A stretch of 64,000 nucleotides of DNA from Parafrankia elaeagni (GTDB lineage Bacteria > Actinomycetota > Actinomycetes > Frankiales > Frankiaceae), in NCBI RefSeq assembly GCF_000374165.1, contig NZ_KB893683.1:104608-168607 (forward strand), written 5' to 3'. Shown here piece by piece: positions 1-64,000 of the stretch. The translations under genes were made by a program, and so were the position numbers. The stretch's first letter is position 1. Every line of letters starts with the position of its first letter. The notes under the pieces were generated by a model. It saw nothing but the letters and a program-made list of their open reading frames with translations, had not been told where the DNA came from and ran no database searches.

Positions 1-2
1 TC

Positions 3-758
3 TCGGCGGCGTCGGCCCGCTACGCGACGCTGGTGCCGCGCGGGCTGCGCCGCGCCGCCGCGGTGCTGACCCCGAGCCGGGCCGTCGCGGACGAGGTGAT
101 CGCCGCCTACCGTCTGGACCCCGCCCTGGTCACCCCCACCCCGCTCGGCGTCGACGCCGCCTGGTTCGACGCTATCGCGCCCACCCGCGGCTGGCTCGCC
201 GCCCGCGGCCTGCCCGAGCGCTACCTGCTGTTCGTCGGCTCCGCGGAACCGCGCAAGAACCTGCCGGTGCTGCTGGAGGCCCTGCGACGGCTGCGCGCCG
301 ACGACCCGGACACCCCGCCGCTGGCGCTGGTCGGCCCACCCGGCTGGGGCCCGGCCCTCGACACCGCCGGCCTGCCCACGGGCGCCGTCGTGACGCTCGG
401 CTACCTCGACGAGGCGGAGCTGCGGACGATCGTCGCCGGAGCGGCGGCACTGTGCTTCCCCTCCCGCTACGAGGGCTTCGGGCTACCCCCGCTGGAGGCG
501 CTCGCCGCCGGGACGAGGGTCGTCGCCGCCGACATCCCGGCGGTCCGCGAGGTGGTCGGCGGTGCCCCCGGGGTCCGCCTCGTCACTCCCGGCCGGGCCG
601 ACGCCTTCGCCGAGGACCTTGCCGCCGCGCTCGCCACGCTCCTCGCCGAACCGGCCGGCGTCAGCGCGACCGCCCAGGGCCGCGACCACGCCCGGACCTT
701 CACCTGGGCCCGCACCGCCGAACTCACCGCCGCCGTCTACCGCCGCGTCGCCGGCTGA
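3..758 (+). CDS. Family 4 glycosyltransferase, C-terminal part (cut by window edge)
   Basis: The frame is open from base 3 to the TGA at 756-758; the start codon lies before the window, so 251 residues remain. The visible part has the end of the N-terminal domain (AAAVLTPSRAVADEV) and the whole nucleotide-sugar domain: LLFVGSAEPRKN near nt 226 and PSRYEGFGLPPLEA near nt 460, the E-x7-E signature of GT4 enzymes of GT-B fold. Family members move mannose or a related sugar from a nucleotide donor onto a lipid or polysaccharide acceptor at the inner face of the membrane. Acceptor and sugar cannot be read from the sequence. The nearby membrane glycosyltransferases and rmlD support a role in envelope glycan assembly. 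Confidence 0.85.
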   Translation, partial: SAASARYATLVPRGLRRAAAVLTPSRAVADEVIAAYRLDPALVTPTPLGVDAAWFDAIAPTRGWLAARGLPERYLLFVGSAEPRKNLPVLLEALRRLRADDPDTPPLALVGPPGWGPALDTAGLPTGAVVTLGYLDEAELRTIVAGAAALCFPSRYEGFGLPPLEALAAGTRVVAADIPAVREVVGGAPGVRLVTPGRADAFAEDLAAALATLLAEPAGVSATAQGRDHARTFTWARTAELTAAVYRRVAG

Positions 759-1048
759 GCCCCAACGCCCAGGACCTGGTGCCCGGATCGGGGCCTCGCG
801 GAACCCGGGCCGCGGGACCCGCGGGCCGCGTTTTCCGGTCGACAGCCGCAATCTGACACTGTGGTTCGGCTTCTCGGCCCGAGGTCGTATGTTGCGTTTC
901 CGCTCCCAAGAAGCCACTTGTGTCCGTTCTCGTTGGAACGAGGACGAGTCACACGAGAAGATCGCCAGGAGCAACCTTCGCAAGGCCCTCAATTTCCTGC
1001 CCCTGGACGACAGGGAATAGTGGAGTCAACGGGAGTGGGCAGCGCACC

Positions 1049-1837
1049 TCAGAGCAGAACGTCGAAGACGATTACTACTCCGATCAGCACCCCCGTGAAC
1101 AACAGACCGGAGATGAGGTGGTACACAATTCTCCTGCAGAAAACGAACCAGTACCCGATACGCAGAACGACGACGAAGAAAACCAGTCGACGCCCGGACA
1201 GACCCCAGGCCACACGCCGGGGAAACCACGGGTCATGGCGTACCGACACCCGCCCGCCCACTGTCGTCAGTGGCACGTGCATCCAGCAGAGTCGCGTCAC
1301 ATCTCGCGCGGTAATGTAACGGATCCGGGCAAGGTATCGGTCGGAACCGGCGGAACGGCGCTCCCGTATGCTCTCGACAACACCTTCGACGACCACGGCC
1401 CGGCGCGCCAGCCGCAACTGTTGACGGAGCTGCTCCCCACTTCGCACCACGAAGACGAACGCTCCGATGACGATCAGCGCCGCGACGCCTTCGACCGTCC
1501 AGAACACGAGTACGGCAGCCAGCGTCACGACGGCTGTCTCCCCGATCGGCCAGACCACGCTGTTCACCAGAGCACCGATCGTCCGCTCGGGCACTCCGGT
1601 CCGCCGACGATCTCTGTCGTCATGATCAGCAATGACGTCCGCGACCGCCAGTCGCTGGGAGAGTTTCCGGTAGCCCGTTCGCCCGATACCGGGGCCGCCC
1701 GCGACCTTGCCTTCCACCGACATCGGCCGATTGTTCCGCAAGATGCTTCGGCCGTTCTGACCGGCCGCCCGGCAGAGACGAGCCTGCGGGCTGGTCAGTG
1801 CGAAAGACCTCTGATCACGTCTCTCGGTAACTTTCAC
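1049..1837 (-). CDS. Hypothetical membrane protein, DUF3592-like layout
   Basis: A 262-residue frame with a charged N-terminal segment, a hydrophobic pair of helices (about residues 95-130), a soluble stretch of roughly 70 residues (VVEGVVESIRERR ... RVSVRHDPWFP) and a C-terminal hydrophobic block rich in Val, Phe and Tyr that forms one or two more helices. The TM-soluble-TM order resembles DUF3592 proteins, but I cannot confirm the family. The GTG start at 1837 overlaps the upstream gene by 23 bases; an internal ATG at 1723 is an alternative. The DNA is clearly richer in A and T than its neighbours, with codons such as ATA, AAA and TAT-like choices unusual here, which hints at transfer. The opposite strand is also open but gives no recognisable protein. 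Confidence 0.5.
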   Translation of the reverse strand: MKVTERRDQRSFALTSPQARLCRAAGQNGRSILRNNRPMSVEGKVAGGPGIGRTGYRKLSQRLAVADVIADHDDRDRRRTGVPERTIGALVNSVVWPIGETAVVTLAAVLVFWTVEGVAALIVIGAFVFVVRSGEQLRQQLRLARRAVVVEGVVESIRERRSAGSDRYLARIRYITARDVTRLCWMHVPLTTVGGRVSVRHDPWFPRRVAWGLSGRRLVFFVVVLRIGYWFVFCRRIVYHLISGLLFTGVLIGVVIVFDVLL

Positions 1838-3635
1838 CGACGAGCTGGTCGCCGTCAGCCACTTCCGTGTCGACTGCCGAGACCGAGACCGGACGCCACC
1901 GCCACCGCCACCGTGGGACCGTCTCCACCGAGAGCTTCCACAGGGACAGCCCCAGGAGGGCGACGCCGAGCACGCCCAGCGCGATCAGGACGGCCAGTAC
2001 CAGCGGGGCACGACCCGCTCCGACCGCGGTCACGTCGAGTGCGCCATGCAGCTGGTCGAACGGGGAACGGCCGTCCAGGAAGGGATCACGGCGGGCCAGT
2101 TCGCGACCGAGCATGGTCAGGACCGTCCCGCCGAGCACCAGGACCACCGCGAATGTCGGCAGGCCGCGGCGGGCCAGCGGAAGTGCCGAGCAGCCGGCAA
2201 CGACCGCCAGCGTGAGGAGGGGCAGTGCCGGCAGCAGGTAGCGGGTGAAGGTCGCCCCGCCGGCGGCGACGTAGCCGACCAGTGTGGCCGTCGCGAGCAG
2301 GGCCTCGGCAACCACTGTGAGCCAGCAGATGACGTCCACCGCCCGGTCGTGTCGGGCAGGCTCCCAGCGGGTCCGTGGGGCCAGCAGGGTACGGATGGCC
2401 GCGGCGAGCAGGCCCAGCACCGTGAGCAGTCCGACGCCGACGATGGCCCGGTGCGGCACACCGTGCAGAAGAGTGGGGCGGCCGAAAAGGCCCTGGTAGA
2501 TCGTCCACCAGAAGTCCTGGCTGGTGATGATCTCCCATACCGGCCGCTCGCCGTAGCCGGTGGGGAACATCCAGGCGGCCCGCTCGCTGCCGGCCGGGTC
2601 ACCGTACAACCGGTTGTTGCGTGCGTAGAACCAGCCGGCCGCGGCGATCGTGAGCAGTCCCGTGACCGCGCTCGCGCCGAACCCGGCCAGCAACGGCCGG
2701 CGCCATCCAGCACCGACAGCCCGGGTGAGGTGGGTGCGGTCGGGGCCGGGGCGGTCGGGGCCGGGGCGGGTCCCGAGGGCGGCGGCGAGGCCGACGGCGG
2801 GCACGAGCACCGCGGCGGCCAGCCCGCCGCTGGCCCGGCCCAGCGCCGCGGCGGGGACGAGCAGGGCGATCGGGAGCAGCGTGCGGGCGGACGGGCCGCG
2901 GCGCGCCAGCGCGAGGGTGGCCGCGGTCGCCGCGGTGATCAGGGCGACCGCGAACGCGTCGTTGTAGACCTGGGAGGTGACGGCGATGAAGATCCCCGTC
3001 ACCGCGAGGACTGCGGCGGCGCCGACCGCGAGGTCCGGGCGGGCGGGCAGCAGGCCCCGTACCAGCCACGCGGTGGCGACCACGGCGGCGATCCCGACCG
3101 CGAGGTTCAGCAGCCGGGCCGCGTAGAACCCCGCCAGCGGATGGTCCAGCGCCCGACCGGCGCCCAGCGGCAGCGCCTCCAACAGGTAGAACAGCGGCGG
3201 ATGGTTCGCCGTGTACACCAGGTCCCAGTTGGTCAGCGCGGCGCCGGATCTCCGCGCGCAGGCGGGGAGCAGGGCCGCGTCGCGCCGGTCGACGGCGGCG
3301 CGGGCGGCTGCCGGCGGCATGTGGCAGTCCGGCGGCAGGCCGGGCATCCCGGGGATGGTGGAGCGGACCGGGGTGTCCAGTTCGGGCAGCCGGCCGGCCG
3401 CGACCTCCAGGGCGTAGGCGGTGTGCTGGGCCTCGTCGGCTCCCGCGAAGGGTTTCGTCGCGAGTGCCCCGGCCAGCCCGAGCACGCCGAGCAGCAGGCC
3501 CGCGGCGACGACACCGAGCACCAGCCAGCGCCGGGACGTCACCGGGACGGTCGGCTGCCGTCCTGGCGTCACCGGGACGGTCGGCTGGCTGTCGGGGGTC
3601 GCCGGGGCGGTCAGATCAGGCCGGGCCGGGGACAT
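1815..3635 (-). CDS. Membrane glycosyltransferase of GT-C type (ArnT/PMT-like)
   Basis: 606 residues with an N-terminal Pro/Thr-rich cytoplasmic tail (two copies of QPTVPVT), a first membrane helix near residue 40, and then the KPFAGADEAQH segment, an acidic pair just after the first helix as in the first outer loop of ArnT/PMT-type glycosyltransferases. About ten more hydrophobic helices follow. Such proteins use polyprenyl-phosphate sugars outside the membrane to glycosylate wall polymers or proteins. The same DEAQH motif occurs in the gene at 9088-11142, so the two are distant paralogues. The ATG start overlaps the stop of the dehydrogenase upstream by 20 bases, and its own end overlaps the next gene, so it lies in the middle of a four-gene operon. 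Confidence 0.75.
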   Translation of the reverse strand: MSPARPDLTAPATPDSQPTVPVTPGRQPTVPVTSRRWLVLGVVAAGLLLGVLGLAGALATKPFAGADEAQHTAYALEVAAGRLPELDTPVRSTIPGMPGLPPDCHMPPAAARAAVDRRDAALLPACARRSGAALTNWDLVYTANHPPLFYLLEALPLGAGRALDHPLAGFYAARLLNLAVGIAAVVATAWLVRGLLPARPDLAVGAAAVLAVTGIFIAVTSQVYNDAFAVALITAATAATLALARRGPSARTLLPIALLVPAAALGRASGGLAAAVLVPAVGLAAALGTRPGPDRPGPDRTHLTRAVGAGWRRPLLAGFGASAVTGLLTIAAAGWFYARNNRLYGDPAGSERAAWMFPTGYGERPVWEIITSQDFWWTIYQGLFGRPTLLHGVPHRAIVGVGLLTVLGLLAAAIRTLLAPRTRWEPARHDRAVDVICWLTVVAEALLATATLVGYVAAGGATFTRYLLPALPLLTLAVVAGCSALPLARRGLPTFAVVLVLGGTVLTMLGRELARRDPFLDGRSPFDQLHGALDVTAVGAGRAPLVLAVLIALGVLGVALLGLSLWKLSVETVPRWRWRWRPVSVSAVDTEVADGDQLVGESYRET

Positions 3636-4473
3636 CCGCCGCGGCCAGAGCGGCGAAGTCGTCGTCGGCGTGGCCGGCGCTCTCGGCGGCGGCGGCGAGC
3701 CCCAGCGTCGCCTCCGCGATCGGCAGGCGGCCGGCGACCGCCTCGGTCGCGAGCCGGACGTCCTTCGCGATCCCGGTGACGGTGAAGGCGGCCGGGGAGT
3801 AGTCGCCCGACTCCAGCATGGTCCGCTTGTAGTTGACGAGGAAGCCGAGCGGCCCGCCGGCGAGTTCGGTCAGCAGCAGCCCGCGGTCGACACCGAGCTC
3901 GGTGCCGTAGCGGAGGACCTCGGCGACGGCGGCCATGCCTTCGGCGAGGCCGAGGTTGAAGACGGTCTTGAGCGCACTCGCGGCGCCGACGGGGCCCACA
4001 TGGTCGATACGCTCGGCATCGCCGAAGGTCTCGAGGAGGTTGCGGGCCGCGGCCAGATCGGCCTCGCTGCCGCCGACCAGCACTCGCAGCGTCCCGGCTT
4101 CGGCTGGGCCCACGGTGCCGATCACCGGGGCGTCCAGGTAGCGCAGCCCGGCGGCGGACGCCTTCCGCCCCAGTTCGCGGGCGGGTTCGGGGCCGACCGT
4201 GGTGCAGTTGACCAGGAGCAGGCCCGGGGCCGCGGCCGGGATGACCGCGGCGAGCACGTCGGCGGCCGACCGCGGGTCGAACAGCATCAGCACGGCGGCG
4301 TCCGCCCCGCGGACGGCGGCGGCGGGATCCGCGGCCTCGGTCGCCCCGGCGGCCGTCAGCTCCCCGGCGCGGCCCGGGGTGCGGTTCCAGACGACCAGGT
4401 CGTGCCCGGCGGTCAGGAGGTGGCGGGCCATCCGGCCGCCCATGCGTCCCAGGCCAAGAAACGCGACCTTCAT
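3616..4473 (-). CDS. NAD(P)-dependent oxidoreductase, 3-hydroxyisobutyrate dehydrogenase family
   Basis: 285 residues, the normal length for the beta-hydroxyacid dehydrogenase family. It opens with the Rossmann motif GLGRMGGRMA (residues 7-16), has the substrate-binding DAPVIGTVGPAEAGTL segment, and the catalytic lysine in GPVGAASALKTVFN (about residue 171). Members oxidise short beta-hydroxyacids such as 3-hydroxyisobutyrate, tartronate semialdehyde or 6-phosphogluconate-like substrates; the specific substrate is not evident. The start ATG at 4473 shares one base with the TGA of the gene upstream (TGATG), so translation is probably coupled. Its place between two membrane glycosyltransferases is odd for an amino-acid catabolic enzyme and may mean a role in sugar or polyol metabolism. 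Confidence 0.85.
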   Translation of the reverse strand: MKVAFLGLGRMGGRMARHLLTAGHDLVVWNRTPGRAGELTAAGATEAADPAAAVRGADAAVLMLFDPRSAADVLAAVIPAAAPGLLLVNCTTVGPEPARELGRKASAAGLRYLDAPVIGTVGPAEAGTLRVLVGGSEADLAAARNLLETFGDAERIDHVGPVGAASALKTVFNLGLAEGMAAVAEVLRYGTELGVDRGLLLTELAGGPLGFLVNYKRTMLESGDYSPAAFTVTGIAKDVRLATEAVAGRLPIAEATLGLAAAAESAGHADDDFAALAAADVPGPA

Positions 4474-6137
4474 CAGGTTCCCCCGTCCGTCGTCGCAGCC
4501 GCCTTCCCGCGAAGCGCGGCGTCGTCCTGCTGCGCCTGTTCTACCCGCGGCGCCGCCACCACCGGCGTTTCCACCCGCGGCGTCTCCGGCGGCCGTGACG
4601 GGCGGAGGAGGCCGAGGGCGCCGAGCACCGCGGCCGGACCGAGCAGGCCGGTGACGGAACCCAGGTAGCGGTAGTCGAAAGCCGAGGTCAGGGAGGCGAG
4701 GAGCAGGGTCGACAGGCCCGCGCCGGCCGTGAGCCAGAACAGGCGGCCGGGGCCGGAGCGCCCGCGCCGCCAGCCCACGGCGCCAGCCGCCAGCCCACCG
4801 AGGATCCCCAGGCCGACCAGCGGCATCGCCGCGTAGGACAGCCCGGAGTAGCTCGCGAGCGGGCCGGCCAGGTGATCGTTCAGGTTCCGGACGGTGAGGT
4901 AGCCGTCGGTGGCGTGGGGATGGCCGTCAGGCAGTCGGTTGCTGCTGCTCCGCGGCAGTTCCCAGGTGTCGGCGCGGCTGGTGAGCACCGTCTCGTACGG
5001 GACGGGCCAGAAGTACCCGCCGAGGTAGCGGGCGGTGCTGGTGACCATCGTCCACGGCTGGGCGCGGATCACCTCGTGGGCGAACTCGCCCGCCAGCTCC
5101 TCCCGGCCCGGCGGGACGAGGTCGTTGCCCTGCCGCAGCAGCGAGTCGTCGGGCCACAGGTAGGTCACCGGGGAACCGCGCTCGCCGACCGGCCGGGGAT
5201 CGCACAACGACCGCAGGTCATCGTCGTCGGGGAGCCGGTCGCAGTCGGCGAACGGTGCGACCCGCCCGTAGAGGAAGAATCCCGAATGGGCGGAGACAGT
5301 GAACCCCTTGCCCTGGCTGGCGCTCCAGGCCGAGTAGGCAACCACGGGCACGGCCGCCGCCAGCACGAACGCAGCCACCGGAGCGCCCCCGGCTGCCCAG
5401 CCGCGACCAGCCGCGAGCCTGCGACCGCCGCCGCCAACTCCGGCGTCACGGGTCGTGTCAGTCGTGTCAGTCGTGTCAGTCGTGTCGGTCGTGTCGGCGA
5501 TGCGGGCACGCAGGGCGAGGACGACCGCGGCCAGCGCACCCAGCGCGATCGGGCCGTAGCCGACCGTCCGAACGGTGACGCTGGCACCGAGGAGGAGCCC
5601 GCCGAGGGCCCACCGCCATCCGACCGGAGGCCCCGGCCAGGCCAGGGCCAGGACGCCGCCCAGGACCAGCGTCCCGAACAGGCTGTCGGCGAGGACGAAC
5701 TGGCCGAGGTCGAGCACCCAGGGTGCCAGCAGCGCCGGTGCCGCCACCAGCGCCGCCGGCCAGCCACCCCGCCCCCGGGCCAGTGCCGTCGGGCCGTGGT
5801 GGGCGAACAGCCGCCGCACGGCGGCGTACAGGGCGACGCCGGCCAGCAGCGTCAGCAGGTGCTGGACGACGACCAGCCGGGTCAGGTGATCGGGCGCGCC
5901 GATGACCCGCAGGAACATCGGATAGCCCGACGGGCGCCAGTCACCGGCCCACAGCCGCCGGCCCGCCTGGTCCAGGTAGGCGGGTGAGTCACCGTGGTAG
6001 AGCAGCGCGGGCCGGTAGGCCGCGATGACGACCACCCGGGCGGCGACGGCCAGGACCAGCACCGCGACGAACGCGGCGTGCCGGCGCAGCAGCCGCCCGG
6101 CGGTCCCGCGGCCGCGGTCCGCGGATGAGCTGGCCAT
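4473..6137 (-). CDS. Polytopic membrane protein, probable GT-C glycosyltransferase
   Basis: 554 residues, first gene of the leftward operon. An N-terminal helix (about residues 22-40) is followed by LYHGDSPAYLDQAGRRLWAGD, an acidic outer loop in the place where GT-C enzymes carry their catalytic acid, then about ten further hydrophobic helices and a large outer loop near residues 275-385. It most likely uses a lipid-linked sugar in envelope assembly, but no family-specific motif settles the substrate. A cytoplasmic loop near residues 215-225 holds a run of TDT repeats encoded by a 9-bp tandem repeat. The stop codon overlaps the start of the dehydrogenase downstream. Confidence 0.65.
   Translation of the reverse strand: MASSSADRGRGTAGRLLRRHAAFVAVLVLAVAARVVVIAAYRPALLYHGDSPAYLDQAGRRLWAGDWRPSGYPMFLRVIGAPDHLTRLVVVQHLLTLLAGVALYAAVRRLFAHHGPTALARGRGGWPAALVAAPALLAPWVLDLGQFVLADSLFGTLVLGGVLALAWPGPPVGWRWALGGLLLGASVTVRTVGYGPIALGALAAVVLALRARIADTTDTTDTTDTTDTTRDAGVGGGGRRLAAGRGWAAGGAPVAAFVLAAAVPVVAYSAWSASQGKGFTVSAHSGFFLYGRVAPFADCDRLPDDDDLRSLCDPRPVGERGSPVTYLWPDDSLLRQGNDLVPPGREELAGEFAHEVIRAQPWTMVTSTARYLGGYFWPVPYETVLTSRADTWELPRSSSNRLPDGHPHATDGYLTVRNLNDHLAGPLASYSGLSYAAMPLVGLGILGGLAAGAVGWRRGRSGPGRLFWLTAGAGLSTLLLASLTSAFDYRYLGSVTGLLGPAAVLGALGLLRPSRPPETPRVETPVVAAPRVEQAQQDDAALRGKAAATTDGGT
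5452..5496. repeat. 9-bp tandem repeat, five copies, inside a coding region
   Basis: Five consecutive 9-base units, three reading GTCGTGTCA and two GTCGTGTCG on the plus strand. On the coding (minus) strand they encode repeated Thr-Asp-Thr in a loop of the membrane protein at 4473-6137. The unit length is a multiple of three, so copy-number change would keep the frame. Confidence 0.9.
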
Positions 6138-6204
6138 TACCCGTCAGTCTCCCAGCCCCGCCGCGACCGCCGCGATCCAGCCCCGGGGTCCCGGCCCACG
6201 CCGT

Positions 6205-6232
6205 GCGTCCTGCGGCCAGCGTCCTGCGGCCA
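6205..6232. repeat. 14-bp direct tandem duplication just after metG
   Basis: GCGTCCTGCGGCCA occurs twice in tandem without mismatch. It ends 14 bases short of the metG stop codon, that is, it lies just downstream of that gene on the minus strand. Confidence 0.85.
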
Positions 6233-6246
6233 GCGGTTCGGCTGGG

Positions 6247-7947
6247 TCAGGCGGAGGCTTCGGTGCCCGCCGGGGCCTCGACGCCAAGCACGTCCGCGTC
6301 CAGCTTGGTGAACAGCCCGCCGGACCACTCCAGACGCCGCCCGGCCGGCACCGGCTGGCGGGCCCAGACATCCAGGTCGATGCCGAGCACCTCGGCGACC
6401 CGCGCCGAGCTGAACGGCAGGAACGGCGCGAGCGCGGTGGTGATGCCGGAGATCGCCTGGATCGAGACCGCGAGGCTGTGTGCCGCCGTGTCCTTGTCGA
6501 CCTTGACGGTCTTCCAGGGCTCCTCGCGGTAGAGGTAGGCGTTGACCTCGGCGGAGATCTCCATCGCCGCGCGCAGCGCCGCCCGCAGCTCGACCCGGCC
6601 CAGCAGCTCGGCCACCTTCACCAGCCCGGCGTCGACGGAGGCGAGCAGCTCGGCGTGCACGCCGTCGAGTTCGCCGGTGGCCGGCAGCTCACCGCCGAAG
6701 AACTTGTTGATCTGCGCCATCACGCGGTTGACCAGGTTGCCCCAGTTCGCGATCAGCTCGTCGTTCACCCGGCGGACGATGTCGGCGTCCGAGATCTCGG
6801 TGTCGTTCTGCTCGGGCAGCACCGAGGCGAGGGCGAAGCGCAGCGCGTCCGGCTGCAGCAGCTCGAGGTACTCGCGCACGCCGCGGCCGATCCCGGCCGA
6901 CTTGGACGCCTTGGCGCCCCCGAAGGTGACGTACTGGTTCGCCGGGACGTCGGTCGGCAGGTTCAGCCCGCCGTGGCCGAGCAGCATCGCCGGCCAGATG
7001 ACGGTGTGGAAGGGGATGTTGTCCTTGCCGACGAAGTAGTAGGCGGTGGCCTGCGGGTCCTCCCACCAGGCCCGCCACGCCTGCGGGTCGTCCGTGCCGG
7101 CCGCCCACTCCTTGCTCGCCGACAGGTAGCCGATGACCGCCTCGAACCAGACGTACAGCCGCTTGCCCGGGCCGAGTTCGTCCGTCGGCAGCGGGACGCC
7201 CCAGTCCAGGTCACGGGTGATCGCGCGGTCGTGCAGGCCGTCCTTGACGAACTGCACCGACCAGTTCAGGACGTGCCGGCGCCAGCCCTGGCGGGTCTGC
7301 AGCCAGTCGAGCAGCTGGTCGGAGAGGCCGGACAGGCGCAGGAAGAAGTGTGTCGTCTCCCGCATCTGGGGCACCGCGCCGGTGACCTTGCTGCGCGGGT
7401 CGATCAGCAGCTCCGGGTCGAGGGTGCGCCCGCAGTTCTCGCACTGGTCCCCGCGCGCCTGCGGGTAGGAGCAGTGCGGGCAGGTGCCGACGACGTACCG
7501 GTCCGGCAGGAAACGGCCCGCGTCAGGGTCGAAGAACTGGGAGGTCTCCTTCGGGTAGATGTACCCGGCGTCGCGCAGGCGGGTGAACACGTCCTGCGCG
7601 GTGGCCTCGTGGTTCTTCGTGCGGGTGGTGGTGAAGAGATCGAAGCTGATCCCCAGCCCGGACCAGATCCGCAGGAACTCCGGGTGGTACCGGTCGACGA
7701 TCTCCTGCGGGGTGACGCCCTCCTCGTCCGCCCGGACGGTGATCGGTGTGCCGTGCGCATCGGACCCCGAGACCATCAGCACCCGGTTGCCCGCCATGCG
7801 CTGGTAGCGGGCGAAGATGTCCGCGGGCAGGTAGGCACCGGCGATATGCCCGAGGTGCGGCTGCCCGTTGGCGTACGGCCACGCGACGGCGACAAGGACG
7901 GGACGGCCCTCGGGCCGCGCCGCCGTGCCGGGGGTCTGAGTGCTCAC
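6247..7947 (-). CDS. metG: Methionyl-tRNA synthetase
   Basis: Class I aminoacyl-tRNA synthetase that charges tRNA-Met in the cytoplasm. The HIGH motif is HLGH (residues 31-34), followed by the catalytic insertion with a zinc-knuckle (CPHC ... CENC), and the KMSKS motif appears as KASKS near residue 345, a common actinobacterial form. The C-terminal half is the helical anticodon-binding domain; there is no appended EMAP/Trbp111 domain, so about 566 residues is the short form. Two GTG codons are adjacent; I prefer the second (7947) because it stands exactly 6 bases after a TAGGTT -10 box (7954-7959), which fits a leaderless mRNA, and there is no ribosome-binding site. Downstream lies a 14-bp tandem duplication. 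Confidence 0.96.
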   Translation of the reverse strand: MSTQTPGTAARPEGRPVLVAVAWPYANGQPHLGHIAGAYLPADIFARYQRMAGNRVLMVSGSDAHGTPITVRADEEGVTPQEIVDRYHPEFLRIWSGLGISFDLFTTTRTKNHEATAQDVFTRLRDAGYIYPKETSQFFDPDAGRFLPDRYVVGTCPHCSYPQARGDQCENCGRTLDPELLIDPRSKVTGAVPQMRETTHFFLRLSGLSDQLLDWLQTRQGWRRHVLNWSVQFVKDGLHDRAITRDLDWGVPLPTDELGPGKRLYVWFEAVIGYLSASKEWAAGTDDPQAWRAWWEDPQATAYYFVGKDNIPFHTVIWPAMLLGHGGLNLPTDVPANQYVTFGGAKASKSAGIGRGVREYLELLQPDALRFALASVLPEQNDTEISDADIVRRVNDELIANWGNLVNRVMAQINKFFGGELPATGELDGVHAELLASVDAGLVKVAELLGRVELRAALRAAMEISAEVNAYLYREEPWKTVKVDKDTAAHSLAVSIQAISGITTALAPFLPFSSARVAEVLGIDLDVWARQPVPAGRRLEWSGGLFTKLDADVLGVEAPAGTEASA

Positions 7948-7953
7948 CACATC

Positions 7954-7959
7954 AACCTA
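7954..7959 (-). promoter_or_regulatory. -10 box of metG, leaderless type
   Basis: TAGGTT on the minus strand, with 6 bases between it and the GTG at 7947. That distance would put the transcript 5' end at or next to the start codon. Confidence 0.5.
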
Positions 7960-8020
7960 CCCGCCGGACGATGGTCGAGATCCACAGCCGCGGGGCGGCG
8001 GTTCGCCGGTCGCGGACCGG

Positions 8021-8040
8021 CCTGGCACGGCCTGGCACGG
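8021..8040. repeat. 10-bp direct tandem duplication just after rmlD
   Basis: CCTGGCACGG is repeated twice in tandem and ends 6 bases before the stop codon of the rmlD-like gene (read on the minus strand it is just downstream of that gene). Confidence 0.85.
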
Positions 8041-8046
8041 CGCGGC

Positions 8047-8961
8047 TCAGCCGTGCAGCTCCGGGCCGAAGTCGGCGACCGCGGCGGCGAACGCCTCGTC
8101 CCAGCAGCGCAGCGGGCGCAGGCCGGCGTCCTGCCACGACCGGGCGGAGAGCACCGAGTAGGCCGGGCGCTGCGCCGGGCGCGGGAACTGGGCCGTGGTG
8201 GTCGGCGCCACCTTGGCCGGATCCTCGCCGATCGCGGCGACGATCGCGCGGGCGAAGCCGAACCAGGTCGTCTCGCCGCCGCCGGTGCAGTGGTAGATCC
8301 CCGGGGCGGGTCGCGCCGTCACCAGGTCGAGCAGGCCGGCGGCCAGGTCGGCCGACCAGGTCGGGCTGCCGTGCTGGTCGGCGACGACGCTGAGCTCGTC
8401 GCGCTCCCGGGCCAGTCGCGCGATCGTCTTCACGAAGTTGGTGCCCGACCGCCCGTAGACCCAGGCCGTGCGCACCACGTACGACGCCGGGCACAGGGCC
8501 AGGACGGCCTCCTCGCCGGCGAGCTTCGTACGCCCGTAGGCGGAGACGGGGGCCGGCGGATCGTTCGTCTCGTACGGCTTCGAGGCGGTGCCGTCGAAGA
8601 CGTAGTCGGTGGAGAGGTGGACGAGGGCCGCCCCGGCCTCGGCGCACGCCGCCGCCAGGTGTGCCGGGCCGGTGGCGTTCACGGCATAGGCACCGGCCTC
8701 GTCCGCCTCGGCGCCGTCGACGTTCGTCCACGCGGCGGTGTTGATGACGACGAGGCCGCCCTGCACCTTGGCCGGCCGGGCCTGGTCGGCGATGACCGCG
8801 CGTACCCGGGCCGCGTCGGAGAGGTCGAGCTCGGAGCGGGTCAGCCCGGCCCAGGCGAGCACGCGCGTGTCGCGCGTGCGGTCGGCCTGTGACTCCACGT
8901 CGAGGAGACGACACAGATCATGACCGAGCTGTCCACCGGCACCAGTGACGAGGATGCGCAC
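8047..8961 (-). CDS. rfbD: dTDP-4-dehydrorhamnose reductase
   Basis: 304 residues, an extended SDR enzyme that makes the last step of dTDP-L-rhamnose synthesis using NADPH. Visible are the nucleotide-binding GAGGQLG (residues 7-13), NTAAWTNVDGAE, the family-typical HLSTDYVFDG, the catalytic YGRTK pair, and RTAWVYG. dTDP-rhamnose supplies the linker between peptidoglycan and arabinogalactan or other wall glycans, in keeping with the neighbouring glycosyltransferases and LCP ligases. In mycobacteria rmlD stands at the same place next to an LCP gene. The GTG at 8961 lies 6 bases after a CAGACT sequence (8968-8973), so the mRNA may be leaderless. It is divergent from the membrane glycosyltransferase at 9088. 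Confidence 0.95.
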   Translation of the reverse strand: MRILVTGAGGQLGHDLCRLLDVESQADRTRDTRVLAWAGLTRSELDLSDAARVRAVIADQARPAKVQGGLVVINTAAWTNVDGAEADEAGAYAVNATGPAHLAAACAEAGAALVHLSTDYVFDGTASKPYETNDPPAPVSAYGRTKLAGEEAVLALCPASYVVRTAWVYGRSGTNFVKTIARLARERDELSVVADQHGSPTWSADLAAGLLDLVTARPAPGIYHCTGGGETTWFGFARAIVAAIGEDPAKVAPTTTAQFPRPAQRPAYSVLSARSWQDAGLRPLRCWDEAFAAAVADFGPELHG

Positions 8962-8967
8962 CCCGCG

Positions 8968-8973
8968 AGTCTG
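8968..8973 (-). promoter_or_regulatory. Probable -10 box of rfbD
   Basis: CAGACT on the minus strand, 6 bases before the GTG at 8961. It differs from TANNNT only at its first base; the same CAGACT plus 7 bases precedes the kinase start at 49483. Confidence 0.35.
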
Positions 8974-9073
8974 GCAGACGTGGACGAACGGCTGGTGACG
9001 CCCCGTCAGCGGTGTCGCCGGGGCCGTACCCGCCGGGCCGGACCGGCATCGATCGACGCGAGGGGCGTGAGGC

Positions 9074-9079
9074 TACCCT
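9074..9079 (+). promoter_or_regulatory. Probable -10 box for the divergent membrane glycosyltransferase
   Basis: TACCCT followed 8 bases later by the ATG at 9088, with no ribosome-binding site between. This fits leaderless or near-leaderless transcription. Confidence 0.35.
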
Positions 9080-9087
9080 GCTCCCTG

Positions 9088-11142
9088 ATGACGCCCGAGA
9101 CGCCCACGACGGACAAACCCGAACCGCGCGGGGAACAGCCGCCGGCGGCGGACGCCGCGGGCCCACCGGCGGGCACCGGTGCGACCACCGGGGCAGGCAC
9201 CGCCCCCACCGCCGGAACCGGCACGGAAGCGGGCACCGGATCGGGTGGCGGGGTAGCCGGCCGGCGCCCCGCCGTCCCTGCGCTGGTCCTCCTCATCACA
9301 GCCCTGCATGTGGCACTTCTGGTGACCTATGCGTTCGTCTACCCGACCTGGACGGGCTACGACGAAGCGCAGCACGTCGACATGGTCTACGGCCTGCAGC
9401 ACGGCGCCGGGTGGCCCGCGCCCGGCGAGAAGATGATCGCAACCGGGGTCGCGGCGACGTCCGACGACTTCGACCGGGGCCGGTACCAGGACATGTTCCA
9501 GTCCGGAGGCAAGCGCCGCGGGTCGCCGTCGTTCGCCGAGATCGCCCCCACCCCGCGCGGCGAGCGCCGGTCCTTCGACGAGCTCGGGGGGCCGACGCCG
9601 CTCGACGACGGCCGGCTGTCGAACCAGATGATCCAGCACCCGCCGCTCGTCTACGCCGTCGGCGCGGGTCTGCTGGAGATCCTGCCCGGTTCCGCCGGCT
9701 GGGCCTACGACCAGCAGGTCCTCGCGCTGCGGCTGCTGAACATCCTGATCGTCGCCCCGCTGCCGTTGCTCGCCTGGGCCGCCGGGCGCCGGTTCGGCCT
9801 GCCCGGGCCGCTCGCCACGGCGGCGGCGGCGCTGCCGCTGGCGGTACCCGGCTTCACCCGGGTCGGTGCGACCTTCAACAACGACGGCATCCTCGTGCTG
9901 GCGACCGGGGCGCTCACCGTCGTGCTGGCCGGAGTCGTGCGGGGCGACCTGCGCCGGCGGACGGCCGCCTGGGCCGGGCTCTGGTTCGGCGTGGCGATGC
10001 TGTCCAAGGCGTTCGCGTTCGCGCTGCCCGTGACGATCGTCGCCGCCTATCTCGTCGGCTGGCTCCGCCTCCGGCCGCGCGTCCAGGTCACGGATGACGG
10101 CAGCCCGGCCCCCACCCCGGCCCCCGCCCCCGCCCCCGCCCCGCGCCGCCCGCCCGCGCTGCGCCGCCTGCCTGTTCCGCGTGGTCTTCCCGTCCTGCCC
10201 GCGACCATCGCGGTCGGGCTGGGGCTGGTGATCGGCGGCTGGTGGTGGGTGCGCAACTTCGTGCTCTACGACGCCCTCCAGCCCAACGGCTGGGCGACGA
10301 ACCCACCGCGCCGCGAGGCGCTGTTGCTTCCCGACTCGTTCCTCACCTGGTTCGGGTACTTCTTCCGGACGATGATCAGCCGGTTCTGGGGCGGACTCGG
10401 GATGTTCGAGCCACCGCAACTCTCCCCGGTGGCGATCGTCGCCGCCACCGTGACCGTGGTCGGTCTGGTCGTGACCGCGGTCGTCACGGCCGCCCGGCGC
10501 GGTCAGCCGGCAGCGGGCGAACCCGGACGGATCGCGTGCCTTGGTGCGCCGCTCGTACTCCTCACCCCGGCGGCCTTCGCGTATCTCATGGTCGGCCAGC
10601 GGAGCTGGGCCGAGTACGAGCGGTACACCCGGGGCATCGCGGTCCAGGGCCGCTACCTGTATCTGGGCCTGGTCGGACTGGCGGTGGTCACCGCCGCCGG
10701 GCTCGGGCGCGTGCTCGGCGGCCGAACCCGGCTGGCACCGTTGACCGTTCTCGCGGGCGCGGCGCTCATGCAGGGGCTCGCGCTGCTCGCGGTGTGCAGC
10801 TACTACTGGCTTCCGCGCGGCGTCGCCCTCACCCCCGCCCAGGTGCCGGACATCGTCTCCGCGGCCGCCCGCTGGGCTCCCCTGCCCTTCGGTGTCACCG
10901 TGGCTGTGTTCGTCCTGGCCGCGCTGGGCTGGATCGCCGCCCTCACGCTCGCCGCCCGCGCAGCCGCGGGCGGCGACCGGGCCACCACAGCCGCGGGTGG
11001 CGGCCGGGCCACCACAGCCGCGGGTGGCGACCGGGCCGCCGAAGCCGCGGGTGGCGACCGGGCCGCCGAAGCCGAGGCAGGCCCGGCTGCCGGGGATCCG
11101 GCCGCGCACCTCGCCGGGCAGGAGACGCCGACGCGTTCCTGA
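9088..11142 (+). CDS. Membrane glycosyltransferase of GT-C type (ArnT/PMT-like)
   Basis: 684 residues from the ATG at 9088; the frame is open further upstream, but that stretch antisense to rfbD looks non-coding. A Pro/Gly/Thr-rich N-terminal tail of about 65 residues precedes helix 1, then YPTWTGYDEAQHVDMVYG, with the acidic pair of GT-C transferases in the first outer loop and the DEAQH signature shared with the gene at 1815-3635. A large outer loop (about residues 95-190) and about ten further helices follow. The tail after the last helix holds four 27-bp repeats coding for Gly/Ala/Thr/Asp/Arg. It probably transfers a sugar from a polyprenyl carrier at the outer membrane face; the acceptor is unknown. 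The LCP genes follow directly. Confidence 0.75.
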   Translation: MTPETPTTDKPEPRGEQPPAADAAGPPAGTGATTGAGTAPTAGTGTEAGTGSGGGVAGRRPAVPALVLLITALHVALLVTYAFVYPTWTGYDEAQHVDMVYGLQHGAGWPAPGEKMIATGVAATSDDFDRGRYQDMFQSGGKRRGSPSFAEIAPTPRGERRSFDELGGPTPLDDGRLSNQMIQHPPLVYAVGAGLLEILPGSAGWAYDQQVLALRLLNILIVAPLPLLAWAAGRRFGLPGPLATAAAALPLAVPGFTRVGATFNNDGILVLATGALTVVLAGVVRGDLRRRTAAWAGLWFGVAMLSKAFAFALPVTIVAAYLVGWLRLRPRVQVTDDGSPAPTPAPAPAPAPRRPPALRRLPVPRGLPVLPATIAVGLGLVIGGWWWVRNFVLYDALQPNGWATNPPRREALLLPDSFLTWFGYFFRTMISRFWGGLGMFEPPQLSPVAIVAATVTVVGLVVTAVVTAARRGQPAAGEPGRIACLGAPLVLLTPAAFAYLMVGQRSWAEYERYTRGIAVQGRYLYLGLVGLAVVTAAGLGRVLGGRTRLAPLTVLAGAALMQGLALLAVCSYYWLPRGVALTPAQVPDIVSAAARWAPLPFGVTVAVFVLAALGWIAALTLAARAAAGGDRATTAAGGGRATTAAGGDRAAEAAGGDRAAEAEAGPAAGDPAAHLAGQETPTRS
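10963..11070. repeat. 27-bp tandem repeat, four copies, 3' end of a coding region
   Basis: Four 27-base units that begin GCCGCGGG and differ at a few positions; copies three and four are identical. They encode a hydrophilic C-terminal tail (AAGGDRATT / AAGGDRAAE) of the membrane glycosyltransferase. Confidence 0.85.
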
Positions 11143-11426
11143 GCGCCTCGCCCGGAACCGCCTCACCCCGCGCGCCTCGCGCCGAACGCCTCGCTCTGCC
11201 TGGCTCGTTCTGCGGCGATCGGCCCCGCCGTGCCGGCCGCGCGCCGCAAAGACGCCGACCCCGAATCGCATGTGGCGTGACCCTGCGGGTACTTTCTGTA
11301 ATCGAAGGCTGGGTGTTCACCGCCCGGAACGCGGAACCGCGACGACGCGCCGCGTGCCGGGCCCCGCCCCAGCCGGGCATCAACGGGCACGCCGAATACC
11401 CGGCATTCACCACCGAGGGGGACGCG

Positions 11427-13361
11427 GTGACCGGCGCTGGACCGCGCGCCTCGACCGGGCCCAGGCCTGGCCCCGAGTCGTCTCGCCTCGGCCTTGCCGC
11501 CGCGGCGGGCGGCCGGCGCCGACCGCGCTCCCGGTCGCGGGCACGTTCGCACGAACCGGCCTCGCCGGACCCGACCCGCACAGAGGACGTCAGCCAGGCC
11601 GCTGCCAGCGGAAGCCAGGCTGCCGCTTCCGCTGGCAGGGAGCAGGACCTTCGCGGTCGCCGGGCCGGCGACAGGGCGAGGGCGGCGACGGGTCGCGGCA
11701 GGCTCCGCGACGGCGCAGGGAACGCCACCGGCACGGAGGCCGCCTCCGGTGGGAGCGGAGACGGCGGCTCCGGGGGTGCCGCTCGTGCCGCGAGCACCCG
11801 TGCCGGCCGCCGGACCAGGCCCGGCCGCGACGCACCCGCGGGTACTGGGGCCGGCCTGGCGCCGCGGTGCCGTCGGCTGCCAGGCCCGCCGCGCCGCCGC
11901 CGCGGGTTCGCCGCCCGGCTCGTCGCCACGATCTGCGCCGTCATGTCCTGCCTGATCTTCGCCTTCGCCGTCGGCGGGTTCGCGCTCTACGAGCACTTCG
12001 ACCGCCAGATCAACCGGCTGCGACTGACCCTGGACGGTGAGCGCCCCGCAAACCCGATCGAGGGAACGACGAACTTCCTGCTGGTCGGCTCGGACAGCCG
12101 GGCCGGCACCGGCGGCGAGTTCCAGCGCGGCGGGGAGGTCGCCGGTCAGCGGTCGGACACCACCATCCTCGCCCACCTGGACGCGAACGGGACGACGACC
12201 CTGGTCTCGTTCCCCCGCGACACCCTCGTCCACATCCCGGGCCACGGCCGGGACAAACTGACCCAGGCGATCTCCATCGGCGGGCCGTCCCTGCTCATCC
12301 GGACGATCGAGAACCTGACCGACATCCGCGTCGACCACTACGTCTCCGTCGACCTCGCCGGATTCCGCGACATGACCGATGCCATCGGCGGGGTGACCGT
12401 CTGCGTCAAGGCACTGCCGAACGGCTCGCGGACCAACCTGCGCGACGAGTGGTCGCAGTGGCGGGGCCGGGTCGGCGAGAACCATCTCAGCGGCGACCAG
12501 GCCCTCGCCTTCGTCCGCCAGCGGCACGGGCTGCCCGACAACGACTTCGACCGCATCCGCCGCCAGCAGCAGTTCATCGGGGCGGTGTTCCGCAAGGCCA
12601 CCAGCGACGGGGTGCTGACGAACCCGGCCCGGCTGGAGAACCTCATCAGCGCGACGACGAAGTCGCTGACCATCGACGACGGCACGGACATCGACGACAT
12701 CCGGCTGCTCGCGAAGCGGATGAGCGCGATGAGCACCGACCAGATCCGGTTCGTCACGATTCCGGTGCACGCGCCCACGCCCGCCGAGGGCGGGAACTCC
12801 CTCGGCGAGCTGCCGCGGTTCGGCTCGGTGCAGCTGTACGACCCGGCGCAGCTGGACGCCTTCCTCGCCCCGCTGCGCGGAGGCGCACCGGCCCGGCCCG
12901 CACCGGCGGACCCGGCAGCGGTGCCGCCGCGGGACGTCGCGATCGATGTCTTCAACGCCGCGCAGGTCGGCGGTCTGGCCAGCACGGCCAGCGACGATCT
13001 GGCCCGCCTGGGCTTCCGCGTCGGCGCGCCGCGCGACTGGCCGGACGGCACCAGCCCGGCCACCGAGGTCCGCTACGGCCCCGGGAGGGAGGCCGCGGCC
13101 CGCACGGTCGCCGCCGTGGTGCCGAACTCCCGCCTGGTACGCGACGGCCGTCTGACCGATCGCGTGTCGCTGGTGCTCGGGACGTCCTTCAGGCAGGTGA
13201 AGGCCGCCACGGGCGCCCAGGGCCAGGGTGGCGCGGCGGGCACCGTGCAGCCCCAGGGCGGCGGGGCGGGAGGTGACCGCCCGGGCTCCGCGCCGAGTGT
13301 CACCCCCCGGTCGACAGCGCCCGTCACCGCGACACAGCTGACCACCGGCTGCACGTACTGA
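11427..13361 (+). CDS. LytR-CpsA-Psr (LCP) family protein with LytR_C domain
   Basis: 644 residues from a GTG at 11427 that has a clear GAGGGGGA ribosome-binding site 4-5 bases before it. A basic, low-complexity cytoplasmic region of about 150 residues leads to one membrane helix near residues 168-190 (VATICAVMSCLIFAFAVGGF). The outer LCP domain shows NFLLVGSDSRAG, the conserved SDTTILAHLD, SFPRDTLVHIPGHGRDKLTQA, and the basic RQRHGLPDNDFDRIRRQQQ helix that binds polyprenyl pyrophosphate. A LytR_C domain (DVFNAAQVGGLASTASDDL) ends the protein. LCP enzymes attach teichoic-acid, arabinogalactan or capsule polymers to peptidoglycan. The gene pairs with a second LCP gene downstream and with rmlD upstream, as in mycobacteria. 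Confidence 0.92.
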   Translation: MTGAGPRASTGPRPGPESSRLGLAAAAGGRRRPRSRSRARSHEPASPDPTRTEDVSQAAASGSQAAASAGREQDLRGRRAGDRARAATGRGRLRDGAGNATGTEAASGGSGDGGSGGAARAASTRAGRRTRPGRDAPAGTGAGLAPRCRRLPGPPRRRRGFAARLVATICAVMSCLIFAFAVGGFALYEHFDRQINRLRLTLDGERPANPIEGTTNFLLVGSDSRAGTGGEFQRGGEVAGQRSDTTILAHLDANGTTTLVSFPRDTLVHIPGHGRDKLTQAISIGGPSLLIRTIENLTDIRVDHYVSVDLAGFRDMTDAIGGVTVCVKALPNGSRTNLRDEWSQWRGRVGENHLSGDQALAFVRQRHGLPDNDFDRIRRQQQFIGAVFRKATSDGVLTNPARLENLISATTKSLTIDDGTDIDDIRLLAKRMSAMSTDQIRFVTIPVHAPTPAEGGNSLGELPRFGSVQLYDPAQLDAFLAPLRGGAPARPAPADPAAVPPRDVAIDVFNAAQVGGLASTASDDLARLGFRVGAPRDWPDGTSPATEVRYGPGREAAARTVAAVVPNSRLVRDGRLTDRVSLVLGTSFRQVKAATGAQGQGGAAGTVQPQGGGAGGDRPGSAPSVTPRSTAPVTATQLTTGCTY

Positions 13362-13377
13362 ACCGGCCGCCACGCCG

Positions 13378-13420
13378 GCCCTGGTCCGGGCGGGCCAGGA
13401 AGACCGGCCCGGACCAGGGC
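13378..13420 (+). terminator. Stem-loop after the first LCP gene
   Basis: Perfect 14-bp inverted repeat (GCCCTGGTCCGGGC at 13378-13391 and its complement at 13407-13420) with a 15-base loop, 16 bases after the LCP stop. No T-run follows, as is usual in high-GC genomes. Confidence 0.55.
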
Positions 13421-13502
13421 AACGCCCGTTGGTGCCAGCGGTGGGGTCGGATCGGACTGGTCCGGACAACCACAGGGTGGTCCTCGGCGTCGAACTGTCC
13501 TG

Positions 13503-14861
13503 ATGGCGTGGAACGCTCTGGATCAGTCGCACCTGCCAGAACCGGCCGCGCCGGTGCGCCGGCACGCTTCGTGCACACCCGGTACGGGACGGGTGCTGCC
13601 GCCGAATCTGGACCCGCGGATCACCCACCGGCGGCGATCGGCACTGCGCCGGCTGTCCGTCACCCTCGTGGCGCTGGTCTCGCTGGCGGTCCTGGCCGTC
13701 ACGTCCGTCGGCTGGGCCGCCTACCGGCATTTCGACGGAGCGATCGACCGCAACGACTGGGAGCCCACGGCCGGCGCCCGGCCGGCGGAGGTCCCCGGCG
13801 ACCTGAACATCCTGCTGCTCGGCAATGACAGCCGGGAGGGGACGCACGGCGAGTTCGGCGACCCCGGCGGCATGCGGGCGGACACGACGATCATCGCCCA
13901 CTTCGACGCGGACGGCAGCGCCACCCTGGTCTCCTTCCCGCGGGACACCCTGGTGCCGATCGTGCCGACGTCCGCCGCCCTCGCCCGCGACGGACTGTCG
14001 AAGATCGCGGACGTCGTCCCGCTCGTCGGCGTGCCCGGGCTGATCTCGACCCTGGAGGGGTTCACCGGCCTCAAGATCGACCACACCGTGTCGATCAACC
14101 TGGCCGGCTTCCGCGCGATGACGGACGCGGTCGGCGGTGTCACCGTGTGCGTCCAACCGCTGCCCGACGGCAGCACCCGCAACCTGCGGGACGCCGAGTC
14201 CGGATGGCGGGGTCAGCTTGGCGAGAACCGGTTGGACGGCGGGCAGGCGCTCGCGTTCGTCCGCACCCGCAAGGCTCTCGGTGAGGAACGCCTGCGCATC
14301 CTGCGCCAGCAGCAGTTCCTGTCCCGTCTCCTGGACGCGGCGACCAGCACCGGTGTGCTCACCAGCCCGTCGCGGATCGCCGGTCTGCTGGGCGCGGTCG
14401 GCGGCGCGCTGGAGATCAGCCGGAGCCTCTCTCAGCCCGAGATGCTGCGCCTGGCGAGACGGGTCTCCGAGCTCGGACCGGGCGGCCTGCGGTTCGTGAC
14501 GATCCCGACCCACGTCCCGCTGCCAGGCGAGGGGGCGGTCGACGGCATGGGCACGATCCCCCCGCACGGGATGGTGCTGCTGCACGAACCGGCCGGGACG
14601 GAGGCCCTCCTCAGCCCGATGCGAGCCCCCGGCGCCGGAGCCTCCATCCCCGCCCCACCCCCCGACCGGCTCATGCTGGCCCGCCCGCTGCCCGGTGGCG
14701 CCGCGCCCACCACCGCACGGGCCGGCACGGCCGGCACGGCCGGCACAGGCGGCACGGCCGGCACAGCGCAACCAGCCACGGGCACAGCAGGCACAGGCAC
14801 CGGGGGGACGGAGACGCCAGTCGTGCCCCCGCCGGCCGCCGACACGTCCTGCACGCCCTGA
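13503..14861 (+). CDS. LytR-CpsA-Psr (LCP) family protein without LytR_C domain
   Basis: 452 residues from the ATG at 13503; a GTG in frame near 13592 is an alternative start. One membrane helix (VTLVALVSLAVLAVTSVGWAA, about residues 52-72) precedes the LCP domain with LNILLLGNDSREG, MRADTTIIAHFD, SFPRDTLVPI, the GFRAMTDAVGGVTVCV core and the Arg-rich FVRTRKALGEERLRILRQQQ helix. These residues bind the polyprenyl pyrophosphate substrate and magnesium. After the domain comes an Ala/Gly/Thr repeat tail with a final Cys. It is a paralogue of the gene just upstream and lacks that protein's LytR_C domain, so the pair may act on different wall polymers. Confidence 0.92.
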   Translation: MAWNALDQSHLPEPAAPVRRHASCTPGTGRVLPPNLDPRITHRRRSALRRLSVTLVALVSLAVLAVTSVGWAAYRHFDGAIDRNDWEPTAGARPAEVPGDLNILLLGNDSREGTHGEFGDPGGMRADTTIIAHFDADGSATLVSFPRDTLVPIVPTSAALARDGLSKIADVVPLVGVPGLISTLEGFTGLKIDHTVSINLAGFRAMTDAVGGVTVCVQPLPDGSTRNLRDAESGWRGQLGENRLDGGQALAFVRTRKALGEERLRILRQQQFLSRLLDAATSTGVLTSPSRIAGLLGAVGGALEISRSLSQPEMLRLARRVSELGPGGLRFVTIPTHVPLPGEGAVDGMGTIPPHGMVLLHEPAGTEALLSPMRAPGAGASIPAPPPDRLMLARPLPGGAAPTTARAGTAGTAGTGGTAGTAQPATGTAGTGTGGTETPVVPPPAADTSCTP

Positions 14862-15044
14862 GCACTGCCGATCCGGCAGACCCGAACGGAGCGCGCGATC
14901 GTGTCGCCGCCCCGGACGGGGCGGGCCGGGCACCCGAGTCGGTAGCGTTACCCCCGCGGTGGGTCACCGGCGCCCGGAACACCCGGCAACCCGGTCGCCG
15001 CCGGGTCCGCCCGCTGCCGAACAACGGATTGGAGACCGGAACCG

Positions 15045-15983
15045 TTGGACGTCCGGTTCGTCCCCGCATCCTCGCTCCTGCGCCCCGCGGCGCCCGCCGG
15101 CACCGCGCCCGCTGACGCCGCGCCCACCACTCCCGCCGCCCCGTTTCCCGGCGTCGCGGCGGCACTGGCCGTTCGCCTCACCCGCGACCCGGGCCGCCCG
15201 ATGATCACCTTCTACGACGACGCGACCGGCGAACGGGTGGAGTTCTCCACGACGACGCTGGACAACTGGGTCGCCAAGACGGCGAACCTGCTGGTCGACA
15301 CGCTCGGGCTCGCCCCCGGGGATGTCGTCGGGGTCGACCTTCCGGCGCACTGGACCAGCTGCGTCATCCTGCTGGCGGCCTGGTCTGCCGGCCTGGATGT
15401 CGAGGTCGTCATCGGTCCTGAGGACGGCGCCGACGACCCGGCCGGAACTCGGCCGGGCCCGGGGGCCGCCCCAGGTAGTCCCGGTGTGGTCTTCGCCAGC
15501 GAGGACCGGATCGACATCGCGACCGCGCTCGGCATCGACGAGATCGTCGGGCTCTCCCTGCGCCCACTCGGCGGCAGGATGCGCGATGCCGTGCCCGGCG
15601 TCCTCGACTACGCCGTCGAGGTTCCACCGCACGGTGACCGTTTCCTGCCCCCACCACCGCCTGCGGGGCAGGCCGAACTGCTCCGCCTCGCCGCCACCGT
15701 CGCCCGCCGCGACGCGCTGGGCCCCGACGACCGGATCCTCACCGCGGGCGGCCCCGCCACCGTGGCCGGGCTGCTGATCGCGACGCTGGTACCGCTGGTG
15801 AGCGGAGCGTCGGTGGTGCTGTGCCGCAACCTGCACGGCACCGACGCCGCGACGCTGGCGCGCCGGGTCGAGACGGAGCGGGTCACCGCCGTCGACTGGT
15901 CCGTCCCGCGGCCGCTTGCCGAGGTGCTGCCCGCCCGGGTCCGCCGGCTCGACGTCCTGGACGCGGGCGCGCCCCCCGGTTGA
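15045..15983 (+). CDS. TIGR03089 family protein (adenylate-forming-like, unknown role)
   Basis: 312 residues from a TTG at 15045 with GGAGA placed about 10 bases before it. The sequence follows the start of AMP-dependent synthetase folds: FYDDATGERVEFSTTTLDNWVAKTANLL, LGLAPGDVVGVDLPAHW and TAGGPATVAGLLIATLVPLVSGASVVLC, but lacks the phosphate-binding TSGTTG loop and the whole C-terminal lid, so adenylation activity is doubtful. This family is found next to LCP genes in many actinobacteria, including the mycobacterial rmlD-LCP locus. Its function is unknown to me; the conserved company suggests something in envelope assembly. Confidence 0.8.
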   Translation: MDVRFVPASSLLRPAAPAGTAPADAAPTTPAAPFPGVAAALAVRLTRDPGRPMITFYDDATGERVEFSTTTLDNWVAKTANLLVDTLGLAPGDVVGVDLPAHWTSCVILLAAWSAGLDVEVVIGPEDGADDPAGTRPGPGAAPGSPGVVFASEDRIDIATALGIDEIVGLSLRPLGGRMRDAVPGVLDYAVEVPPHGDRFLPPPPPAGQAELLRLAATVARRDALGPDDRILTAGGPATVAGLLIATLVPLVSGASVVLCRNLHGTDAATLARRVETERVTAVDWSVPRPLAEVLPARVRRLDVLDAGAPPG

Positions 15984-16050
15984 CACCTGCGTCGCTCACG
16001 CCGCCCGGCGACATGGCCGGGCGGCGGCGCGTGGCCCGGGAGCCCAGGCT

Positions 16051-16085
16051 CCCGAGAGCCGCCCAGGTTCTGGGCGGCTCTCGGG
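16051..16085. terminator. Bidirectional terminator between convergent genes
   Basis: A perfect 16-bp inverted repeat, CCCGAGAGCCGCCCAG at 16051-16066 against its complement at 16070-16085, with a three-base loop. It lies between the convergent TIGR03089 and carbonic anhydrase genes and could end transcription from both sides. Confidence 0.85.
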
Positions 16086-16105
16086 AAAGGAACAGGCACG
16101 ACGGT

Positions 16106-16684
16106 TCAGGAGGAGCTGGTGACCTGCTTGTGGGCCACCAGCGACTCCTCGGTGACCTCGGTGAGCTCGCCGGAGTCGACGTCGTAGACGAAGCCGCGGA
16201 CGGAGGTCGACGCCCGCAGGAACGGCGACGAGCGCAGCGTCCGCATGCAGGCCCAGACGTCCTCGGCGACGTTGGTGAACGAGCGCAGACGCCAGGACGG
16301 TCGCACCCCGGTCTGCTCTGCCAGCGAGGCGCTGAACCCCTCGTCGGTGAGCTGCTCCATGCCGCATCTCGTGTGGTGGATCAGAATGATCTCGGTGGTG
16401 CCGAGCGCGTGCTGGCTCACGGCCAGCGAGCGCTCGATGTCCTCCGTGACGACCCCGCCGGCGTTGCGCATGATGTGCGCGTCGCCCTCCGCGAGGCCGA
16501 AGAGGGCCTCGATGTTGATGCGGGCATCCATGCAGGCCACCACTGCCACACCGGTCGCGGGCCGGGTCGGTACCGCCTGGCCCGGGCCGGTGGCGCGCCG
16601 CAGCGCGGCGAAGTCCGCTGCCCGGGCCAGTAGGGCGCCGGTCGCATCCTGGGCGGGTCCGACATTGTCGGGCGCGCTCGTCAC
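16106..16684 (-). CDS. Beta-class carbonic anhydrase
   Basis: 192 residues; interconverts CO2 and bicarbonate in the cytoplasm. Zinc ligands are visible as C51-x-D53-x-R55 (ACMDAR) and H104-x2-C107 (HTRCG), and MRNAGG is the usual strand after the first set. It belongs to the shorter beta-CA group seen in actinobacteria. The GTG start at 16684 has a strong GGAGGTGA ribosome-binding site 6 bases upstream. Bicarbonate supply would serve the biotin carboxylase encoded 10 kb away, though carbonic anhydrase here is more likely conserved by position than by a joint operon. Confidence 0.93.
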   Translation of the reverse strand: MTSAPDNVGPAQDATGALLARAADFAALRRATGPGQAVPTRPATGVAVVACMDARINIEALFGLAEGDAHIMRNAGGVVTEDIERSLAVSQHALGTTEIILIHHTRCGMEQLTDEGFSASLAEQTGVRPSWRLRSFTNVAEDVWACMRTLRSSPFLRASTSVRGFVYDVDSGELTEVTEESLVAHKQVTSSS

Positions 16685-17084
16685 CGCAGGTCACCTCCGT
16701 CGGGTACGCGTTCACGCGGCGGACGGGCCGCAGGAAAGCCAGTGGCACAAGCATGCAGCGCGCGAACCGTCGCCGCCACCCACATTGCCGAGTTCAGCCA
16801 GCGTCACAGGTCAACACGGGGACCACGTCCCACCACGGACACGAGTCGGATCACGGACAGGGGGGCGGGGTGCATCGATCGGCGGCACGCCGGGAACACT
16901 GAGGCGGTGAGCCACCACCCAGCGCGATCCCGCCGGCGCCCGGCACGCCCGGCCCGCGCGGCACGCGGCGCTTTCCACAAGCAACGGACGCCGGTACGTA
17001 AACAGACGATTCGGGACGGCGACGCGACCAGCACTCATTGGCCACGTGCGCGGGGGTGGCGGCCAGGCGCGGATCAGCCGTCGG
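16685..17084. other. Non-coding gap between carbonic anhydrase and gtrA
   Basis: About 400 bases between divergent genes. The frame of GtrA stays open through part of it, but the predicted residues are Arg/Pro/His-rich with no likeness to a protein, so I treat it as non-coding. It is somewhat richer in A and T near 16975-17030 than its surroundings. Apart from the -10 box at 17085 I see no operator or RNA element. Confidence 0.5.
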
Positions 17085-17090
17085 TAGTCT
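17085..17090 (+). promoter_or_regulatory. Probable -10 box before gtrA / leader peptide
   Basis: TAGTCT, followed after exactly 6 bases by a GTG (17097) that opens a 15-codon frame. The spacing is that of a leaderless transcript. Confidence 0.4.
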
Positions 17091-17096
17091 CTCCTG

Positions 17097-17144
17097 GTGG
17101 TCAAAATCGATGCTCGCAAAGTCGATCGGCGCCGCCTGTGGTGA
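17097..17144 (+). CDS. Possible 15-residue leader peptide overlapping the gtrA start
   Basis: GTG at 17097 begins MVKIDARKVDRRRLW and stops at TGA 17142-17144. The stop overlaps the GTG codons at 17138 and 17141 that can start gtrA. Together with the TAGTCT box 6 bases upstream this could be a leaderless, translationally coupled leader for a gene that has no ribosome-binding site of its own. It is too short to judge by homology; an alternative is that this is simply untranslated leader. Confidence 0.25.
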   Translation: MVKIDARKVDRRRLW

Positions 17145-17638
17145 GCCACCGGATGGCGCGTTCACCACTTCAGGTACTCATCCATGAGGTGGGCAAGTTC
17201 GGCATCGTCGGCGCGATCTGCTACGTGATCGACTTCGCCGTCTCGAACCTGTGTCACACCCTTCTGGGGATGGGGCCGCTCAGCGCCAAGACCGTATCGA
17301 CGGTGATCGCGGCGACCTGCGCCTACGTCGGCAACCGGCAATGGTCGTTCAACCATCGGGCACGTACCGGCATTCGCCGCGAGTACACCCTCTTCGTGAT
17401 CCTCAACGCGATCGGCCTGATGATCGCCCTTGCCTGCCTGGGCTTCGCGAAGTACGTGCTCCATCTCGAAGGGGTCCTCGCGTTCAACCTCTTCGGCAAC
17501 GTTCTCGGCACGGGCCTCGGCACGATCTTCCGGTTCTGGACCTATAAGAAGTACGTGTTCCTGCACCCGGACCATCCGAAGGTGGCGGTCCTGCCGGTCA
17601 AGGACCAACGGATTCCCGAGCCGGCCGCTCAGGCCTGA
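17141..17638 (+). CDS. GtrA family membrane protein
   Basis: 165 residues from the GTG at 17141 (ATG at 17153 is equally possible). Four hydrophobic helices are visible: FGIVGAICYVIDFAVSN, KTVSTVIAATCAYVGNRQWSF, LFVILNAIGLMIALACLGF and LAFNLFGNVLGTGLGTIFRFWTYKKYVF. The N-terminal KFGIVG, the central YVGNRQWSF and the final FRFWTYKKYVF are the hallmarks of the GtrA/DPMS family, which is thought to flip polyprenyl-phosphate sugars across the membrane. That would feed the GT-C transferases encoded upstream. No ribosome-binding site is seen, so translation may depend on the short frame that overlaps the start. Confidence 0.85.
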   Translation: MSHRMARSPLQVLIHEVGKFGIVGAICYVIDFAVSNLCHTLLGMGPLSAKTVSTVIAATCAYVGNRQWSFNHRARTGIRREYTLFVILNAIGLMIALACLGFAKYVLHLEGVLAFNLFGNVLGTGLGTIFRFWTYKKYVFLHPDHPKVAVLPVKDQRIPEPAAQA

Positions 17639-17948
17639 TCCGCCGCGGTGGATCGATCGGCTCACCAGGTGCGTCTGCTCACCAGGCGCTCTGGTTCGAG
17701 CGGAAGGTCTGCGTCGGCCTGTCAGGTGCCGGCGGGGCCGGGCGGCATTCCGCTCGGCCCTGGTCCCAGCGGGACACAGGGGTCACCCCGAGAGACATGA
17801 CGGTTCCGGTACCGATCAGTTCTCCCGGAGACCGGCTGCGCTAGGCTCTCGTGACCAGCCCATGCACAGCGTGCCGAGTTCTCCACCTGAGGTGACGCCG
17901 TCACCTGGGTCCGCGGCGCGACCGGCTCGAGGTCCAGGAGGGTGCGCC

Positions 17949-18551
17949 GTGGCACGGCCGACACTCGCATCGCCCAGACCAGGCGGTCGCCCCCGAGACG
18001 AGAGCCGCGACCACACGATTCGCCAGGCGGCCCTCGAACTCCTCGCCGAGCACGGCTACGACGGCGTGACAATGGATCGGGTGGCAACCCGGGCCAAGGC
18101 CGGGAAGGCCACCATCTACCGGCGATGGCCATCCAAGATCGCCCTGGTGATGGACGCGCTGACCCAGTTCACCGAACAGACCATGCAGGTTCCGGATGCC
18201 GGGTCCCTGCGCAACGAAATGGTCACCTTCCTGCTGTCGTTCGTGGAGCTGGCCGGGAGCGAACAGGGCCGGATCATGGCCGAGATGGTCTCCGAGATGC
18301 CGCGCAATCCGGAGCTGCGGTCCGCGGTACGCGAACGCATGTGGAGTCAGCGCAGGTCCTCGTCCGAGTCCATCGTCAACCGCGGGATCGCGCGCGGCGA
18401 GGTCAGCCCGGAGGCGGATCCCACCATCCTGATCGAGCTCGGCACCGCGCTGATCCTGCAGCGCCTGCTCATCACCGGGGACCCGGTCGACCGACCCTTT
18501 GTCGAGCACATCGTCGACGACCTGATCATGCCCTACGCGGCGCGCAACTGA
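17949..18551 (+). CDS. TetR family transcriptional regulator
   Basis: 200 residues from a GTG at 17949 with AGGAGGG about 6 bases before it. The helix-turn-helix occupies residues 20-65 ([39 protein letters not shown]), with the usual TIYRRW recognition end. The C-terminal ligand domain is helical, with [32 protein letters not shown] typical of the TetR_C_11-like group seen in actinobacteria. Ligand and targets are unknown. A palindrome TCCGGACA-gcca-TGTCCGGA lies 118 bases downstream, before the next gene, and could be its operator or its terminator. Confidence 0.92.
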
Positions 18552-18963
18552 TCCGCACCCGCACAGTCCGTTCCGGCCGGCACCGCGCCGGGACGTAGCG
18601 GGACGCCCACCCTTCCACGGAGAGCGGTTACTGCCGCGACTCCGCGCGGTGACGATTCCGGAGTCGGATCCGGACAGCCATGTCCGGAATGCGACCCGCG
18701 CCCGCCCGGACCGGGGCGAACTCCTACTCTTGGGCGGGCACCTGTCATCGAACCCCCAGCGAATCCTCCGTAGGCACACCTGTCAGCTCGCGGATCCGGG
18801 GTCGACCGGGCGCTCACGCACGCCCAGCAGCTCGACGCCCGGCACCTGGACATCCCGTCACGCGGCGCCGTCACGCGGGGCTGACCAGGGTCAACCGCTC
18901 CACCGCCGACACGGTCACTCCGATCGTGGACGCGGGCGGCACAGGAACACCAGGAGGGACGTC
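18552..18963. other. Intergenic region with a palindrome
   Basis: 412 bases between the TetR gene and the first four-cysteine protein. It contains the perfect inverted repeat at 18669-18688, preceded by another half site ATTCCGGA at 18655, and a strong ribosome-binding site for the gene at 18964. No coding sequence is convincing here. Confidence 0.6.
18669..18688. promoter_or_regulatory. Palindrome TCCGGACA-N4-TGTCCGGA, possible operator
   Basis: Eight-base arms without mismatch and a four-base centre. A third copy of the half site (TTCCGGA) stands 14 bases to the left. The position between a TetR gene and the genes it might control suits an operator; a hairpin terminator for the TetR gene is the alternative. 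Confidence 0.4.
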
Positions 18964-20232
18964 ATGCAGCCACCGAACCCGGGTCCGCACGACCCGGACG
19001 CCGAGACTCGGCGGGTCGACAGCGGTGGTCATGGATTCGGCGACGATGCCGAGACCCAGCTCGTGAACGACGGTGGCGGCTACCAGCCGCCAGCCGGTGG
19101 TGGGTACGGCCAGCCCGGCCAGGGCGCGGGCGCCGGCCAGGGCCAGCCCACGGGCCAGCCGGGCTACCAGCAGACCGCGCCCTACGCGCAGCCCGGCGGC
19201 TACCAGCAGACCGGCTACGACCAGGGCGGCTACCAGCAGACCGGCTACAACCAGCAGGGCGGCTACCAGCAGACCGGCGGCTACCCGCAGGGCGGCGGCT
19301 ACCCGCAGACCGGCGGCTACCAGCAGGGCTACCCCACCGAGGGCTACCAGCAGCCCGGCTACGACCAGCAGGGCTACGACCAGGGCGGCTACCCGCAGAC
19401 CGGCTACAACCAGCAGGGCGGCTACCAGCAGACCGGCGGCTACCCGCAGGGCGGTGGCTACCAGCAGGGCGGTGGCTACCAGGGCGAGGGTTACCAGCAG
19501 CCCGGGTATGGCGGCGGTTACCCGCCCCAGGGCTATCCCGGTGGCCCGGGCGGTCCGGGCGGGACGAACCCGAACCGGCGCCGCAACATCATCATCGTGG
19601 CGGTGGCCGCGGCGGCCGCGCTGGCCATCGCCATCCCGGTGGCCCTGGTCGCGACCAGCGGCTCCGACGACGATCCGGACGGGCCGGTGGTCGCCACGAC
19701 GCTGGCCCCGTCCGCCCCGGCGACCAGCACCAGCGCCACCGCCAGCGCCACGCCGAGCGCACCCCCGACCAGCGCGACGCCGAGCCCGAGCGCGTCCCCG
19801 ACTTCCGGCGCCTTCACGCCCACGCAGTCGGCGCTGCTCGCAAAGCTGGACGCGACGACGATGACCGACTGCGAGGCCAACCCCGAGGGTGAGGACGAGG
19901 ACATCGACGCGTCGTTGTTCTGCACCGCGGACAACGGCCAGCTCGTCGCCGCCTACCACTACCGGGACTCGGCCTCGCTCACCAACGACGTGGACGCCCG
20001 GGAAGGGCTCGTCACCGACCAGGGTGACTGCAAGAACGGTGACCCGGACGTCTTCACCTGGAACTTCGACGAGGGCCAGACCGAGGGAACGGCCCTTTGC
20101 TACTACTACCAGAACGACTTCTTCATCTTCTGGACGTACGACGACGAGCTGGTCTCCTTCATGGCGCTGGATGACGACGCCGGCGCGCTCTACGAATGGT
20201 GGACCCGGTTCGACCCGGTGCCGCGGAGCTGA
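18964..20232 (+). CDS. Membrane-anchored four-cysteine protein, paralogue 1 (Gln/Tyr/Gly-rich tail)
   Basis: 422 residues from the ATG at 18964, with AGGAGGG 6 bases before it. Residues 1-200 are an acidic start followed by Gly-Tyr-Gln-Gln-Thr-Gly repeats; one membrane helix lies at about residues 212-233 ([20 protein letters not shown]); a Ser/Thr/Pro linker follows; residues 285-422 form an outer domain with four cysteines at 303, 320, 356 and 379 and a final EWWTRFDP. I know no family for the domain. It shares this layout with the next two genes. The N-terminal half recalls the cytoplasmic tails of actinobacterial FHA- or kinase-linked membrane proteins, but no such domain is present. Confidence 0.85.
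19195..19510. repeat. Degenerate coding repeat (GGCTACCAGCAGACCGGC type)
   Basis: More than a dozen copies of a GGC-TAC-CAG-CAG-ACC-GGC-like unit of 15-30 bases in the first third of the four-cysteine protein gene, giving the low-complexity Gly-Tyr-Gln-Gln-Thr tail. Many copies are identical at DNA level, so they have spread by duplication rather than by selection on residues alone. Confidence 0.85.
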
Positions 20233-20488
20233 CCGCGGGCTCGACTTCGGACGTGACACCCGGGGGGCGGCCGGGCAGTTGTCCGGCACGCCCGCCGGAC
20301 GCCCTCCGCACACCCGCGCCCACGCCGCGAACCGCCCGCCGCCGCATCAACAGGTGACGTTGCGGGGTGGTACCGGCAGATCCGGCGTGACATGTGCGCC
20401 TACCCTGTGACGCACGCCATCGTCACCCAGGCGTCTCCATTCATCCCGGTTTCCGTAAGTCCGGCCGGATCCCCTCCCAGGAGGAATC

Positions 20489-22243
20489 GTGCCCAGCCAG
20501 AGTCCCGGCGACGGCGCGTCGCCCGTCCCCGAGCCGCCTGGCCCTTTCCCGCCGGTCAGCCACACCCCTGACCCGGAGGACGCCGAGGGCTCGGCGGACA
20601 GCACGCAGGTTCTGCGGCCGAACGCCTTCCCGCCGGCGGCCACAGCGGGCGGCTTCCCCGGTCTCCACGCCGCCCCACCACCAGAACCGGCCCACCCCCA
20701 CCTGCCGCCGGTGCCCCCGGGCCCGCCCGGCCCCGCCGGGCGCCCAGGCCTCTACCTCCCGGCGCCGCATCCGCACATCCCGGCGCCGCATCCGCCCGCC
20801 GCCAACCAGGGCTGGCCGCCGCCGGCTCCGGGCCAGGGCTTTCCCCCCGGTCCGCCCGGTCACTTCGGTCCGCCCGGTCCGCCCGGTCACTTCGGACCGC
20901 CGCCTGACGGTTTCGGGCCAAGCGGTCCCCCGCCCGGAGGTTTCGGCCCTCCCGGTGTACCCGGCCCGTCCGGGCCGCCGCACCTGCCGCACCCGGCGGG
21001 AGCGGCAGGCGGTCCGGCCTGGCCCGGCGTGTCCCCACCACCCGGGCAGCCGTCCTTCGGCGGCCCGGAGTCGCCCGCCGAGGAGCTGACCTACCGCCTG
21101 GCACCCCCGGGGCCGGCGTCCGCCGCCCGCGGGCCCGCCGGCCCGCCCCCGCCCGGCTCACTGCCCGGTGTCGGCGAACACGGAATCGGCACCCCGGAAA
21201 CCGGCCCGCGCGCGGCCGGCGGGCACGACGGCGGCAGCGGTCCCGGCGGGCAGCGTGCCGGCGAGGCACCCGAGCTGCTGCCGCTGACCGGACCGCATCC
21301 GCTGCCCCCTCCTCCGCAGGAGTCGTTCACCGTGCGGCGGACACCCCTCCCGCCTCCCGGCCGCATCGCGGACGGACCGTCCTGGCCCTCTCCGCCGCCG
21401 AGCTACCTGGACTCACCCTCCGGCGGTGGCCTTCTCCCCGCCATCCCACCGCGGATCACCTCGCCAGGCGGCCCGCTGGGCGGAGAGCCTCCTGCCCGCG
21501 CCGGGCAGGCTGGTCCCGGCCACGCCCCTGGCGCCCCTGGCGCCTCGGGCGCCTCGGGCGCCTCGGGGCCACCCGGCAGGCCCGGTGGGTTCGGAGGCCC
21601 CGGCGCACCGGACGGATCCGGGTCGTCGCCGCGCAGGCCGCAGGCGCTGACCGTGGTCGCCGCCGCGGCAGCGGTCGTCGTCGTGGTCGCGGTGGTCGGC
21701 ATCATTCTGGGTACCCGGACCGACAGCGGTGGGGACACGACATCCGCCGCGCCCGCCCCCACCGGTGCGGCGGCCGGCCCCGCGGACCCGGCCGGCGCCG
21801 CGCCCGCCCCGGGTGCCCCGGCACCGCGGCTCAGCCCCGAGGACACCCTGCGCGGGCTGCTCAACCCGGCCACGATGACTGGTTGCTCCACACCAGCACA
21901 GAGCGACAGCCTCTACGCGGACGCCACCCTGAGCTGCATCGGCGCCGGCGGCGTCGAGGTGCTGGCATTCCACTTCCCCGACCGTTCCGCCCTGGAGCGC
22001 CAGATCGGCGCCCGCGCGACCTACTACGCCGACACCGGCAACTGTGACGACGGCCGGGAGAGCGCCGAGGAGTGGACGTCCCCGCAGGAGCCGAACGGCG
22101 GGGCACGTCTGTGTTACAAGTACGCCGACCGGTTCGTGACCCTCTGGAGCATCAGCGACTCTCTGGTCGCCTTCACCGCCTCTGACCAGAACCCGGCCCG
22201 TCTGATCGCCTGGTGGCACGGGTTCGACCCGATCCGCCGGTGA
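20489..22243 (+). CDS. Membrane-anchored four-cysteine protein, paralogue 2 (Pro-rich tail)
   Basis: 584 residues from a GTG at 20489 with AGGAGGAA just upstream. About 380 residues of Pro/Gly-rich sequence (many PPGPPG- and HFGPPG-type repeats) precede one membrane helix at about residues 390-412 (TVVAAAAAVVVVVAVVGIIL). The outer domain has cysteines at 466, 483, 519 and 542. The spacing 17/36/23 is exactly that of paralogue 1 although the two domains are otherwise quite diverged, and the domain ends in AWWHGFDP. Function unknown. The stop overlaps the start of paralogue 3 by four bases (GTGA). Confidence 0.85.
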   Translation: MPSQSPGDGASPVPEPPGPFPPVSHTPDPEDAEGSADSTQVLRPNAFPPAATAGGFPGLHAAPPPEPAHPHLPPVPPGPPGPAGRPGLYLPAPHPHIPAPHPPAANQGWPPPAPGQGFPPGPPGHFGPPGPPGHFGPPPDGFGPSGPPPGGFGPPGVPGPSGPPHLPHPAGAAGGPAWPGVSPPPGQPSFGGPESPAEELTYRLAPPGPASAARGPAGPPPPGSLPGVGEHGIGTPETGPRAAGGHDGGSGPGGQRAGEAPELLPLTGPHPLPPPPQESFTVRRTPLPPPGRIADGPSWPSPPPSYLDSPSGGGLLPAIPPRITSPGGPLGGEPPARAGQAGPGHAPGAPGASGASGASGPPGRPGGFGGPGAPDGSGSSPRRPQALTVVAAAAAVVVVVAVVGIILGTRTDSGGDTTSAAPAPTGAAAGPADPAGAAPAPGAPAPRLSPEDTLRGLLNPATMTGCSTPAQSDSLYADATLSCIGAGGVEVLAFHFPDRSALERQIGARATYYADTGNCDDGRESAEEWTSPQEPNGGARLCYKYADRFVTLWSISDSLVAFTASDQNPARLIAWWHGFDPIRR

Positions 22244-22908
22244 GACTGCGCCCGCCGCGCCTGCTGGTCACCGCCACGCTGGCCACGGCCGCGCTGATCG
22301 TCGCGGTGCTGCTGATCGTCCTCGCGGCGGCCCGGGGCTCGTCCCCGGAGCGGCCGGCGGCGATCGGGTCCCCGCCGGCCGCGGGCACCACTCCCGCGGT
22401 GCCCGGCCCGGCGGTCACCGCGTCGTCCGCCGCGCCCGCGGCACTGGACGACGCCGAGCAGGAGCTGCGGGACCGGCTGTCGTCCTTCGAGCTGACCGAC
22501 TGCCGGTCCGCCACGGGAGAGGCGGGGGGGACGGGCGTGGCCGGCGGCGCGACCGACGTCCGCGCACGCGGTGTCACAGCCGCGCTGCGCTGTGCTCCCG
22601 GTGTCGCCGGGGCGGGCCGGCCACCGGCCGAGGTGGTCGTCCTCGGCTACGCCGACAGTGCGGCGATGGCCGCCGACGCGGCACGGCGGTCGTCCGCCGT
22701 GGTCGACGTCGGTTCCTGCGAGAACGGCCAGACCAGCAGTGAGGCGTATCTCCTGCCGTCCCGCCGTACCGGGACGTTCGTCTGCGACGCGCGCCCCGGC
22801 GATTTCACCGCCTACTGGACCATTGACCGCGAGCAGGCGGGGTTCATCGCCGGCTCCGACGATCCGACCGGCCTGCTCACCTGGTGGCGCGCCTTCGACC
22901 CGCTCTGA
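22240..22908 (+). CDS. Membrane-anchored four-cysteine protein, paralogue 3 (short tail)
   Basis: 222 residues from the GTG at 22240, chosen because GTGA overlaps the upstream stop. Only a dozen residues precede the membrane helix (LLVTATLATAALIVAVLLIVL), so it lacks the long tail of its two paralogues. The outer domain has cysteines at 88, 118, 160 and 182 (spacing 30/42/22), the GSCENG motif around the third and ends in TWWRAFDPL. This is the most diverged copy and may be the partner of paralogue 2, since the two are translationally coupled. Function unknown. Confidence 0.82.
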   Translation: MRLRPPRLLVTATLATAALIVAVLLIVLAAARGSSPERPAAIGSPPAAGTTPAVPGPAVTASSAAPAALDDAEQELRDRLSSFELTDCRSATGEAGGTGVAGGATDVRARGVTAALRCAPGVAGAGRPPAEVVVLGYADSAAMAADAARRSSAVVDVGSCENGQTSSEAYLLPSRRTGTFVCDARPGDFTAYWTIDREQAGFIAGSDDPTGLLTWWRAFDPL

Positions 22909-22920
22909 CCCGCTCTGACC
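22901..22920. repeat. 10-bp tandem duplication across a stop codon
   Basis: CGCTCTGACC occurs twice in tandem; the first copy contains the TGA stop (22906-22908) of paralogue 3. Confidence 0.8.
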
Positions 22921-22947
22921 CGCGCGGACTCGCTTGTCCGGGCCCGG

Positions 22948-23469
22948 TCAGCCGGGGCGCCCTCCCCCGGAGCGCCGGCGGATGTCGGCCTCCTCGGCCA
23001 GCTCGTACAGGGTCGCGTGCACGGCCTCGACCCGCGGCATGCGGGTGAGCGCCGTCCGCCCGCGCTCACCGGCGCTCTCGATGGAGAGAGTGCCGGAGCC
23101 GACCACCCGGTCGAACAGCGACTGGGCGAAGGACACGTCGCTGAGCCAGACCAGCGGGATGTCCCGCCCGGACCGGTTCACGACACCCTCGCGGATCATG
23201 ATCCGCTCTGTGGTGACCACGTAGTGGGTGGTGATCCAGCGCAGCCACGGGGCCACGCCGTAGTACCCGATGGCGGCCAGGCCGAGCGCCAGGACGAGGT
23301 ACTGGACCGCCTCCCGCAGGAAGCCGTCAGGCACGAAGAACACGCCGAGGGTCATGAGTGCGAGCGCGGCGACGACGGAGAGTGCGGGCACCACCAGGCT
23401 GCCCCAGTGCGGATGCAGGTGGAGGGCAACCTCTTCGCCGTCGGTCAGCTCGTCGTCCGGGAACGCCAC
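22948..23469 (-). CDS. PH domain-containing membrane protein (bPH2/DUF304)
   Basis: 173 residues. A charged N-terminus with the HPHWG motif that opens bacterial PH proteins, two membrane helices (about residues 28-47 and 55-75), then the PH-like sheet: TTHYVVTTERIMIREGVVNRSGRDIPLVWLSDVSFAQSLFDRVVGSGTLSIES. A homologous gene lies beside birA in mycobacteria. The role is unknown; related YdbS/YdbT proteins are linked to membrane stress. The GTG start at 23469 has no strong ribosome-binding site. Confidence 0.88.
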   Translation of the reverse strand: MAFPDDELTDGEEVALHLHPHWGSLVVPALSVVAALALMTLGVFFVPDGFLREAVQYLVLALGLAAIGYYGVAPWLRWITTHYVVTTERIMIREGVVNRSGRDIPLVWLSDVSFAQSLFDRVVGSGTLSIESAGERGRTALTRMPRVEAVHATLYELAEEADIRRRSGGGRPG

Positions 23470-23535
23470 CGCCCGATCGTCGCATCCCGGACGAGCGGGC
23501 CACGACGGGCCCGGTCCGGCAGGCGGCGGACGAGC

Positions 23536-23637
23536 GGGCGAGCTGGACGGGCGAGCTGGACGGGCGAGCTGGGCGGACGGGCTGGACGGGCGGGCTGGAC
23601 GGGCTGGGCGTGGGCGGGCTGGGCGTGGGCGGGCTGC
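23536..23637. repeat. Minisatellite downstream of birA
   Basis: Five 13-base units of GGGCGAGCTGGAC type (23536-23600), the last three with substitutions, followed by two copies of a related 15-base unit GGGCTGGGCGTGGGC. The array begins 12 bases after the birA stop codon, reading on the minus strand, and fills most of the gap to the PH gene. Confidence 0.85.
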
Positions 23638-23649
23638 CGGACCAGCCGG

Positions 23650-24627
23650 TCAGCGCAGGTGGATCACGTCGGCGGCGCTGAACGCGCGGCCGTCGACCAG
23701 CAGCCGGCCGAACTCGTCGATGTCGGTGGCGGTGCCCACGACCGACGTCCCGTCGGGAAGCTCGACCCGGACCGGCCGCCCGAGCGTCGCGCACACGCCG
23801 CGGTAGTCGTCCCGGGCCTGCCCGGGTGCGGACACCCACCGGGAGACCGCGTCCGCGAGGTCGGTGAGGACGGCGCCGAGCAGCTCCGTGCGGTCCAGCC
23901 GGGACGGGTCGGCGTCCAGCAGCAGCAGGCTGGTCGAGTTCGGCGGGAGCTCCCCGGCCCGGGCGGTGACGTTCAGGCCGAAGCCGATGACGGCGGCCGG
24001 CGGCGCGGTCGGGCTGGGCGCGAGCTCCACCAGAATGCCGGCGATCTTCGCCCCGCCCACCTGGACGTCGTTGGGCCACTTGAGCACTGCCGGCACCTGG
24101 GCGTGAGCGCGCAGGGTGCGCACCAGCGACGTGCCGACGACGAGCGGCAGCCAGCCGAGCTGCCGGGCCTCGACCGCAGGGCGGACGAGCACGGACACCA
24201 TCAGCCCGGCGCCGGCCGCGGACTGCCACGACCGGTCGAGACGTCCGCGGCCGGCCGTCTGCCGCTCGGCGACGAGGACGGCCTGACCCGTCCGCGCCGT
24301 CACGGACAGTGCCGGCACTCGGCCGGGCAGGCCCCGCGCGAGCCGCCCGAGTTCGGCGTTGGTCGAGTCGATCTCGCCCACGACCGCGAGGGCCAGTCCG
24401 AGCCCGCCGACGAGAGGGCTCAGCGCCGCGGCGTCAAGGGGGCGGCGCGACCTTTCGACGGCAGTCTCCACGCGGGCCGTGAGCACGTCGGCCAAGGGCC
24501 CGACGAGCACCGCGTCGGACCCCCCAGCCGACCCCCTAGCAGGCCTTTCACCTGCAGAGGAAGCCTGCTGGACGGCTACGGAAGGAGGCGTTGGTCGTCC
24601 GTCGGACGCGGTCGGCTCTACAGGCAC
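23650..24627 (-). CDS. birA: Biotin-[acetyl-CoA-carboxylase] ligase
   Basis: 325 residues. BirA joins biotin to the AMKM lysine of carboxyl carrier domains via biotinyl-AMP. Visible are the [13 protein letters not shown] segment, the biotinyl-AMP loop [34 protein letters not shown] and FGLNV, plus a small C-terminal SH3-like domain ([19 protein letters not shown]). There is no N-terminal helix-turn-helix, so it is a group I ligase and not a repressor. The GTG at 24627 has GGAGGGTGG about 8 bases before it and is a better start than the one at 24648. It is divergent from the carboxylase genes whose product it modifies. Confidence 0.95.
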
Positions 24628-24708
24628 GGGACCACCCTCCCAGAGCACTGGTCTGGCCGAGGTGAGACGGTCTCCACATCAATCGAGCATGTGGACCGCC
24701 GACCGCCG

Positions 24709-24714
24709 TACGCT
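24709..24714 (+). promoter_or_regulatory. -10 box of the carboxylase operon, leaderless type
   Basis: TACGCT, 7 bases before the ATG at 24722. There is no ribosome-binding site, so a leaderless mRNA is likely. Confidence 0.5.
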
Positions 24715-24721
24715 TCGCACT

Positions 24722-26317
24722 ATGGCTCTCCCGGCTTCCGTTCCCGAACCGACGCCCGAACCGCACAGCACGGCTGGTCGCCTCGCCCGACTGCAGGCCG
24801 TGACCGAGGAAGCTGTGCACGCCGGTTCCCAGCGCGCGGTGGACGCGCGGCACGCCAAGGGCATCATGACCGCGCGCGAGCGGATCGAGGCCTTCCTCGA
24901 CCCCGGCTCGTTCGTCGAGACGGACGCGTTCGCCCGGCACCGCTCGCACGACTTCGGGCTGGAGCGGAACCGCCCCTACGGCGACGGCGTGATCACCGGG
25001 TACGGAACGGTCGACGGCCGCCAGATCTGCGTCTTCAGTCAGGACTTCACCGTGATCGGCGGGAGCCTCGGTGAGGTCTTCGGTGAGAAGATCATCAAGA
25101 TCATGGACCTGGCGCTGAAAACCGGGGTTCCGGTCGTCGGCATCAACGACTCCGGCGGTGCCCGCATCCAGGAGGGCGTCGTCGCACTCGGGCTGTACGG
25201 CGAGATCTTCTACCGCAACGTGATGGCGTCCGGCGTGGTGCCGCAGCTGTCGCTCATCATGGGCCCGTGTGCGGGCGGCGCGGTGTACTCCCCCGCGATC
25301 ACCGACTTCACGCTCATGGTCGACCAGACCAGCCACATGTTCATCACCGGTCCCGACGTGATCAAAGAGGTCACCGGCGAGGACGTCGGCATGGAGGAGC
25401 TCGGCGGGGCGCACACGCACAACTCACGCAGCGGGGTCGCGCACTTCCAGGCCGCGGACGAGAACGACTGCCTGGAGCTCGCCCGGGCCCTGCTCTCCTA
25501 CCTGCCCTCGAACAACATGGACGAGGTGCCGGCGTACGCCGAGGTGGCCGACGTCGAGGCCGAGGTGGACCCCGAGCTCGACACCTTCATCCCGGACTCC
25601 GCGAACACCCCGTACGACATGCACCACGTGATCGAGCGGGTGCTGGACGAGGAGGACTTCCTCGAGGTCCACGCCCAGTTCGCCCAGAACATGATCGTCG
25701 GATTCGGCCGCATCGACGGGCGTTCGGTCGGTGTCGTCGCCAACCAGCCGATGCAGTTCGCCGGCACGCTGGACATCGATGCCAGCGAGAAGGCCGCGCG
25801 CTTCGTGCGGACCTGTGACGCCTTCAACATTCCGGTGCTGACCTTCGTCGACGTCCCCGGTTTCCTTCCAGGGACGTCGCAGGAATGGAACGGGATCATC
25901 CGGCGCGGCGCGAAGCTCATCTACGCGTACGCCGAGGCGACCGTTCCGAAGGTGACCGTCATCACCCGGAAGGCGTACGGCGGCGCCTACGACGTCATGG
26001 GCTCCAAGCACCTGCGCGCCGACATCAACCTGGCGTGGCCGACCGCCGAGATCGCCGTCATGGGTGCCCGCGGCGCCGTCAACATCATCTACCGCCGTGA
26101 GCTGGCCGGCTCGGACGCGCCCGACGAGCGCCGCGCGGAGCTGATCCAGGACTACACCGACCACTTCGCGACCCCCTACATCGCGGCGGAGCGCGGCTAC
26201 CTGGACGCCGTGATCCAGCCATCGGTCACCAGGCGTGAGGTGATCCGCGCACTGCGTCTGCTGCGGACCAAGCGCGAGACGCTGCCCCCGAAGAAGCACG
26301 GCAACATCCCGCTGTAG
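24722..26317 (+). CDS. pccB: Acyl-CoA carboxylase beta subunit (propionyl-CoA carboxylase type)
   Basis: 531 residues forming the carboxyltransferase component, which moves carboxyl from carboxybiotin to acetyl- or propionyl-CoA to make malonyl- or methylmalonyl-CoA. Visible are the first crotonase-fold half with [13 protein letters not shown] and [13 protein letters not shown] (oxyanion hole), and the second with [36 protein letters not shown] and [12 protein letters not shown]. The D in TFVDVPGF region and following residues resemble the AccD5/PccB group rather than the acetyl-CoA-only enzymes. The ATG at 24722 is 7 bases after a TACGCT box. The frame upstream is open but is antisense birA. 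accE and the alpha subunit follow in the same direction. Confidence 0.95.
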
Positions 26318-26403
26318 CGGGCGCGCGGCCGGCCACCAGGCCGGCGCCGCGCCGTCAGGCGATCAGAGACGACGGACGGATGACGGACGGAGGAGGGCGG
26401 CCG

Positions 26404-26655
26404 GTGGCCGACAGACCCGAAGGGCCCCCGGCCCGACCGCACCTGCGGCTGGTCCGGGGTGACGCGACACCGGAGGAGATCGCCGCGCTCGTGGCCGTCC
26501 TCACCGCGCGGGCGGCGCCGGCGGCGCCGGCGCCCCGGACCCGGTCGACGTGGGCCGACCCGGCGCACTCGGCGCGTGGCAGGCTGCCCTCCGGCCCGGG
26601 TGCGTGGGCCCGCTCGGCCCGCACCGGCGGCATACGCTTCCCAGCAGGCGGATGA
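26404..26655 (+). CDS. accE: Acyl-CoA carboxylase epsilon subunit
   Basis: A small 83-residue protein. LRLVRGDATPEEIAALVAVL is the epsilon-subunit signature found in actinobacterial acyl-CoA carboxylases, where it strengthens alpha-beta contact. The rest is a low-complexity Ala/Pro/Arg tail. I chose the GTG at 26404 because GGAGGAGGG stands just upstream; the ATG at 26380 has no such site. It lies between the beta and alpha subunit genes, as in M. tuberculosis. Confidence 0.85.
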   Translation: MADRPEGPPARPHLRLVRGDATPEEIAALVAVLTARAAPAAPAPRTRSTWADPAHSARGRLPSGPGAWARSARTGGIRFPAGG

Positions 26656-26782
26656 CGCCGGCCGGCGGAAGACGCCAGCCGGCGAAAGACGGCAGGTAAC
26701 GACGGGCCCGGCTGCCGGTGGCTGGCCAGTCGTTGTTTCACCTTCTCCGGCAATGAAGGAACATGGTGCGGCCCGACTCGCC

Positions 26783-26788
26783 TAGACT
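26783..26788 (+). promoter_or_regulatory. -10 box before pccA
   Basis: TAGACT about 25 bases before the GTG at 26813, leaving room for the GGGAGGA ribosome-binding site. It suggests the alpha subunit has its own promoter besides read-through. Confidence 0.4.
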
Positions 26789-26812
26789 CAGGCCGGACGA
26801 GACGGGAGGAAC

Positions 26813-28576
26813 GTGCGTAAGATCCTCATCGCCAACCGGGGTGAAATTGCAGTCCGGGTGGCGCGGGCCTGCCGCGACGCGGGGTATTCAAGTGTCGCCG
26901 TGTACGCAGAGCCCGACATCGACGCAATGCATGTCCGGGTCGCCGACGAGGCGTATGCCCTGGGCGGCACAACCCCCGGCGACTCTTATCTGCGAATCGA
27001 CAAGATTCTGCAGGCGTGTGAACTCTCCGGCGCCGACGCGGTGCATCCGGGCTACGGGTTCCTCTCCGAGAACGCGGATTTCGCCGAAGCCGTGATCTCG
27101 GCGGGGCTGACCTGGATCGGCCCGCCGCCGGAGGCCATCCGCCGCCTCGGTGACAAGACCGCCGCCCGGCATATCGCCCTTGCCGTCGGCGCCCCGCTCG
27201 CGCCGGGCACCGCCGATCCGGTGGGTGGCGTGGACGAGGTCGTCACCTTCGCGAACGAGTACGGCCTGCCGGTCGCGATCAAGGCCGCCTTCGGCGGCGG
27301 TGGCCGCGGTCTCAAGGTCGCCTGGACCGCCGAGGAGCTGCCCGAGCTGTTCGACAGCGCCGTCCGCGAGGCCGTCGCCGCCTTCGGCCGCGGCGAGTGC
27401 TTCGTCGAGCGGTACCTCGACCAGCCACGGCACGTGGAGACGCAGGTCCTCGCCGACACTCACGGCAACGTGGTCGTCGTCGGCACCCGCGACTGCTCCC
27501 TGCAGCGCCGCTACCAGAAGCTCGTCGAGGAGGCCCCCGCGCCGTTCCTCACCGACGAGCAGAACACCGCGCTCTACGAGGCGTCCAAGAAGATCGTGCG
27601 CGAGGCCGGCTATGTCGGCGCGGGCACGGTGGAGTTCCTCGTCGCCAAGGACGGGCTGATCAGCTTCCTGGAGGTCAACACCCGACTCCAGGTCGAGCAC
27701 CCGGTCACCGAGGAGACGTCCGGCGTCGACCTCGTCCGGGCCCAGTTCCGCATCGCCGAGGGCGAGGCGCTCGACCCGGTCGACCCGGCCCCGCGCGGCC
27801 ACTCGATCGAGTTCCGCATCAACGGCGAGGACCCGGGCCGCAACTTCCTGCCCGCCCCGGGCACCGTGACGACGTTCACCGCCCCGGCGGGCCCCGGCGT
27901 CCGGCTCGACACGGGCATCGAGAGCGGCAGCGTCATCGGCGGCGCCTTCGACTCGCTGCTCGCCAAGCTCATCGTCACCGGCGCCACCCGCCAGGAGGCC
28001 CTGGAGCGGGCCCGCCGCGCCCTCGACGAGATGGTCGTCGACGGCATGGCCACCGCGCTCCCGTTCCACCGCGCGGTGGTGCGCGACCCGGCGTTCGCGC
28101 CGGAGGCCGCGGACGAGCCGTTCCGCGTGCACAACCGCTGGATCGAGACCGAGTTCGACAACACGATCCCGCCGTTCGGCGCCGGCGCCGGCGTCGACAC
28201 CGACACCGAGCCCCGGGAGACCGTGGTCGTCGAGGTCGGTGGGAAGCGCCTGGAGGTCGTCCTGCCGGCCGGGTTCGGCGCGGGCGGCGGTGCGGCCCCG
28301 GCCGCGGCCGGGGCACCGAAGCGCCGTTCGGCCGGCGGCAGGGCCGCGGCGAAGGTCACCGGTGACGCGCTGACCAGCCCGATGCAGGGCACCATCGTCA
28401 AGGTCGCGGTCAGCGACGGTGACACCGTCGAGGCGGGTGATCTGATCGTCGTCCTCGAGGCGATGAAGATGGAGCAGCCCCTCAACGCACACCGCGCGGG
28501 AACCGTCAGCGGGCTCACGGCAGAGGTCGGGGCTGTCGTGACCAGCGGAGCAGTGCTCTGCGAGATCAAGGACTGA
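26813..28576 (+). CDS. pccA: Acyl-CoA carboxylase alpha subunit (biotin carboxylase + biotin carrier)
   Basis: 587 residues. The N-terminal biotin carboxylase (residues 1-450) starts [16 protein letters not shown] and shows the ATP-grasp glycine loop [28 protein letters not shown] and the family's [20 protein letters not shown] basic linker leads to a carrier domain with EAMKM, whose Lys552 would receive biotin. It carboxylates biotin with ATP and bicarbonate for the beta subunit. This is the AccA3-like alpha subunit that serves several beta subunits in actinobacteria. GTG start with GGGAGGA 2-8 bases upstream. BirA is encoded next to it. Confidence 0.96.
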
Positions 28577-28592
28577 CCACAGCGACATCCGT

Positions 28593-28628
28593 CCACCGGT
28601 GGCGCCCCGATCGGGGCGCCACCGGTGG
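28593..28628. terminator. 36-bp perfect palindrome after pccA
   Basis: CCACCGGTGGCGCCCCGA at 28593-28610 is followed at once by its exact complement up to 28628, giving an 18-bp hairpin with a minimal loop, 17 bases after the stop codon. TTTC follows closely. It looks like an intrinsic terminator, although unbroken symmetry of this length also suits a protein-binding site. Confidence 0.7.
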
Positions 28629-28745
28629 CGTTTCGGACCCCGGCGGCGCCGGTGACCACCCCGTGGCCCGTCATCTGGTCGCCGCGCTGCCGTTGTCCCG
28701 CAGCACGCCACACCGCATGGTGCGCCACCGCCGGCACGCCGTCCG

Positions 28746-28751
28746 TAGGCT
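28746..28751 (+). promoter_or_regulatory. -10 box of the DUF5313 gene, leaderless type
   Basis: TAGGCT, 7 bases before the ATG at 28759, with no ribosome-binding site between. Confidence 0.5.
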
Positions 28752-28758
28752 CTAGCCC

Positions 28759-29283
28759 ATGGACGGCCAGGGACAGCACCCCGACGCAGCCAAGGCGGAG
28801 CGTGCTGCCGCCCCCGCCTCACCGCCGCCAGCGGACGATCTGTCCGGAGCGGGCGTGCCCGTGGCGGAGCGGGCCCCGGCGGCCGCCGGGGAAGCGTCCA
28901 CCGCACCGGCTGCCGACCCGGCCGGAGGCAGGGCCGGGCTGGAGGTCAGCGGGCCGGAGGCGGGCGTGCGGGAGGCGCCGCCGCTCGGGGGCCGGATCCA
29001 CTACCTGCTCGGCGGCACTCTGCCACCGCGGTACAGCGCCTGGGTCTCACGCGACCTGACCGGTCCGGGCTGGCGGTACCGGCAGGCGCTGCGGCCCTTC
29101 TTCCTCATGCTGCCGTTCGCCGTGGTGTTCGCGCTGCTGCCCGGCCAGGTCAGCGTGCGGGTCACCATCGTCGTGTTCCTGCTGTTGTCCGGTGTCGGGC
29201 TGGGTTTCGCGACCAGCGGCTACTTCCGCAACCGCCGGCTGGAGCAGCACAACTTCCCGCCGGTCTTCCCGCCCTCCGACTAG
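28759..29283 (+). CDS. DUF5313 family membrane protein
   Basis: 174 residues. About 75 residues of Ala/Pro/Gly sequence precede a conserved core: GRIHYLLGGTLPPRYSAWVSRDLTGPGWRYRQALRPF, followed by two membrane helices (FLMLPFAVVFALLPG and VTIVVFLLLSGVGLGF) and the Asn/Arg-rich end YFRNRRLEQHNFPP. This order fits the actinobacterial DUF5313 family, of unknown function. It is alone after the pccA terminator and convergent with upp. A -10 box 7 bases before the ATG suggests a leaderless message. Confidence 0.7.
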   Translation: MDGQGQHPDAAKAERAAAPASPPPADDLSGAGVPVAERAPAAAGEASTAPAADPAGGRAGLEVSGPEAGVREAPPLGGRIHYLLGGTLPPRYSAWVSRDLTGPGWRYRQALRPFFLMLPFAVVFALLPGQVSVRVTIVVFLLLSGVGLGFATSGYFRNRRLEQHNFPPVFPPSD

Positions 29284-29317
29284 CCGCCGGCCACCCGCTG
29301 CCGCCGGCCACCCGCTG
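29284..29317. repeat. 17-bp tandem duplication directly after a stop codon
   Basis: CCGCCGGCCACCCGCTG twice in tandem, the first copy starting on the base after the TAG of the DUF5313 gene. Confidence 0.85.
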
Positions 29318-29343
29318 CGCCGGGCGGGCGCGGTCACCGGGAG

Positions 29344-29373
29344 CGCGGCCGGCCCGGTTTCGCGCCGGCCGCG
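29344..29373. terminator. Hairpin between convergent DUF5313 and upp genes
   Basis: CGCGGCCGGC at 29344-29353 pairs with GCCGGCCGCG at 29364-29373 around a ten-base loop. The position just outside the upp stop suits a two-way terminator. Confidence 0.55.
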
Positions 29374-29380
29374 GGGAAGC

Positions 29381-30004
29381 TCAGACCGCTCCGTAGATGC
29401 GGTCCCCGGCGTCGCCGAGGCCCGGCACGATGTAGGCGACGTCGTTGAGGCGCTCGTCCACCGCCGCGGCGACGACCCTGGCGTCCAGCCCGCTGCGTTC
29501 GAGGGCGGCAAGCCCTTCGGGCACGGCCACCACGGAGACCACGACGATGCCGGTGGCGCCCCGGCTGGTGAGCAGCGACAGGGCGTGCAGCGCCGAGCCG
29601 CCGGTCGCCAGCATCGGGTCGAGCAGGAACACCGGCCGTCCCGCCAGGTCCGCGGGCACCGACTCCAGGTAGACCGTGGGCGCGAACGTGGTCTCGTCCC
29701 GGGAGAGCCCGATGAAGGCGGTACTGGCGTCCGGAATGAGGGCCAGTGCCGCCGGCAGCATGCCGAGACCGGCCCGCAGCACCGGCGCCACGACTGGTTC
29801 GGCGGCGAGCACCGTGCCGGTGGTGGTGGCCAGCGGGGTGGTGACCGAGACCGGCATCGTGGGCAGCCCGCGGGACGCCTCGTAGACCAGGATCGACGCC
29901 AGATCGTGCAGGGCGGCGCGGAACTGCGGCCGCGCCGTCCGCTCGTCGCGCAGCACGGTGAGTGCCACGGCTGCCAATGGATGATCGACGACCTGTACCT
30001 GCAC
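29381..30004 (-). CDS. upp: Uracil phosphoribosyltransferase
   Basis: 207 residues; makes UMP from uracil and PRPP in pyrimidine salvage. It starts VQVVDHPLAAVALTVLRDERT, typical for Upp, has TPLATTTGTVLA, PVLRAGLGML and the PRPP loop FLLDPMLATGGSA, and ends with the uracil-binding YIVPGLGDAGDRIYG. The GTG at 30004 has AGGAG about 7 bases before it; the longer open frame is antisense to deoC. Upp stands with other salvage genes (deoC, PNP, add, deoA, cdd). Confidence 0.96.
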   Translation of the reverse strand: MQVQVVDHPLAAVALTVLRDERTARPQFRAALHDLASILVYEASRGLPTMPVSVTTPLATTTGTVLAAEPVVAPVLRAGLGMLPAALALIPDASTAFIGLSRDETTFAPTVYLESVPADLAGRPVFLLDPMLATGGSALHALSLLTSRGATGIVVVSVVAVPEGLAALERSGLDARVVAAAVDERLNDVAYIVPGLGDAGDRIYGAV

Positions 30005-30082
30005 GGTGGGGCTCCTAGCCGAAAGGCGGACGGGTCCCGCCGGCTGTCCGGGCCGGCGACGGCGATAGGCGATGATGCAACC

Positions 30083-30853
30083 ATGACAACGGACCCCGCC
30101 CTTCCCGGCCGTCCCGCGCCGGACACGGGCGTGGTGCCGGGCCCGGGCGCGGCGGCGCGTCCGGGCCCGCCGCGCCGCGCCGAGCTCGCGCGGATCATCG
30201 ATCACACGCTGCTGCAACCCGCGGCAACCGGCGAGGAGATCGTCAACCTGTGCGCGGACGCCGCGAAGCTCGGTGTCGGCACGGTGTGCGTCGCGCCCAC
30301 CCATGTGTACCTGGCCGCGGCGAGCGCCCGGCAGGACGGCAGGGACGTCGACCCGTCCTTCGCGGTGGCCTCCGTCATCGGCTTCCCACACGGGACGCAC
30401 CTGACGGTGATCAAGGCGGAGGAGGCGCGCCGGGCGGTCGCCGACGGCGCCACCGAAATCGACATGGTCATCGACATCGCCAACGCCATGGACGAGAACT
30501 GGCGCGCCATCGAGACCGAGATCACCGAGGTCCGGCTGTCGGTGCCGCCGCACGTGCTCCTCAAGGTGATCCTGGAGACCGCGCTCCTGCCCGACGAGAG
30601 CATCGTCGCCGCGTGCCGGGCCGCGGAGAGCGGCGGGGCGGAGTTCGTGAAGACCTCGACCGGGTTCCACCCGGCAGGTGGCGCGTCGCTGCGGGCGGTG
30701 CGGGCCATGGTCGCCGCGGTCGGCGGCCGGCTCGGGGTGAAGGCCTCCGGGGGCATCCGCACGGCGCAGCAGGCCCTGGCGTTCGTCGAGGCCGGCGCCA
30801 CCCGGCTCGGGCTCTCCGCGACCAAGGACATCCTGGCCGAGCTTCCCGCCTGA
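30083..30853 (+). CDS. deoC: Deoxyribose-phosphate aldolase
   Basis: 256 residues; class I aldolase that cleaves 2-deoxyribose 5-phosphate to glyceraldehyde 3-phosphate and acetaldehyde. IIDHTLLQPAAT opens the fold, Schiff-base Lys190 lies in FVKTSTGF, the assisting Lys220 in GVKASGGIR, and the acidic partner in EIDMVIDIAN. A Pro/Gly-rich stretch of 25 residues precedes the barrel. ATG at 30083 is the first in-frame start not overlapping upp; no strong ribosome-binding site. It completes nucleoside breakdown with deoA, PNP and the phosphohexomutase, which is convergent with it. Confidence 0.95.
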   Translation: MTTDPALPGRPAPDTGVVPGPGAAARPGPPRRAELARIIDHTLLQPAATGEEIVNLCADAAKLGVGTVCVAPTHVYLAAASARQDGRDVDPSFAVASVIGFPHGTHLTVIKAEEARRAVADGATEIDMVIDIANAMDENWRAIETEITEVRLSVPPHVLLKVILETALLPDESIVAACRAAESGGAEFVKTSTGFHPAGGASLRAVRAMVAAVGGRLGVKASGGIRTAQQALAFVEAGATRLGLSATKDILAELPA

Positions 30854-30867
30854 CCGGTTCCGCCGAC

Positions 30868-30894
30868 CCGGGGCCGCCGGGCCGGGGCCGCCGC
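30868..30894. repeat. Imperfect 14-bp tandem duplication after deoC
   Basis: CCGGGGCCGCCGGG followed by CCGGGGCCGCCGC, 15 bases after the deoC stop codon. Confidence 0.6.
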
Positions 30895-30920
30895 TGTTCC
30901 GACACCGCATCTGGCCCGCG

Positions 30921-32681
30921 TCAGGCGGGCGGCAGGTCCAGGAGGTCGACGACGGCGGTGCGCAGGGCGGCCAGATCCTCCTGGGCCCGGTCGCGCGCCG
31001 CCGCCGGGCCGGTCGCCGCCACGTCGGCGGGGCCGACCACCGCCTGCAGGTAGACCTTGAGCTTCGGCTCCGTCCCGCTCGGGCGGGCGACGACGCGGGC
31101 GTCCCCGTCCAGGTGCAGGATCAGGACGTCGGCGGGCGGCAGACCGTCCACCCCGCCGAGCAGGTCGCGGACGGCGGTGACGGTCCGGCCGCCCAGCCGT
31201 CGCGGTGGGGCGGCACGCAGGCCGCGCATCGCCGTGCCGATCGCCGCCAGGTCGGCACACCGGGCCGAGACCTGGCCGGTGGCGTGGACACCGACGCGGC
31301 GACACAGGTCGTCGAGGACGTCCAGCAGGGTCCGGCCGGAGCGTTTCGCGTGCTGGGCCGCGCGGGCGAGGGCCAGCGCGGCGGTGATGCCGTCCTTGTC
31401 CCGCACCAGGTCCGGCGCGACGGCGTAGCCGAGAGCCTCCTCGTAGCCGAAGACGAGGCGCGGATGCGCCCGCATGATCCACTTGAAGCCGGTCAGGGTC
31501 TGGGCGCAGGGGACCCCGTGCAGCCGGGCGAGTGCCGCGAGCGCGGAGGAGCTGACCACCGTCGTGGCGACCGGCCCGGGCCGCCTGCGCAGCACGTGGT
31601 CGGCGAGCAGCAGGCCGACCTCGTCGCCGGTCAGCACCCGCCCGTCGACCGCCACGGCACAGCGGTCGGCATCCGGGTCGTTCGCCAGGACCAGGTCGGC
31701 GCCGATGCGCTGGCCGAGGCGGAGGACGGCGTCGAGCGCCCCCGGCTCCTCCGGGTTCGGGAAGGGGACGGTGGGAAAGGCCGGGTCCGGTTCCCGCTGC
31801 TCCGGCACGGTCACAGGCGCGGCCAGCCCGGCTCGGGCGAACACCGCGTCGAGGACCACCGCTCCCACCCCGTGCAGGGGCGTGTAGGCGACAAGCAGCG
31901 ACGCGGCAGGCTGCGCGGCGGCAGGCTGCGCGGCAGGCGGGCCGTCGACCGCCCGCACGGCGGCGTCGACGTAGGCGTCGAGGAGGCTGCGGTCCAGGCG
32001 TTCCCATCCGTCGGCGAGCGGGATGTCCGCCGCCGGCCCGACGGCGGCGATCGCACGCTCGATCTCCGCGTCGGCCGGCGCCACCAGCTGGGCTCCGCGG
32101 CCGGCGTCCTTCCCCGGTTCGCCGCCGGCGCCGCCAGCGCCGTCGGGACCGTCGGGACCGTCGGGAAGCAGGCCGTCCGAGGGGCCGCCCAGGTACACCT
32201 TGTAGCCGTTGTCGGACGCCGGGTTGTGACTGGCAGTGATCACGATGCCGGCATCCGCGCCGAGGTGACGGACGGCGAAGGCCACCACGGGCGTGGGCAT
32301 CGGGGCGGGCACCAGGAGGGCCCGCGCTCCCGCGCCCGCGAGGACCCGCGCGGCGTCGAGAGCGAACCGGTCGCTGCGCCGGCGGGCGTCGTGGCCGACC
32401 ACGACCAGGGGGCACGGGGTGGACCGGCGCAGCCAGTCCGCGAGGCCGGCGGTGGTCCGCCGCACGACGGCGGTGTTCATGCCGGCGGGCCCGGCCCGTA
32501 ACGGCCCGCGCAGGCCGGCGGTGCCGAAGGCCAGCGGGCCGGCGAACCGTTCCGCGACGGCCTGGACGTCCCCGGCGGCGACGAGGCGGGCCAGCTCCGT
32601 CCGGTCATCCGGGTCGGGGTCGCCTGCCAGCCAGGCCGCGACCCGCGCCGCCAGCTCGTCCGGCAGCACGGAATCCCTCAC
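30921..32681 (-). CDS. Phosphoglucomutase/phosphomannomutase family protein (PGM2-like)
   Basis: 586 residues, the length of the PGM2/PmmB branch. Phosphoserine Ser151 lies in [16 protein letters not shown], the magnesium loop is DPDADR (residues 335-340), a sugar-binding GYEEALGY follows, and the C-terminal phosphate loop is [12 protein letters not shown]. It moves phosphate between C1 and C6 of hexoses or, in this branch, between C1 and C5 of pentoses. The latter would link PNP and deoA (which give pentose 1-phosphates) to deoC, and its gene overlaps the PNP stop by four bases (GTGA), so I favour a phosphopentomutase-like role. The frame upstream of 32681 belongs to other genes' antisense. 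Confidence 0.9.
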
Positions 32682-33580
32682 AGCGCCGCCACGAGCTTCG
32701 CCAGGATCCCGCCGACCCGGTCGGCTGCCGCGGCGCCCGCGGCAAGCACCTCGGCGTGGTCCAGCGGCACGTCGGTCATCCCGGCGGCCAGGTTGGACAC
32801 CAGCGACACGGCGAGCACCTCGACTCCGAGCGCGCGGGCGGCGATCGTCTCGTGCACGGTGGACATGCCGACGAGATCGGCGCCGAGTCCGCGCAGCATG
32901 CGGATCTCGGCCGGTGTCTCGTAGTTCGGCCCGGGCAGGGCCGCGTAGACCCCTTCGGCCAGGCCCGGTTCGATGCTGCGGGCCAGCGAACGCAGCCGGG
33001 GCGAGTAGGCGTCGGTGAGATCGACGAACTGCGGGCCGACCAGCGGCGAGCGCCCGGTGAGATTGAGGTGGTCGGCGATCAGGACGGGCTGCCCGACGTA
33101 CATGTCCGACCGCAGGCCGCCGGCCGCGTTGGTGAGGATCACCGTGTGCACCCCGGCCGCGCGGGCGGTGCGGACGCCGTGCACGACCCGGGACAGGTCG
33201 TGCCCCTCGTAGGCGTGCACCCGGCTGAGGAAGAGCAGCACCCGCCGCCCGGCCAGTGGGACGGAGCGGGCCGCCGGTATGTGCCCGGGCACGTTCGTCG
33301 GCGGGAAGCCGCCCAGATCCGCGAACGGGATGTCGACCGCGCCTCCGCCGGCCCGGCTGATCACCTCCGCCGCGGGCCGCCAGCCGGACCCGAGCACGAT
33401 CGCCACGTCGTGCCGGGCGACGCCGGCGATCTCGGCCAGGCGCGCCGCCGCGGCCACCGCCTCGGGCCCCGGCCCTCGCCCCGCTGCCGGGGCGCCGCCC
33501 TGTTCGCCGCCGGGGTGACCCTGCCCGCCGGCACTGCCCTGCCCGCCGGGAAGGCCGCCGGCGCGGCCGCGTTCTGCCAC
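32678..33580 (-). CDS. punA: Purine nucleoside phosphorylase (trimeric type)
   Basis: 300 residues; splits inosine and guanosine with phosphate. It belongs to the low-molecular-mass trimeric family: phosphate-binding GSGW and [49 protein letters not shown] (with the Glu and Met of the purine site) and VSNLAAGM. I chose GTG 33580 because a TACAGT box lies exactly 6 bases before it, giving a leaderless message; the longer frame starts at 33640. About 25 Gly-rich residues precede the domain. Translation is coupled to the phosphohexomutase by a GTGA overlap. Confidence 0.93.
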
Positions 33581-33586
33581 CAGGCG

Positions 33587-33592
33587 ACTGTA
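33587..33592 (-). promoter_or_regulatory. -10 box of punA, leaderless type
   Basis: TACAGT on the minus strand with 6 bases to the GTG at 33580. Confidence 0.5.
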
Positions 33593-33675
33593 CGGGCACG
33601 GTCCGACCACGCCCGACCACGCCCGACCGCGCCACGGCACGCCTCGGGGCGGCGTTCACGGAGCACACTGGAGGT

Positions 33676-34065
33676 GTGTCCCTCGTGCCCTCCGTGCGCA
33701 AGCCGCCGCGGGTCCCTCTCGAAGAGGGCGAGTTCATCGAGGTCGTGCTCCGTGGCCGGATGACCGACCCTGCCGGTGCCGGGCGCACGGTGGCGAAGGC
33801 CGAGCGCTTCGTCGGCCACCGGCTGGGGCTGTCGCGCTGGATCCTGCTGACCACCCGGCGGCTGCTCGTCGTCGCACCGTTTCCCCGCGAGGGCGACTGG
33901 TTCGACGTGTCGTTCGACCGGCGGGAGGTTTCGGCATCCCGGGGTCTGCGCCACGGTGAGGTGATCGTGGTGGAGCTCACCACGCCCAGCGGCCGGCAGA
34001 TCCTGCGGATTCCGAACCGTCTGCGCTCGGAGGCCGCACGTTTCATCCGCGCCCTGCGCCGCTGA
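33676..34065 (+). CDS. Hypothetical protein with PH-like fold features
   Basis: 129 residues, no membrane helix or signal peptide. The middle and end read like a small beta-sandwich: EFIEVVLRGRMTD, RWILLTTRRLLVVAPFPREGDWFDVSFDRREVSASRGLRHGEVIVVELTTPSGRQILRIPNRLRSEAARFIRALRR, the pattern of strands plus a final helix seen in bacterial PH domains. I do not recognise a named family. The start GTG at 33676 is 6 bases after CACACT, so the message may be leaderless; it is divergent from punA. Confidence 0.65.
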   Translation: MSLVPSVRKPPRVPLEEGEFIEVVLRGRMTDPAGAGRTVAKAERFVGHRLGLSRWILLTTRRLLVVAPFPREGDWFDVSFDRREVSASRGLRHGEVIVVELTTPSGRQILRIPNRLRSEAARFIRALRR

Positions 34066-34203
34066 CCGCGGGAGGCACGGCCGTCTCCACCCCGGTACAC
34101 GGCCTCTCCGCCCCGGTAACCGTCACAACCCTCGCAGCCACGCCGCGCCACCACCTCCGGCGGGCCGGGCTCGGCGACGGCGATCACCGCCTGCCTCGTC
34201 CGA

Positions 34204-34209
34204 TAGGGT
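34204..34209 (+). promoter_or_regulatory. Probable -10 box of aspS
   Basis: TAGGGT in a comparatively A/T-rich spot 192 bases before the aspS ATG, and 5 bases before a GTG. Confidence 0.4.
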
Positions 34210-34291
34210 CGGCGGTGAGCGCGGCCCCGGTGACCTCCAGCTCGGTGACGTCGCCGGTGCGCGCGGCTCGGTCGCCTGCCACAGCGGCGGC

Positions 34292-34333
34292 TTCTGACAG
34301 CGGTGACACAGGTTCTGACAGCGGTGACACAGG
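34292..34333. repeat. 21-bp perfect tandem duplication in the aspS leader
   Basis: TTCTGACAGCGGTGACACAG(G) occurs twice in a row without mismatch. Twenty-one bases is a multiple of three, so the overlapping short frame is not disturbed. Confidence 0.9.
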
Positions 34334-34395
34334 ACGGATGAACACGGATGGCAATGTCGGCGGCCGCCAGCACGCCCGGAACGCACAGCACCGCG

Positions 34396-36192
34396 ATGCG
34401 TACCCACCTGTGCGGTGATCTGCGGGCCGACAACGCCGGCCAGCAGGTGACGGTCTGCGGCTGGGTCGCCCACCGCCGCCAGCACGGCCAGTCGTTGATG
34501 TTCGTCGACCTGCGCGACCACTCGGGTCTGCTGCAGTGCGTCGTCGACGGCTCGGTCGACGTCCGCTCCGAGTACGTCCTGCGGATCACCGGCACCGTCT
34601 CCGCCCGCCCGGAAGGCACCTCGAACGCGGCGTTGGCCACCGGTGGCGTCGAGCTGACGGACTGCTCGGTCGAGGTGCTCTCCACGGCCACGCCGCCACC
34701 CTTCCCGCTGGACGACCGCGCCGACTCCGTCGAGGAGAGCACCCGGCTCGCCTACCGCTATCTGGACCTTCGCCGCGAGCGGATGCAGCGCAACCTGCGC
34801 ACCCGCTCGTCGGTCCTCGGTGCGCTGCGGGCCGCGTTCGCCGAGGGCGGGTTCGTCGAGGTGGAGACTCCGCTGCTCATGCCGTCGACACCGGAGGGCG
34901 CGCGGGAGTTCGTGGTGCCGTCCCGGCAGTTCCCGGGCAGCTTCTACGCTCTGCCGCAGTCGCCGCAGCTGTTCAAGCAGCTGCTGATGGTCGGCGGGGT
35001 CGACCGGTACTTCCAGCTCGCCCGCTGTCTGCGGGACGAGGACCTGCGGGCCGACCGCCAGTACGAGTTCACCCAGCTCGACCTGGAGATGAGCTTCGTG
35101 GATGTCGACGACGTCCTCGGTGTGGTCTCAGCGGCGGTGCTCGCCGCGGCGCAGGCGGCCGTCGCGGGCTCCGGCCGGGCAGTGCCCGAGATCGAGCGGC
35201 TGACCTGGCACGAGGCGATGAACCGGTTCGGCGTCGACAAGCCGGACCTGCGGTTCGGCATGGAGCTGGTCGAGCTCACCGCGATCTTCGGCAGCAGCGG
35301 TTTCAAGGCGTTCTCCGGTGCGCCGGCGGTCAAGGGCATCCGGGTGCCGGGCGGTTCCGCCAGCCACAACCGCAAGGCGCTGGACACCCTCACCGACCGT
35401 GCCAAGAAGCTCGGTGCGAAGGGCCTGGTGTGGATGCGGGTCGCCGCCGCCGGGGCGCTGGAGTCGCCGGTGGCGAAGTTCCTCTCCCCCGAGGAGCTCA
35501 CCGCGATCGTCACGGCCACCGAGGCGAGCGAAGGCGACCTGCTGCTTCTCGTCGCGGACGAGTGGGAGACCGCCTGCGAGGTGCTGGGCCAGCTCCGCAA
35601 CGACCTGGGGCGCCCCCCGGCGGGCGAGGGTGATCTGCGTTTCGCCTGGGTCGTCGACTTCCCCCTGTTCGTCGGGGTCGACGCGGCCACCGGCCGGCCG
35701 AAGCCGGGGCACCACCCGTTCACGCGGCCGCATCCCAGCGACGTCGAGAAGATGGAGTCCGACCCGCTGGCCGTGCGCAGCCTGGCGTACGACCTGGTGC
35801 TGAACGGGTGGGAGCTGGGTTCGGGGTCGATCCGGATCCATGAGGGCGACCTGCAGCAGCGGATCTTCGGGCTGCTGGGCATCTCGCCGGAGGAGGCGAA
35901 GGCCCGCTTCGGGTTCTTCCTGACCCCGTTCGGGTACGGCGCGCCGCCACACGGCGGTTTCGCGTTCGGTATCGACCGGCTGGTGGCGATCCTCGCCGGC
36001 GAGGACAACATCCGGGAGGTCATCGCCTTCCCGAAGACCCAGTCCGGGCTCGACCCGATGACGGGTGCGCCGACCACTGTCGACGACCGGCAGCTGCGTG
36101 AGCTGGGTATCCGGGTGGTCGCCCCGGCCCTTCCGGCCGCCGCGCCGACCGCTCCCGCCGCTCCCGCCGCTCCCGCGAAGCCGACTTCGTAG
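34396..36192 (+). CDS. aspS: Aspartyl-tRNA synthetase
   Basis: 598 residues; class II synthetase of bacterial type. The N-terminal OB-fold anticodon domain begins [41 protein letters not shown]; motif 1 lies around [18 protein letters not shown], motif 2 around [30 protein letters not shown], the bacterial GAD insert in the middle, and motif 3 at [14 protein letters not shown]. Start ATG 34396 fits the family N-terminus; an in-frame ATG 48 bases upstream lacks support. An Ala/Pro-rich tail of about 20 residues ends the protein. A long leader with a tandem duplication precedes the gene. Confidence 0.96.
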
Positions 36193-36447
36193 GTCGCCCC
36201 GCCAGGAAAAAAGTCCGCCGTTCCGGCGTTCCCGACTACCAGCACGAAATGTGACCTTAATATCGCTCCCAGCGGGGCAGTTCCGGGAACGGCGTCCGCC
36301 CGATGCCGTGAGCGTGGTCACGAAGTGGCCAGTTGTCGGCATCCGTCGGGGGGTACGACCGCGCGATCTGGGTAACCAGCCCGGAGAGCTCGCTGCCCGA
36401 GTTCCGGGTCCGCCCTGGGGCGTGCCCGCTCACCCGGAGGAGCCGCG

Positions 36448-37596
36448 GTGCACATTCCCTTCTCGTCGTCGCCGAGTTCTAGCCTGGGAATCGAGTGGGA
36501 GCTCGAACTCGTCGATCTCCGCAGTCGCGACCTGCGCTGCGGCGCGTCCGAGATCCTTGACGACCTGCGTGCGAAGGTCGGCGACGAAGGCGCGGCGAAG
36601 GCCAAGCACGAACTGTTCGAGTCGACGATCGAGGTGATCACCGGAGTCTGCTCGACGGTGCCGGAGGCGCTCGACGACCTGCGCGGCACCGTCGACCTGC
36701 TGCGCGACCTGGCTGACCGGCGCGGTCTCGGGCTGATGTGCTCCGGCACCCACCCGACCAGCGATTACGCGACGCAGCGCATCACCGCGGACGAGCGCTA
36801 CGAACGCCTGGTGGGGCAGATGCAGTGGCTGGCCCGCCGTCTGCTCATCTTCGGGGTGCACGTGCATGTCGGAGTGCGCTCACCGGACAAGGCAATGCCG
36901 ATCATGAACGCGCTGATGGCGTACATTCCGCATTTCCTGGCGCTCTCCGCGTCGTCGCCCTACTGGAAGGGCACGCACACCGGGCTGGCCTCCTCGCGTT
37001 CGCAGATCTTCGAATGCCTGCCGACCGCCGGCCTCCCTTACACGCTCGACGACTGGGCCGCGTTCGAGGGGTTCATGGAGACCCTGATCGCCGCCGGCAC
37101 CATCGAGACCATTCGGGAAGTGTGGTGGGATATCCGCCCGCACCCGAACTTCGGCACGGTGGAACTGCGGATGTGCGACGGGCTGCCGACGCTGATGGAG
37201 ATCGGCGCGGTCGCGGCGCTCGCGCAGTGTCTCGTCGACCGGATGAACACCCAGCTCGACCGGGGGTACACCCTGCCCGCGCAGCCCCGGTGGGTGGTGC
37301 AGGAGAACAAGTGGCGCGCCGCCCGCCACGGGCTGGACGCCGAGATCGTGGTGGACGGCCACGGCGGGCTGCGCCCGGTCCGCGCCGACATCGAGGATCT
37401 GGTCGAGGACCTGCTTCCGGTGGCCCGCCGGCTCGGTTGTGCCAGGGAGCTGGGTGACGTCCACCGCATACTGCACGCAGGCGCCAGCCACACACGTCAG
37501 GAGCAGGCCGCGCGGCGGGCCGGCGGTGATCTCACCGCCGTGGTCGATACGCTGCTGAGTGAGATGAACGTGGGCCGGCCGGTTACCCCCGGGTAG
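36448..37596 (+). CDS. Carboxylate-amine ligase, YbdK/GCS2 family
   Basis: 382 residues with the glutamate-cysteine ligase type 2 fold: SLGIEWELELVD (substrate/ATP acid), GLGLMCSGTHPTSDYATQRITADERYERL, IFGVHVHVGV (metal), SSPYWKGTHTGLASSRSQIFECLPTAG, WWDIRPHPNFGTVELRMCD. YbdK-type enzymes show weak glutamate-cysteine ligase activity in vitro; in actinobacteria their true substrate is uncertain, and mycothiol rather than glutathione is expected in such a cell. A gamma-glutamylcyclotransferase-like gene lies 1.4 kb away, which may be a meaningful pairing. GTG at 36448 has GGAGG about 7 bases upstream. Confidence 0.88.
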   Translation: MHIPFSSSPSSSLGIEWELELVDLRSRDLRCGASEILDDLRAKVGDEGAAKAKHELFESTIEVITGVCSTVPEALDDLRGTVDLLRDLADRRGLGLMCSGTHPTSDYATQRITADERYERLVGQMQWLARRLLIFGVHVHVGVRSPDKAMPIMNALMAYIPHFLALSASSPYWKGTHTGLASSRSQIFECLPTAGLPYTLDDWAAFEGFMETLIAAGTIETIREVWWDIRPHPNFGTVELRMCDGLPTLMEIGAVAALAQCLVDRMNTQLDRGYTLPAQPRWVVQENKWRAARHGLDAEIVVDGHGGLRPVRADIEDLVEDLLPVARRLGCARELGDVHRILHAGASHTRQEQAARRAGGDLTAVVDTLLSEMNVGRPVTPG

Positions 37597-37634
37597 CCGG
37601 CCGGAGCATTTCGGCGGAGGGCCCGGCCCGGTAG

Positions 37635-38918
37635 ATGACAGCGGACACAGCGGACATGGCACACAGGACCGCCGCGGCGATGGCGCCGACCGCGACGGCC
37701 TGGCTGGCGGAGCACGAGGGCGAGCTGATCGCGCTACGGCGTGACCTGCACGCCCATCCCGAGCTCGGCCGCCAGGAGCACCGCACCACAGCTGCCGTCG
37801 AGGCGCGGCTGCTCGCCGCCGGGCTGAGCCCGCAGCGGTTCCCCGACGTGCCGGGCCTGTGGTGTGACATCGGGGCGGGCGTCGACGCCGGGCCGGGCAT
37901 CGACGCCGAGGCCCCGGTGGTGATGCTCCGTGCCGACCTGGACGCGCTGCCGCTCACCGACCTCAAGGGCGTCCCGTACCGCTCGACGGTGCCCGGGGTG
38001 ACGCACGCCTGCGGGCATGACGTGCACACCACGGTGGCGCTCGGCGCCGGCCTCGCCCTCGCCGCGCACGCCCGGGTGCATCCGCTGCCCGGCACCGTCC
38101 GGCTGCTCTTCCAGCCGGCGGAGGAGACCATGCCCGGCGGCGCCCTGGACGTGATCGACGCCGGGGTGCTCAAGCCGGTGACGGCCGCGATCACCGTGCA
38201 CTGCGACCCGGCACTCGACGTCGGCACCATCGGTCTGCGCTCCGGCCCGATCACCTCCGCCGCCGACGCGGTGGAGATCACACTGGCCGGGCCCGGCGGG
38301 CACACCTCCCGCCCGCAGAACACGGTGGACCTGGTCTACGCGCTGGCCCGGCTCGCCGTCGACCTGCCGGCGGCGCTGTCCCGCCGGGTCGACCCCCGAT
38401 CGGCGCTGTCGCTGGTCTGGGGCCAGGTCCAGGCGGGCACGGTCACGAACGCCATCCCGCGGACGGGGAAGCTGCGCGGGACGATCCGCACCCTCTCCCG
38501 GGAGACCTGGGAGACGGCGCCGGAGCTGGTCGAGCGGCTGGCGGAGCAGATCGTCGCGCCCTACGGCGCGGAGATCGCCGTCGACTACGTGCGCGGGGTG
38601 CCCCCGGTGGTCAACACCGCCGAGGTCGTCGACGCCTTCGGCGCAGCCGTCGACACCGTGCTCGGGCACGGGGCGTCGACGACCGTCGCCCAGTCGCTGG
38701 GCGGCGAGGACTTCGGCTGGTACCTGACGCACGTGCCGGGCGGCCTGGCCCGGCTGGGCACCCGCACCCCCGGTGGCACCACTTTCGACCTGCACCAGGG
38801 CACCTTCGACGTCGACGAGCGGGCCATCGGAGTCGGTGTGCGTTTTCTCTCCGCCGCGGCCTGCGAGCTGCTCGACCGCTACGCGGACCCCGCCGGGCCC
38901 GACCCGGACACCGCCTGA
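37635..38918 (+). CDS. M20 family metallo-amidohydrolase
   Basis: 427 residues, like the AmiA/AmiB-type amidohydrolases of M. tuberculosis that also lie near PNP and lpdA. Metal-binding motifs: LRRDLHAHPELGRQE, MLRADLDALPLTD, THACGHDVHTTVALG, FQPAEETMPGGALDVIDAG, and near the C-terminus LGGEDFGWYL with the last His in FDLHQG. The dimerisation domain is between residues 200 and 310 (GGHTSRPQNTVDLVYA). It probably removes an acyl group from an N-acylated amino acid or related compound. ATG 37635 is followed by a second ATG 21 bases on. An 18-bp repeat begins in the stop codon. Confidence 0.9.
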   Translation: MTADTADMAHRTAAAMAPTATAWLAEHEGELIALRRDLHAHPELGRQEHRTTAAVEARLLAAGLSPQRFPDVPGLWCDIGAGVDAGPGIDAEAPVVMLRADLDALPLTDLKGVPYRSTVPGVTHACGHDVHTTVALGAGLALAAHARVHPLPGTVRLLFQPAEETMPGGALDVIDAGVLKPVTAAITVHCDPALDVGTIGLRSGPITSAADAVEITLAGPGGHTSRPQNTVDLVYALARLAVDLPAALSRRVDPRSALSLVWGQVQAGTVTNAIPRTGKLRGTIRTLSRETWETAPELVERLAEQIVAPYGAEIAVDYVRGVPPVVNTAEVVDAFGAAVDTVLGHGASTTVAQSLGGEDFGWYLTHVPGGLARLGTRTPGGTTFDLHQGTFDVDERAIGVGVRFLSAAACELLDRYADPAGPDPDTA

Positions 38919-38968
38919 GACAGACGCCACCTCTGAGACAGACGCCACCTCCGAGACGGGCGCCACCA
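38915..38968. repeat. 18-bp tandem repeat, three copies, starting in a stop codon
   Basis: CTGAGACAGACGCCACCT twice exactly, then a third copy with substitutions. The TGA of the amidohydrolase gene (38916-38918) lies inside the first copy, so each exact copy carries a TGA in the same frame. Confidence 0.9.
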
Positions 38969-39006
38969 CCTGGGGACGGGACGCCGGCCCGGGACAGGCT
39001 GGGCGC

Positions 39007-39447
39007 TCAGGCGTTCGGGCGGCCCCGCAGCTCCTGGACGTACTCGGACGGCGCCCCGGCCTTCTCCGCCGCGTCCGCGATCATCTCCACGTGGTTGCGC
39101 GACGGCAGACCGCCCTCGTAGGCGTTGAGGATGTAGGTCCAGGCCAGGCTCTCGCCGTCGAGCGTGGACACGCGCACCCGGATGCGGGTGTACAGGCCGG
39201 TGTCGGCGCCCTCCCAGACGTCGAGACGCTCCAGGTCGTAGCGGTCGAGGTCGTAGAGCAGCACGTACACGTGCGAGCCGGGGGATTCGACGATGGTCGA
39301 GAGCGCCCCGTCCCAGCCCACGTTCTCACCGCCGAAGGTCAGGCGCCAGCCTCGGATCCAGCCGGTGCCGATCACCGGGGAGTGCGGCGCGCGTTCCTTC
39401 ATGTGCGCCGGATCGAGGTTGCTCGCGTAGGCGGCGTACTTCATCAT
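39007..39447 (-). CDS. Gamma-glutamylcyclotransferase-like protein
   Basis: 146 residues from the ATG at 39447 (a longer frame begins at 39501). It opens KYAAYASNLDPAHM, the YGSN-type loop of the GGCT fold, followed by GWIRGWRLTFGGE, STIVESPGSHVYVLLYDLDRYDLERLDVWEG with the Glu expected to act as acid/base, and YTRIRVRVSTLDGESLAWTYI. Members form 5-oxoproline from gamma-glutamyl compounds, or act on similar amides; the substrate is unknown. Convergent with the amidohydrolase, whose downstream repeat lies between them. Confidence 0.85.
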   Translation of the reverse strand: MMKYAAYASNLDPAHMKERAPHSPVIGTGWIRGWRLTFGGENVGWDGALSTIVESPGSHVYVLLYDLDRYDLERLDVWEGADTGLYTRIRVRVSTLDGESLAWTYILNAYEGGLPSRNHVEMIADAAEKAGAPSEYVQELRGRPNA

Positions 39448-39681
39448 CGTCGGGATCTTCCGATCTCCCCGCTCGGTGCTGCTGCGCGGGGTGGCTGCCA
39501 CGCCGGGAGCGGCCGCCGGCGCGCGGGGACTGGGTCGCGAGGATGGGTCATGGGATGAACGACGTCACTCCAGGTCGTCCGACGTCGGTGCAGATACTAC
39601 GGAGCAGCCCGGACCGGAACGAGAGGGACGTCGGAAGAGGGGCAGACTAGAGGGGTACCGCGAGCTTTGGGAGGACCACAC

Positions 39682-41133
39682 GTGACGCGCATCGTCATCC
39701 TCGGCGGCGGGCCGGGCGGCTACGAGGCGGCGCTGGTCGCAGCTTCCCTCGGCGCGACCGTGACCGTGATCGACTCGGACGGGATCGGCGGCGCCTGCGT
39801 CCTGACGGACTGTGTGCCGTCCAAGGCCCTGATCGCGACGTCCGAGACGATGACGAACTTCGCGATGGCGCCGGCGCTCGGAGTGCGTCCACACGGCGAT
39901 CCGGCGGTCGAGGCCGGGAGCTGGGAGTCCACCGCGCGGGGGCACCTGACCCCGCCGGACGTCGTCTCGGTCGACCCGGAGCAGGTCAACGAACGGGTCC
40001 GCGCGCTGGCCCTGGCGCAGTCCGCCGACATCCAGCGCCATCTGGAGCGCGAGCAGGTCAAGGTGGTGCACGGGGCGGGGCGGCTGGTCGGCCCGCACGC
40101 CGTGGAGACCGCGGACGGCGAGACCTTCGTGGGCGACATCGTCCTCGTCGCGACCGGAGCATCCCCCCGCGAGGTGCCGGGGTGCGAGCCGGACGGCGAG
40201 CGGATCCTCACCTGGCGCCACCTTTACGACCTGAAGGAGATCCCCGAGCACCTGGTGGTCGTCGGGTCCGGCGTGACCGGTGCCGAGTTCGCCAGCGCCT
40301 ACCGGGCGCTGGGGGCGGAGGTGACACTCGTCTCGTCCCGCGAGCGGGTCCTGCCCGGCGAGGACTCCGACGCCGCCCGGGTGATCGAGGACGTCTTCGT
40401 CCGCCGTGGCATCCAGGTGCTCAACCGGTCCCGGGCGGCGTCCGTCCGCCGGATCGGCGACGGTGTCCTCATCGAGCTCACCGACGGCCGGACGGTGACC
40501 GGCAGCCACGCTCTGATGGCGGTGGGTTCGGTACCGCGGACGAAGGGCCTCGGCCTCACCGACGTCGGCGTCCGGCTCGGGTCGGGCGGCCACATCGTCG
40601 TCGATCGCATGTCCCGGACGTCGGTGCCGGGCGTGTACGCGGCCGGTGACTGCACCGGGGTGCTGCCGCTGGCGTCGGTCGCGGCGATGCAGGGGCGCAT
40701 CGCCATGTGGCACGCGCTCGGCGAGGCCGTCACCCCGCTGCGCCTCGGCACCGTCTCGTCGAACATCTTCACCGAACCCGAGATCGCCACCGTCGGTGTG
40801 ACCCAGCGGATGAAGGACTCCGGCGCGATCGCCGCCGAGGTCACGACGGTGCCACTGGCGCGCAATCCCCGCGCGAAGATGATGGGGATTGCGGATGGTT
40901 TCGTGAAGTTGTTCTGTAGGCCCGGAAGTGGCAGCGTCCTCGGTGGCGTCATCGTTGCTCCGCGTGCAAGTGAACTGATCCTCTCAATTTCACTCGCAGT
41001 AGAGAACGGTCTGACAGTGGACCAGGTCGCACACACCTTCTCGATCTATCCCTCCTTGTCCGGATCCATCACGGAAGCGGCCCGTGTCCTGCGGCCCCGC
41101 GACCTGTTCGCCGGATTCGACACCCCCGCCTGA
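39682..41133 (+). CDS. lpdA: LpdA-type NAD(P)H:quinone reductase / lipoamide dehydrogenase homologue
   Basis: 483 residues of the pyridine nucleotide-disulfide oxidoreductase fold: FAD motif GGGPGGYEAA (8-17), GGACVLTDCVPSK with cysteines 39 and 44, NAD(P) motif VVGSGVTGAEFASAYRALG, second FAD motif VYAAGDCTG, and the dimerisation domain. The canonical C-terminal His-Glu dyad (HPTLSE) is replaced by Y456-P-S-L-S-G461, so lipoamide reduction is unlikely; this matches M. tuberculosis LpdA (Rv3303c), a quinone reductase. That protein is said to lack one active-site Cys, whereas both are here. The GTG at 39682 has GGGAGGA about 8 bases upstream. Codon use near 40870-41060 is less GC-rich than in the rest. 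Confidence 0.88.
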   Translation: MTRIVILGGGPGGYEAALVAASLGATVTVIDSDGIGGACVLTDCVPSKALIATSETMTNFAMAPALGVRPHGDPAVEAGSWESTARGHLTPPDVVSVDPEQVNERVRALALAQSADIQRHLEREQVKVVHGAGRLVGPHAVETADGETFVGDIVLVATGASPREVPGCEPDGERILTWRHLYDLKEIPEHLVVVGSGVTGAEFASAYRALGAEVTLVSSRERVLPGEDSDAARVIEDVFVRRGIQVLNRSRAASVRRIGDGVLIELTDGRTVTGSHALMAVGSVPRTKGLGLTDVGVRLGSGGHIVVDRMSRTSVPGVYAAGDCTGVLPLASVAAMQGRIAMWHALGEAVTPLRLGTVSSNIFTEPEIATVGVTQRMKDSGAIAAEVTTVPLARNPRAKMMGIADGFVKLFCRPGSGSVLGGVIVAPRASELILSISLAVENGLTVDQVAHTFSIYPSLSGSITEAARVLRPRDLFAGFDTPA

Positions 41134-41160
41134 ACAGGCCGCCCACTCCGGCCCAGGCCG

Positions 41161-41166
41161 GATAAT
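41161..41166 (+). promoter_or_regulatory. -10 box of the PfkB gene, leaderless type
   Basis: GATAAT, differing from TATAAT in the first base, with 6 bases to the ATG at 41173. Confidence 0.45.
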
Positions 41167-41172
41167 GGGCCC

Positions 41173-42498
41173 ATGAAAGGCGTGTTCGTCGGCCTGACGA
41201 CGCTGGATTCCATCTACCTGGTGGACCAGCTTCCGGGTGCCGACGAGAAGTGTGTGGCCCGGGATTTCGTGATGAACGCCGGTGGGCCGGCGACGAACGC
41301 GGCGGTCACGTTCGCCTACCTCGGCGGACGGGCCTGTCTGGTGAGCGCGGTCGGCACCTCGCCGGCCGCGGCACTCGTACACGACGATCTCGCCCGGGCC
41401 GGGGTCCGGCACATCGAACTGGTGCCGGAGCCCGGAGCCGCCGGGGCCGGAGCCGACCCGGCAGCAGGCGGCTACGGGGCACTCGCCGCGCCGGGGGCGG
41501 CCGGCGGTGCCGGGTCGCACGTCGGTCGACCCGGCCGGCTGTACAAGCCCACAGCGGCCAGGACCAGTGGCGTCCGCTCCGGCCGAGGCCTGCCCGGGCC
41601 CGGCGTGCCCGGAGGCGTACCCCTCGGCCCGGTCGGCCACGGCGCCGCTCTCGGGCCCGCCGACACGGGTGGACCCAACGGTGCGGGCCACCCCGGCACG
41701 GGGCACAACGGCACGGGCCGCCTCGGCCCGGGGCCCCCGGGCACCGGCCGCCTCGGCACCGGGCACAACGGCACCGGCAGCCATCCGGGGCACGGCGGCG
41801 CCGGGGCGCACGGCGCCGCGGCGGGCCTGCCCGCCGGGAGTGGACCCGCCGGCCCGAAGCCGGCCGCGGCGCATCCGGCCGGCTCCTCCCCCATGTCCTA
41901 CGCGCTGCCCATGTCGGCGGTCATGGTGACGTCCGTGAGCGGCGAGCGGGCTGTGACCTCCACCCACGGCATGGTGCCGCGGTGCACCGCCAACACCGCC
42001 GCCGCGGCGGCCGTCGCCAACGCCGACGTGGTCCTCGTGGACGGCCACCAGGTCGACGCCGCGGTCGGGCTGCTGCGCACCCTGCGCGGCGGCGGGCCCC
42101 CGGTCCTGCTCGACGGCGGGAGCTGGAAGCCGGGCACCGAGCAGATCCTCCCGTTCGTCGACGTCGTGATCTGCTCGGCCGCGTTCCGGCCGCCGGGCTT
42201 CGATCCGGCCGCGGACATCCTCGACCTGCTGCTGCGGTACGGGCCGTTCTTCGTCGCCGTGACCGACGGACCGGGGCCGATCCGCTGGGCGACCACGGAC
42301 CGGCGTGGGTACGTGCTGCCCCCGGTGGTCACTGCCCGCGACACCCTCGGAGCCGGCGACGTCTTCCACGGCGCGTTCGCCTGGCTGATGGCCCACGGCG
42401 CGCTCGCGACGGACGAGCTGGTCGGATCCCTTGGTGAGGCCTCCCGGGTCGCCGCCCGCTCCGTGCAGACCTTCGGCCCGCGCAGCTGGATGACCTGA
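41173..42498 (+). CDS. PfkB family carbohydrate kinase with a long low-complexity insertion
   Basis: 441 residues. The ribokinase fold is clear at both ends: FVGLTTLDSIYLVDQLPGADEK and NAGGPATNAAVTFAYLGG at the N-terminus, and ARDTLGAGDVFHGAFAWLMA with catalytic Asp396 at the C-terminus. Between residues 86 and 240 about 155 residues of Gly/Pro/His/Thr repeats (GHNGTG, GTGRLG) interrupt the domain, where the family normally has a short lid strand or turn. The fold resumes at SYALPMSAVMVTSV. It should phosphorylate a sugar or nucleoside. Sulfofructose or ribose kinases are possible, but the substrate cannot be told. Probably leaderless (GATAAT 6 bases before ATG). Confidence 0.85.
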   Translation: MKGVFVGLTTLDSIYLVDQLPGADEKCVARDFVMNAGGPATNAAVTFAYLGGRACLVSAVGTSPAAALVHDDLARAGVRHIELVPEPGAAGAGADPAAGGYGALAAPGAAGGAGSHVGRPGRLYKPTAARTSGVRSGRGLPGPGVPGGVPLGPVGHGAALGPADTGGPNGAGHPGTGHNGTGRLGPGPPGTGRLGTGHNGTGSHPGHGGAGAHGAAAGLPAGSGPAGPKPAAAHPAGSSPMSYALPMSAVMVTSVSGERAVTSTHGMVPRCTANTAAAAAVANADVVLVDGHQVDAAVGLLRTLRGGGPPVLLDGGSWKPGTEQILPFVDVVICSAAFRPPGFDPAADILDLLLRYGPFFVAVTDGPGPIRWATTDRRGYVLPPVVTARDTLGAGDVFHGAFAWLMAHGALATDELVGSLGEASRVAARSVQTFGPRSWMT

Positions 42499-42520
42499 CC
42501 CGTCGACGGCGGAATCCACG

Positions 42521-42556
42521 ACCGGCGAAACCGGCGAAACCGGCGAAACCGGCGAA
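42521..42556. repeat. 9-bp tandem repeat, four copies, after the PfkB gene
   Basis: Four exact units of ACCGGCGAA, starting 22 bases after the PfkB stop and before the convergent tag gene. Confidence 0.9.
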
Positions 42557-42641
42557 ACACCGCTGTCGCCGCCGGAGCCCGTTGGGGCGAATGAAAGAAA
42601 CGTGCCGTCTCCTCCCGGGCCATTACTCATCCGGGAAGTGC

Positions 42642-43280
42642 CTACGCGGGGAGCTCCGGCTGTGCCCCGGCCTGCTCGTGGTCGCCTCGCGGCGACGGCC
42701 CGCGGGCGACGCAGCCGGCGAGGTGGTCGTCCACCAGCCCACACGCCTGCATGAGGGCGTACGCGGTGGTCGGGCCGATGAAGACGAAGCCCCGGCCGCG
42801 GAGCGCTCTGGCCAGCGCCTTTGACTCGTCGGTCATCGCCGGCACGTCCGCGAGGGTGCGCGGGGCGGGCCGTGCGGCCGGCGGCGCGAAGGACCACACG
42901 AGGTCCTCCAGCGGCTCGTCCAGCGCGAGGACGGCGTGCGCGTTGGCGATCGTCGCCTCGATCTTGCGCCGGTTGCGGACTATGCCGGCGTCCCGCAGAA
43001 GCGCCTCCACCGTGTCCTCACCGAACGCCGCCACCGCCGCCGGGTCGAAGCCGGCGAACGCGGCCCGGAACGCGGGCCGCTTGCGCAGGATGGTCAGCCA
43101 CGACAGGCCGGACTGGAAACCCTCCAGAACCAGACGCTCGAACAGGCCCGCGGTGTCCCGGACGGGCTGTCCCCACTCGGTGTCGTGGTACTCGACGTAC
43201 AGCGGTGTGGACAGGGCCCACGGGCAGCGCGGCACACCGTCCGGACCGGCCACGGCGCCGCCGGCGGTGTCCATCGCCAT
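42642..43280 (-). CDS. tag: DNA-3-methyladenine glycosylase I
   Basis: 212 residues; removes 3-methyladenine from alkylated DNA. RCPWALSTPLYVEYHDTEWGQPV opens the family, with the zinc Cys and the base-binding Glu/Trp; QSGLSWLTILRKRPAFRAAF is the helix-hairpin-helix region; the second zinc half is in ACGLVDDHLAGC. ATG at 43280 follows GAGACT by 7 bases and has no ribosome-binding site. Convergent with the PfkB gene. Confidence 0.95.
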   Translation of the reverse strand: MAMDTAGGAVAGPDGVPRCPWALSTPLYVEYHDTEWGQPVRDTAGLFERLVLEGFQSGLSWLTILRKRPAFRAAFAGFDPAAVAAFGEDTVEALLRDAGIVRNRRKIEATIANAHAVLALDEPLEDLVWSFAPPAARPAPRTLADVPAMTDESKALARALRGRGFVFIGPTTAYALMQACGLVDDHLAGCVARGPSPRGDHEQAGAQPELPA

Positions 43281-43346
43281 GGCTGTCAGTCTCTCACCCG
43301 CCCGGCCGCTCTCCGCGGCCGGGCGGCGGTGGTCTGCGGATCAGAG

Positions 43347-43370
43347 GGATCAGGGAATCAGGGAATCAGG
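43347..43370. repeat. 8-bp tandem repeat across the add stop codon
   Basis: CAGGGAAT twice in tandem (43351-43366), flanked by partial copies on both sides. The stop codon of add (43358-43360 on the minus strand) lies within it. Confidence 0.8.
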
Positions 43371-44431
43371 CTGGCGAAACCGGGCTTGATGACGTCGTTG
43401 ATCAGTCTGAGTCGCTCGTCGAACGGCAGGAAGGCCGACTTCATCGCGTTGATGGTCAGCCAGCGGATGTCGGACCAGCCGTACCCGAACGTCTCGACCA
43501 GGGCCGCGAACTCGCTGGCGAGCGTGACCCCGCTCATCAGCCGGTTGTCGGTGTTCACCGTGACCCGGAAACGCAGGTCGCGCAGCAGGCCGATGGGATG
43601 GCGGTCGAGGCTGGGCGCGGCACCGGTGTGCACATTCGACGACGGGCACATCTCCAGCGGCACCCGGACGTCCCTGACGAAGCCGGCGAGGTTGCCGAGC
43701 GTGGCCTTTCCGTCCGGGTCGACGGTGATGTCGTCGACGACCCGCAGGCCGTGCCCGAGCCGGTCGGCGTTGCACCACTGCAGCGCCTCCCAGATGGACG
43801 GCAGCCCGAACGCCTCACCCGCGTGGATGGTGAAGTGCCCGTTGGCACGCTGCATGTACTGGAAGGCGTCCAGGTGCCGGGTCGGCGGGTTGCCCGCCTC
43901 GGCGCCGGCGATGTCGAAGCCGGCGACGCCGGCCTCCCGCCAACGCACGGCGAGCTCCGCGATCTCCAGCGAGCGCGCCTGGTGGCGCATCGCGGTCAGC
44001 AGCGCGCGCATGTGCAGGCCGGTGCCGGCGGAGCCGGCCCGGAAACCGTCCAGGACCGCCTCGACCACCTCGTCGAGGGACAGGCCCTGTTCGACGTGCA
44101 GCTCCGGGGCGAAACGGACCTCGGCGTAGACGATCCCGTCGGCGGCGAGGTCCTCGGCGCACTCCCGGGAGACCCGGGCGAGCGCGTCCGCGGTCTGCAT
44201 GACGCCCACCGTGTGGCTGAACGTCTCCAGGTAGCGCACCAGCGAGCCGGTGTGCGCCCCGCCGCGGAACCAGGTGGCCAGCTTGTCCGGATCGGTGGTC
44301 GGCAGGCTGGTGTAGCCGGTGGCGTCCGCCAGTTCGACGACGGTCTCGGGCCGCAGCCCACCGTCCAGATGGTCATGCAGCAGGACCTTCGGTACCTGCC
44401 GGATCTCGGCCTCGGTGATCACTTCAACCAC
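43358..44431 (-). CDS. add: Adenosine deaminase
   Basis: 357 residues; converts adenosine or deoxyadenosine to inosine. Zinc ligands His19 and His21 lie in [20 protein letters not shown]; the third His and catalytic Glu in [30 protein letters not shown]; and the final metal Asp in [11 protein letters not shown]. It belongs to the actinobacterial branch with a longer N-terminus like Rv3313c. Start GTG 44431. It shares direction with deoA and cdd 215 bases upstream; PNP then uses its product inosine. Confidence 0.95.
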
Positions 44432-44645
44432 CCCGCTTCACGCGTGCTCCAAGCCGCCCCGCGCCGCCCCGCAAGGTCGGCTGACCTGGCCTGACCAGGT
44501 CGTTCCCGCACGGTAGTCCACCACCGGGGCCTGCGCCGTCGCCTTTGCGGCCGCGGTGGCGCCGCACCCCGACCATGTGCCGCCCGGGTGTCGGACGAGT
44601 GCCGGACGCGTGCGGCCAGAGGGTGCGGCGAGTGCCGGTGTGTGG

Positions 44646-46016
44646 TCAGCGGACGTGCGCGAGGACCAGCGGGGCGGCCGCGGGCGGGGTGGTGCCGATC
44701 GTGACCGCGCCGTCCAGCGCGGCCAGCGCCCGCGGGAAGGTCGCCTCGTCGTCGCTGTGGAGCTCGAACAGTGGGGCGCCGGCACGAACCTCCTCCCCCA
44801 CCGCCGCGAACCAGCGCAGGCCGGCTGAGGCCGACACCGGATCCTCCTTGCGCGCGCGGCCCGCGCCGAGGCGCCAGGCGGCGACGCCGACCGCGCGGGC
44901 GTCCAGCCGGGTGAGGTGGCCGCTGGCGGGCGCGGGCACGATCCGGGTGAACGCGGGTGCGGGCAGCGCGGCGTCCGGATCACCGCCCTGGGCCGTGACC
45001 ATCGCGCGCCACACCGGGTAGGCCGCCCCCGAGGCGAGTACCTGCGCCGGGTCCGGCGCCGGGTCCGGCCCCGCCGCGCCGAGACCGACCAGGTCCAGCA
45101 TGGCGCGGGCGAGCGCCACGGTGATCTCGACCAGGTCGGCGGGGCCGCCCCCGCGCAGCGTCGCGACGGCTTCGGCCACCTCCGGCCCGTTGCCCGCGGT
45201 CCGGCCGAGGGGGGCGTCCATCGCGGTGAGCAGGGCCTCGGTGCGCACGCCGGCCCGGGTGCCCAGGCGGACCATGGCCCGCGCCAGCTCGTGGGCGTCG
45301 TCCAGCGAGGTCATGAACGCGCCGGTACCGACCTTGACGTCCAGTACCAGGGCGGACGTCCCCTCGGCGATCTTCTTGCTCATGATCGAGGAGGCGATCA
45401 GCGGGATCGACTCCACCGTGCCGGTGACGTCACGCAGCGCGTAGAGCCGGCGGTCGGCCGGGACGAGGCCCGGGCCGGCCGCGCAGATCACCCCGCCGAC
45501 GTCGGCGAGCACGGCGCGGATCCGCGCGGCGTCGAGATCCGCGCGCCAGCCGGGAATCGCCTCCATCTTGTCCAGCGTGCCGCCGGTGTGGCCGAGCCCG
45601 CGGCCGGAGAGCTGCGGGACCGCCGCGCCGCAGGCCGCCACCAGCGGGGTGAGGATCAGCGAGACCTTGTCGCCCACGCCGCCGGTGGAGTGCTTGTCCA
45701 CCGTCGGCCGGGTGAGCCCGGTCAGGTCGAGCCGGTCGCCACTGGCGATCATGGCGGCGGTCCAGCGGTCCAGCTCCTCGTCGGTCATGCCACGCCAGAC
45801 CACGGCCATCAGATAGGCGGCCATCTGCTCGTCGGCGACCCGGCCGTGGGTGTAGGAGTCGATCAGCCAGGCGACCGAGTCCCCGGGCAGGGCGGCTCCG
45901 TCCCGCTTGGCCCGGATCAGGTCGACCACGTCGTACGCGGCCCCGCCCGCCCGGCCCGGCCCGCCCCGCCCGGCCGGCCCACCCGGCCCACCCGGCCCGC
46001 CCGGCCCGCCGCTCAT
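44646..46016 (-). CDS. deoA: Thymidine/pyrimidine-nucleoside phosphorylase
   Basis: 456 residues. It starts with a Gly/Pro-rich stretch of 25 residues, then VVDLIRAKRDGAALPGDSVAWLIDSYTHGRVADEQMAAYLMAV; the phosphate-binding KHSTGGVGDK; SGRGLGHTGGTLDKMEAIPG with catalytic residues; SSIMSKKIAEGTSALVLDVKVGTGAFM; and the C-terminal barrel-sandwich PYNP domain. It releases thymine or uracil and (deoxy)ribose 1-phosphate, feeding upp and the phosphohexomutase-deoC route. ATG at 46016 overlaps the cdd stop (ATGA), so the two are translationally coupled. Confidence 0.96.
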   Translation of the reverse strand: MSGGPGGPGGPGGPAGRGGPGRAGGAAYDVVDLIRAKRDGAALPGDSVAWLIDSYTHGRVADEQMAAYLMAVVWRGMTDEELDRWTAAMIASGDRLDLTGLTRPTVDKHSTGGVGDKVSLILTPLVAACGAAVPQLSGRGLGHTGGTLDKMEAIPGWRADLDAARIRAVLADVGGVICAAGPGLVPADRRLYALRDVTGTVESIPLIASSIMSKKIAEGTSALVLDVKVGTGAFMTSLDDAHELARAMVRLGTRAGVRTEALLTAMDAPLGRTAGNGPEVAEAVATLRGGGPADLVEITVALARAMLDLVGLGAAGPDPAPDPAQVLASGAAYPVWRAMVTAQGGDPDAALPAPAFTRIVPAPASGHLTRLDARAVGVAAWRLGAGRARKEDPVSASAGLRWFAAVGEEVRAGAPLFELHSDDEATFPRALAALDGAVTIGTTPPAAAPLVLAHVR

Positions 46017-46423
46017 GGCGTGGGCTCCGCCGCGGGCGGCAGGTCGGCGGGGCCGAAGGCGTCCGGGAGCAGCTCACCGAGAGTCCGGACCCCGGCGGTC
46101 GTCGCGAGCCGCAGCCCGGGGCCGCCGTGTTCCTGGAGCAGCTGCCGGCAGCGGCCGCACGGTGCGAGGGGAGCACCGGCCCCGTCCACGCAGACGAACG
46201 CGACCAGGCGCCCGCCGCCGCTCGCCCGCAGCGCGGACACCAGCCCGCACTCGGCGCACAACGTCAGCCCGTACGAGGCGTTCTCGACGTTGCAGCCCAC
46301 GACCACCCGGCCATCGTCGACCAGTGCCGCCGCCCCGACGCGCAGGCCCGAGTAGGGCGCGTAGGCGTGCCGCGCCACCCGCACCGCCTCGGCGCGCAGC
46401 AGCTCCCAGGCGCTGTCGTCCAC
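46013..46423 (-). CDS. cdd: Cytidine deaminase
   Basis: 136 residues; turns cytidine or deoxycytidine into uridine. The tetrameric short form: YAPYSGLRVGAAAL, NVENASYGLTLCAECG with the zinc Cys and proton-shuttle Glu, and APCGRCRQ with the other two zinc cysteines. The GTG at 46423 has GGGAGGG a few bases before it. First gene of a cdd-deoA unit that continues toward add. Confidence 0.95.
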   Translation of the reverse strand: MDDSAWELLRAEAVRVARHAYAPYSGLRVGAAALVDDGRVVVGCNVENASYGLTLCAECGLVSALRASGGGRLVAFVCVDGAGAPLAPCGRCRQLLQEHGGPGLRLATTAGVRTLGELLPDAFGPADLPPAAEPTP

Positions 46424-46599
46424 ACACCCTCCCGGAGTCGTCCCAGATGGTCCCGGGACCGGCCGGCGCCGGCGCCGGGCTGGCCCCGCGCCGGGCCGGG
46501 CCAGCCTCGACCAGCATGCCCCACTGCCCGCGGCCGTCCCGGATGTGATCCCATGGGTCGGGGAAGTGCCGGGTCAGTGCCGAGGGGAGACGACCACCG

Positions 46600-49401
46600 A
46601 TGGCAGGCGCGCGCCACGACGCTCCCGAGCCCGCCGGCCAGCGCGCGCTCGTCGGGGGCCGGTACCGGCTCGACGGGGTGATCGGCCGCGGCGGTTTCGG
46701 TGTCGTGCACCGCGCGACGGACGAGCTGCTCCGCCGCCAGGTCGCCGTCAAGGAGGTGCTGCTGCTCACCGACGGCAGCGAGGAGGAGCTCGAGCTGGCG
46801 CGGGAGCGGGTCCTGCGGGAGGCCCGGGCCGCCGGCCGGCTGCACCACCCGGGCGCGGTGGCGGTGCTCGACGTCATCGCCGACGGCGACATGCCGTGGA
46901 TCGTCATGGAGCTCGTGGACGGCCAGTCCCTGTCCACGCTCATCGACGAGCGTGGCGCGCTCAGCGTGGCCGAGGTCTGCCGGATCGGCATCAGCCTCGC
47001 CTACGCCCTCGAGGCCGCCCACCGGCTGGGCATCGTTCACCGCGACGTCAAGCCGAGCAACGTGCTCATCACCGCCGACCAGCGGGCCCGGCTCACCGAC
47101 TTCGGCATCGCCGTCAGCTACGGCGACTCCCGTCTCACCAGCACCGGGATGGTCCTGGGCTCGCCGGCCTACCTGGCCCCCGAGCGGGCCCGCGGCGACT
47201 CCGGAACCGCCGCGAGCGACCGGTGGGGGCTGGGTGCGACGCTGTTCACCAGTGTCGAGGGCACCTCGCCGTTCCCCGGGACGGACCCGATGTCCGTCCT
47301 CGCCGCGGTGGTGCAGGGCCGCCGCGAGCCCTTCCGGGCCGCGGGGCGGCTGGCGCCCGTCATCGACGGGCTGATGGCCTCCAGCGAGGCACGCCGGCCG
47401 AGCCTGTCGACAGCCCGCGCCCGGATGCGCGAGATCCTCGAGCATGACGGCCGCGGGCGCCCGCTGCGGGCACGCAGCCGGCCGTCCCGCCCCTCCGTCA
47501 CCGGAGTCACGCCGACCGCGGGCACCCCGCAGCTCCCCCCGCCACCCGAGGCCCGAGCCGAGACGGGCCCGGTCCTCGACGAGACCCGGCTCCTCACCGG
47601 GCAGACTGCCCCCACGGGCCCGACCGGTGCCGTCCCCGACGCGGGCGAGGCTCCGGCCACCCCCGGGGGCGACGCGACGGTCCGGGTCACCGCCGCCCCC
47701 GCACCCCCCGCCCCCGCACCCGCCGCGCCCGAATCCCCCGCGGCGGCGTCTGCCGCGGACGTGCCTGCCACGGGCACGCCCACGGTGGGCACCTCTCCCG
47801 TGAACGCGACCGGCGCGGACGCCACCGTCCTGAAACCCGCGACCGCCCATCCCGTACCCACCGTCGCGCCGACGGGCCCTGACGCCCCCGGGCCCGCACG
47901 GGAGCAGGATGGCGAGGCGCGGGAACAGGACGGCGATGCAGTGGACACGCCGGTTACGGGCACGGACGGGACAGACACCGCCGTGGTCCGTTCCCGGCGG
48001 ACCGGGCAGTCGGGAACGGCGCCCCGTTTCACCGCAACCCGGCTCACCAGCAGGCTGGAGCGCATCCGCACCATGGACCGGCTGCGCGCCGCCGGCACTC
48101 AGGCTCAGGACACGAACAGACCACGTCCTGCCGACGGCGCTCGCGGACTCGACCGCATGCGCGGACTGGACCGGATGCGCGCGCTCGGCGGGATACCGGC
48201 GCGGGCCCGGCCGGCCCAGGCCGAGCCCCCGGCAGCCGACGAAACGGGCCCGCAGGCCGCCGACACGGCGGACAGGACGGGCGGGCCAGTCCCGTCAGCC
48301 GGGGCGCTCTCAGCCGGGGCAGACGCAGCCGGGGCAGACGCAGCCGGAGCGGACGCAGCCGGGGCGGAGGGCCAGCGTGTCCCGGCTGCCGACCAGCTCC
48401 CGGCCGCGGTCCCGCCGGCCGCTCCCCGGCCGACCCTGCGTTTTCCCGCCGCGAAGGCAGCCACTGACGCGGCCACCGGCACGGTCGCTTCTGCCGCGCA
48501 GGCGGCGGGAACCACCACTGCCTCCGAGCCTGGCGAAGCGTTCTCCTGGACCGCTCCCGGGGCGGACGCCGGCGCCGGAGGCGGTACGGGCGCCGGAGGC
48601 ATCACGGATACCCGTGTGCACGCCGGAGCCGGAGCCGGAGCCGGCGCCAGCGCCGGCGCCGGTTCTGGTGCGACTGCCGGTATCGGGGTCGCCGGCAGCG
48701 CCGATGACCGCGACGGCACGGGCGCCGACGCCGTGCGCGGGGCCGACGCGCGCTCCGGAGCTCGGCGCCGGGCTGTGATTCTCATCGCGCTGGCCGTGGT
48801 GGCCGCGCTCCTCGCAGTGATCGTTCTCGCTCTGCGCAGCGGCGGCGAGGAGGCCCCCGGGCCAGGCCCGGCTCCGGCCGGGGAGGTGGACTCCGGCAGC
48901 GCGGCAGACGGGAACAGCGACGTCGTCGCCACCGATTCCACCCCGGTCGTTCCGGCATCAGGATGGGTGTCCTACGTGGATCCAAGCGGCTGGTCGGTCG
49001 CCTACCCGGCGACGTGGGAACGCCGGCCGGGCCCCCGCGGGGTGGGGAATGCGGACTTCGTGGATACTGCTACTGGTACCTTCATGCGCATCGGAAGTAT
49101 CGCGAGGGCGAACACCTCCGCGATCGAGGCCTGGCGCAGGAACGAGACAAGCTTCCGAGATCAGGTGCGGGACTACCGGCGGGTACGGATCGAACCAGGC
49201 GACGGGGCTGACGGCGCACGGCAGGCCGACTGGGAGTTCACCTACGCCTCCGGTGGGGGGACGGTGGTGCATGTGCTCAACCGTGGCGCTGTGCGAAACG
49301 GGCATGGATACGCTCTGTACTGGCATACGGCCGAGGAGCTGTGGGAAGCGAACGAGCCGCTGATGCGTCAGCTCCTCTCGACGTTCCGGCCGGCAGCATG
49401 A
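46600..49401 (+). CDS. Transmembrane Ser/Thr protein kinase
   Basis: 933 residues. The N-terminal kinase (about 22-280) has GRGGFG (29-34), ATP Lys51, HRDVKPSN (Asp149), DFG (Asp167) and SPAYLAPER, all intact. A long Ala/Pro/Thr-rich juxtamembrane region with no clear fold runs to about residue 720; it contains repeats such as GADAAGADAAG and GLDRMRGLDRM. One membrane helix lies at 725-745 (VILIALAVVAALLAVIVLAL). The outer domain (about 788-933) starts WVSYVDPSGWSVAYPATWE, like PsbP/Mog1-type domains of other actinobacterial membrane proteins. The signal it senses is unknown. ATG with GAGGGGA 9 bases before it; divergent from cdd. Confidence 0.93.
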   Translation: MAGARHDAPEPAGQRALVGGRYRLDGVIGRGGFGVVHRATDELLRRQVAVKEVLLLTDGSEEELELARERVLREARAAGRLHHPGAVAVLDVIADGDMPWIVMELVDGQSLSTLIDERGALSVAEVCRIGISLAYALEAAHRLGIVHRDVKPSNVLITADQRARLTDFGIAVSYGDSRLTSTGMVLGSPAYLAPERARGDSGTAASDRWGLGATLFTSVEGTSPFPGTDPMSVLAAVVQGRREPFRAAGRLAPVIDGLMASSEARRPSLSTARARMREILEHDGRGRPLRARSRPSRPSVTGVTPTAGTPQLPPPPEARAETGPVLDETRLLTGQTAPTGPTGAVPDAGEAPATPGGDATVRVTAAPAPPAPAPAAPESPAAASAADVPATGTPTVGTSPVNATGADATVLKPATAHPVPTVAPTGPDAPGPAREQDGEAREQDGDAVDTPVTGTDGTDTAVVRSRRTGQSGTAPRFTATRLTSRLERIRTMDRLRAAGTQAQDTNRPRPADGARGLDRMRGLDRMRALGGIPARARPAQAEPPAADETGPQAADTADRTGGPVPSAGALSAGADAAGADAAGADAAGAEGQRVPAADQLPAAVPPAAPRPTLRFPAAKAATDAATGTVASAAQAAGTTTASEPGEAFSWTAPGADAGAGGGTGAGGITDTRVHAGAGAGAGASAGAGSGATAGIGVAGSADDRDGTGADAVRGADARSGARRRAVILIALAVVAALLAVIVLALRSGGEEAPGPGPAPAGEVDSGSAADGNSDVVATDSTPVVPASGWVSYVDPSGWSVAYPATWERRPGPRGVGNADFVDTATGTFMRIGSIARANTSAIEAWRRNETSFRDQVRDYRRVRIEPGDGADGARQADWEFTYASGGGTVVHVLNRGAVRNGHGYALYWHTAEELWEANEPLMRQLLSTFRPAA

Positions 49402-49482
49402 GTTGCCAGTTGTCCGACTGCCGTCCCGCCGGCGAGCGGGGTTACCCCCGCCGCGGCCAATTCGTCTGTCAGACTTGATTCG

Positions 49483-51324
49483 ATGGCCAGATCGGCGAGC
49501 GTGCCCCCCGACACTTCTCGGCATGGCACTCCGCGCTACGTAGCGCAGCGCTACCGGCTCGACGCGCCTATCGGTCGCGGCGGTGCCGGCGTCGTGTGGT
49601 GCGGCGAGGACGAGCTGCTCCAGCGGCCTGTCGCTATCAAGGAAATCCTGGTTCCCATGGCCGGCGCGCAGGCCGAGCGGGACGCGATCCGCGCCCGGGT
49701 GCTGCGTGAGGCACGGGCACTGGCCCGGCTGCACAGCCCGGCCATCGTCTCGGTCTTCGACGTCGTCGAGGAGCACGAGCGGCACTGGATCGTCATGGAG
49801 CTCATCGACGCGGACAGCCTCGGTGACACCATCAAGAACCACGGCCCGCTGCCCTTCGACCAGGTGGCCGCGATCGGTCTGGCACTGGCCGACGCGCTCG
49901 CCGCGGCGCACTCGGCCGGGGTCCTGCACCGCGACGTCAAGCCGGGCAACGTGCTGCTCGGCCGGGACAACCGCGTCCGCCTCACCGACTTCGGCATCGC
50001 GGCGACCGAGGGCGACGTCACCCTGACGGGCACCGGCGCCCTGGTCGGCTCCCCGGCCTACATCGCCCCGGAGCGGGTGCGTGGGTCGTCCGGCACGCCC
50101 GCCAGCGACCTGTGGGGGCTCGGCGCCACCCTGTACTCCGCGGTCGAGGGCTGCCCGCCCTTCGAGGGCCCGGAGACCTACGCCGTGCTGAGCGCGGTCG
50201 TCGAGGGCCGCCGCCGGCCGTTCCGGCTTGCCGGGCCGCTGCGCGGGCTGCTCACCGACCTGCTCGACCGCCCCGCCGAGCTCCGGCCGGACGTCGACGA
50301 GATCCGCCGGCGGCTCACCCCGATCGCGCGGAACGCCACCCCCGTCCCGACGGTGGTGACGAACCCGCGGGGCCGGCAGGCGGAGCCCGACGACGACGAC
50401 GTCTCGGACGACGGCCTGGAGAACCTGGCCGCGGGACCCGCAACGCACGGGAGTCTGCCGGGGCTCTCGAAGCCCGCGACTCCCGCGCCGCTGTCGCGGA
50501 CCGACCTCCAGCCGCCGGCGGCTGTCGACGTCGGCGCGACCGACCGGCTGCTGCCCGGGCAGGAGATCACTCCGGTCCCCCCGGTGACCGGGCTGCCCGA
50601 AGCGAGCGAGACCCAGACAGCGGTCAGCTACACCCCGGTCACCGGGCCGCGGGCGACGGTGTCCACCGGCCCGCACGACGACCTCACCCAGATCGGCGCG
50701 CTGACTCCCGCGGCCGACCCGTTCGACCAGGACGACGCGAACATGGCGGCCGGCCTGCTCTCGCTGGACAGGGACGGCGAGCGGGCGGCCCGCGGGTCGG
50801 CGTCGCACCGGGCTCCGACACCCGGCCGCGGTGAGCACCGCGGCGATCCCTCCCGCGGCGCGGGGCAGGGCGGGAGGTCACCGAAGCTGGCGATCATCGC
50901 CGGGGCTGCGGTGGCCGCCGTCGCCGGTGTCGCCGTGCTGCTGACGCTGCTGTTGTCCTCCGGAGGCGGGGAACCCACCCGGGGTACCAGCGCGGAGGGA
51001 ACGTCGTCTCCGCCCTCGACCGCTCCGGAGTCACCAACCGCGCCGCCGGCTCCGGCAGTCGTGGTGACCACGACCCCGACACCGGACCGGCCAGCCTACA
51101 CCCGCGCGCCCCGCTGGACCACCGCACCGCCGCCGCAGTCGGTGCCCGCGACCACCGTTCCACCTGTCGAGACGACTCCCCCACCCGGGGCGACCACACC
51201 GCCGGTGTCGACCACGGGCGTGACGACCCCGCCGGTCGTCACGCAGACGCCGGACCAGTCGTCGTCACCGGGCCCTGGGCCGTCGGGACCGGCGTCCACC
51301 ACCCCGTCAGTGGGATCCGACTGA
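49483..51324 (+). CDS. Transmembrane Ser/Thr protein kinase, Pro/Thr-rich outer tail
   Basis: 613 residues, paralogue of the kinase just upstream. Kinase domain about residues 24-285 with GRGGAG (31-36), Lys53, HRDVKPGN (Asp151), DFG (Asp169), [10 protein letters not shown] membrane helix lies at about 470-490 ([21 protein letters not shown]). The outside part is about 120 residues of Pro, Thr and Ser with no domain, unlike the PsbP-like domain of its neighbour. ATG at 49483 follows CAGACT by 7 bases with no ribosome-binding site, so the message may be leaderless. Its 3' end overlaps the mbtH remnant on the other strand by 18 bases. Confidence 0.93.
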
Positions 51325-51540
51325 CCGGGCCGGCACCGAGCACGGCCGGATGCTCTCCGGACCCGCCCCTTCCCTCTGGGCGACAAGGCTGAGCGGACGC
51401 AGATCCGTCCAGTGGGTCTCGACATGGTCGAGGTAGGACTGGCGGGTCTCCTCACCGTGGACGACAGTCCAGCCCACCGGGACCGCCGCGAAGCTCGGCC
51501 ACAGCGAGTGCTGACCCTCCGTCGGCGTGGGTGCAACGCC
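51307..51540 (-). pseudogene. mbtH: MbtH-like protein remnant (5' end missing)
   Basis: The minus-strand frame ending at TGA 51307-51309 reads [20 protein letters not shown], then [20 protein letters not shown] and RPLSL (51519 to about 51370), an MbtH signature with the S-L-W-P and the three conserved Trp. MbtH proteins activate NRPS adenylation domains in siderophore synthesis. The usual first 20 residues (NPFDD...VLVN) are absent: the frame runs back to a stop near 51700 with no ATG, GTG or TTG, and the other two frames do not supply them. So the gene is truncated or frameshifted. An iron-box promoter still points at it. The end carries about 18 extra residues and overlaps the kinase gene. 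Confidence 0.75.
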
Positions 51541-51683
51541 GCGGCAAGGCCCGGCGAGGAGACCGACGGGTCCGCGAGCCAGCCGCCGATCCGCAGCGGC
51601 ATCCCCTCCGCACGCAGCCGCCCCGGACTCGAACCACCCGAGTGGACGGAGCTCGCCGGCGGCCCCCCTCGTCCCACAGATGC

Positions 51684-51702
51684 TTAAGTTAGGTTAACCT
51701 AT
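51684..51702. promoter_or_regulatory. Iron box 1 (DmdR/IdeR-type operator), mbtH side
   Basis: TTAAGTTAGGTTAACCTAT matches 16 of 19 positions of the actinobacterial iron box TTAGGTTAGGCTAACCTAA. On the minus strand it overlaps a promoter-like pair: TTGACC (51722-51727) and TATAGG about 17 bases on, directed at the mbtH remnant. Iron-loaded DmdR/IdeR would block it. Confidence 0.8.
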
Positions 51703-51763
51703 AACCTATCCCGCCAGGCTGGTCAAGGGCGAACGCATCGCAGAAGGGACGCGTCCGAGCCAC

Positions 51764-51804
51764 TTGACCATCAAACGCGACACACCTAAGTTAGGCTCAC
51801 TTAA
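51764..51804 (+). promoter_or_regulatory. Iron-regulated promoter: TTGACC / TAAGTT with iron box 2
   Basis: TTGACC at 51764-51769, a 17-base spacer and TAAGTT at 51787-51792. The 19-base iron box at 51786-51804 (CTAAGTTAGGCTCACTTAA) matches 15 of 19 consensus positions and covers the -10 box, so repressor binding would exclude RNA polymerase. It faces the ornithine monooxygenase 280 bases downstream. Confidence 0.8.
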
Positions 51805-52085
51805 ATTCTGTAGTCACCCACTTGACCCAACACCACCACCTTGGTCAACATCCACCACCTTCTGCCAGGGCCAGGACCGGAAACGGCGAGGCGACCCTCC
51901 GGAGATCACCGGGCTCCGCACCGCCCCATCACCGCGGGAGCGGCTCGACTGATCCAGAGCCGCACTCCGACCTCGGCGACCCCTTGGCGACGCAAGTCCT
52001 CGACCACAGATTTTGACCTGGGCCAGCACAGTTCGACCAAGGGCCGACAAGAGGCCGGTGGGATCCACCAACCAGAGGGGCAGCC
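51805..52085 (+). other. Long 5' leader of the ornithine monooxygenase gene
   Basis: About 285 bases between the predicted transcript start and the GTG at 52086. Several short overlapping frames exist (for example 51841-52092) but none has a likely protein sequence. No known riboswitch is visible. The ribosome-binding site is weak (GAGGGGC about 8 bases before the start). Confidence 0.5.
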
Positions 52086-53468
52086 GTGGTAGACCGTCCG
52101 CCGACCGGAGAACTCGGTGTGCACGACATCATCGGAGTCGGGTTCGGTCCGTCGAACATCGCCCTGGCGATCGCCATCGAGGAACACAACAGCAGTGTCT
52201 CGGCCGGCGCAGCGTTGCGTGCGGTGTTCCTGGAACGCCAGGCCCGGTTCGGCTGGCACCGAGGAATGCTCATCGACGGCGCGACCATGCAGGTTTCCTT
52301 CCTCAAGGACCTCGTGACGCTCCGGAATCCGTCGAGCAGTTTCAGCTTCCTTTCCTATCTCCATTCACGGAACCGTCTCGTGGATTTCATCAATCACAAG
52401 ACGATGTTTCCGCTGCGCGCCGAGTTCCACGCCTATCTGGAGTGGGCCGCAGGCCGTCTGAGCGACGTCGTCGAATACGGCGCCGAGGTGGTGGACCTGC
52501 GCCCGGTCGTCCACAACGGTGAGATTGCCTACATCGATGTGATCAGCCGCCACGGAGGCAGTTCCGAGGAGATCGTCCGGCGGGCCCGCAACGTGGTCGT
52601 CGCGGCCGGCCTCGAGCCCAGGCTCCCCGACGGGATCCAGATCGACGAACGGACATGGCACAACCACGAGCTTCTGCACCGTCTCGGGCAGCTGCCCGCC
52701 ATGCCTCGTGGGCGCTTCGTCGTGCTGGGTGCCGGCCAGAGCGCCGCGGAGGTCACCGAGCACCTGCACACCCGCTTCCCGCAGGCCGAGGTGTACTCGA
52801 TCTTCGCGCGCTACGGGTTCAGCCCGGCGGACAACAGTGGCTTCGTCAACCAGATCTTCGACCCGGTGGCGGTCGACGAGTTCTACCATGCACCCGACAG
52901 TGTGCGCGCCATGCTGATCGGGTACCACCGGGGCACCAACTACTCCGCCGTCGACATGGATCTCATCGACGAGCTCTACCGGCGGACGTACCAGGAGAAG
53001 GTCCAGGGCATTCGGCGGCTGCACTTCCTGCGGGCATCCCGGGTGGAATCCTTCGAGCGTCTCCCGGACGGTGTGCGGCTGAACATCCGCGCCCTGTCGA
53101 CCGGGGAGATCCACGTCCTGGACACGGATACCGTCGTTCTCGCCACCGGTTACCATGCCCGCGACCCGCGGCGGGTCCTCGGAGGCCTGGCGGACAGCTG
53201 CCTCACCCAGGACGACGGCCGGCTGCAGGTCCGACGTGACTACAGCGTCGAGACCATTCCGGGCACCACGGCCAACGTCTACGTCCCGGGAGCCAGCGAG
53301 TATGCGCACGGGATCTCCTCCTCGCTGCTGTCGAACATCTCGGTGCGCGCGGGCGAGATCCTCGCCTCCATCCGGGGCCGCCAGGAGATGGAGGCTCCCC
53401 TCGCCGGTGCTCCGGCAGGCCCGGAGGCCGCGGACGCCCTCACCCCGCAGGCTCCACCACGGAGCTGA
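52086..53468 (+). CDS. L-ornithine N5-monooxygenase (SidA/PvdA type)
   Basis: 460 residues; FAD- and NADPH-dependent hydroxylase that makes N5-hydroxyornithine (or N6-hydroxylysine) for hydroxamate siderophores. FAD motif GVGFGPSN (17-24), the family core MQVSFLKDLVTLRNPSSSFSF, NADPH motif GAGQSAAE, SPADNSGFVNQIFDP, NYSAVDMDLIDELY, and the late ATGYH. SFLKDLVTLRNP is closer to ornithine than lysine enzymes. Two iron boxes upstream show regulation by iron. No siderophore synthetase lies in the window, only the mbtH remnant, so its product must be used by genes elsewhere. Confidence 0.92.
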   Translation: MVDRPPTGELGVHDIIGVGFGPSNIALAIAIEEHNSSVSAGAALRAVFLERQARFGWHRGMLIDGATMQVSFLKDLVTLRNPSSSFSFLSYLHSRNRLVDFINHKTMFPLRAEFHAYLEWAAGRLSDVVEYGAEVVDLRPVVHNGEIAYIDVISRHGGSSEEIVRRARNVVVAAGLEPRLPDGIQIDERTWHNHELLHRLGQLPAMPRGRFVVLGAGQSAAEVTEHLHTRFPQAEVYSIFARYGFSPADNSGFVNQIFDPVAVDEFYHAPDSVRAMLIGYHRGTNYSAVDMDLIDELYRRTYQEKVQGIRRLHFLRASRVESFERLPDGVRLNIRALSTGEIHVLDTDTVVLATGYHARDPRRVLGGLADSCLTQDDGRLQVRRDYSVETIPGTTANVYVPGASEYAHGISSSLLSNISVRAGEILASIRGRQEMEAPLAGAPAGPEAADALTPQAPPRS

Positions 53469-53631
53469 CCCGGACCACCGCCGAGGGACCGGAGGGAACA
53501 GGGCTACTCCGGCCCCTCGCTCGCTCGGGACTCCCCACGGGGGCGGCCGAGCGGGCATCACCGGCACCGTGGCCCTTGAATCAGACAGCGGCGAAGGCCG
53601 GCTCGACGCCCGCCGCTGGCGATATCAGCGG

Positions 53632-55941
53632 TCAGCCGTTCTCGACCGCGAGAACCAGCGGCAGGACGCCGGGCGCGCCCGCCGCACGCAGCGCCCTTGC
53701 TGCCACTGTCATCGTCCAGCCTGTGACGATCAGGTCGTCCACGAGCAGCACCGGGCCGGGCAGACCGCCGAGTGCGTCGGCGAGCTCGGGCGGCGCGTCG
53801 AACGCCGACCACAGGCCGGCGAGGCGGTGCGCGCTGTTGTGCACCTGGCCGGCGAACGGCCCGCCGGCGACGCGGGGCAGTTCACCGAGCAGCGGCAGCC
53901 GCCCCACCTGGGCGATGCGCTCGCCGAGGCTGGCGACGAGCCGAGGACGGGTCCTCGACGCGACTGTCACGACCGCGGCCGGGCGCCGCTCCCACTCCCA
54001 CGCCGCGAGCATCTGCACCAGGGCGTCGAACACGTCGTCCGGCACCGGCCGGTCAGCCCCGGCGCCGCCGGAACCGCCGGAACCGCCAGAACCGCCGGCC
54101 ACGCCGGACGGGCTGGCGCCGCCGTCGGCGGCTGGCGGGGTGAGCAGGGCCCGGAGCCGGTTGCCCCAGCCCAGGTCGTTGAGCCGGGCCAGCGCCCGGC
54201 CGGGGAGGGCGCCGGCCGCGGCGGGAATCCGCCCGGAGGCCTCGACGCCCAGCGTGCGCATACCCGTCGGCCACATCCGGCGCGCTTCGACGACGACGCC
54301 GGGGCGCCGCAGCTCGGTGCGGGCGCCGGCCCGTGCCCCGGCCGAGACCTCTGATGTCCACTCCCGGCCCGTGCACCGGTCGCAGCGGCCACAGCGGCTC
54401 GCGTGCGGGTCGTCGAGGGCCCGGCGAAGGAACTCCATCCGGCAGTTCGGGGTCGCGATGTAGTCGAGCATCGCCTGCTGCTCCACGCCGCGTGCCGCGG
54501 CGACCCGGGCGTAGCGGGGCGCGTCGTAGGCCCATGGCACACCGGTCGACTCCCAGCCGCCCTTGACCCGCCGCACGGCACCGTCGGTGTCGAGCACCTT
54601 CAGCATCTGCTCCAGCCGGCTCGGCCCCAGGTCGACCACCGCGAGCAGCGCCTGTGTCGACATCACCCGGGTGGCCTGCTCCAACGCCCCGAGCACCACC
54701 CGCACCAGGTGCTCGGGCGGGAAGGACGTGTCCGCGAAGTACTTCCAGATCGCCTGATCCTCGGCGGCCGGCAGCAGGATCGCCTCCGCCGACTCCAGCG
54801 CCCGGCCGGCCCGGCCGACCTGCTGGTAGTAGGCGATCGGCGAGTTCGGCGCCCCGACGTGCACCACGAACCCGAGATCGGGCTTGTCGAAACCCATCCC
54901 GAGCGCGCTGGTGGCGACCAGGCACTTGACCCGGTTCGCCAGCAGGTCCTCCTCGGCGGCGATCCGCTCGGCCGGGTCCGTCCCGCCGTGGTACGTCGCC
55001 ACCGGGTGACCGCGGGTCCGCAGGAACGCGGTGAGCTCCTCCGCGGCGGGCTTGGTCAGCGTGTAGACGATGCCGGAGCCCGGAAGCTCGGCAAGCCGGT
55101 CGGAGATCCAGCCGAAGCGCTCCTCGGCCGATGGCAGAGAGACCACGGCGAGACGCAGGCTCTCCCTTTCCAGCGACCCCCGCAGGACCAGGGTGTATGC
55201 ACCCGCCGCATCGGCAGCACCCGCGCCGAGCTGCTCGCTCACGTCCTCGACCACCCGTGCGTTCGCCGTGGCGGTCGTCGCGAGGACGGGCACATCGGGC
55301 GCGAGCCCCCCGATCAGCGACCGCAGGCGGCGGTAGTCCGGACGGAAGTCGTGGCCCCAGTCCGAGATGCAGTGCGCCTCGTCGATGACCAGCAGCCCGG
55401 TCGTGCGCGCCAGCTCGGGCAGGTAGTCGTCCCGGAACGTGGGGTTGTTCAGCCGCTCCGGACCGACCAGCAGCAGGTCGAGCTCACCGGCCCGCAGGGC
55501 CGCGTACACCTCGTCCCACTCGGTGACGTTGCCCGAGTGGATCTCCCCGACGCGCACGCCGAGGCGCGCGGCCGCGGCCGCCTGGTTGCGGATCAGCGCC
55601 AGCAGCGGCGAGACGATCACAGTCGGCCCGACCCGACCCTCGCTCCGGCCCGGGCCACCGCCCGCGCCACCGCGCAGCAGCGCCGTCGCGAGGAAGTACA
55701 CCGCGGACTTCCCCCAGCCCGTGCGCTGGACGAGCAGCACCCGGCGCCGGCCGGTGACCAGGGCGTCGATCGCCCGCCACTGGTCATCTCGCAGCGCAGC
55801 GCCGGGACCGGCGAGGGCACGCAGCATCTCCTCAGCCCGCTCCCGCGACGCCCCGGCCCCGCCTGCCTGGTCGCTTCCGGGTGCCACGCCACGGGATGCC
55901 TCCGGGAGGGGGCCCGCACCGTCCGCCGCCAGTTCCGTCAT
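53632..55941 (-). CDS. recQ: RecQ family DNA helicase with C-terminal phosphoribosyltransferase-like domain
   Basis: 769 residues. Helicase motifs: DDQWRAIDAL (motif 0), RTGWGKSAVYF (Walker A), SPLLALIRNQ, DEAHCISDWGHDFRPDYR, TATAN, and YYQQVGRAGR. A four-cysteine zinc cluster follows (ATPNCRMEFL ... CGRCDRC). No HRDC domain is seen. The last 130 residues form a ComF-like phosphoribosyltransferase fold with the PRPP-type loop VLLVDDLIVTGWTM; this fusion occurs in other actinobacteria. It unwinds DNA in repair; the purpose of the added domain is unknown. ATG at 55941 follows TAGACA by 6 bases; AGGGGG may also act as a ribosome-binding site. Confidence 0.92.
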   Translation of the reverse strand: MTELAADGAGPLPEASRGVAPGSDQAGGAGASRERAEEMLRALAGPGAALRDDQWRAIDALVTGRRRVLLVQRTGWGKSAVYFLATALLRGGAGGGPGRSEGRVGPTVIVSPLLALIRNQAAAAARLGVRVGEIHSGNVTEWDEVYAALRAGELDLLLVGPERLNNPTFRDDYLPELARTTGLLVIDEAHCISDWGHDFRPDYRRLRSLIGGLAPDVPVLATTATANARVVEDVSEQLGAGAADAAGAYTLVLRGSLERESLRLAVVSLPSAEERFGWISDRLAELPGSGIVYTLTKPAAEELTAFLRTRGHPVATYHGGTDPAERIAAEEDLLANRVKCLVATSALGMGFDKPDLGFVVHVGAPNSPIAYYQQVGRAGRALESAEAILLPAAEDQAIWKYFADTSFPPEHLVRVVLGALEQATRVMSTQALLAVVDLGPSRLEQMLKVLDTDGAVRRVKGGWESTGVPWAYDAPRYARVAAARGVEQQAMLDYIATPNCRMEFLRRALDDPHASRCGRCDRCTGREWTSEVSAGARAGARTELRRPGVVVEARRMWPTGMRTLGVEASGRIPAAAGALPGRALARLNDLGWGNRLRALLTPPAADGGASPSGVAGGSGGSGGSGGAGADRPVPDDVFDALVQMLAAWEWERRPAAVVTVASRTRPRLVASLGERIAQVGRLPLLGELPRVAGGPFAGQVHNSAHRLAGLWSAFDAPPELADALGGLPGPVLLVDDLIVTGWTMTVAARALRAAGAPGVLPLVLAVENG

Positions 55942-56047
55942 GCCCCCTGTCTACCGAACACCACCGACAGTCCGGCACTGCGGCATGCGGCACGCGCGCC
56001 CCACCCTCACCACGCGGTGCACATCGGCTGCGGGCGGCGTCGGCCGC

Positions 56048-57319
56048 TCAGTGCGCCCCGTTCTGCTTCTGGTAGCTGGCCACCTGCTCGGCGGCGGCCC
56101 AGTGCAGATGGCGGACGGCGAGCTCCTGGTCGTTGAGCGGGAACTCCGAGACGGCCCGAGTCTCCAGCATCTTCTGGGTCGCCTCCAGGGTGTTGCAGTC
56201 CTGCAGCGCGAACTCCTTGAACGTCACGGCGGCCAGTTCCTGGCGCAACCGATCGCTCGGGGTCCTCGGCGGGACGAAATACAGGGTGCCTTCGAAGATG
56301 TGCTTGTCGTAGGCGGTCGGCCAGTAGTGGTAGGTGAGGTACCAGCCCGGCGCCCACACCACGATCATGAAGTTCGGGAAGAAGACGTACGAATCGAGAC
56401 CCCAGGCCTTGTGGCCGGCGGGGTTGACACCCGGCGGAAGAGGGTCCAGCCCGGGAATGTCCGGCCGGTCCCACGGCCCGAAGTTCCCGCTGCGCAGCTT
56501 CTGCTCGATCGGCTTCACCATGTTGAGGTCGCGCGGCGGGGCCATACCGCCCCACGCGGACTGCATCGAGTGCAGACCGTCCAGCTCGTAGTGCAGCGAC
56601 TCGTAGCCGTAGCCCAGGAGCTTGCGTGACTCCTCGCCCACGTACTGCTTCGCGTGCAGGACCGGGGCGTGGTAGAACTCCGCGAACGCGTCGATGTAGA
56701 GCTTCCAGTTGCTGCCCACGTCCGCCCGGTACCGGTAGACCTCCGTCATCTCGCCGAACGGATAGCCCTCAAGGCCGGCCGCGAAACGACCGAGATATTC
56801 GCGCAGCGGCGCGGCCTCGTCGTCGAAGTTGACGAAGATAAAACCTTCCCACACCTCGCAGCGCACCGGGACGAGACCGAACTTCGACTTGTCGAGATCG
56901 AAGAACTCGGACTCCTGCTGGACGAAGGCGCACGCACCGTCCAGCCCGTAACGCCAGGCGTGGTACTTGCAGATGAACTGCCGCGCCGAACCGCTTGTCT
57001 CCGCCTGCGGGAAGTCGTTCCAGACCAGCTTGTTGCCGCGGTGCCGGCAGATGTTGTGGAACGCGCGGACCTCGCCGTCGGTGTCCCGCACGATGATCAC
57101 CGAGGCGTTCGCGGCGTGGATCTCCCTGGTGAAGTAGGCACCCCCGCGGGCGATCTGCTCCACCCGGCCCACGTTCAGCCAGGTGCGCCGGAAGATCGCC
57201 CTGCGTTCGAGCTCGTAGTGCGCCGGGGAGATCGAGTCCTCGAAGGAGACCGGACCCGTCCCGAGATCGGGGTAGTGCTCCGTCCAGCTGCCCTCGGCGG
57301 GCTTGGAGAAGTGGGCCAT
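56048..57319 (-). CDS. Rieske non-heme iron ring-hydroxylating oxygenase, alpha subunit
   Basis: 423 residues. The Rieske [2Fe-2S] site is CRHRGNKL ... CKYHAWRYGLDG and the catalytic iron site is in YIDAFAEFYHAPVLH with the bridging Asp. The N-terminal FRRTWLNVGRVEQI is usual for this group. Such enzymes insert oxygen into aromatic or other hydrophobic compounds; electrons come from a reductase and ferredoxin not present in the window. The ATG at 57319 has GGAGG 8 bases upstream. It is divergent from the TetR fusion gene and shares the AAAACGTACGA element, so it is the likely target of that regulator. Confidence 0.92.
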   Translation of the reverse strand: MAHFSKPAEGSWTEHYPDLGTGPVSFEDSISPAHYELERRAIFRRTWLNVGRVEQIARGGAYFTREIHAANASVIIVRDTDGEVRAFHNICRHRGNKLVWNDFPQAETSGSARQFICKYHAWRYGLDGACAFVQQESEFFDLDKSKFGLVPVRCEVWEGFIFVNFDDEAAPLREYLGRFAAGLEGYPFGEMTEVYRYRADVGSNWKLYIDAFAEFYHAPVLHAKQYVGEESRKLLGYGYESLHYELDGLHSMQSAWGGMAPPRDLNMVKPIEQKLRSGNFGPWDRPDIPGLDPLPPGVNPAGHKAWGLDSYVFFPNFMIVVWAPGWYLTYHYWPTAYDKHIFEGTLYFVPPRTPSDRLRQELAAVTFKEFALQDCNTLEATQKMLETRAVSEFPLNDQELAVRHLHWAAAEQVASYQKQNGAH

Positions 57320-57352
57320 GGTCTGCCTCCGTGACTGCAACCAGGTGGACTT

Positions 57353-57367
57353 GAGGAAAACGTACGA
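57353..57367 (-). promoter_or_regulatory. Putative operator A, before the Rieske gene
   Basis: GAGGAAAACGTACGA. On the minus strand it contains TACGTT, a fair -10 box about 40 bases before the ATG. Its core AAAACGTACGA is repeated in inverted orientation at 57503-57517. Confidence 0.55.
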
Positions 57368-57502
57368 TGCCGTCCGGTTTTGGTCAACCGTCCTTGACGC
57401 TGGTTCACCACCCCCGATCAGGCCTGACGGTGGCTGGGAGCAGGGGCTGCTCCGTCCCCGCGAGCGACGCGACGGGATGCCTTGACCCAGAAGCCGACGG
57501 TC

Positions 57503-57517
57503 TCGTACGTTTTTCCG
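57503..57517 (+). promoter_or_regulatory. Putative operator B, over the TetR fusion promoter
   Basis: TCGTACGTTTTTCCG. It holds the -10 box TACGTT (57506-57511) with 6 bases to the GTG at 57518, so a bound repressor would cover both promoter and start of a leaderless message. Twelve of 15 bases match operator A in inverted orientation. Confidence 0.55.
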
Positions 57518-59245
57518 GTGGAGCCCAGACAGAGCGACGGCGGACGTTCCCGGGCCGGCCGGCCGACGTCCGCCCAGGCCGCCCGGCTCACCGAGAGACT
57601 CCGCCGCGCGGCCGTCGACACGTTCCTCGAACACGGGTACGACGGGGCCACGATGGAGGCTGTCGCACGCGCCGCAGGGGTCACCAAGAGCACCCTGTAC
57701 AGCCGCTACCCCGACAAGCGGACGTTGTTCATCGCCGTCAGCTCCTGGGCACTGACCCGCCAGGAACGCGACACCCGTGTCCTCGAACCGCTGCCGGACG
57801 ACCTGGCCGCCGCCCTCACCCTGATCGCCCGGGCGATCCTCGCCCGGTCCGTCGACCCGGACATCGTCCGTCTCAGCCGGATGGCCATCGCCGAGTCCCC
57901 CCGGTTCCCGGAGTTCGCCGTCAGCTCCCAGGCCACCACCTGGTCACCGCGCATCCAGGTCATCATCGATCTCCTGCACGCCCGCGAGCGTGTCGGCGAC
58001 GTGACCGTTCCGGACGTCGCCCTGGCCGCCGAGCAGTTCTTCGCCATGGTCGGCGCCATGCCTGCCTGGCTCGCCGCCTACGGCATCTACCGCACTCCCG
58101 AGGCCGAGGACGAGCGCCTCCAGCACGCCGTGCGGCTCTTCCTGAACGGGATCCTCACCCGCGGCCCGGCGCGGCCGCCAGCAACAGCAGCAGCAGCAGC
58201 AGCAGCAAACCATCCGACCGTGGCCGAACCGGGCACGGCGCGCACCGCAGCCACCGCCGGGCCGCACGTGACGTCCAGCACTGCCGCCACCCGGCCGATG
58301 CGCTACCAGCCGCTCGGCCGCGGGGGCCTGTACGTCTCCCCGCTCGCCCTCGGCACCGGTGTCCTCGGCGACCCCCACCAGGGCTGCGACCAGCGAACCG
58401 CGACCGAGCTCGTCACCCGTTACCTCGACGCCGGCGGGAACCTCGTCGACCCCACCGAGCTGCGCGACGCCGACATCCACGCGCGGGCGGAGGAGATCAC
58501 CGGTGCGGCTCTGCGTGGTCGGCGCGCACAGGTCGTGCTGGCCACCAGCGCCGTCGCGGCGCCCGACCCGGCCCGCCACGGCAGCCGGAACAGCCGCCGC
58601 CACCTGCGCGCCGCCTGCGACGCCAGCCTGCGCCGGCTGGGCACCGACCACATCGACCTCTACCAGATCGCCGTCGACGATCCGGCGACGCCGCTGGACG
58701 AGACGGTCGAGGCACTCGACGATCTCGTGCGCGCCGGCAAGGTCCTCTACACGGGCGCCGCGGGCATCCCCGCCTACCGGCTCATGAAAGCGCTCGCCGC
58801 CAGTGACCGCACCGGCCGCGCTCGCTTCGTCTCCCTGCAGGCCGCCTACGGCCCGACGGCACGCTCCGTCGAGCGCGAGCACCTCCCCCTCCTCGCCGAG
58901 GAGGGGCTCGGCTTCATCGGCGTGACCGGCGCCGGGCCCGCACCCGGATCCGACCCGTCCGGGCCCGGCCCCGGGTACCCGGCCATCGTGCGGGCAGTGG
59001 CGGCCCGGGTCGGCTGCACACCCACCCAGCTGGCGCTGGCCTGGCAGTGGGCGAGGCCCGTCACCGCGGTGCGCGTCGACGCCCGGAACACGGTCTTCCT
59101 GGACGAGGTCCTCGCCGCCACGGGCCTGGAGCTCCCTGTCGAGGCCCTGGCCGAGATCGACCAGCACACCGAGCCCATCGGGATCAGCGGGTCCGGCAGG
59201 CCCGGCAGGCCCACCGACGGACACCCGAACAGACATCCGATCTGA
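57518..59245 (+). CDS. TetR regulator fused to a degenerate aldo/keto reductase domain
   Basis: 575 residues in one open frame. Residues 1-205 are a TetR protein: helix-turn-helix GYDGATMEAVARAAGVTKST, LYSRYPDKRTLF and a helical ligand domain. A linker (about 215-260) with seven Ala codons GCA in a row leads at residue 261 into MRYQPLGRGGLYVSPLALGTG, the start of an aldo/keto reductase. Of the catalytic tetrad only Asp311 remains: the Tyr position is Arg316, Lys is Ser344 (VVLATS) and His is Ala385 (LYQIA); the GVSN nucleotide motif reads GAAG. The second half may therefore bind a ligand without catalysis. No stop lies between the parts, so the fusion is real unless the sequence holds an error. 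GTG follows TACGTT by 6 bases. Confidence 0.88.
   Translation: MEPRQSDGGRSRAGRPTSAQAARLTERLRRAAVDTFLEHGYDGATMEAVARAAGVTKSTLYSRYPDKRTLFIAVSSWALTRQERDTRVLEPLPDDLAAALTLIARAILARSVDPDIVRLSRMAIAESPRFPEFAVSSQATTWSPRIQVIIDLLHARERVGDVTVPDVALAAEQFFAMVGAMPAWLAAYGIYRTPEAEDERLQHAVRLFLNGILTRGPARPPATAAAAAAANHPTVAEPGTARTAATAGPHVTSSTAATRPMRYQPLGRGGLYVSPLALGTGVLGDPHQGCDQRTATELVTRYLDAGGNLVDPTELRDADIHARAEEITGAALRGRRAQVVLATSAVAAPDPARHGSRNSRRHLRAACDASLRRLGTDHIDLYQIAVDDPATPLDETVEALDDLVRAGKVLYTGAAGIPAYRLMKALAASDRTGRARFVSLQAAYGPTARSVEREHLPLLAEEGLGFIGVTGAGPAPGSDPSGPGPGYPAIVRAVAARVGCTPTQLALAWQWARPVTAVRVDARNTVFLDEVLAATGLELPVEALAEIDQHTEPIGISGSGRPGRPTDGHPNRHPI
58185..58207. repeat. CAG/GCA trinucleotide run in the linker
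   Basis: Almost eight CAG units in tandem, read in frame as GCA (Ala). GCA is a rare choice in this DNA, so this looks like slippage-made sequence; changes in copy number would alter only linker length. Confidence 0.85.
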
Positions 59246-59395
59246 CCGGCCTTCGATCCGACGGGCTTCCGGGCCGGCCCAAATCCAGCGTCCGGGCGGG
59301 CTCCCGCCGCCCGTGACGGACATCCAACGCAGCCAGCATTTTCTTCCGCCGCACGCTCACCTCGCGGGCGGTCGACGTCGAAAGGACACGAAATC

Positions 59396-60157
59396 ATGGC
59401 CGGACCACAGATCGGCAGAGTCGCCGTCGTCACGGGCGGTGCCTCGGGCATCGGACGTTCCTGCGCGCTGCGGCTGGCCCGCGACGGCGCCAGGGTGGCC
59501 GTGCTCGACCTCAACGCCGCGGACGCCAAGGAGGTCGCGGCCGAGATCCAGGCCGAGGGCGGCTCCGCACTCGCCGTCGGTGTCGACGTCGCCGACCGCG
59601 CGAGCGTCGACGCGGCCCTCGCCGAGACCCGTGAACACCTCGGCCCGGTCGCCATCCTGGTCAACTCGGCCGGGAAGACCGCCTCGAACCGCTTCCTCAA
59701 CATCTCCCTCGAGCTGTGGACGTCGATCCTGACCGTGAACCTCACCGGCACGTTCCACTGCTGCCAGGCCGCCGTCCCCGACATGATCGAGGCCGGCTGG
59801 GGACGGATCGTCAACATCTCCTCCTCCAGCGCCCACAGCGGCCAGGCGTACATGACCCACTACGTGGCCTCGAAAGCCGGCGTCATCGGCCTCACCAAGT
59901 CCCTCGCACTCGAACTCGGCCCGAACGGCATCACCGTCAACACCATCCCGCCCGGCTTCGTCGACACCCCGATGCTGCGCGACAGTGAGAGGAAGGGCCG
60001 TTTCGGGATGAGCGTGGACGAGCACGCCGCCCGTACCCCGGTCCGCCGCGTCGGCCGCCCGGAGGACATCGCCGCCGCCTGCTCGTTCCTCGCCTCCGAG
60101 GAGGCCGGCTACATCACCGGCCAGATCATCGGCGTCAACGGCGGCCGCAACACCTGA
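59396..60157 (+). CDS. Short-chain dehydrogenase/reductase, copy 1
   Basis: 253 residues, classical SDR of FabG-like type: TGGASGIGRS cofactor loop (13-22), NSAGKT (in place of NNAG), NISSSSAHSG with the catalytic Ser, YVASK with Tyr and Lys, and the C-terminal GYITGQIIGVNGG. The Asp after the second strand (VLDLNAA) favours NAD(H) over NADP(H). Substrate unknown. It is a near twin of the gene at 60953 and follows the TetR fusion, so it may act on products of the Rieske oxygenase. ATG with AGGACA about 8 bases before it. Confidence 0.93.
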   Translation: MAGPQIGRVAVVTGGASGIGRSCALRLARDGARVAVLDLNAADAKEVAAEIQAEGGSALAVGVDVADRASVDAALAETREHLGPVAILVNSAGKTASNRFLNISLELWTSILTVNLTGTFHCCQAAVPDMIEAGWGRIVNISSSSAHSGQAYMTHYVASKAGVIGLTKSLALELGPNGITVNTIPPGFVDTPMLRDSERKGRFGMSVDEHAARTPVRRVGRPEDIAAACSFLASEEAGYITGQIIGVNGGRNT

Positions 60158-60224
60158 GCCGGCCGCGACGCCTGAGCCGGCCGCGACGCCCGACCCGGCC
60201 GCGACGCCCGACCCGGCCGGGGCG
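60153..60224. repeat. 18-bp tandem repeat, four copies, starting in a stop codon
   Basis: Units of CCTGAGCCGGCCGCGACG, the first two exact, copies three and four with C for T and A changes. The TGA of the SDR gene (60155-60157) is in the first unit. Confidence 0.9.
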
Positions 60225-60239
60225 GCTCAGCCCCGGCCG
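60214..60239. terminator. Hairpin between convergent SDR and glyoxalase genes
   Basis: CGGCCGGGGC at 60214-60223 pairs with GCCCCGGCCG at 60230-60239 around a six-base loop that contains the glyoxalase stop codon. Confidence 0.5.
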
Positions 60240-60616
60240 AGCATGGCCTCCAGGGCGATGTTGTCCGGGTCACGGAAGGCCAGCAGCCAGCCGAACGGCA
60301 GCTCCTGGGTCGGGGTGAAGACCGCACCGGCCGCAGCGAGACGCTTCTCCAGCCCGTCCAGCCCGTCCCGCCCCGACACCGAGAACGAAAGATGATCCAG
60401 CCCCGGGCGCCGCTCGTCGAACAGCTCCGCGCTGCTCTCGTCGTGCTGCCGCAGGACGATACCGAGACCTCCGGGAAGCACCCCGTGGGCGAACGACGTC
60501 GTCTCCCCGCGGCCGCGGACCAGCTCCCTCCATTCCAGGACCGCCGTGTACCAGGCACAGCTACGCTCCAGGTCCCGAACTGTCAGACCCACATGTGACA
60601 CCCCGTCGAACGGCAT
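60227..60616 (-). CDS. Glyoxalase/bleomycin resistance (VOC) family protein
   Basis: 129 residues with two beta-alpha-beta-beta-beta repeats: FDGVSHVGLTVRDLERSCAWY (first metal His) and LDHLSFSVSGRDGLDGLEKRLAAAG, ending FRDPDNIALEAML with the Glu ligand. The ATG at 60616 has GGGGAGG about 7 bases before it. VOC proteins include lyases, dioxygenases and binding proteins; the substrate is unknown. It lies on the opposite strand between the two SDR copies. Confidence 0.9.
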   Translation of the reverse strand: MPFDGVSHVGLTVRDLERSCAWYTAVLEWRELVRGRGETTSFAHGVLPGGLGIVLRQHDESSAELFDERRPGLDHLSFSVSGRDGLDGLEKRLAAAGAVFTPTQELPFGWLLAFRDPDNIALEAMLGRG

Positions 60617-60952
60617 TGACGTCCTCCCCTGCTGACCCGATGACCGACATCGCGTCCCGCAGCACCTCACCCTCCCGGCCGGCCCCGTCCCCGAAGGCCC
60701 GCCCGCCGGAGCCGCCCGCGGCGCGACGTGCCTCACTGTAGGAACGATCAGTCAGTCGTGCGCGACCCGAACGGCCTTCCTCCATCCCACACCGGCCGGG
60801 ACGTCGAGACACCGTGAGTCAGCCGCCTCCCGCTCCCCAGCTTCCCCGCCCGGCCATCCCATCCATCGGCGGCCTTGCTGGGAAACAATAAGAATCCCGG
60901 CCATACGGTCGGCGGAGCGGGCAACAGGAAGCTGACACTGGAGGGGCGCCAC

Positions 60953-61711
60953 ATGGGCCAGACACTCGCGGGCAGGGTCGCCGTCGTGACCGGCGGCGCC
61001 TCCGGCATCGGACGTTCCTGCGCACTGCGGCTCGCCCAGGACGGCGCCAGAGTCGCGGTCCTCGATCTCAACGCGGCCCACGCCGGGGACGTCGCCGCCG
61101 AGATCCAGGCCGAGGGCGGCACCGCCCACGCCGTCGGCGTCGACGTGGCCGACCGCGCAAGCGTCGACCGGGCACTGGCCGAGGTCCGGAAGCACCTCGG
61201 CCCGATCGCCATCCTCGTCAACTCCGCCGGGAAGACCGCCCACGACAGCTTCCTCGACATCTCCCTCGAGCTGTGGACGTCGGTCCTGACCGTGAACCTC
61301 ACCGGCACGTTCCACTGCTGCCAGGCCGCCGTCCCCGACATGATCGAGGCCGGCTGGGGACGGATCGTCAACATCTCCTCCTCCAGCGCCCACAGCGGCG
61401 TGCCCTACATGACCCATTACGTCGCCTCGAAAGCCGGAGTCATCGGCCTCACCAAGTCCCTCGCACTCGAACTCGGCCCAAGCGGCATCACCGTCAACAC
61501 CATCCCCCCGGGATTCATCGACACCCCGATGCTGCGCACCGCCCAGGCCGGTTTCCTCGACACACCGACGGAAAAAGTGATCGGCCAGACACCTGTCCGG
61601 CGCGCCGGGCGCCCGGAGGACATCTCCGCCGCCTGCGCCTTTCTCGTCTCCGAAGACGCCGGCTACATCACCGGCCAGGTCATCGGCGTCAACGGCGGCC
61701 GCAACACCTGA
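60953..61711 (+). CDS. Short-chain dehydrogenase/reductase, copy 2
   Basis: 252 residues, the same enzyme type as copy 1: TGGASGIGRS, NSAGKT, NISSSSAHSG, YVASK, GYITGQVIGVNGG. The central part is almost identical in DNA to copy 1: 116 bases from 61284 match 59727-59842 without mismatch, while the region around the substrate lid (residues 195-215) differs clearly. So the two may have different substrates. ATG at 60953 with GGAGGGG 8 bases upstream; the longer frame from 60875 is less likely. Convergent with the membrane gene at 61728. Confidence 0.93.
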   Translation: MGQTLAGRVAVVTGGASGIGRSCALRLAQDGARVAVLDLNAAHAGDVAAEIQAEGGTAHAVGVDVADRASVDRALAEVRKHLGPIAILVNSAGKTAHDSFLDISLELWTSVLTVNLTGTFHCCQAAVPDMIEAGWGRIVNISSSSAHSGVPYMTHYVASKAGVIGLTKSLALELGPSGITVNTIPPGFIDTPMLRTAQAGFLDTPTEKVIGQTPVRRAGRPEDISAACAFLVSEDAGYITGQVIGVNGGRNT

Positions 61712-61727
61712 CAGAGCCGCCCGCGGG

Positions 61728-62315
61728 TCAGTGCAGCAGCACCCGCAGCAGGATCAGCGCGATCCCGAACACGCCCGCGACCATTCCGTAGGCGAGAGAG
61801 ACCACGGCACCACGCCCGGCGCGGCGGCCGGCGAGCTGTCCCCACAGCACCAGCGCGGCCACCCCTGTCCACATCCCCGCAAGGGCCGCCGTGTGGACGG
61901 ACGCCCCGGCCGCCGCCGCCAGCAACACCGCGGTCAGCGGAAAGAAGGACGCTGTCACCAGAGACCACTCGTGGCCAAGCGTCCCCACGAAACGGTGCAG
62001 ACCAGCCCGCCGGCTCCCACTCGGCGGTGAGCCGAGGAAGTCGGCGTACACGTGGGCGAGCCAGTACACGATCACCGTGATCAGCTCGGCGTAGATCAGG
62101 TCGCTCAGCTTCGTCTGGCGCTCGGACTCCACCGCCAGCACCGAGTCGGCCACCACCGTCCCGTAGATGGAACCAGTGGGATTGCGCGCGAACGCGAACA
62201 GGGGAACACGCCACCCGCGAACGGACGCAGCCGGGCGGTCGGCGATCTCCAGTTCAGACGCATCCACGCTCCCGGTGCTACCCGGAACACCCCGCATGGC
62301 ACGCCGGGCCGTCAC
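61728..62315 (-). CDS. Hypothetical membrane protein, four helices
   Basis: 195 residues. A soluble start of about 75 residues with SIYGTVVADSVLAVES is followed by four hydrophobic helices: LIYAELITVIVYWLAHVYADF, SFFPLTAVLLAAAAGA, AALAGMWTGVAALVLWGQLAG and SLAYGMVAGVFGIALILLRVLL. I do not recognise a named family; such proteins are found in many actinobacteria. GTG at 62315 is the first start; an ATG at 62297 is possible. It ends 17 bases from the convergent SDR gene. Confidence 0.7.
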   Translation of the reverse strand: MTARRAMRGVPGSTGSVDASELEIADRPAASVRGWRVPLFAFARNPTGSIYGTVVADSVLAVESERQTKLSDLIYAELITVIVYWLAHVYADFLGSPPSGSRRAGLHRFVGTLGHEWSLVTASFFPLTAVLLAAAAGASVHTAALAGMWTGVAALVLWGQLAGRRAGRGAVVSLAYGMVAGVFGIALILLRVLLH

Positions 62316-62357
62316 AGATCCCGCAGCCGAAGCCGGCTCCCCCTGGCGACTCCGACG

Positions 62358-62633
62358 TCAACGACCAGAACCCATCAACTGGTCAGACGAAGCAACATCG
62401 CCAGCGGCATCGGCACGACCGGCACGCACTCCTCGGATACCGAGCCAACCGACAACGGAACCGACGGCGAGGGAGGTGACGGTCAGGACCAGGTGCACCG
62501 TGAAGAAGCTGGTCGGGCCGTTCTCCCAGGATCGGTCGTCCTTCCAGATGTTCCTGAGGAAATTCGGCCAGATCGCCCACGTCCACACACCCACCGCGAT
62601 CAGGAACCAGGACGCACGCTTCGACAGAGTCAC
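62358..62633 (-). CDS. SCO4848 family membrane protein
   Basis: 91 residues with the family sequence LSKRASWFLIAVGVWTWAIWPNFLRNIWKDDRSW ... TSFFTVHLVLTVTSLAVGSVVGWLGIRG; two membrane helices. The GTG at 62633 is the family start; the longer frame from 62750 is not needed. The first 76 bases of the gene region are duplicated at 63506-63581, where only 25 codons remain. The role is unknown. Confidence 0.8.
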   Translation of the reverse strand: MTLSKRASWFLIAVGVWTWAIWPNFLRNIWKDDRSWENGPTSFFTVHLVLTVTSLAVGSVVGWLGIRGVRAGRADAAGDVASSDQLMGSGR

Positions 62634-62652
62634 CCCACCAGCCTCGCACCCG
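62560..62652. repeat. Left direct repeat around the DUF433/DUF5615 cassette
   Basis: Contains the 5' end of the SCO4848-family gene. Bases 62560-62635 match 63506-63581 at 75 of 76 positions, and weaker similarity continues to about 62652. Confidence 0.9.
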
Positions 62653-62837
62653 TACGCACGGACGGGAGGATCGAGAGCTGCCGCGGGCCGTGAAGCTGGA
62701 CACGCACGCGACGCCAGCGCCATGGCTGCCGTACAACCCACGAGCACCACGCCGCCGCGACCTCGCGGCCTGTCTCACGGCGACCACCTCAGGACCACCA
62801 TGATCACCGTATGCTGAAGTACGAGAGGAGGTGGCCA

Positions 62838-63068
62838 GTGCACTTCACCCGCATCACGGTGAACCCGGCGCAGATGGGCGGGGTTCCCTGCATCCGTGGG
62901 TTGCGCATCCCGGTGGCAACGGTCGTCGGGATGATCGCGGACGGTATGTCTGCCACCGAGGTCATTACTGAGCTGCCGGACCTCGATGGGGACGACATCC
63001 GCGAGGCGCTCCGCTTCGCAGCCGAAGCCGTCCGCGAGCAGCAGCTTCCGCTGATCATCCCAGCCTGA
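62838..63068 (+). CDS. DUF433 family protein, probable antitoxin
   Basis: 76 residues: FTRITVNPAQMGGVPCIRGLRIPVATVVGMIADGMSATEVITELPDLDGDDIREALRFAAEAV. This is the DUF433 (VapB45-like) winged-helix fold. The GTG at 62838 has GAGGAGG 6 bases before it; TATGCT at 62809 is a good -10 box. The gene is followed after 5 bases by the DUF5615 gene, the usual toxin partner. It probably binds and silences that protein and represses the operon. Confidence 0.9.
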   Translation: MHFTRITVNPAQMGGVPCIRGLRIPVATVVGMIADGMSATEVITELPDLDGDDIREALRFAAEAVREQQLPLIIPA

Positions 63069-63073
63069 CCAAC

Positions 63074-63445
63074 GTGCGCTTCCTGCTCGACAACAACCTG
63101 TCGAACACTCTCGCGACCGGTCTGCGCGAGGCTGGGCACGACGTTCTCCATGTTCGAGACGTCGAACTCGGCGCGGCCGACGACACCACCGTCCTCGGCT
63201 TCGCGCGAGACGAGCGAAGGGTTCTGATCTCGGCCGATACCGACTTCGGCGGCATCCTCGCCCGGAGCGGACTCGACAGCCCTTCCGTGATCCTCTTCCG
63301 CCGTGAAGGTGGTCGTCGCCCCGTCGAACAGATTCGGCTTCTCCTCGCGAACCTCGACCAGCTGGCAGAAGCGCTGAAGGACGGCAGCATGATCGTCCTC
63401 ACCGATCGTCTTGTCCGGATCCGGAAACTGCCGCTGATCCCCTGA
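63074..63445 (+). CDS. DUF5615 PIN-like protein, probable toxin
   Basis: 123 residues. MRFLLDNNLSNTLATGLREAGHDVLHVRDVELGAADDTTVLGFARDERRVLISADTDF shows the acidic residues (D at 6, D near 28, D-T-D-F near 57) of the PIN-like DUF5615 nuclease fold. Such proteins are thought to cut RNA and are paired with DUF433 antitoxins. GTG start 5 bases after the antitoxin stop, so the genes are co-translated. Both lie between direct repeats and are less GC-rich than nearby genes. Confidence 0.9.
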   Translation: MRFLLDNNLSNTLATGLREAGHDVLHVRDVELGAADDTTVLGFARDERRVLISADTDFGGILARSGLDSPSVILFRREGGRRPVEQIRLLLANLDQLAEALKDGSMIVLTDRLVRIRKLPLIP

Positions 63446-63501
63446 TCTCTGCCAACCACCTTCGGTGTAGCGGCGCAGTACCTAGGTCATAAGTGAATGT
63501 T

Positions 63502-63579
63502 CTACAAATTCGGCCAGATCGCCCACGTCCACACACCCACCGCGACCAGGAACCAGGACGCACGCTTCGACAGAGTCAC
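63502..63579 (-). pseudogene. Truncated duplicate of the SCO4848-family gene
   Basis: From the GTG at 63579 the frame reads VTLSKRASWFLVAVGVWTWA then IWPNL and a TAG stop at 63502-63504. The 25 codons match the first 24 of the gene at 62633 with one Ile to Val change; the rest of the gene is absent. Confidence 0.85.
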
Positions 63580-63597
63580 CCGTCCAGCTTGCACCCG
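63506..63597. repeat. Right direct repeat around the DUF433/DUF5615 cassette
   Basis: Second copy of 62560-62652 in the same orientation, 946 bases away, with one mismatch in the first 76 bases. Confidence 0.9.
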
Positions 63598-63611
63598 GAA
63601 CCACGCGCAGC

Positions 63612-63839
63612 TCAGGTGAGCAACGTCCTAAGCCCCTCCGCCTCGATGCCCGCCTGACGCAGAACAGAGGCGAGAGTTCCCGTCGCCAGCTCCCGGTGAA
63701 GCGGGACGATCACGACCCGGGCGTTCTCCTTGTGTCGCAGCTTGCAGTGCGAGCCACGCGTGGCGACCTCCTCGAAGCCGGCACGCCCCAAAGCCTTCAC
63801 CACCTTCGCCCCGGAGACCCGAGGCAGCGCGGGTGTCAC
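63612..63839 (-). CDS. hicA: HicA family toxin
   Basis: 75 residues: LPRVSGAKVVKALGRAGFEEVATRGSHCKLRHKENARVVIVPLHRELATGTLASVLRQAGI. This is the HicA double-stranded RNA-binding fold, with catalytic His in GSH. It cuts mRNA when not bound by HicB. The GTG at 63839 overlaps the HicB stop (GTGA), so the antitoxin is made first. Confidence 0.93.
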   Translation of the reverse strand: MTPALPRVSGAKVVKALGRAGFEEVATRGSHCKLRHKENARVVIVPLHRELATGTLASVLRQAGIEAEGLRTLLT

Positions 63840-64000
63840 GCCGACAGGCGGATGTCCAGCGGAGCGACGATGGGGCCGTCCGCGGCAGTCACAGGGAACG
63901 GCTGGTCCTCGAAGTACAGCTCCAACGCCTCACGAAGATTCGCCAGCGACTCCTCGACGCTGCCGCCCTGGCTGGTCACCTCGACCTCCAGGGCCCGCGC
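63836..64000 (-). CDS. hicB: HicB family antitoxin, C-terminal part (cut by window edge)
   Basis: The minus-strand frame is open from base 64000 to the TGA at 63836-63838 and gives 54 residues: EVEVTSQGGSVEESLANLREALELYFED is the HicB partial RNase H-fold signature (the CxSQGxTxEEALxNxxEAL pattern). The start lies outside the window. No DNA-binding domain follows the fold, so this is a short HicB. It neutralises the HicA encoded directly downstream. Confidence 0.85.
   Translation of the reverse strand, partial: ARALEVEVTSQGGSVEESLANLREALELYFEDQPFPVTAADGPIVAPLDIRLSA

Follow-up and report, generated by a model that had tools for sequence, protein, structure and literature searches.

The 64-kb window (the whole stretch of DNA analysed, 64,000 nucleotides) encodes a protein in which a TetR-type repressor runs, in one frame, into an aldo/keto reductase (AKR) domain lacking its active site and cofactor landmarks. 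The same fusion occurs in all seven Parafrankia genomes compared. We refer to the disarmed domain as the pseudo-AKR. Our account is that the protein is a working TetR repressor of a divergent Rieske oxygenase gene, and of itself, with an accessory pseudo-AKR acquired once in the Parafrankia ancestor. Drawn from sequence comparisons, this account has, in our judgement, an even chance of being correct. The features discussed are listed in Table 1.

Table 1. Positions of the fusion gene, its parts, its neighbours and the associated regulatory elements in the window.
Feature	Position	Strand	Details
TetR::pseudo-AKR fusion gene	57518..59245	+	575 aa; single stop-free ORF; probable leaderless GTG start
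TetR_N helix-turn-helix	57605..57739	+	residues 30-74; Pfam PF00440, E 6.4e-14
TetR_C_7 AefR-like effector/dimer domain	57812..58144	+	residues 99-209; PF14246, E 1e-18
Linker	58163..58297	+	residues 216-260; low complexity, Ala/GCA repeat; unconserved
Pseudo-AKR domain	58298..59170	+	residues 261-551; D311 kept, R316/S344/A385 replacing Tyr/Lys/His
Pseudo-AKR, part under strongest constraint	58583..58921	+	residues 356-468; omega 0.003-0.098 in 8 pairs, the lowest value coming from a pair with saturated dS
Regulator promoter-like pair	57482..57511	+	TTGACC (57482-57487) - 18 nt - TACGTT (57506-57511); ends 6 nt before GTG
Rieske promoter-like pair	57359..57387	-	TTGACC - 17 nt - TACGTT
Operator-like 22-bp dyad	57358..57379	.	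AAACGTACGATGCCGTCCGGTT; overlaps the Rieske promoter at its -10 and in part of its spacer
Second dyad	57491..57512	.	AAGCCGACGGTCTCGTACGTTT; overlaps spacer and -10 of the regulator's promoter-like pair
Divergent Rieske oxygenase alpha-subunit gene, probable target	56048..57319	-	Pfam PF00355 + PF00848
Downstream SDR gene	59396..60157	+	adjoins the fusion in 5/7 fused loci

The earlier note described a one-frame fusion of TetR and AKR, and this stood up: the reading frame is uninterrupted, and Pfam matches both types of domain within it. The TetR_N, TetR_C_7 and Aldo_ket_red matches all exceed the curated Pfam cut-offs. Thus, the protein has both the N-terminal helix-turn-helix and the alpha-helical effector/dimer domain that define a TetR regulator, as judged by Pfam from sequence. 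The Aldo_ket_red model (PF00248) matches residues 276-551 (E 3.7e-38), covering profile positions 2-290 of 291. By this homology across the (beta/alpha)8 barrel, the second half is a member of the AKR superfamily. In the linker, a run of GCA/CAG triplets (window positions 58178-58210) encodes alanine; this run is fast-changing and is shorter in the nearest relative (G002).

We considered whether the fusion could reflect an error of sequencing, assembly or reading frame, as the earlier note had cautioned. This was ruled out because the same fusion, without interruption, is present in seven separate assemblies. A profile built from the seven fused proteins recovered the fusion, over essentially its full length, in 7/7 Parafrankia genomes and in 0/29 other genomes of the family. 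The Parafrankia set includes P. colletiae, P. soli, EUN1f and one genome titled Frankia sp. EI5c. Matches in G003 and G004 contained a single TGA; the fused frames are open throughout, and we take the match to overrun the gene's own stop. Among 148 genomes sampled from the class, the 144 from outside the genus gave no match spanning TetR and AKR at E <= 1e-65. No TetR-AKR fusion was among the matches listed for 100 genomes of the phylum. Similarly, 0/20 long open frames, a subset hand-picked from those listed in the wider scans, had TetR and AKR matches in one stop-free frame. A scan of a named collection identified 18 loci: 4 were fused, 6 were close unfused TetR orthologues (from Pseudofrankia/Frankia, Catenulispora rubra and Streptacidiphilus jeojiense) and 8 were distant. 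The earlier note knew of no described regulator family with this design. Consistent with this, we found no description of a TetR-AKR regulator among the titles and opening lines of abstracts listed from the open-licence literature, which is not proof of absence.

The GTG at 57518 is probably the true start of the fusion gene, since a conserved promoter-like pair ends just upstream. A TTGAC..TANNNT pair lies directly before the regulator start in 8 of the 15 upstream regions compared, namely those of the seven fused genes and of Streptacidiphilus. A generic, stricter scan of positions 57300-59450 for the sigma-70 consensus found no promoter; the promoter and start assignments therefore rest on conservation. 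Translation from TTG 57482 was judged less likely; this TTG sits in the conserved TTGACC (-35) box.

We next describe the pseudo-AKR in relation to eight intact AKRs. The strand numbers, and the catalytic and cofactor roles of the residues compared, are those that we take from AKR biochemistry. The Asp of the Asp-Tyr-Lys-His tetrad is the only member kept, in 7/7 fused proteins (D311). The alignment bore out the replacement of Tyr, Lys and His by Arg316, Ser344 and Ala385 that had been read from the window protein, R316 being placed by eye where the position of the gap is uncertain. Tyr is absent from all seven proteins. At position 344 the catalytic Lys has given way to S, S, T, G, G, S and S, and at position 385 the His has given way to A, A, G, S, S, D and D. 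The NAD(P)-binding landmarks of AKR enzymes are likewise missing from every fused protein. Thus, the GxSN motif is replaced by GAAG (413-416) in the window protein, in agreement with the change of GVSN noted earlier, and its Ser415 is kept in 0/7. The same is true for positions W469, P471 and G475 of the Trp-Ser-Pro-Leu...Gly (SPLxxG..TG) loop after strand 7, and for the late cofactor positions 521 (Gly) and 531 (Asn). Each of the positions lost in the fused set is kept in 7 or 8 of the 8 intact AKRs. Low-complexity sequence stands in place of the segment after strand 7; this stretch is shorter in most of the seven proteins (not in G006). The C-terminal tail is truncated. Conversely, the DDPxTP motif (387-392) is retained in 7/7. 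Hence, the earlier view of an otherwise well-kept barrel is most accurate for the middle (approximately residues 356-468), and not for the segment after strand 7 or the tail. By its landmarks, the pseudo-AKR is non-catalytic. Taken together, the landmark losses, the replaced loop and the truncated tail argue against catalysis and against nicotinamide sensing; the suggestion that the barrel reads a nicotinamide cofactor was not borne out.

The pseudo-AKR is under purifying selection that is relaxed relative to an enzyme, yet the domain is not free to change. We estimated omega for pairs of genes with codon models, using our own script rather than a standard package. For the pseudo-AKR, omega was 0.087-0.207 in 8/8 pairs (2dlnL 24-142 against neutrality); these pairs have lineages in common, three are independent and several have saturated dS. 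In the same analysis the TetR half gave 0.013-0.047. Control values were 0.036 and 0.063 for intact AKRs (two pairs), 0.012-0.105 for the Rieske gene (four pairs) and 0.028-0.035 for SDR1 (three pairs). Within the pseudo-AKR, the N- and C-terminal parts are looser than residues 356-468, and the strongest constraint is not in the former cofactor loop. Neutrality was not separable in one of the eight pairs for the N-terminal part (G001-G005) and in one for the C-terminal part (G000-G004). The linker was left out because its omega was saturated or undecided. Nonsense changes in the pseudo-AKR were also counted. On three independent paths, 13.6-16.3 were expected neutrally, assuming GC-rich base frequencies, and 0 were observed. 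The purifying selection could reflect avoidance of misfolding alone, and conservation of residues 356-468 may simply mark the fold core. The TetR effector domain had an omega of 0.026-0.055 in fused proteins (4 pairs) and 0.039-0.077 in unfused proteins (5 pairs). Since constraint is similar in the two groups, the effector role appears not to have been handed over to the barrel.

The Rieske gene noticed beside the fusion is its divergent partner in 7/7 fused loci. All 15 orthologous upstream regions (7 fused, 8 unfused) contain a 22-bp dyad resembling AACCGTACGG-NN-CCGTACGGTT. Because we derived the consensus by eye from these very loci, the count of 15/15 is partly circular, and descriptive more than a test. 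In all 15 regions, the dyad overlaps the Rieske-facing TTGAC..TANNNT pair. The best dyads score 15-19 of 20; that of G005 reaches 15 only with a spacer one base shorter, and scores 14 at the Rieske side. The dyad at the regulator's own promoter scores 13 in G003 and G004, and falls outside the four best in G011, G029 and G026. Independently of the 15/15 count, the top two dyads of this kind in the window are those at 57358 (score 17) and 57491 (score 15); the next scores 14. With at most 3 mismatches allowed, the full dyad matches once in the window and never in 100 shuffles.

We also counted matches to a degenerate form of the pattern, in both orientations, against a reversed control. There were 4 versus 0 matches in G000, 15 versus 1 in G002, 8 versus 0 in G006 and 3 versus 1 in G004. 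All 4 matches in G000 (2 sites, both strands) are inside the fusion/Rieske intergenic region. The counts for G005 (8 versus 7), G001 (7 versus 7) and G003 (3 versus 7) are at or near the control, and the degenerate pattern is therefore unspecific in these genomes. P. colletiae has a second Rieske paralogue, 78% identical, with the same arrangement of promoter and dyad (G002:C146; L102 5770-6005) and a further dyad ~150 bp away. This shared layout ties the dyad motif to this oxygenase. No matching TetR gene was found in the 12 kb examined around this paralogue; the fusion protein may control it in trans. Among seven stretches that contain TetR paralogues (L029, L031-L035 and L039), the only dyad scoring at least 15 is one in L031, which scores 15 and lies ~6 kb from the TetR gene of that stretch. 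Solved relatives of the Rieske protein comprised only a broad spread of oxygenases. These are too varied and, therefore, we propose no substrate.

On the other side of the fusion, an SDR gene directly follows the orthologous TetR gene in Streptacidiphilus; in five of the seven Parafrankia loci the AKR half lies between the two. An SDR gene beside the fusion was not found in the stretches examined for G003 and G004. The window contains two similar SDR genes at 59396-61711, with a glyoxalase-fold gene between them on the opposite strand. The second SDR gene and the glyoxalase gene were matched in G002, and not in the stretches examined for the other five fused relatives. Further away, the reverse strand encodes a RecQ-like helicase (53632-55941), matched only by helicase-type Pfam families. 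Its C-terminal part contains VLLVDDxxxTGxT, which we take to be a phosphoribosyltransferase-like motif.

The simplest account of the fusion's origin is that an AKR gene was captured once and a stop codon was then lost. In the AKR tree a long stem leads to a single clade (100/100) of all seven pseudo-AKRs, and this clade joins three intact AKRs from the family (98/96, midpoint root). The latter are all near TetR-type genes; the stretch examined also contains a Rieske gene for two of them and an SDR gene for two. The parent enzyme thus plausibly handled intermediates of such a pathway. In the TetR tree the fused proteins are not one clade. Those of G003 and G004 branch apart with weak support, and a single fused clade is not rejected (p-AU 0.09). 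One of the three intact AKRs, from G015, is encoded at a paralogous locus (L029) by a gene (7767-8822) that overlaps a TetR gene (7000-7770) at an ATGA. Separate TetR and AKR genes with an intact tetrad, which the earlier note had set against a genuine fusion, therefore exist at this paralogous locus; the fusion itself is not refuted. This overlapping pair is similar to the probable precursor, and illustrates how such a fusion could arise. The unfused TetR orthologue of Catenulispora rubra (L045 4001-4978; 81% over the TetR part) has an unrelated C-terminal extension in the same place. The extension is roughly 115-120 residues long and has no Pfam match.

We propose the following model. The fusion protein is predicted to bind the 22-bp dyads over both promoters, shutting off the divergent Rieske gene and itself. 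A small molecule in TetR's own effector domain would then release the protein from the DNA. In the Parafrankia ancestor, an AKR gene would have been joined once, in frame, to the 3' end of the TetR gene. The AKR half would subsequently have lost catalysis and cofactor binding as a whole, while its conserved middle section stayed. The barrel most likely sits on the TetR dimer as an accessory module with an allosteric or docking role; it might, for instance, steady the dimer or contact a pathway enzyme, and we prefer this to a role as primary sensor. Support of this docking or allosteric kind is weakly favoured over a second ligand sensor because constraint is in the middle of the domain, not in the cofactor loop or C-terminal part. 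More tentatively, the protein might be a one-component regulator with two inputs, the TetR pocket and a pseudo-AKR that senses a Rieske/SDR pathway intermediate or serves as a dock for an enzyme of that pathway.

Alternatively, as first suggested, the barrel could have become a sensor: an aldehyde, a ketone or some other intermediate of the pathway would bind to it without being turned over, and the signal would pass to the helix-turn-helix. Continued constraint on a dead enzyme is consistent with this, as are the TetR-type, Rieske and SDR neighbours of the nearest intact AKRs and the retention of Asp311 and DDPxTP. However, the residues at the Lys and His positions vary by species, unlike those of a conserved pocket, and neither the loop after strand 7 nor the tail is preserved, the one being replaced and the other truncated. 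A sensor barrel is possible, though not favoured, because selection on the TetR effector domain shows no relaxation and the barrel has lost its cofactor landmarks; we consider it rather unlikely. The stronger claim, that the barrel is the sensor, is not supported: constraint on the TetR effector domain is no weaker in fused than in unfused proteins, and unfused orthologues occur at the same dyad with no fused AKR. The fusion could also be a frozen accident of stop codon loss, the dead AKR relic being kept only since truncation or misfolding would harm the repressor. In keeping with this, the AKR half is evolving at several times the rate of the TetR half (1.26 versus 0.28 on the tree path G000-G004), has an omega above both intact AKR pairs and contains low-complexity inserts. 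Yet unfused orthologues indicate that the repressor half manages without an AKR, and 0/7 lineages have shed the barrel. The shortfall of ~14-16 neutral stops, on the three independent paths alone, and a constraint on the middle section about equal to that of neighbouring genes also argue against an accident, which we regard as unlikely.

Two further readings concern the activity of the AKR half itself. It might also, or mainly, be translated on its own from the internal ATG 58298. M261 is invariant in 7/7 proteins despite the unconserved linker before it. However, by eye there is no close Shine-Dalgarno sequence before this ATG in the window, G001 and G005 have a weak GAGG, and several intact AKRs begin with Met at this place, so that M261 may be a relic or structural. 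A separate product is thus very improbable. Even less credible is that the pseudo-AKR remains an active enzyme with unusual chemistry. The tetrad Asp is kept and the Pfam AKR score is far over the cut-off, but all seven proteins lack the other three catalytic residues and the cofactor landmarks.

The locus lets the capture of a metabolic enzyme by a transcription factor be traced: sequenced relatives include unfused repressors at the same dyad, an overlapping but separate TetR/AKR gene pair whose active site is intact, and seven disarmed fusions. It is a natural test case of an enzyme recycled as a regulator part, dead and yet evolutionarily preserved. A single conserved operator-like site allows the states before and after the capture to be compared. 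Should the barrel contribute to regulation, the fusion would show how one-component regulators gain inputs.

The protein resembles AefR-like TetR regulators (PF00440 with PF14246) in its N-terminal helix-turn-helix, its effector domain, its probable divergent target gene and its promoter-overlapping dyad. It differs from its unfused orthologues, in Pseudofrankia/Frankia relatives, Catenulispora rubra and Streptacidiphilus jeojiense, which have no reductase barrel. The AKR half shares nearly the whole Aldo_ket_red model, and the sequence of the middle barrel, with AKRs near 4xk2, DepB and DON 3-epimerase. Conversely, it has lost the tetrad Tyr, Lys and His and the cofactor motifs, and is joined to a DNA-binding protein. 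Kv channel beta subunits, which are among the sequence matches of the AKR half, place an AKR domain within a regulatory complex; they retain the catalytic residues and bind NADPH. The fused domain is similar in being an AKR domain within a regulator, and different in lacking the catalytic and NADPH-binding motifs. NmrA and Gal80 are oxidoreductase-derived Rossmann folds that have kept dinucleotide binding and are partners of a separate DNA-binding protein. As is proposed here, a former dehydrogenase fold serves in gene control. In the fusion, however, it is an AKR barrel, without cofactor motifs, that is carried on the same chain as the DNA-binding part.
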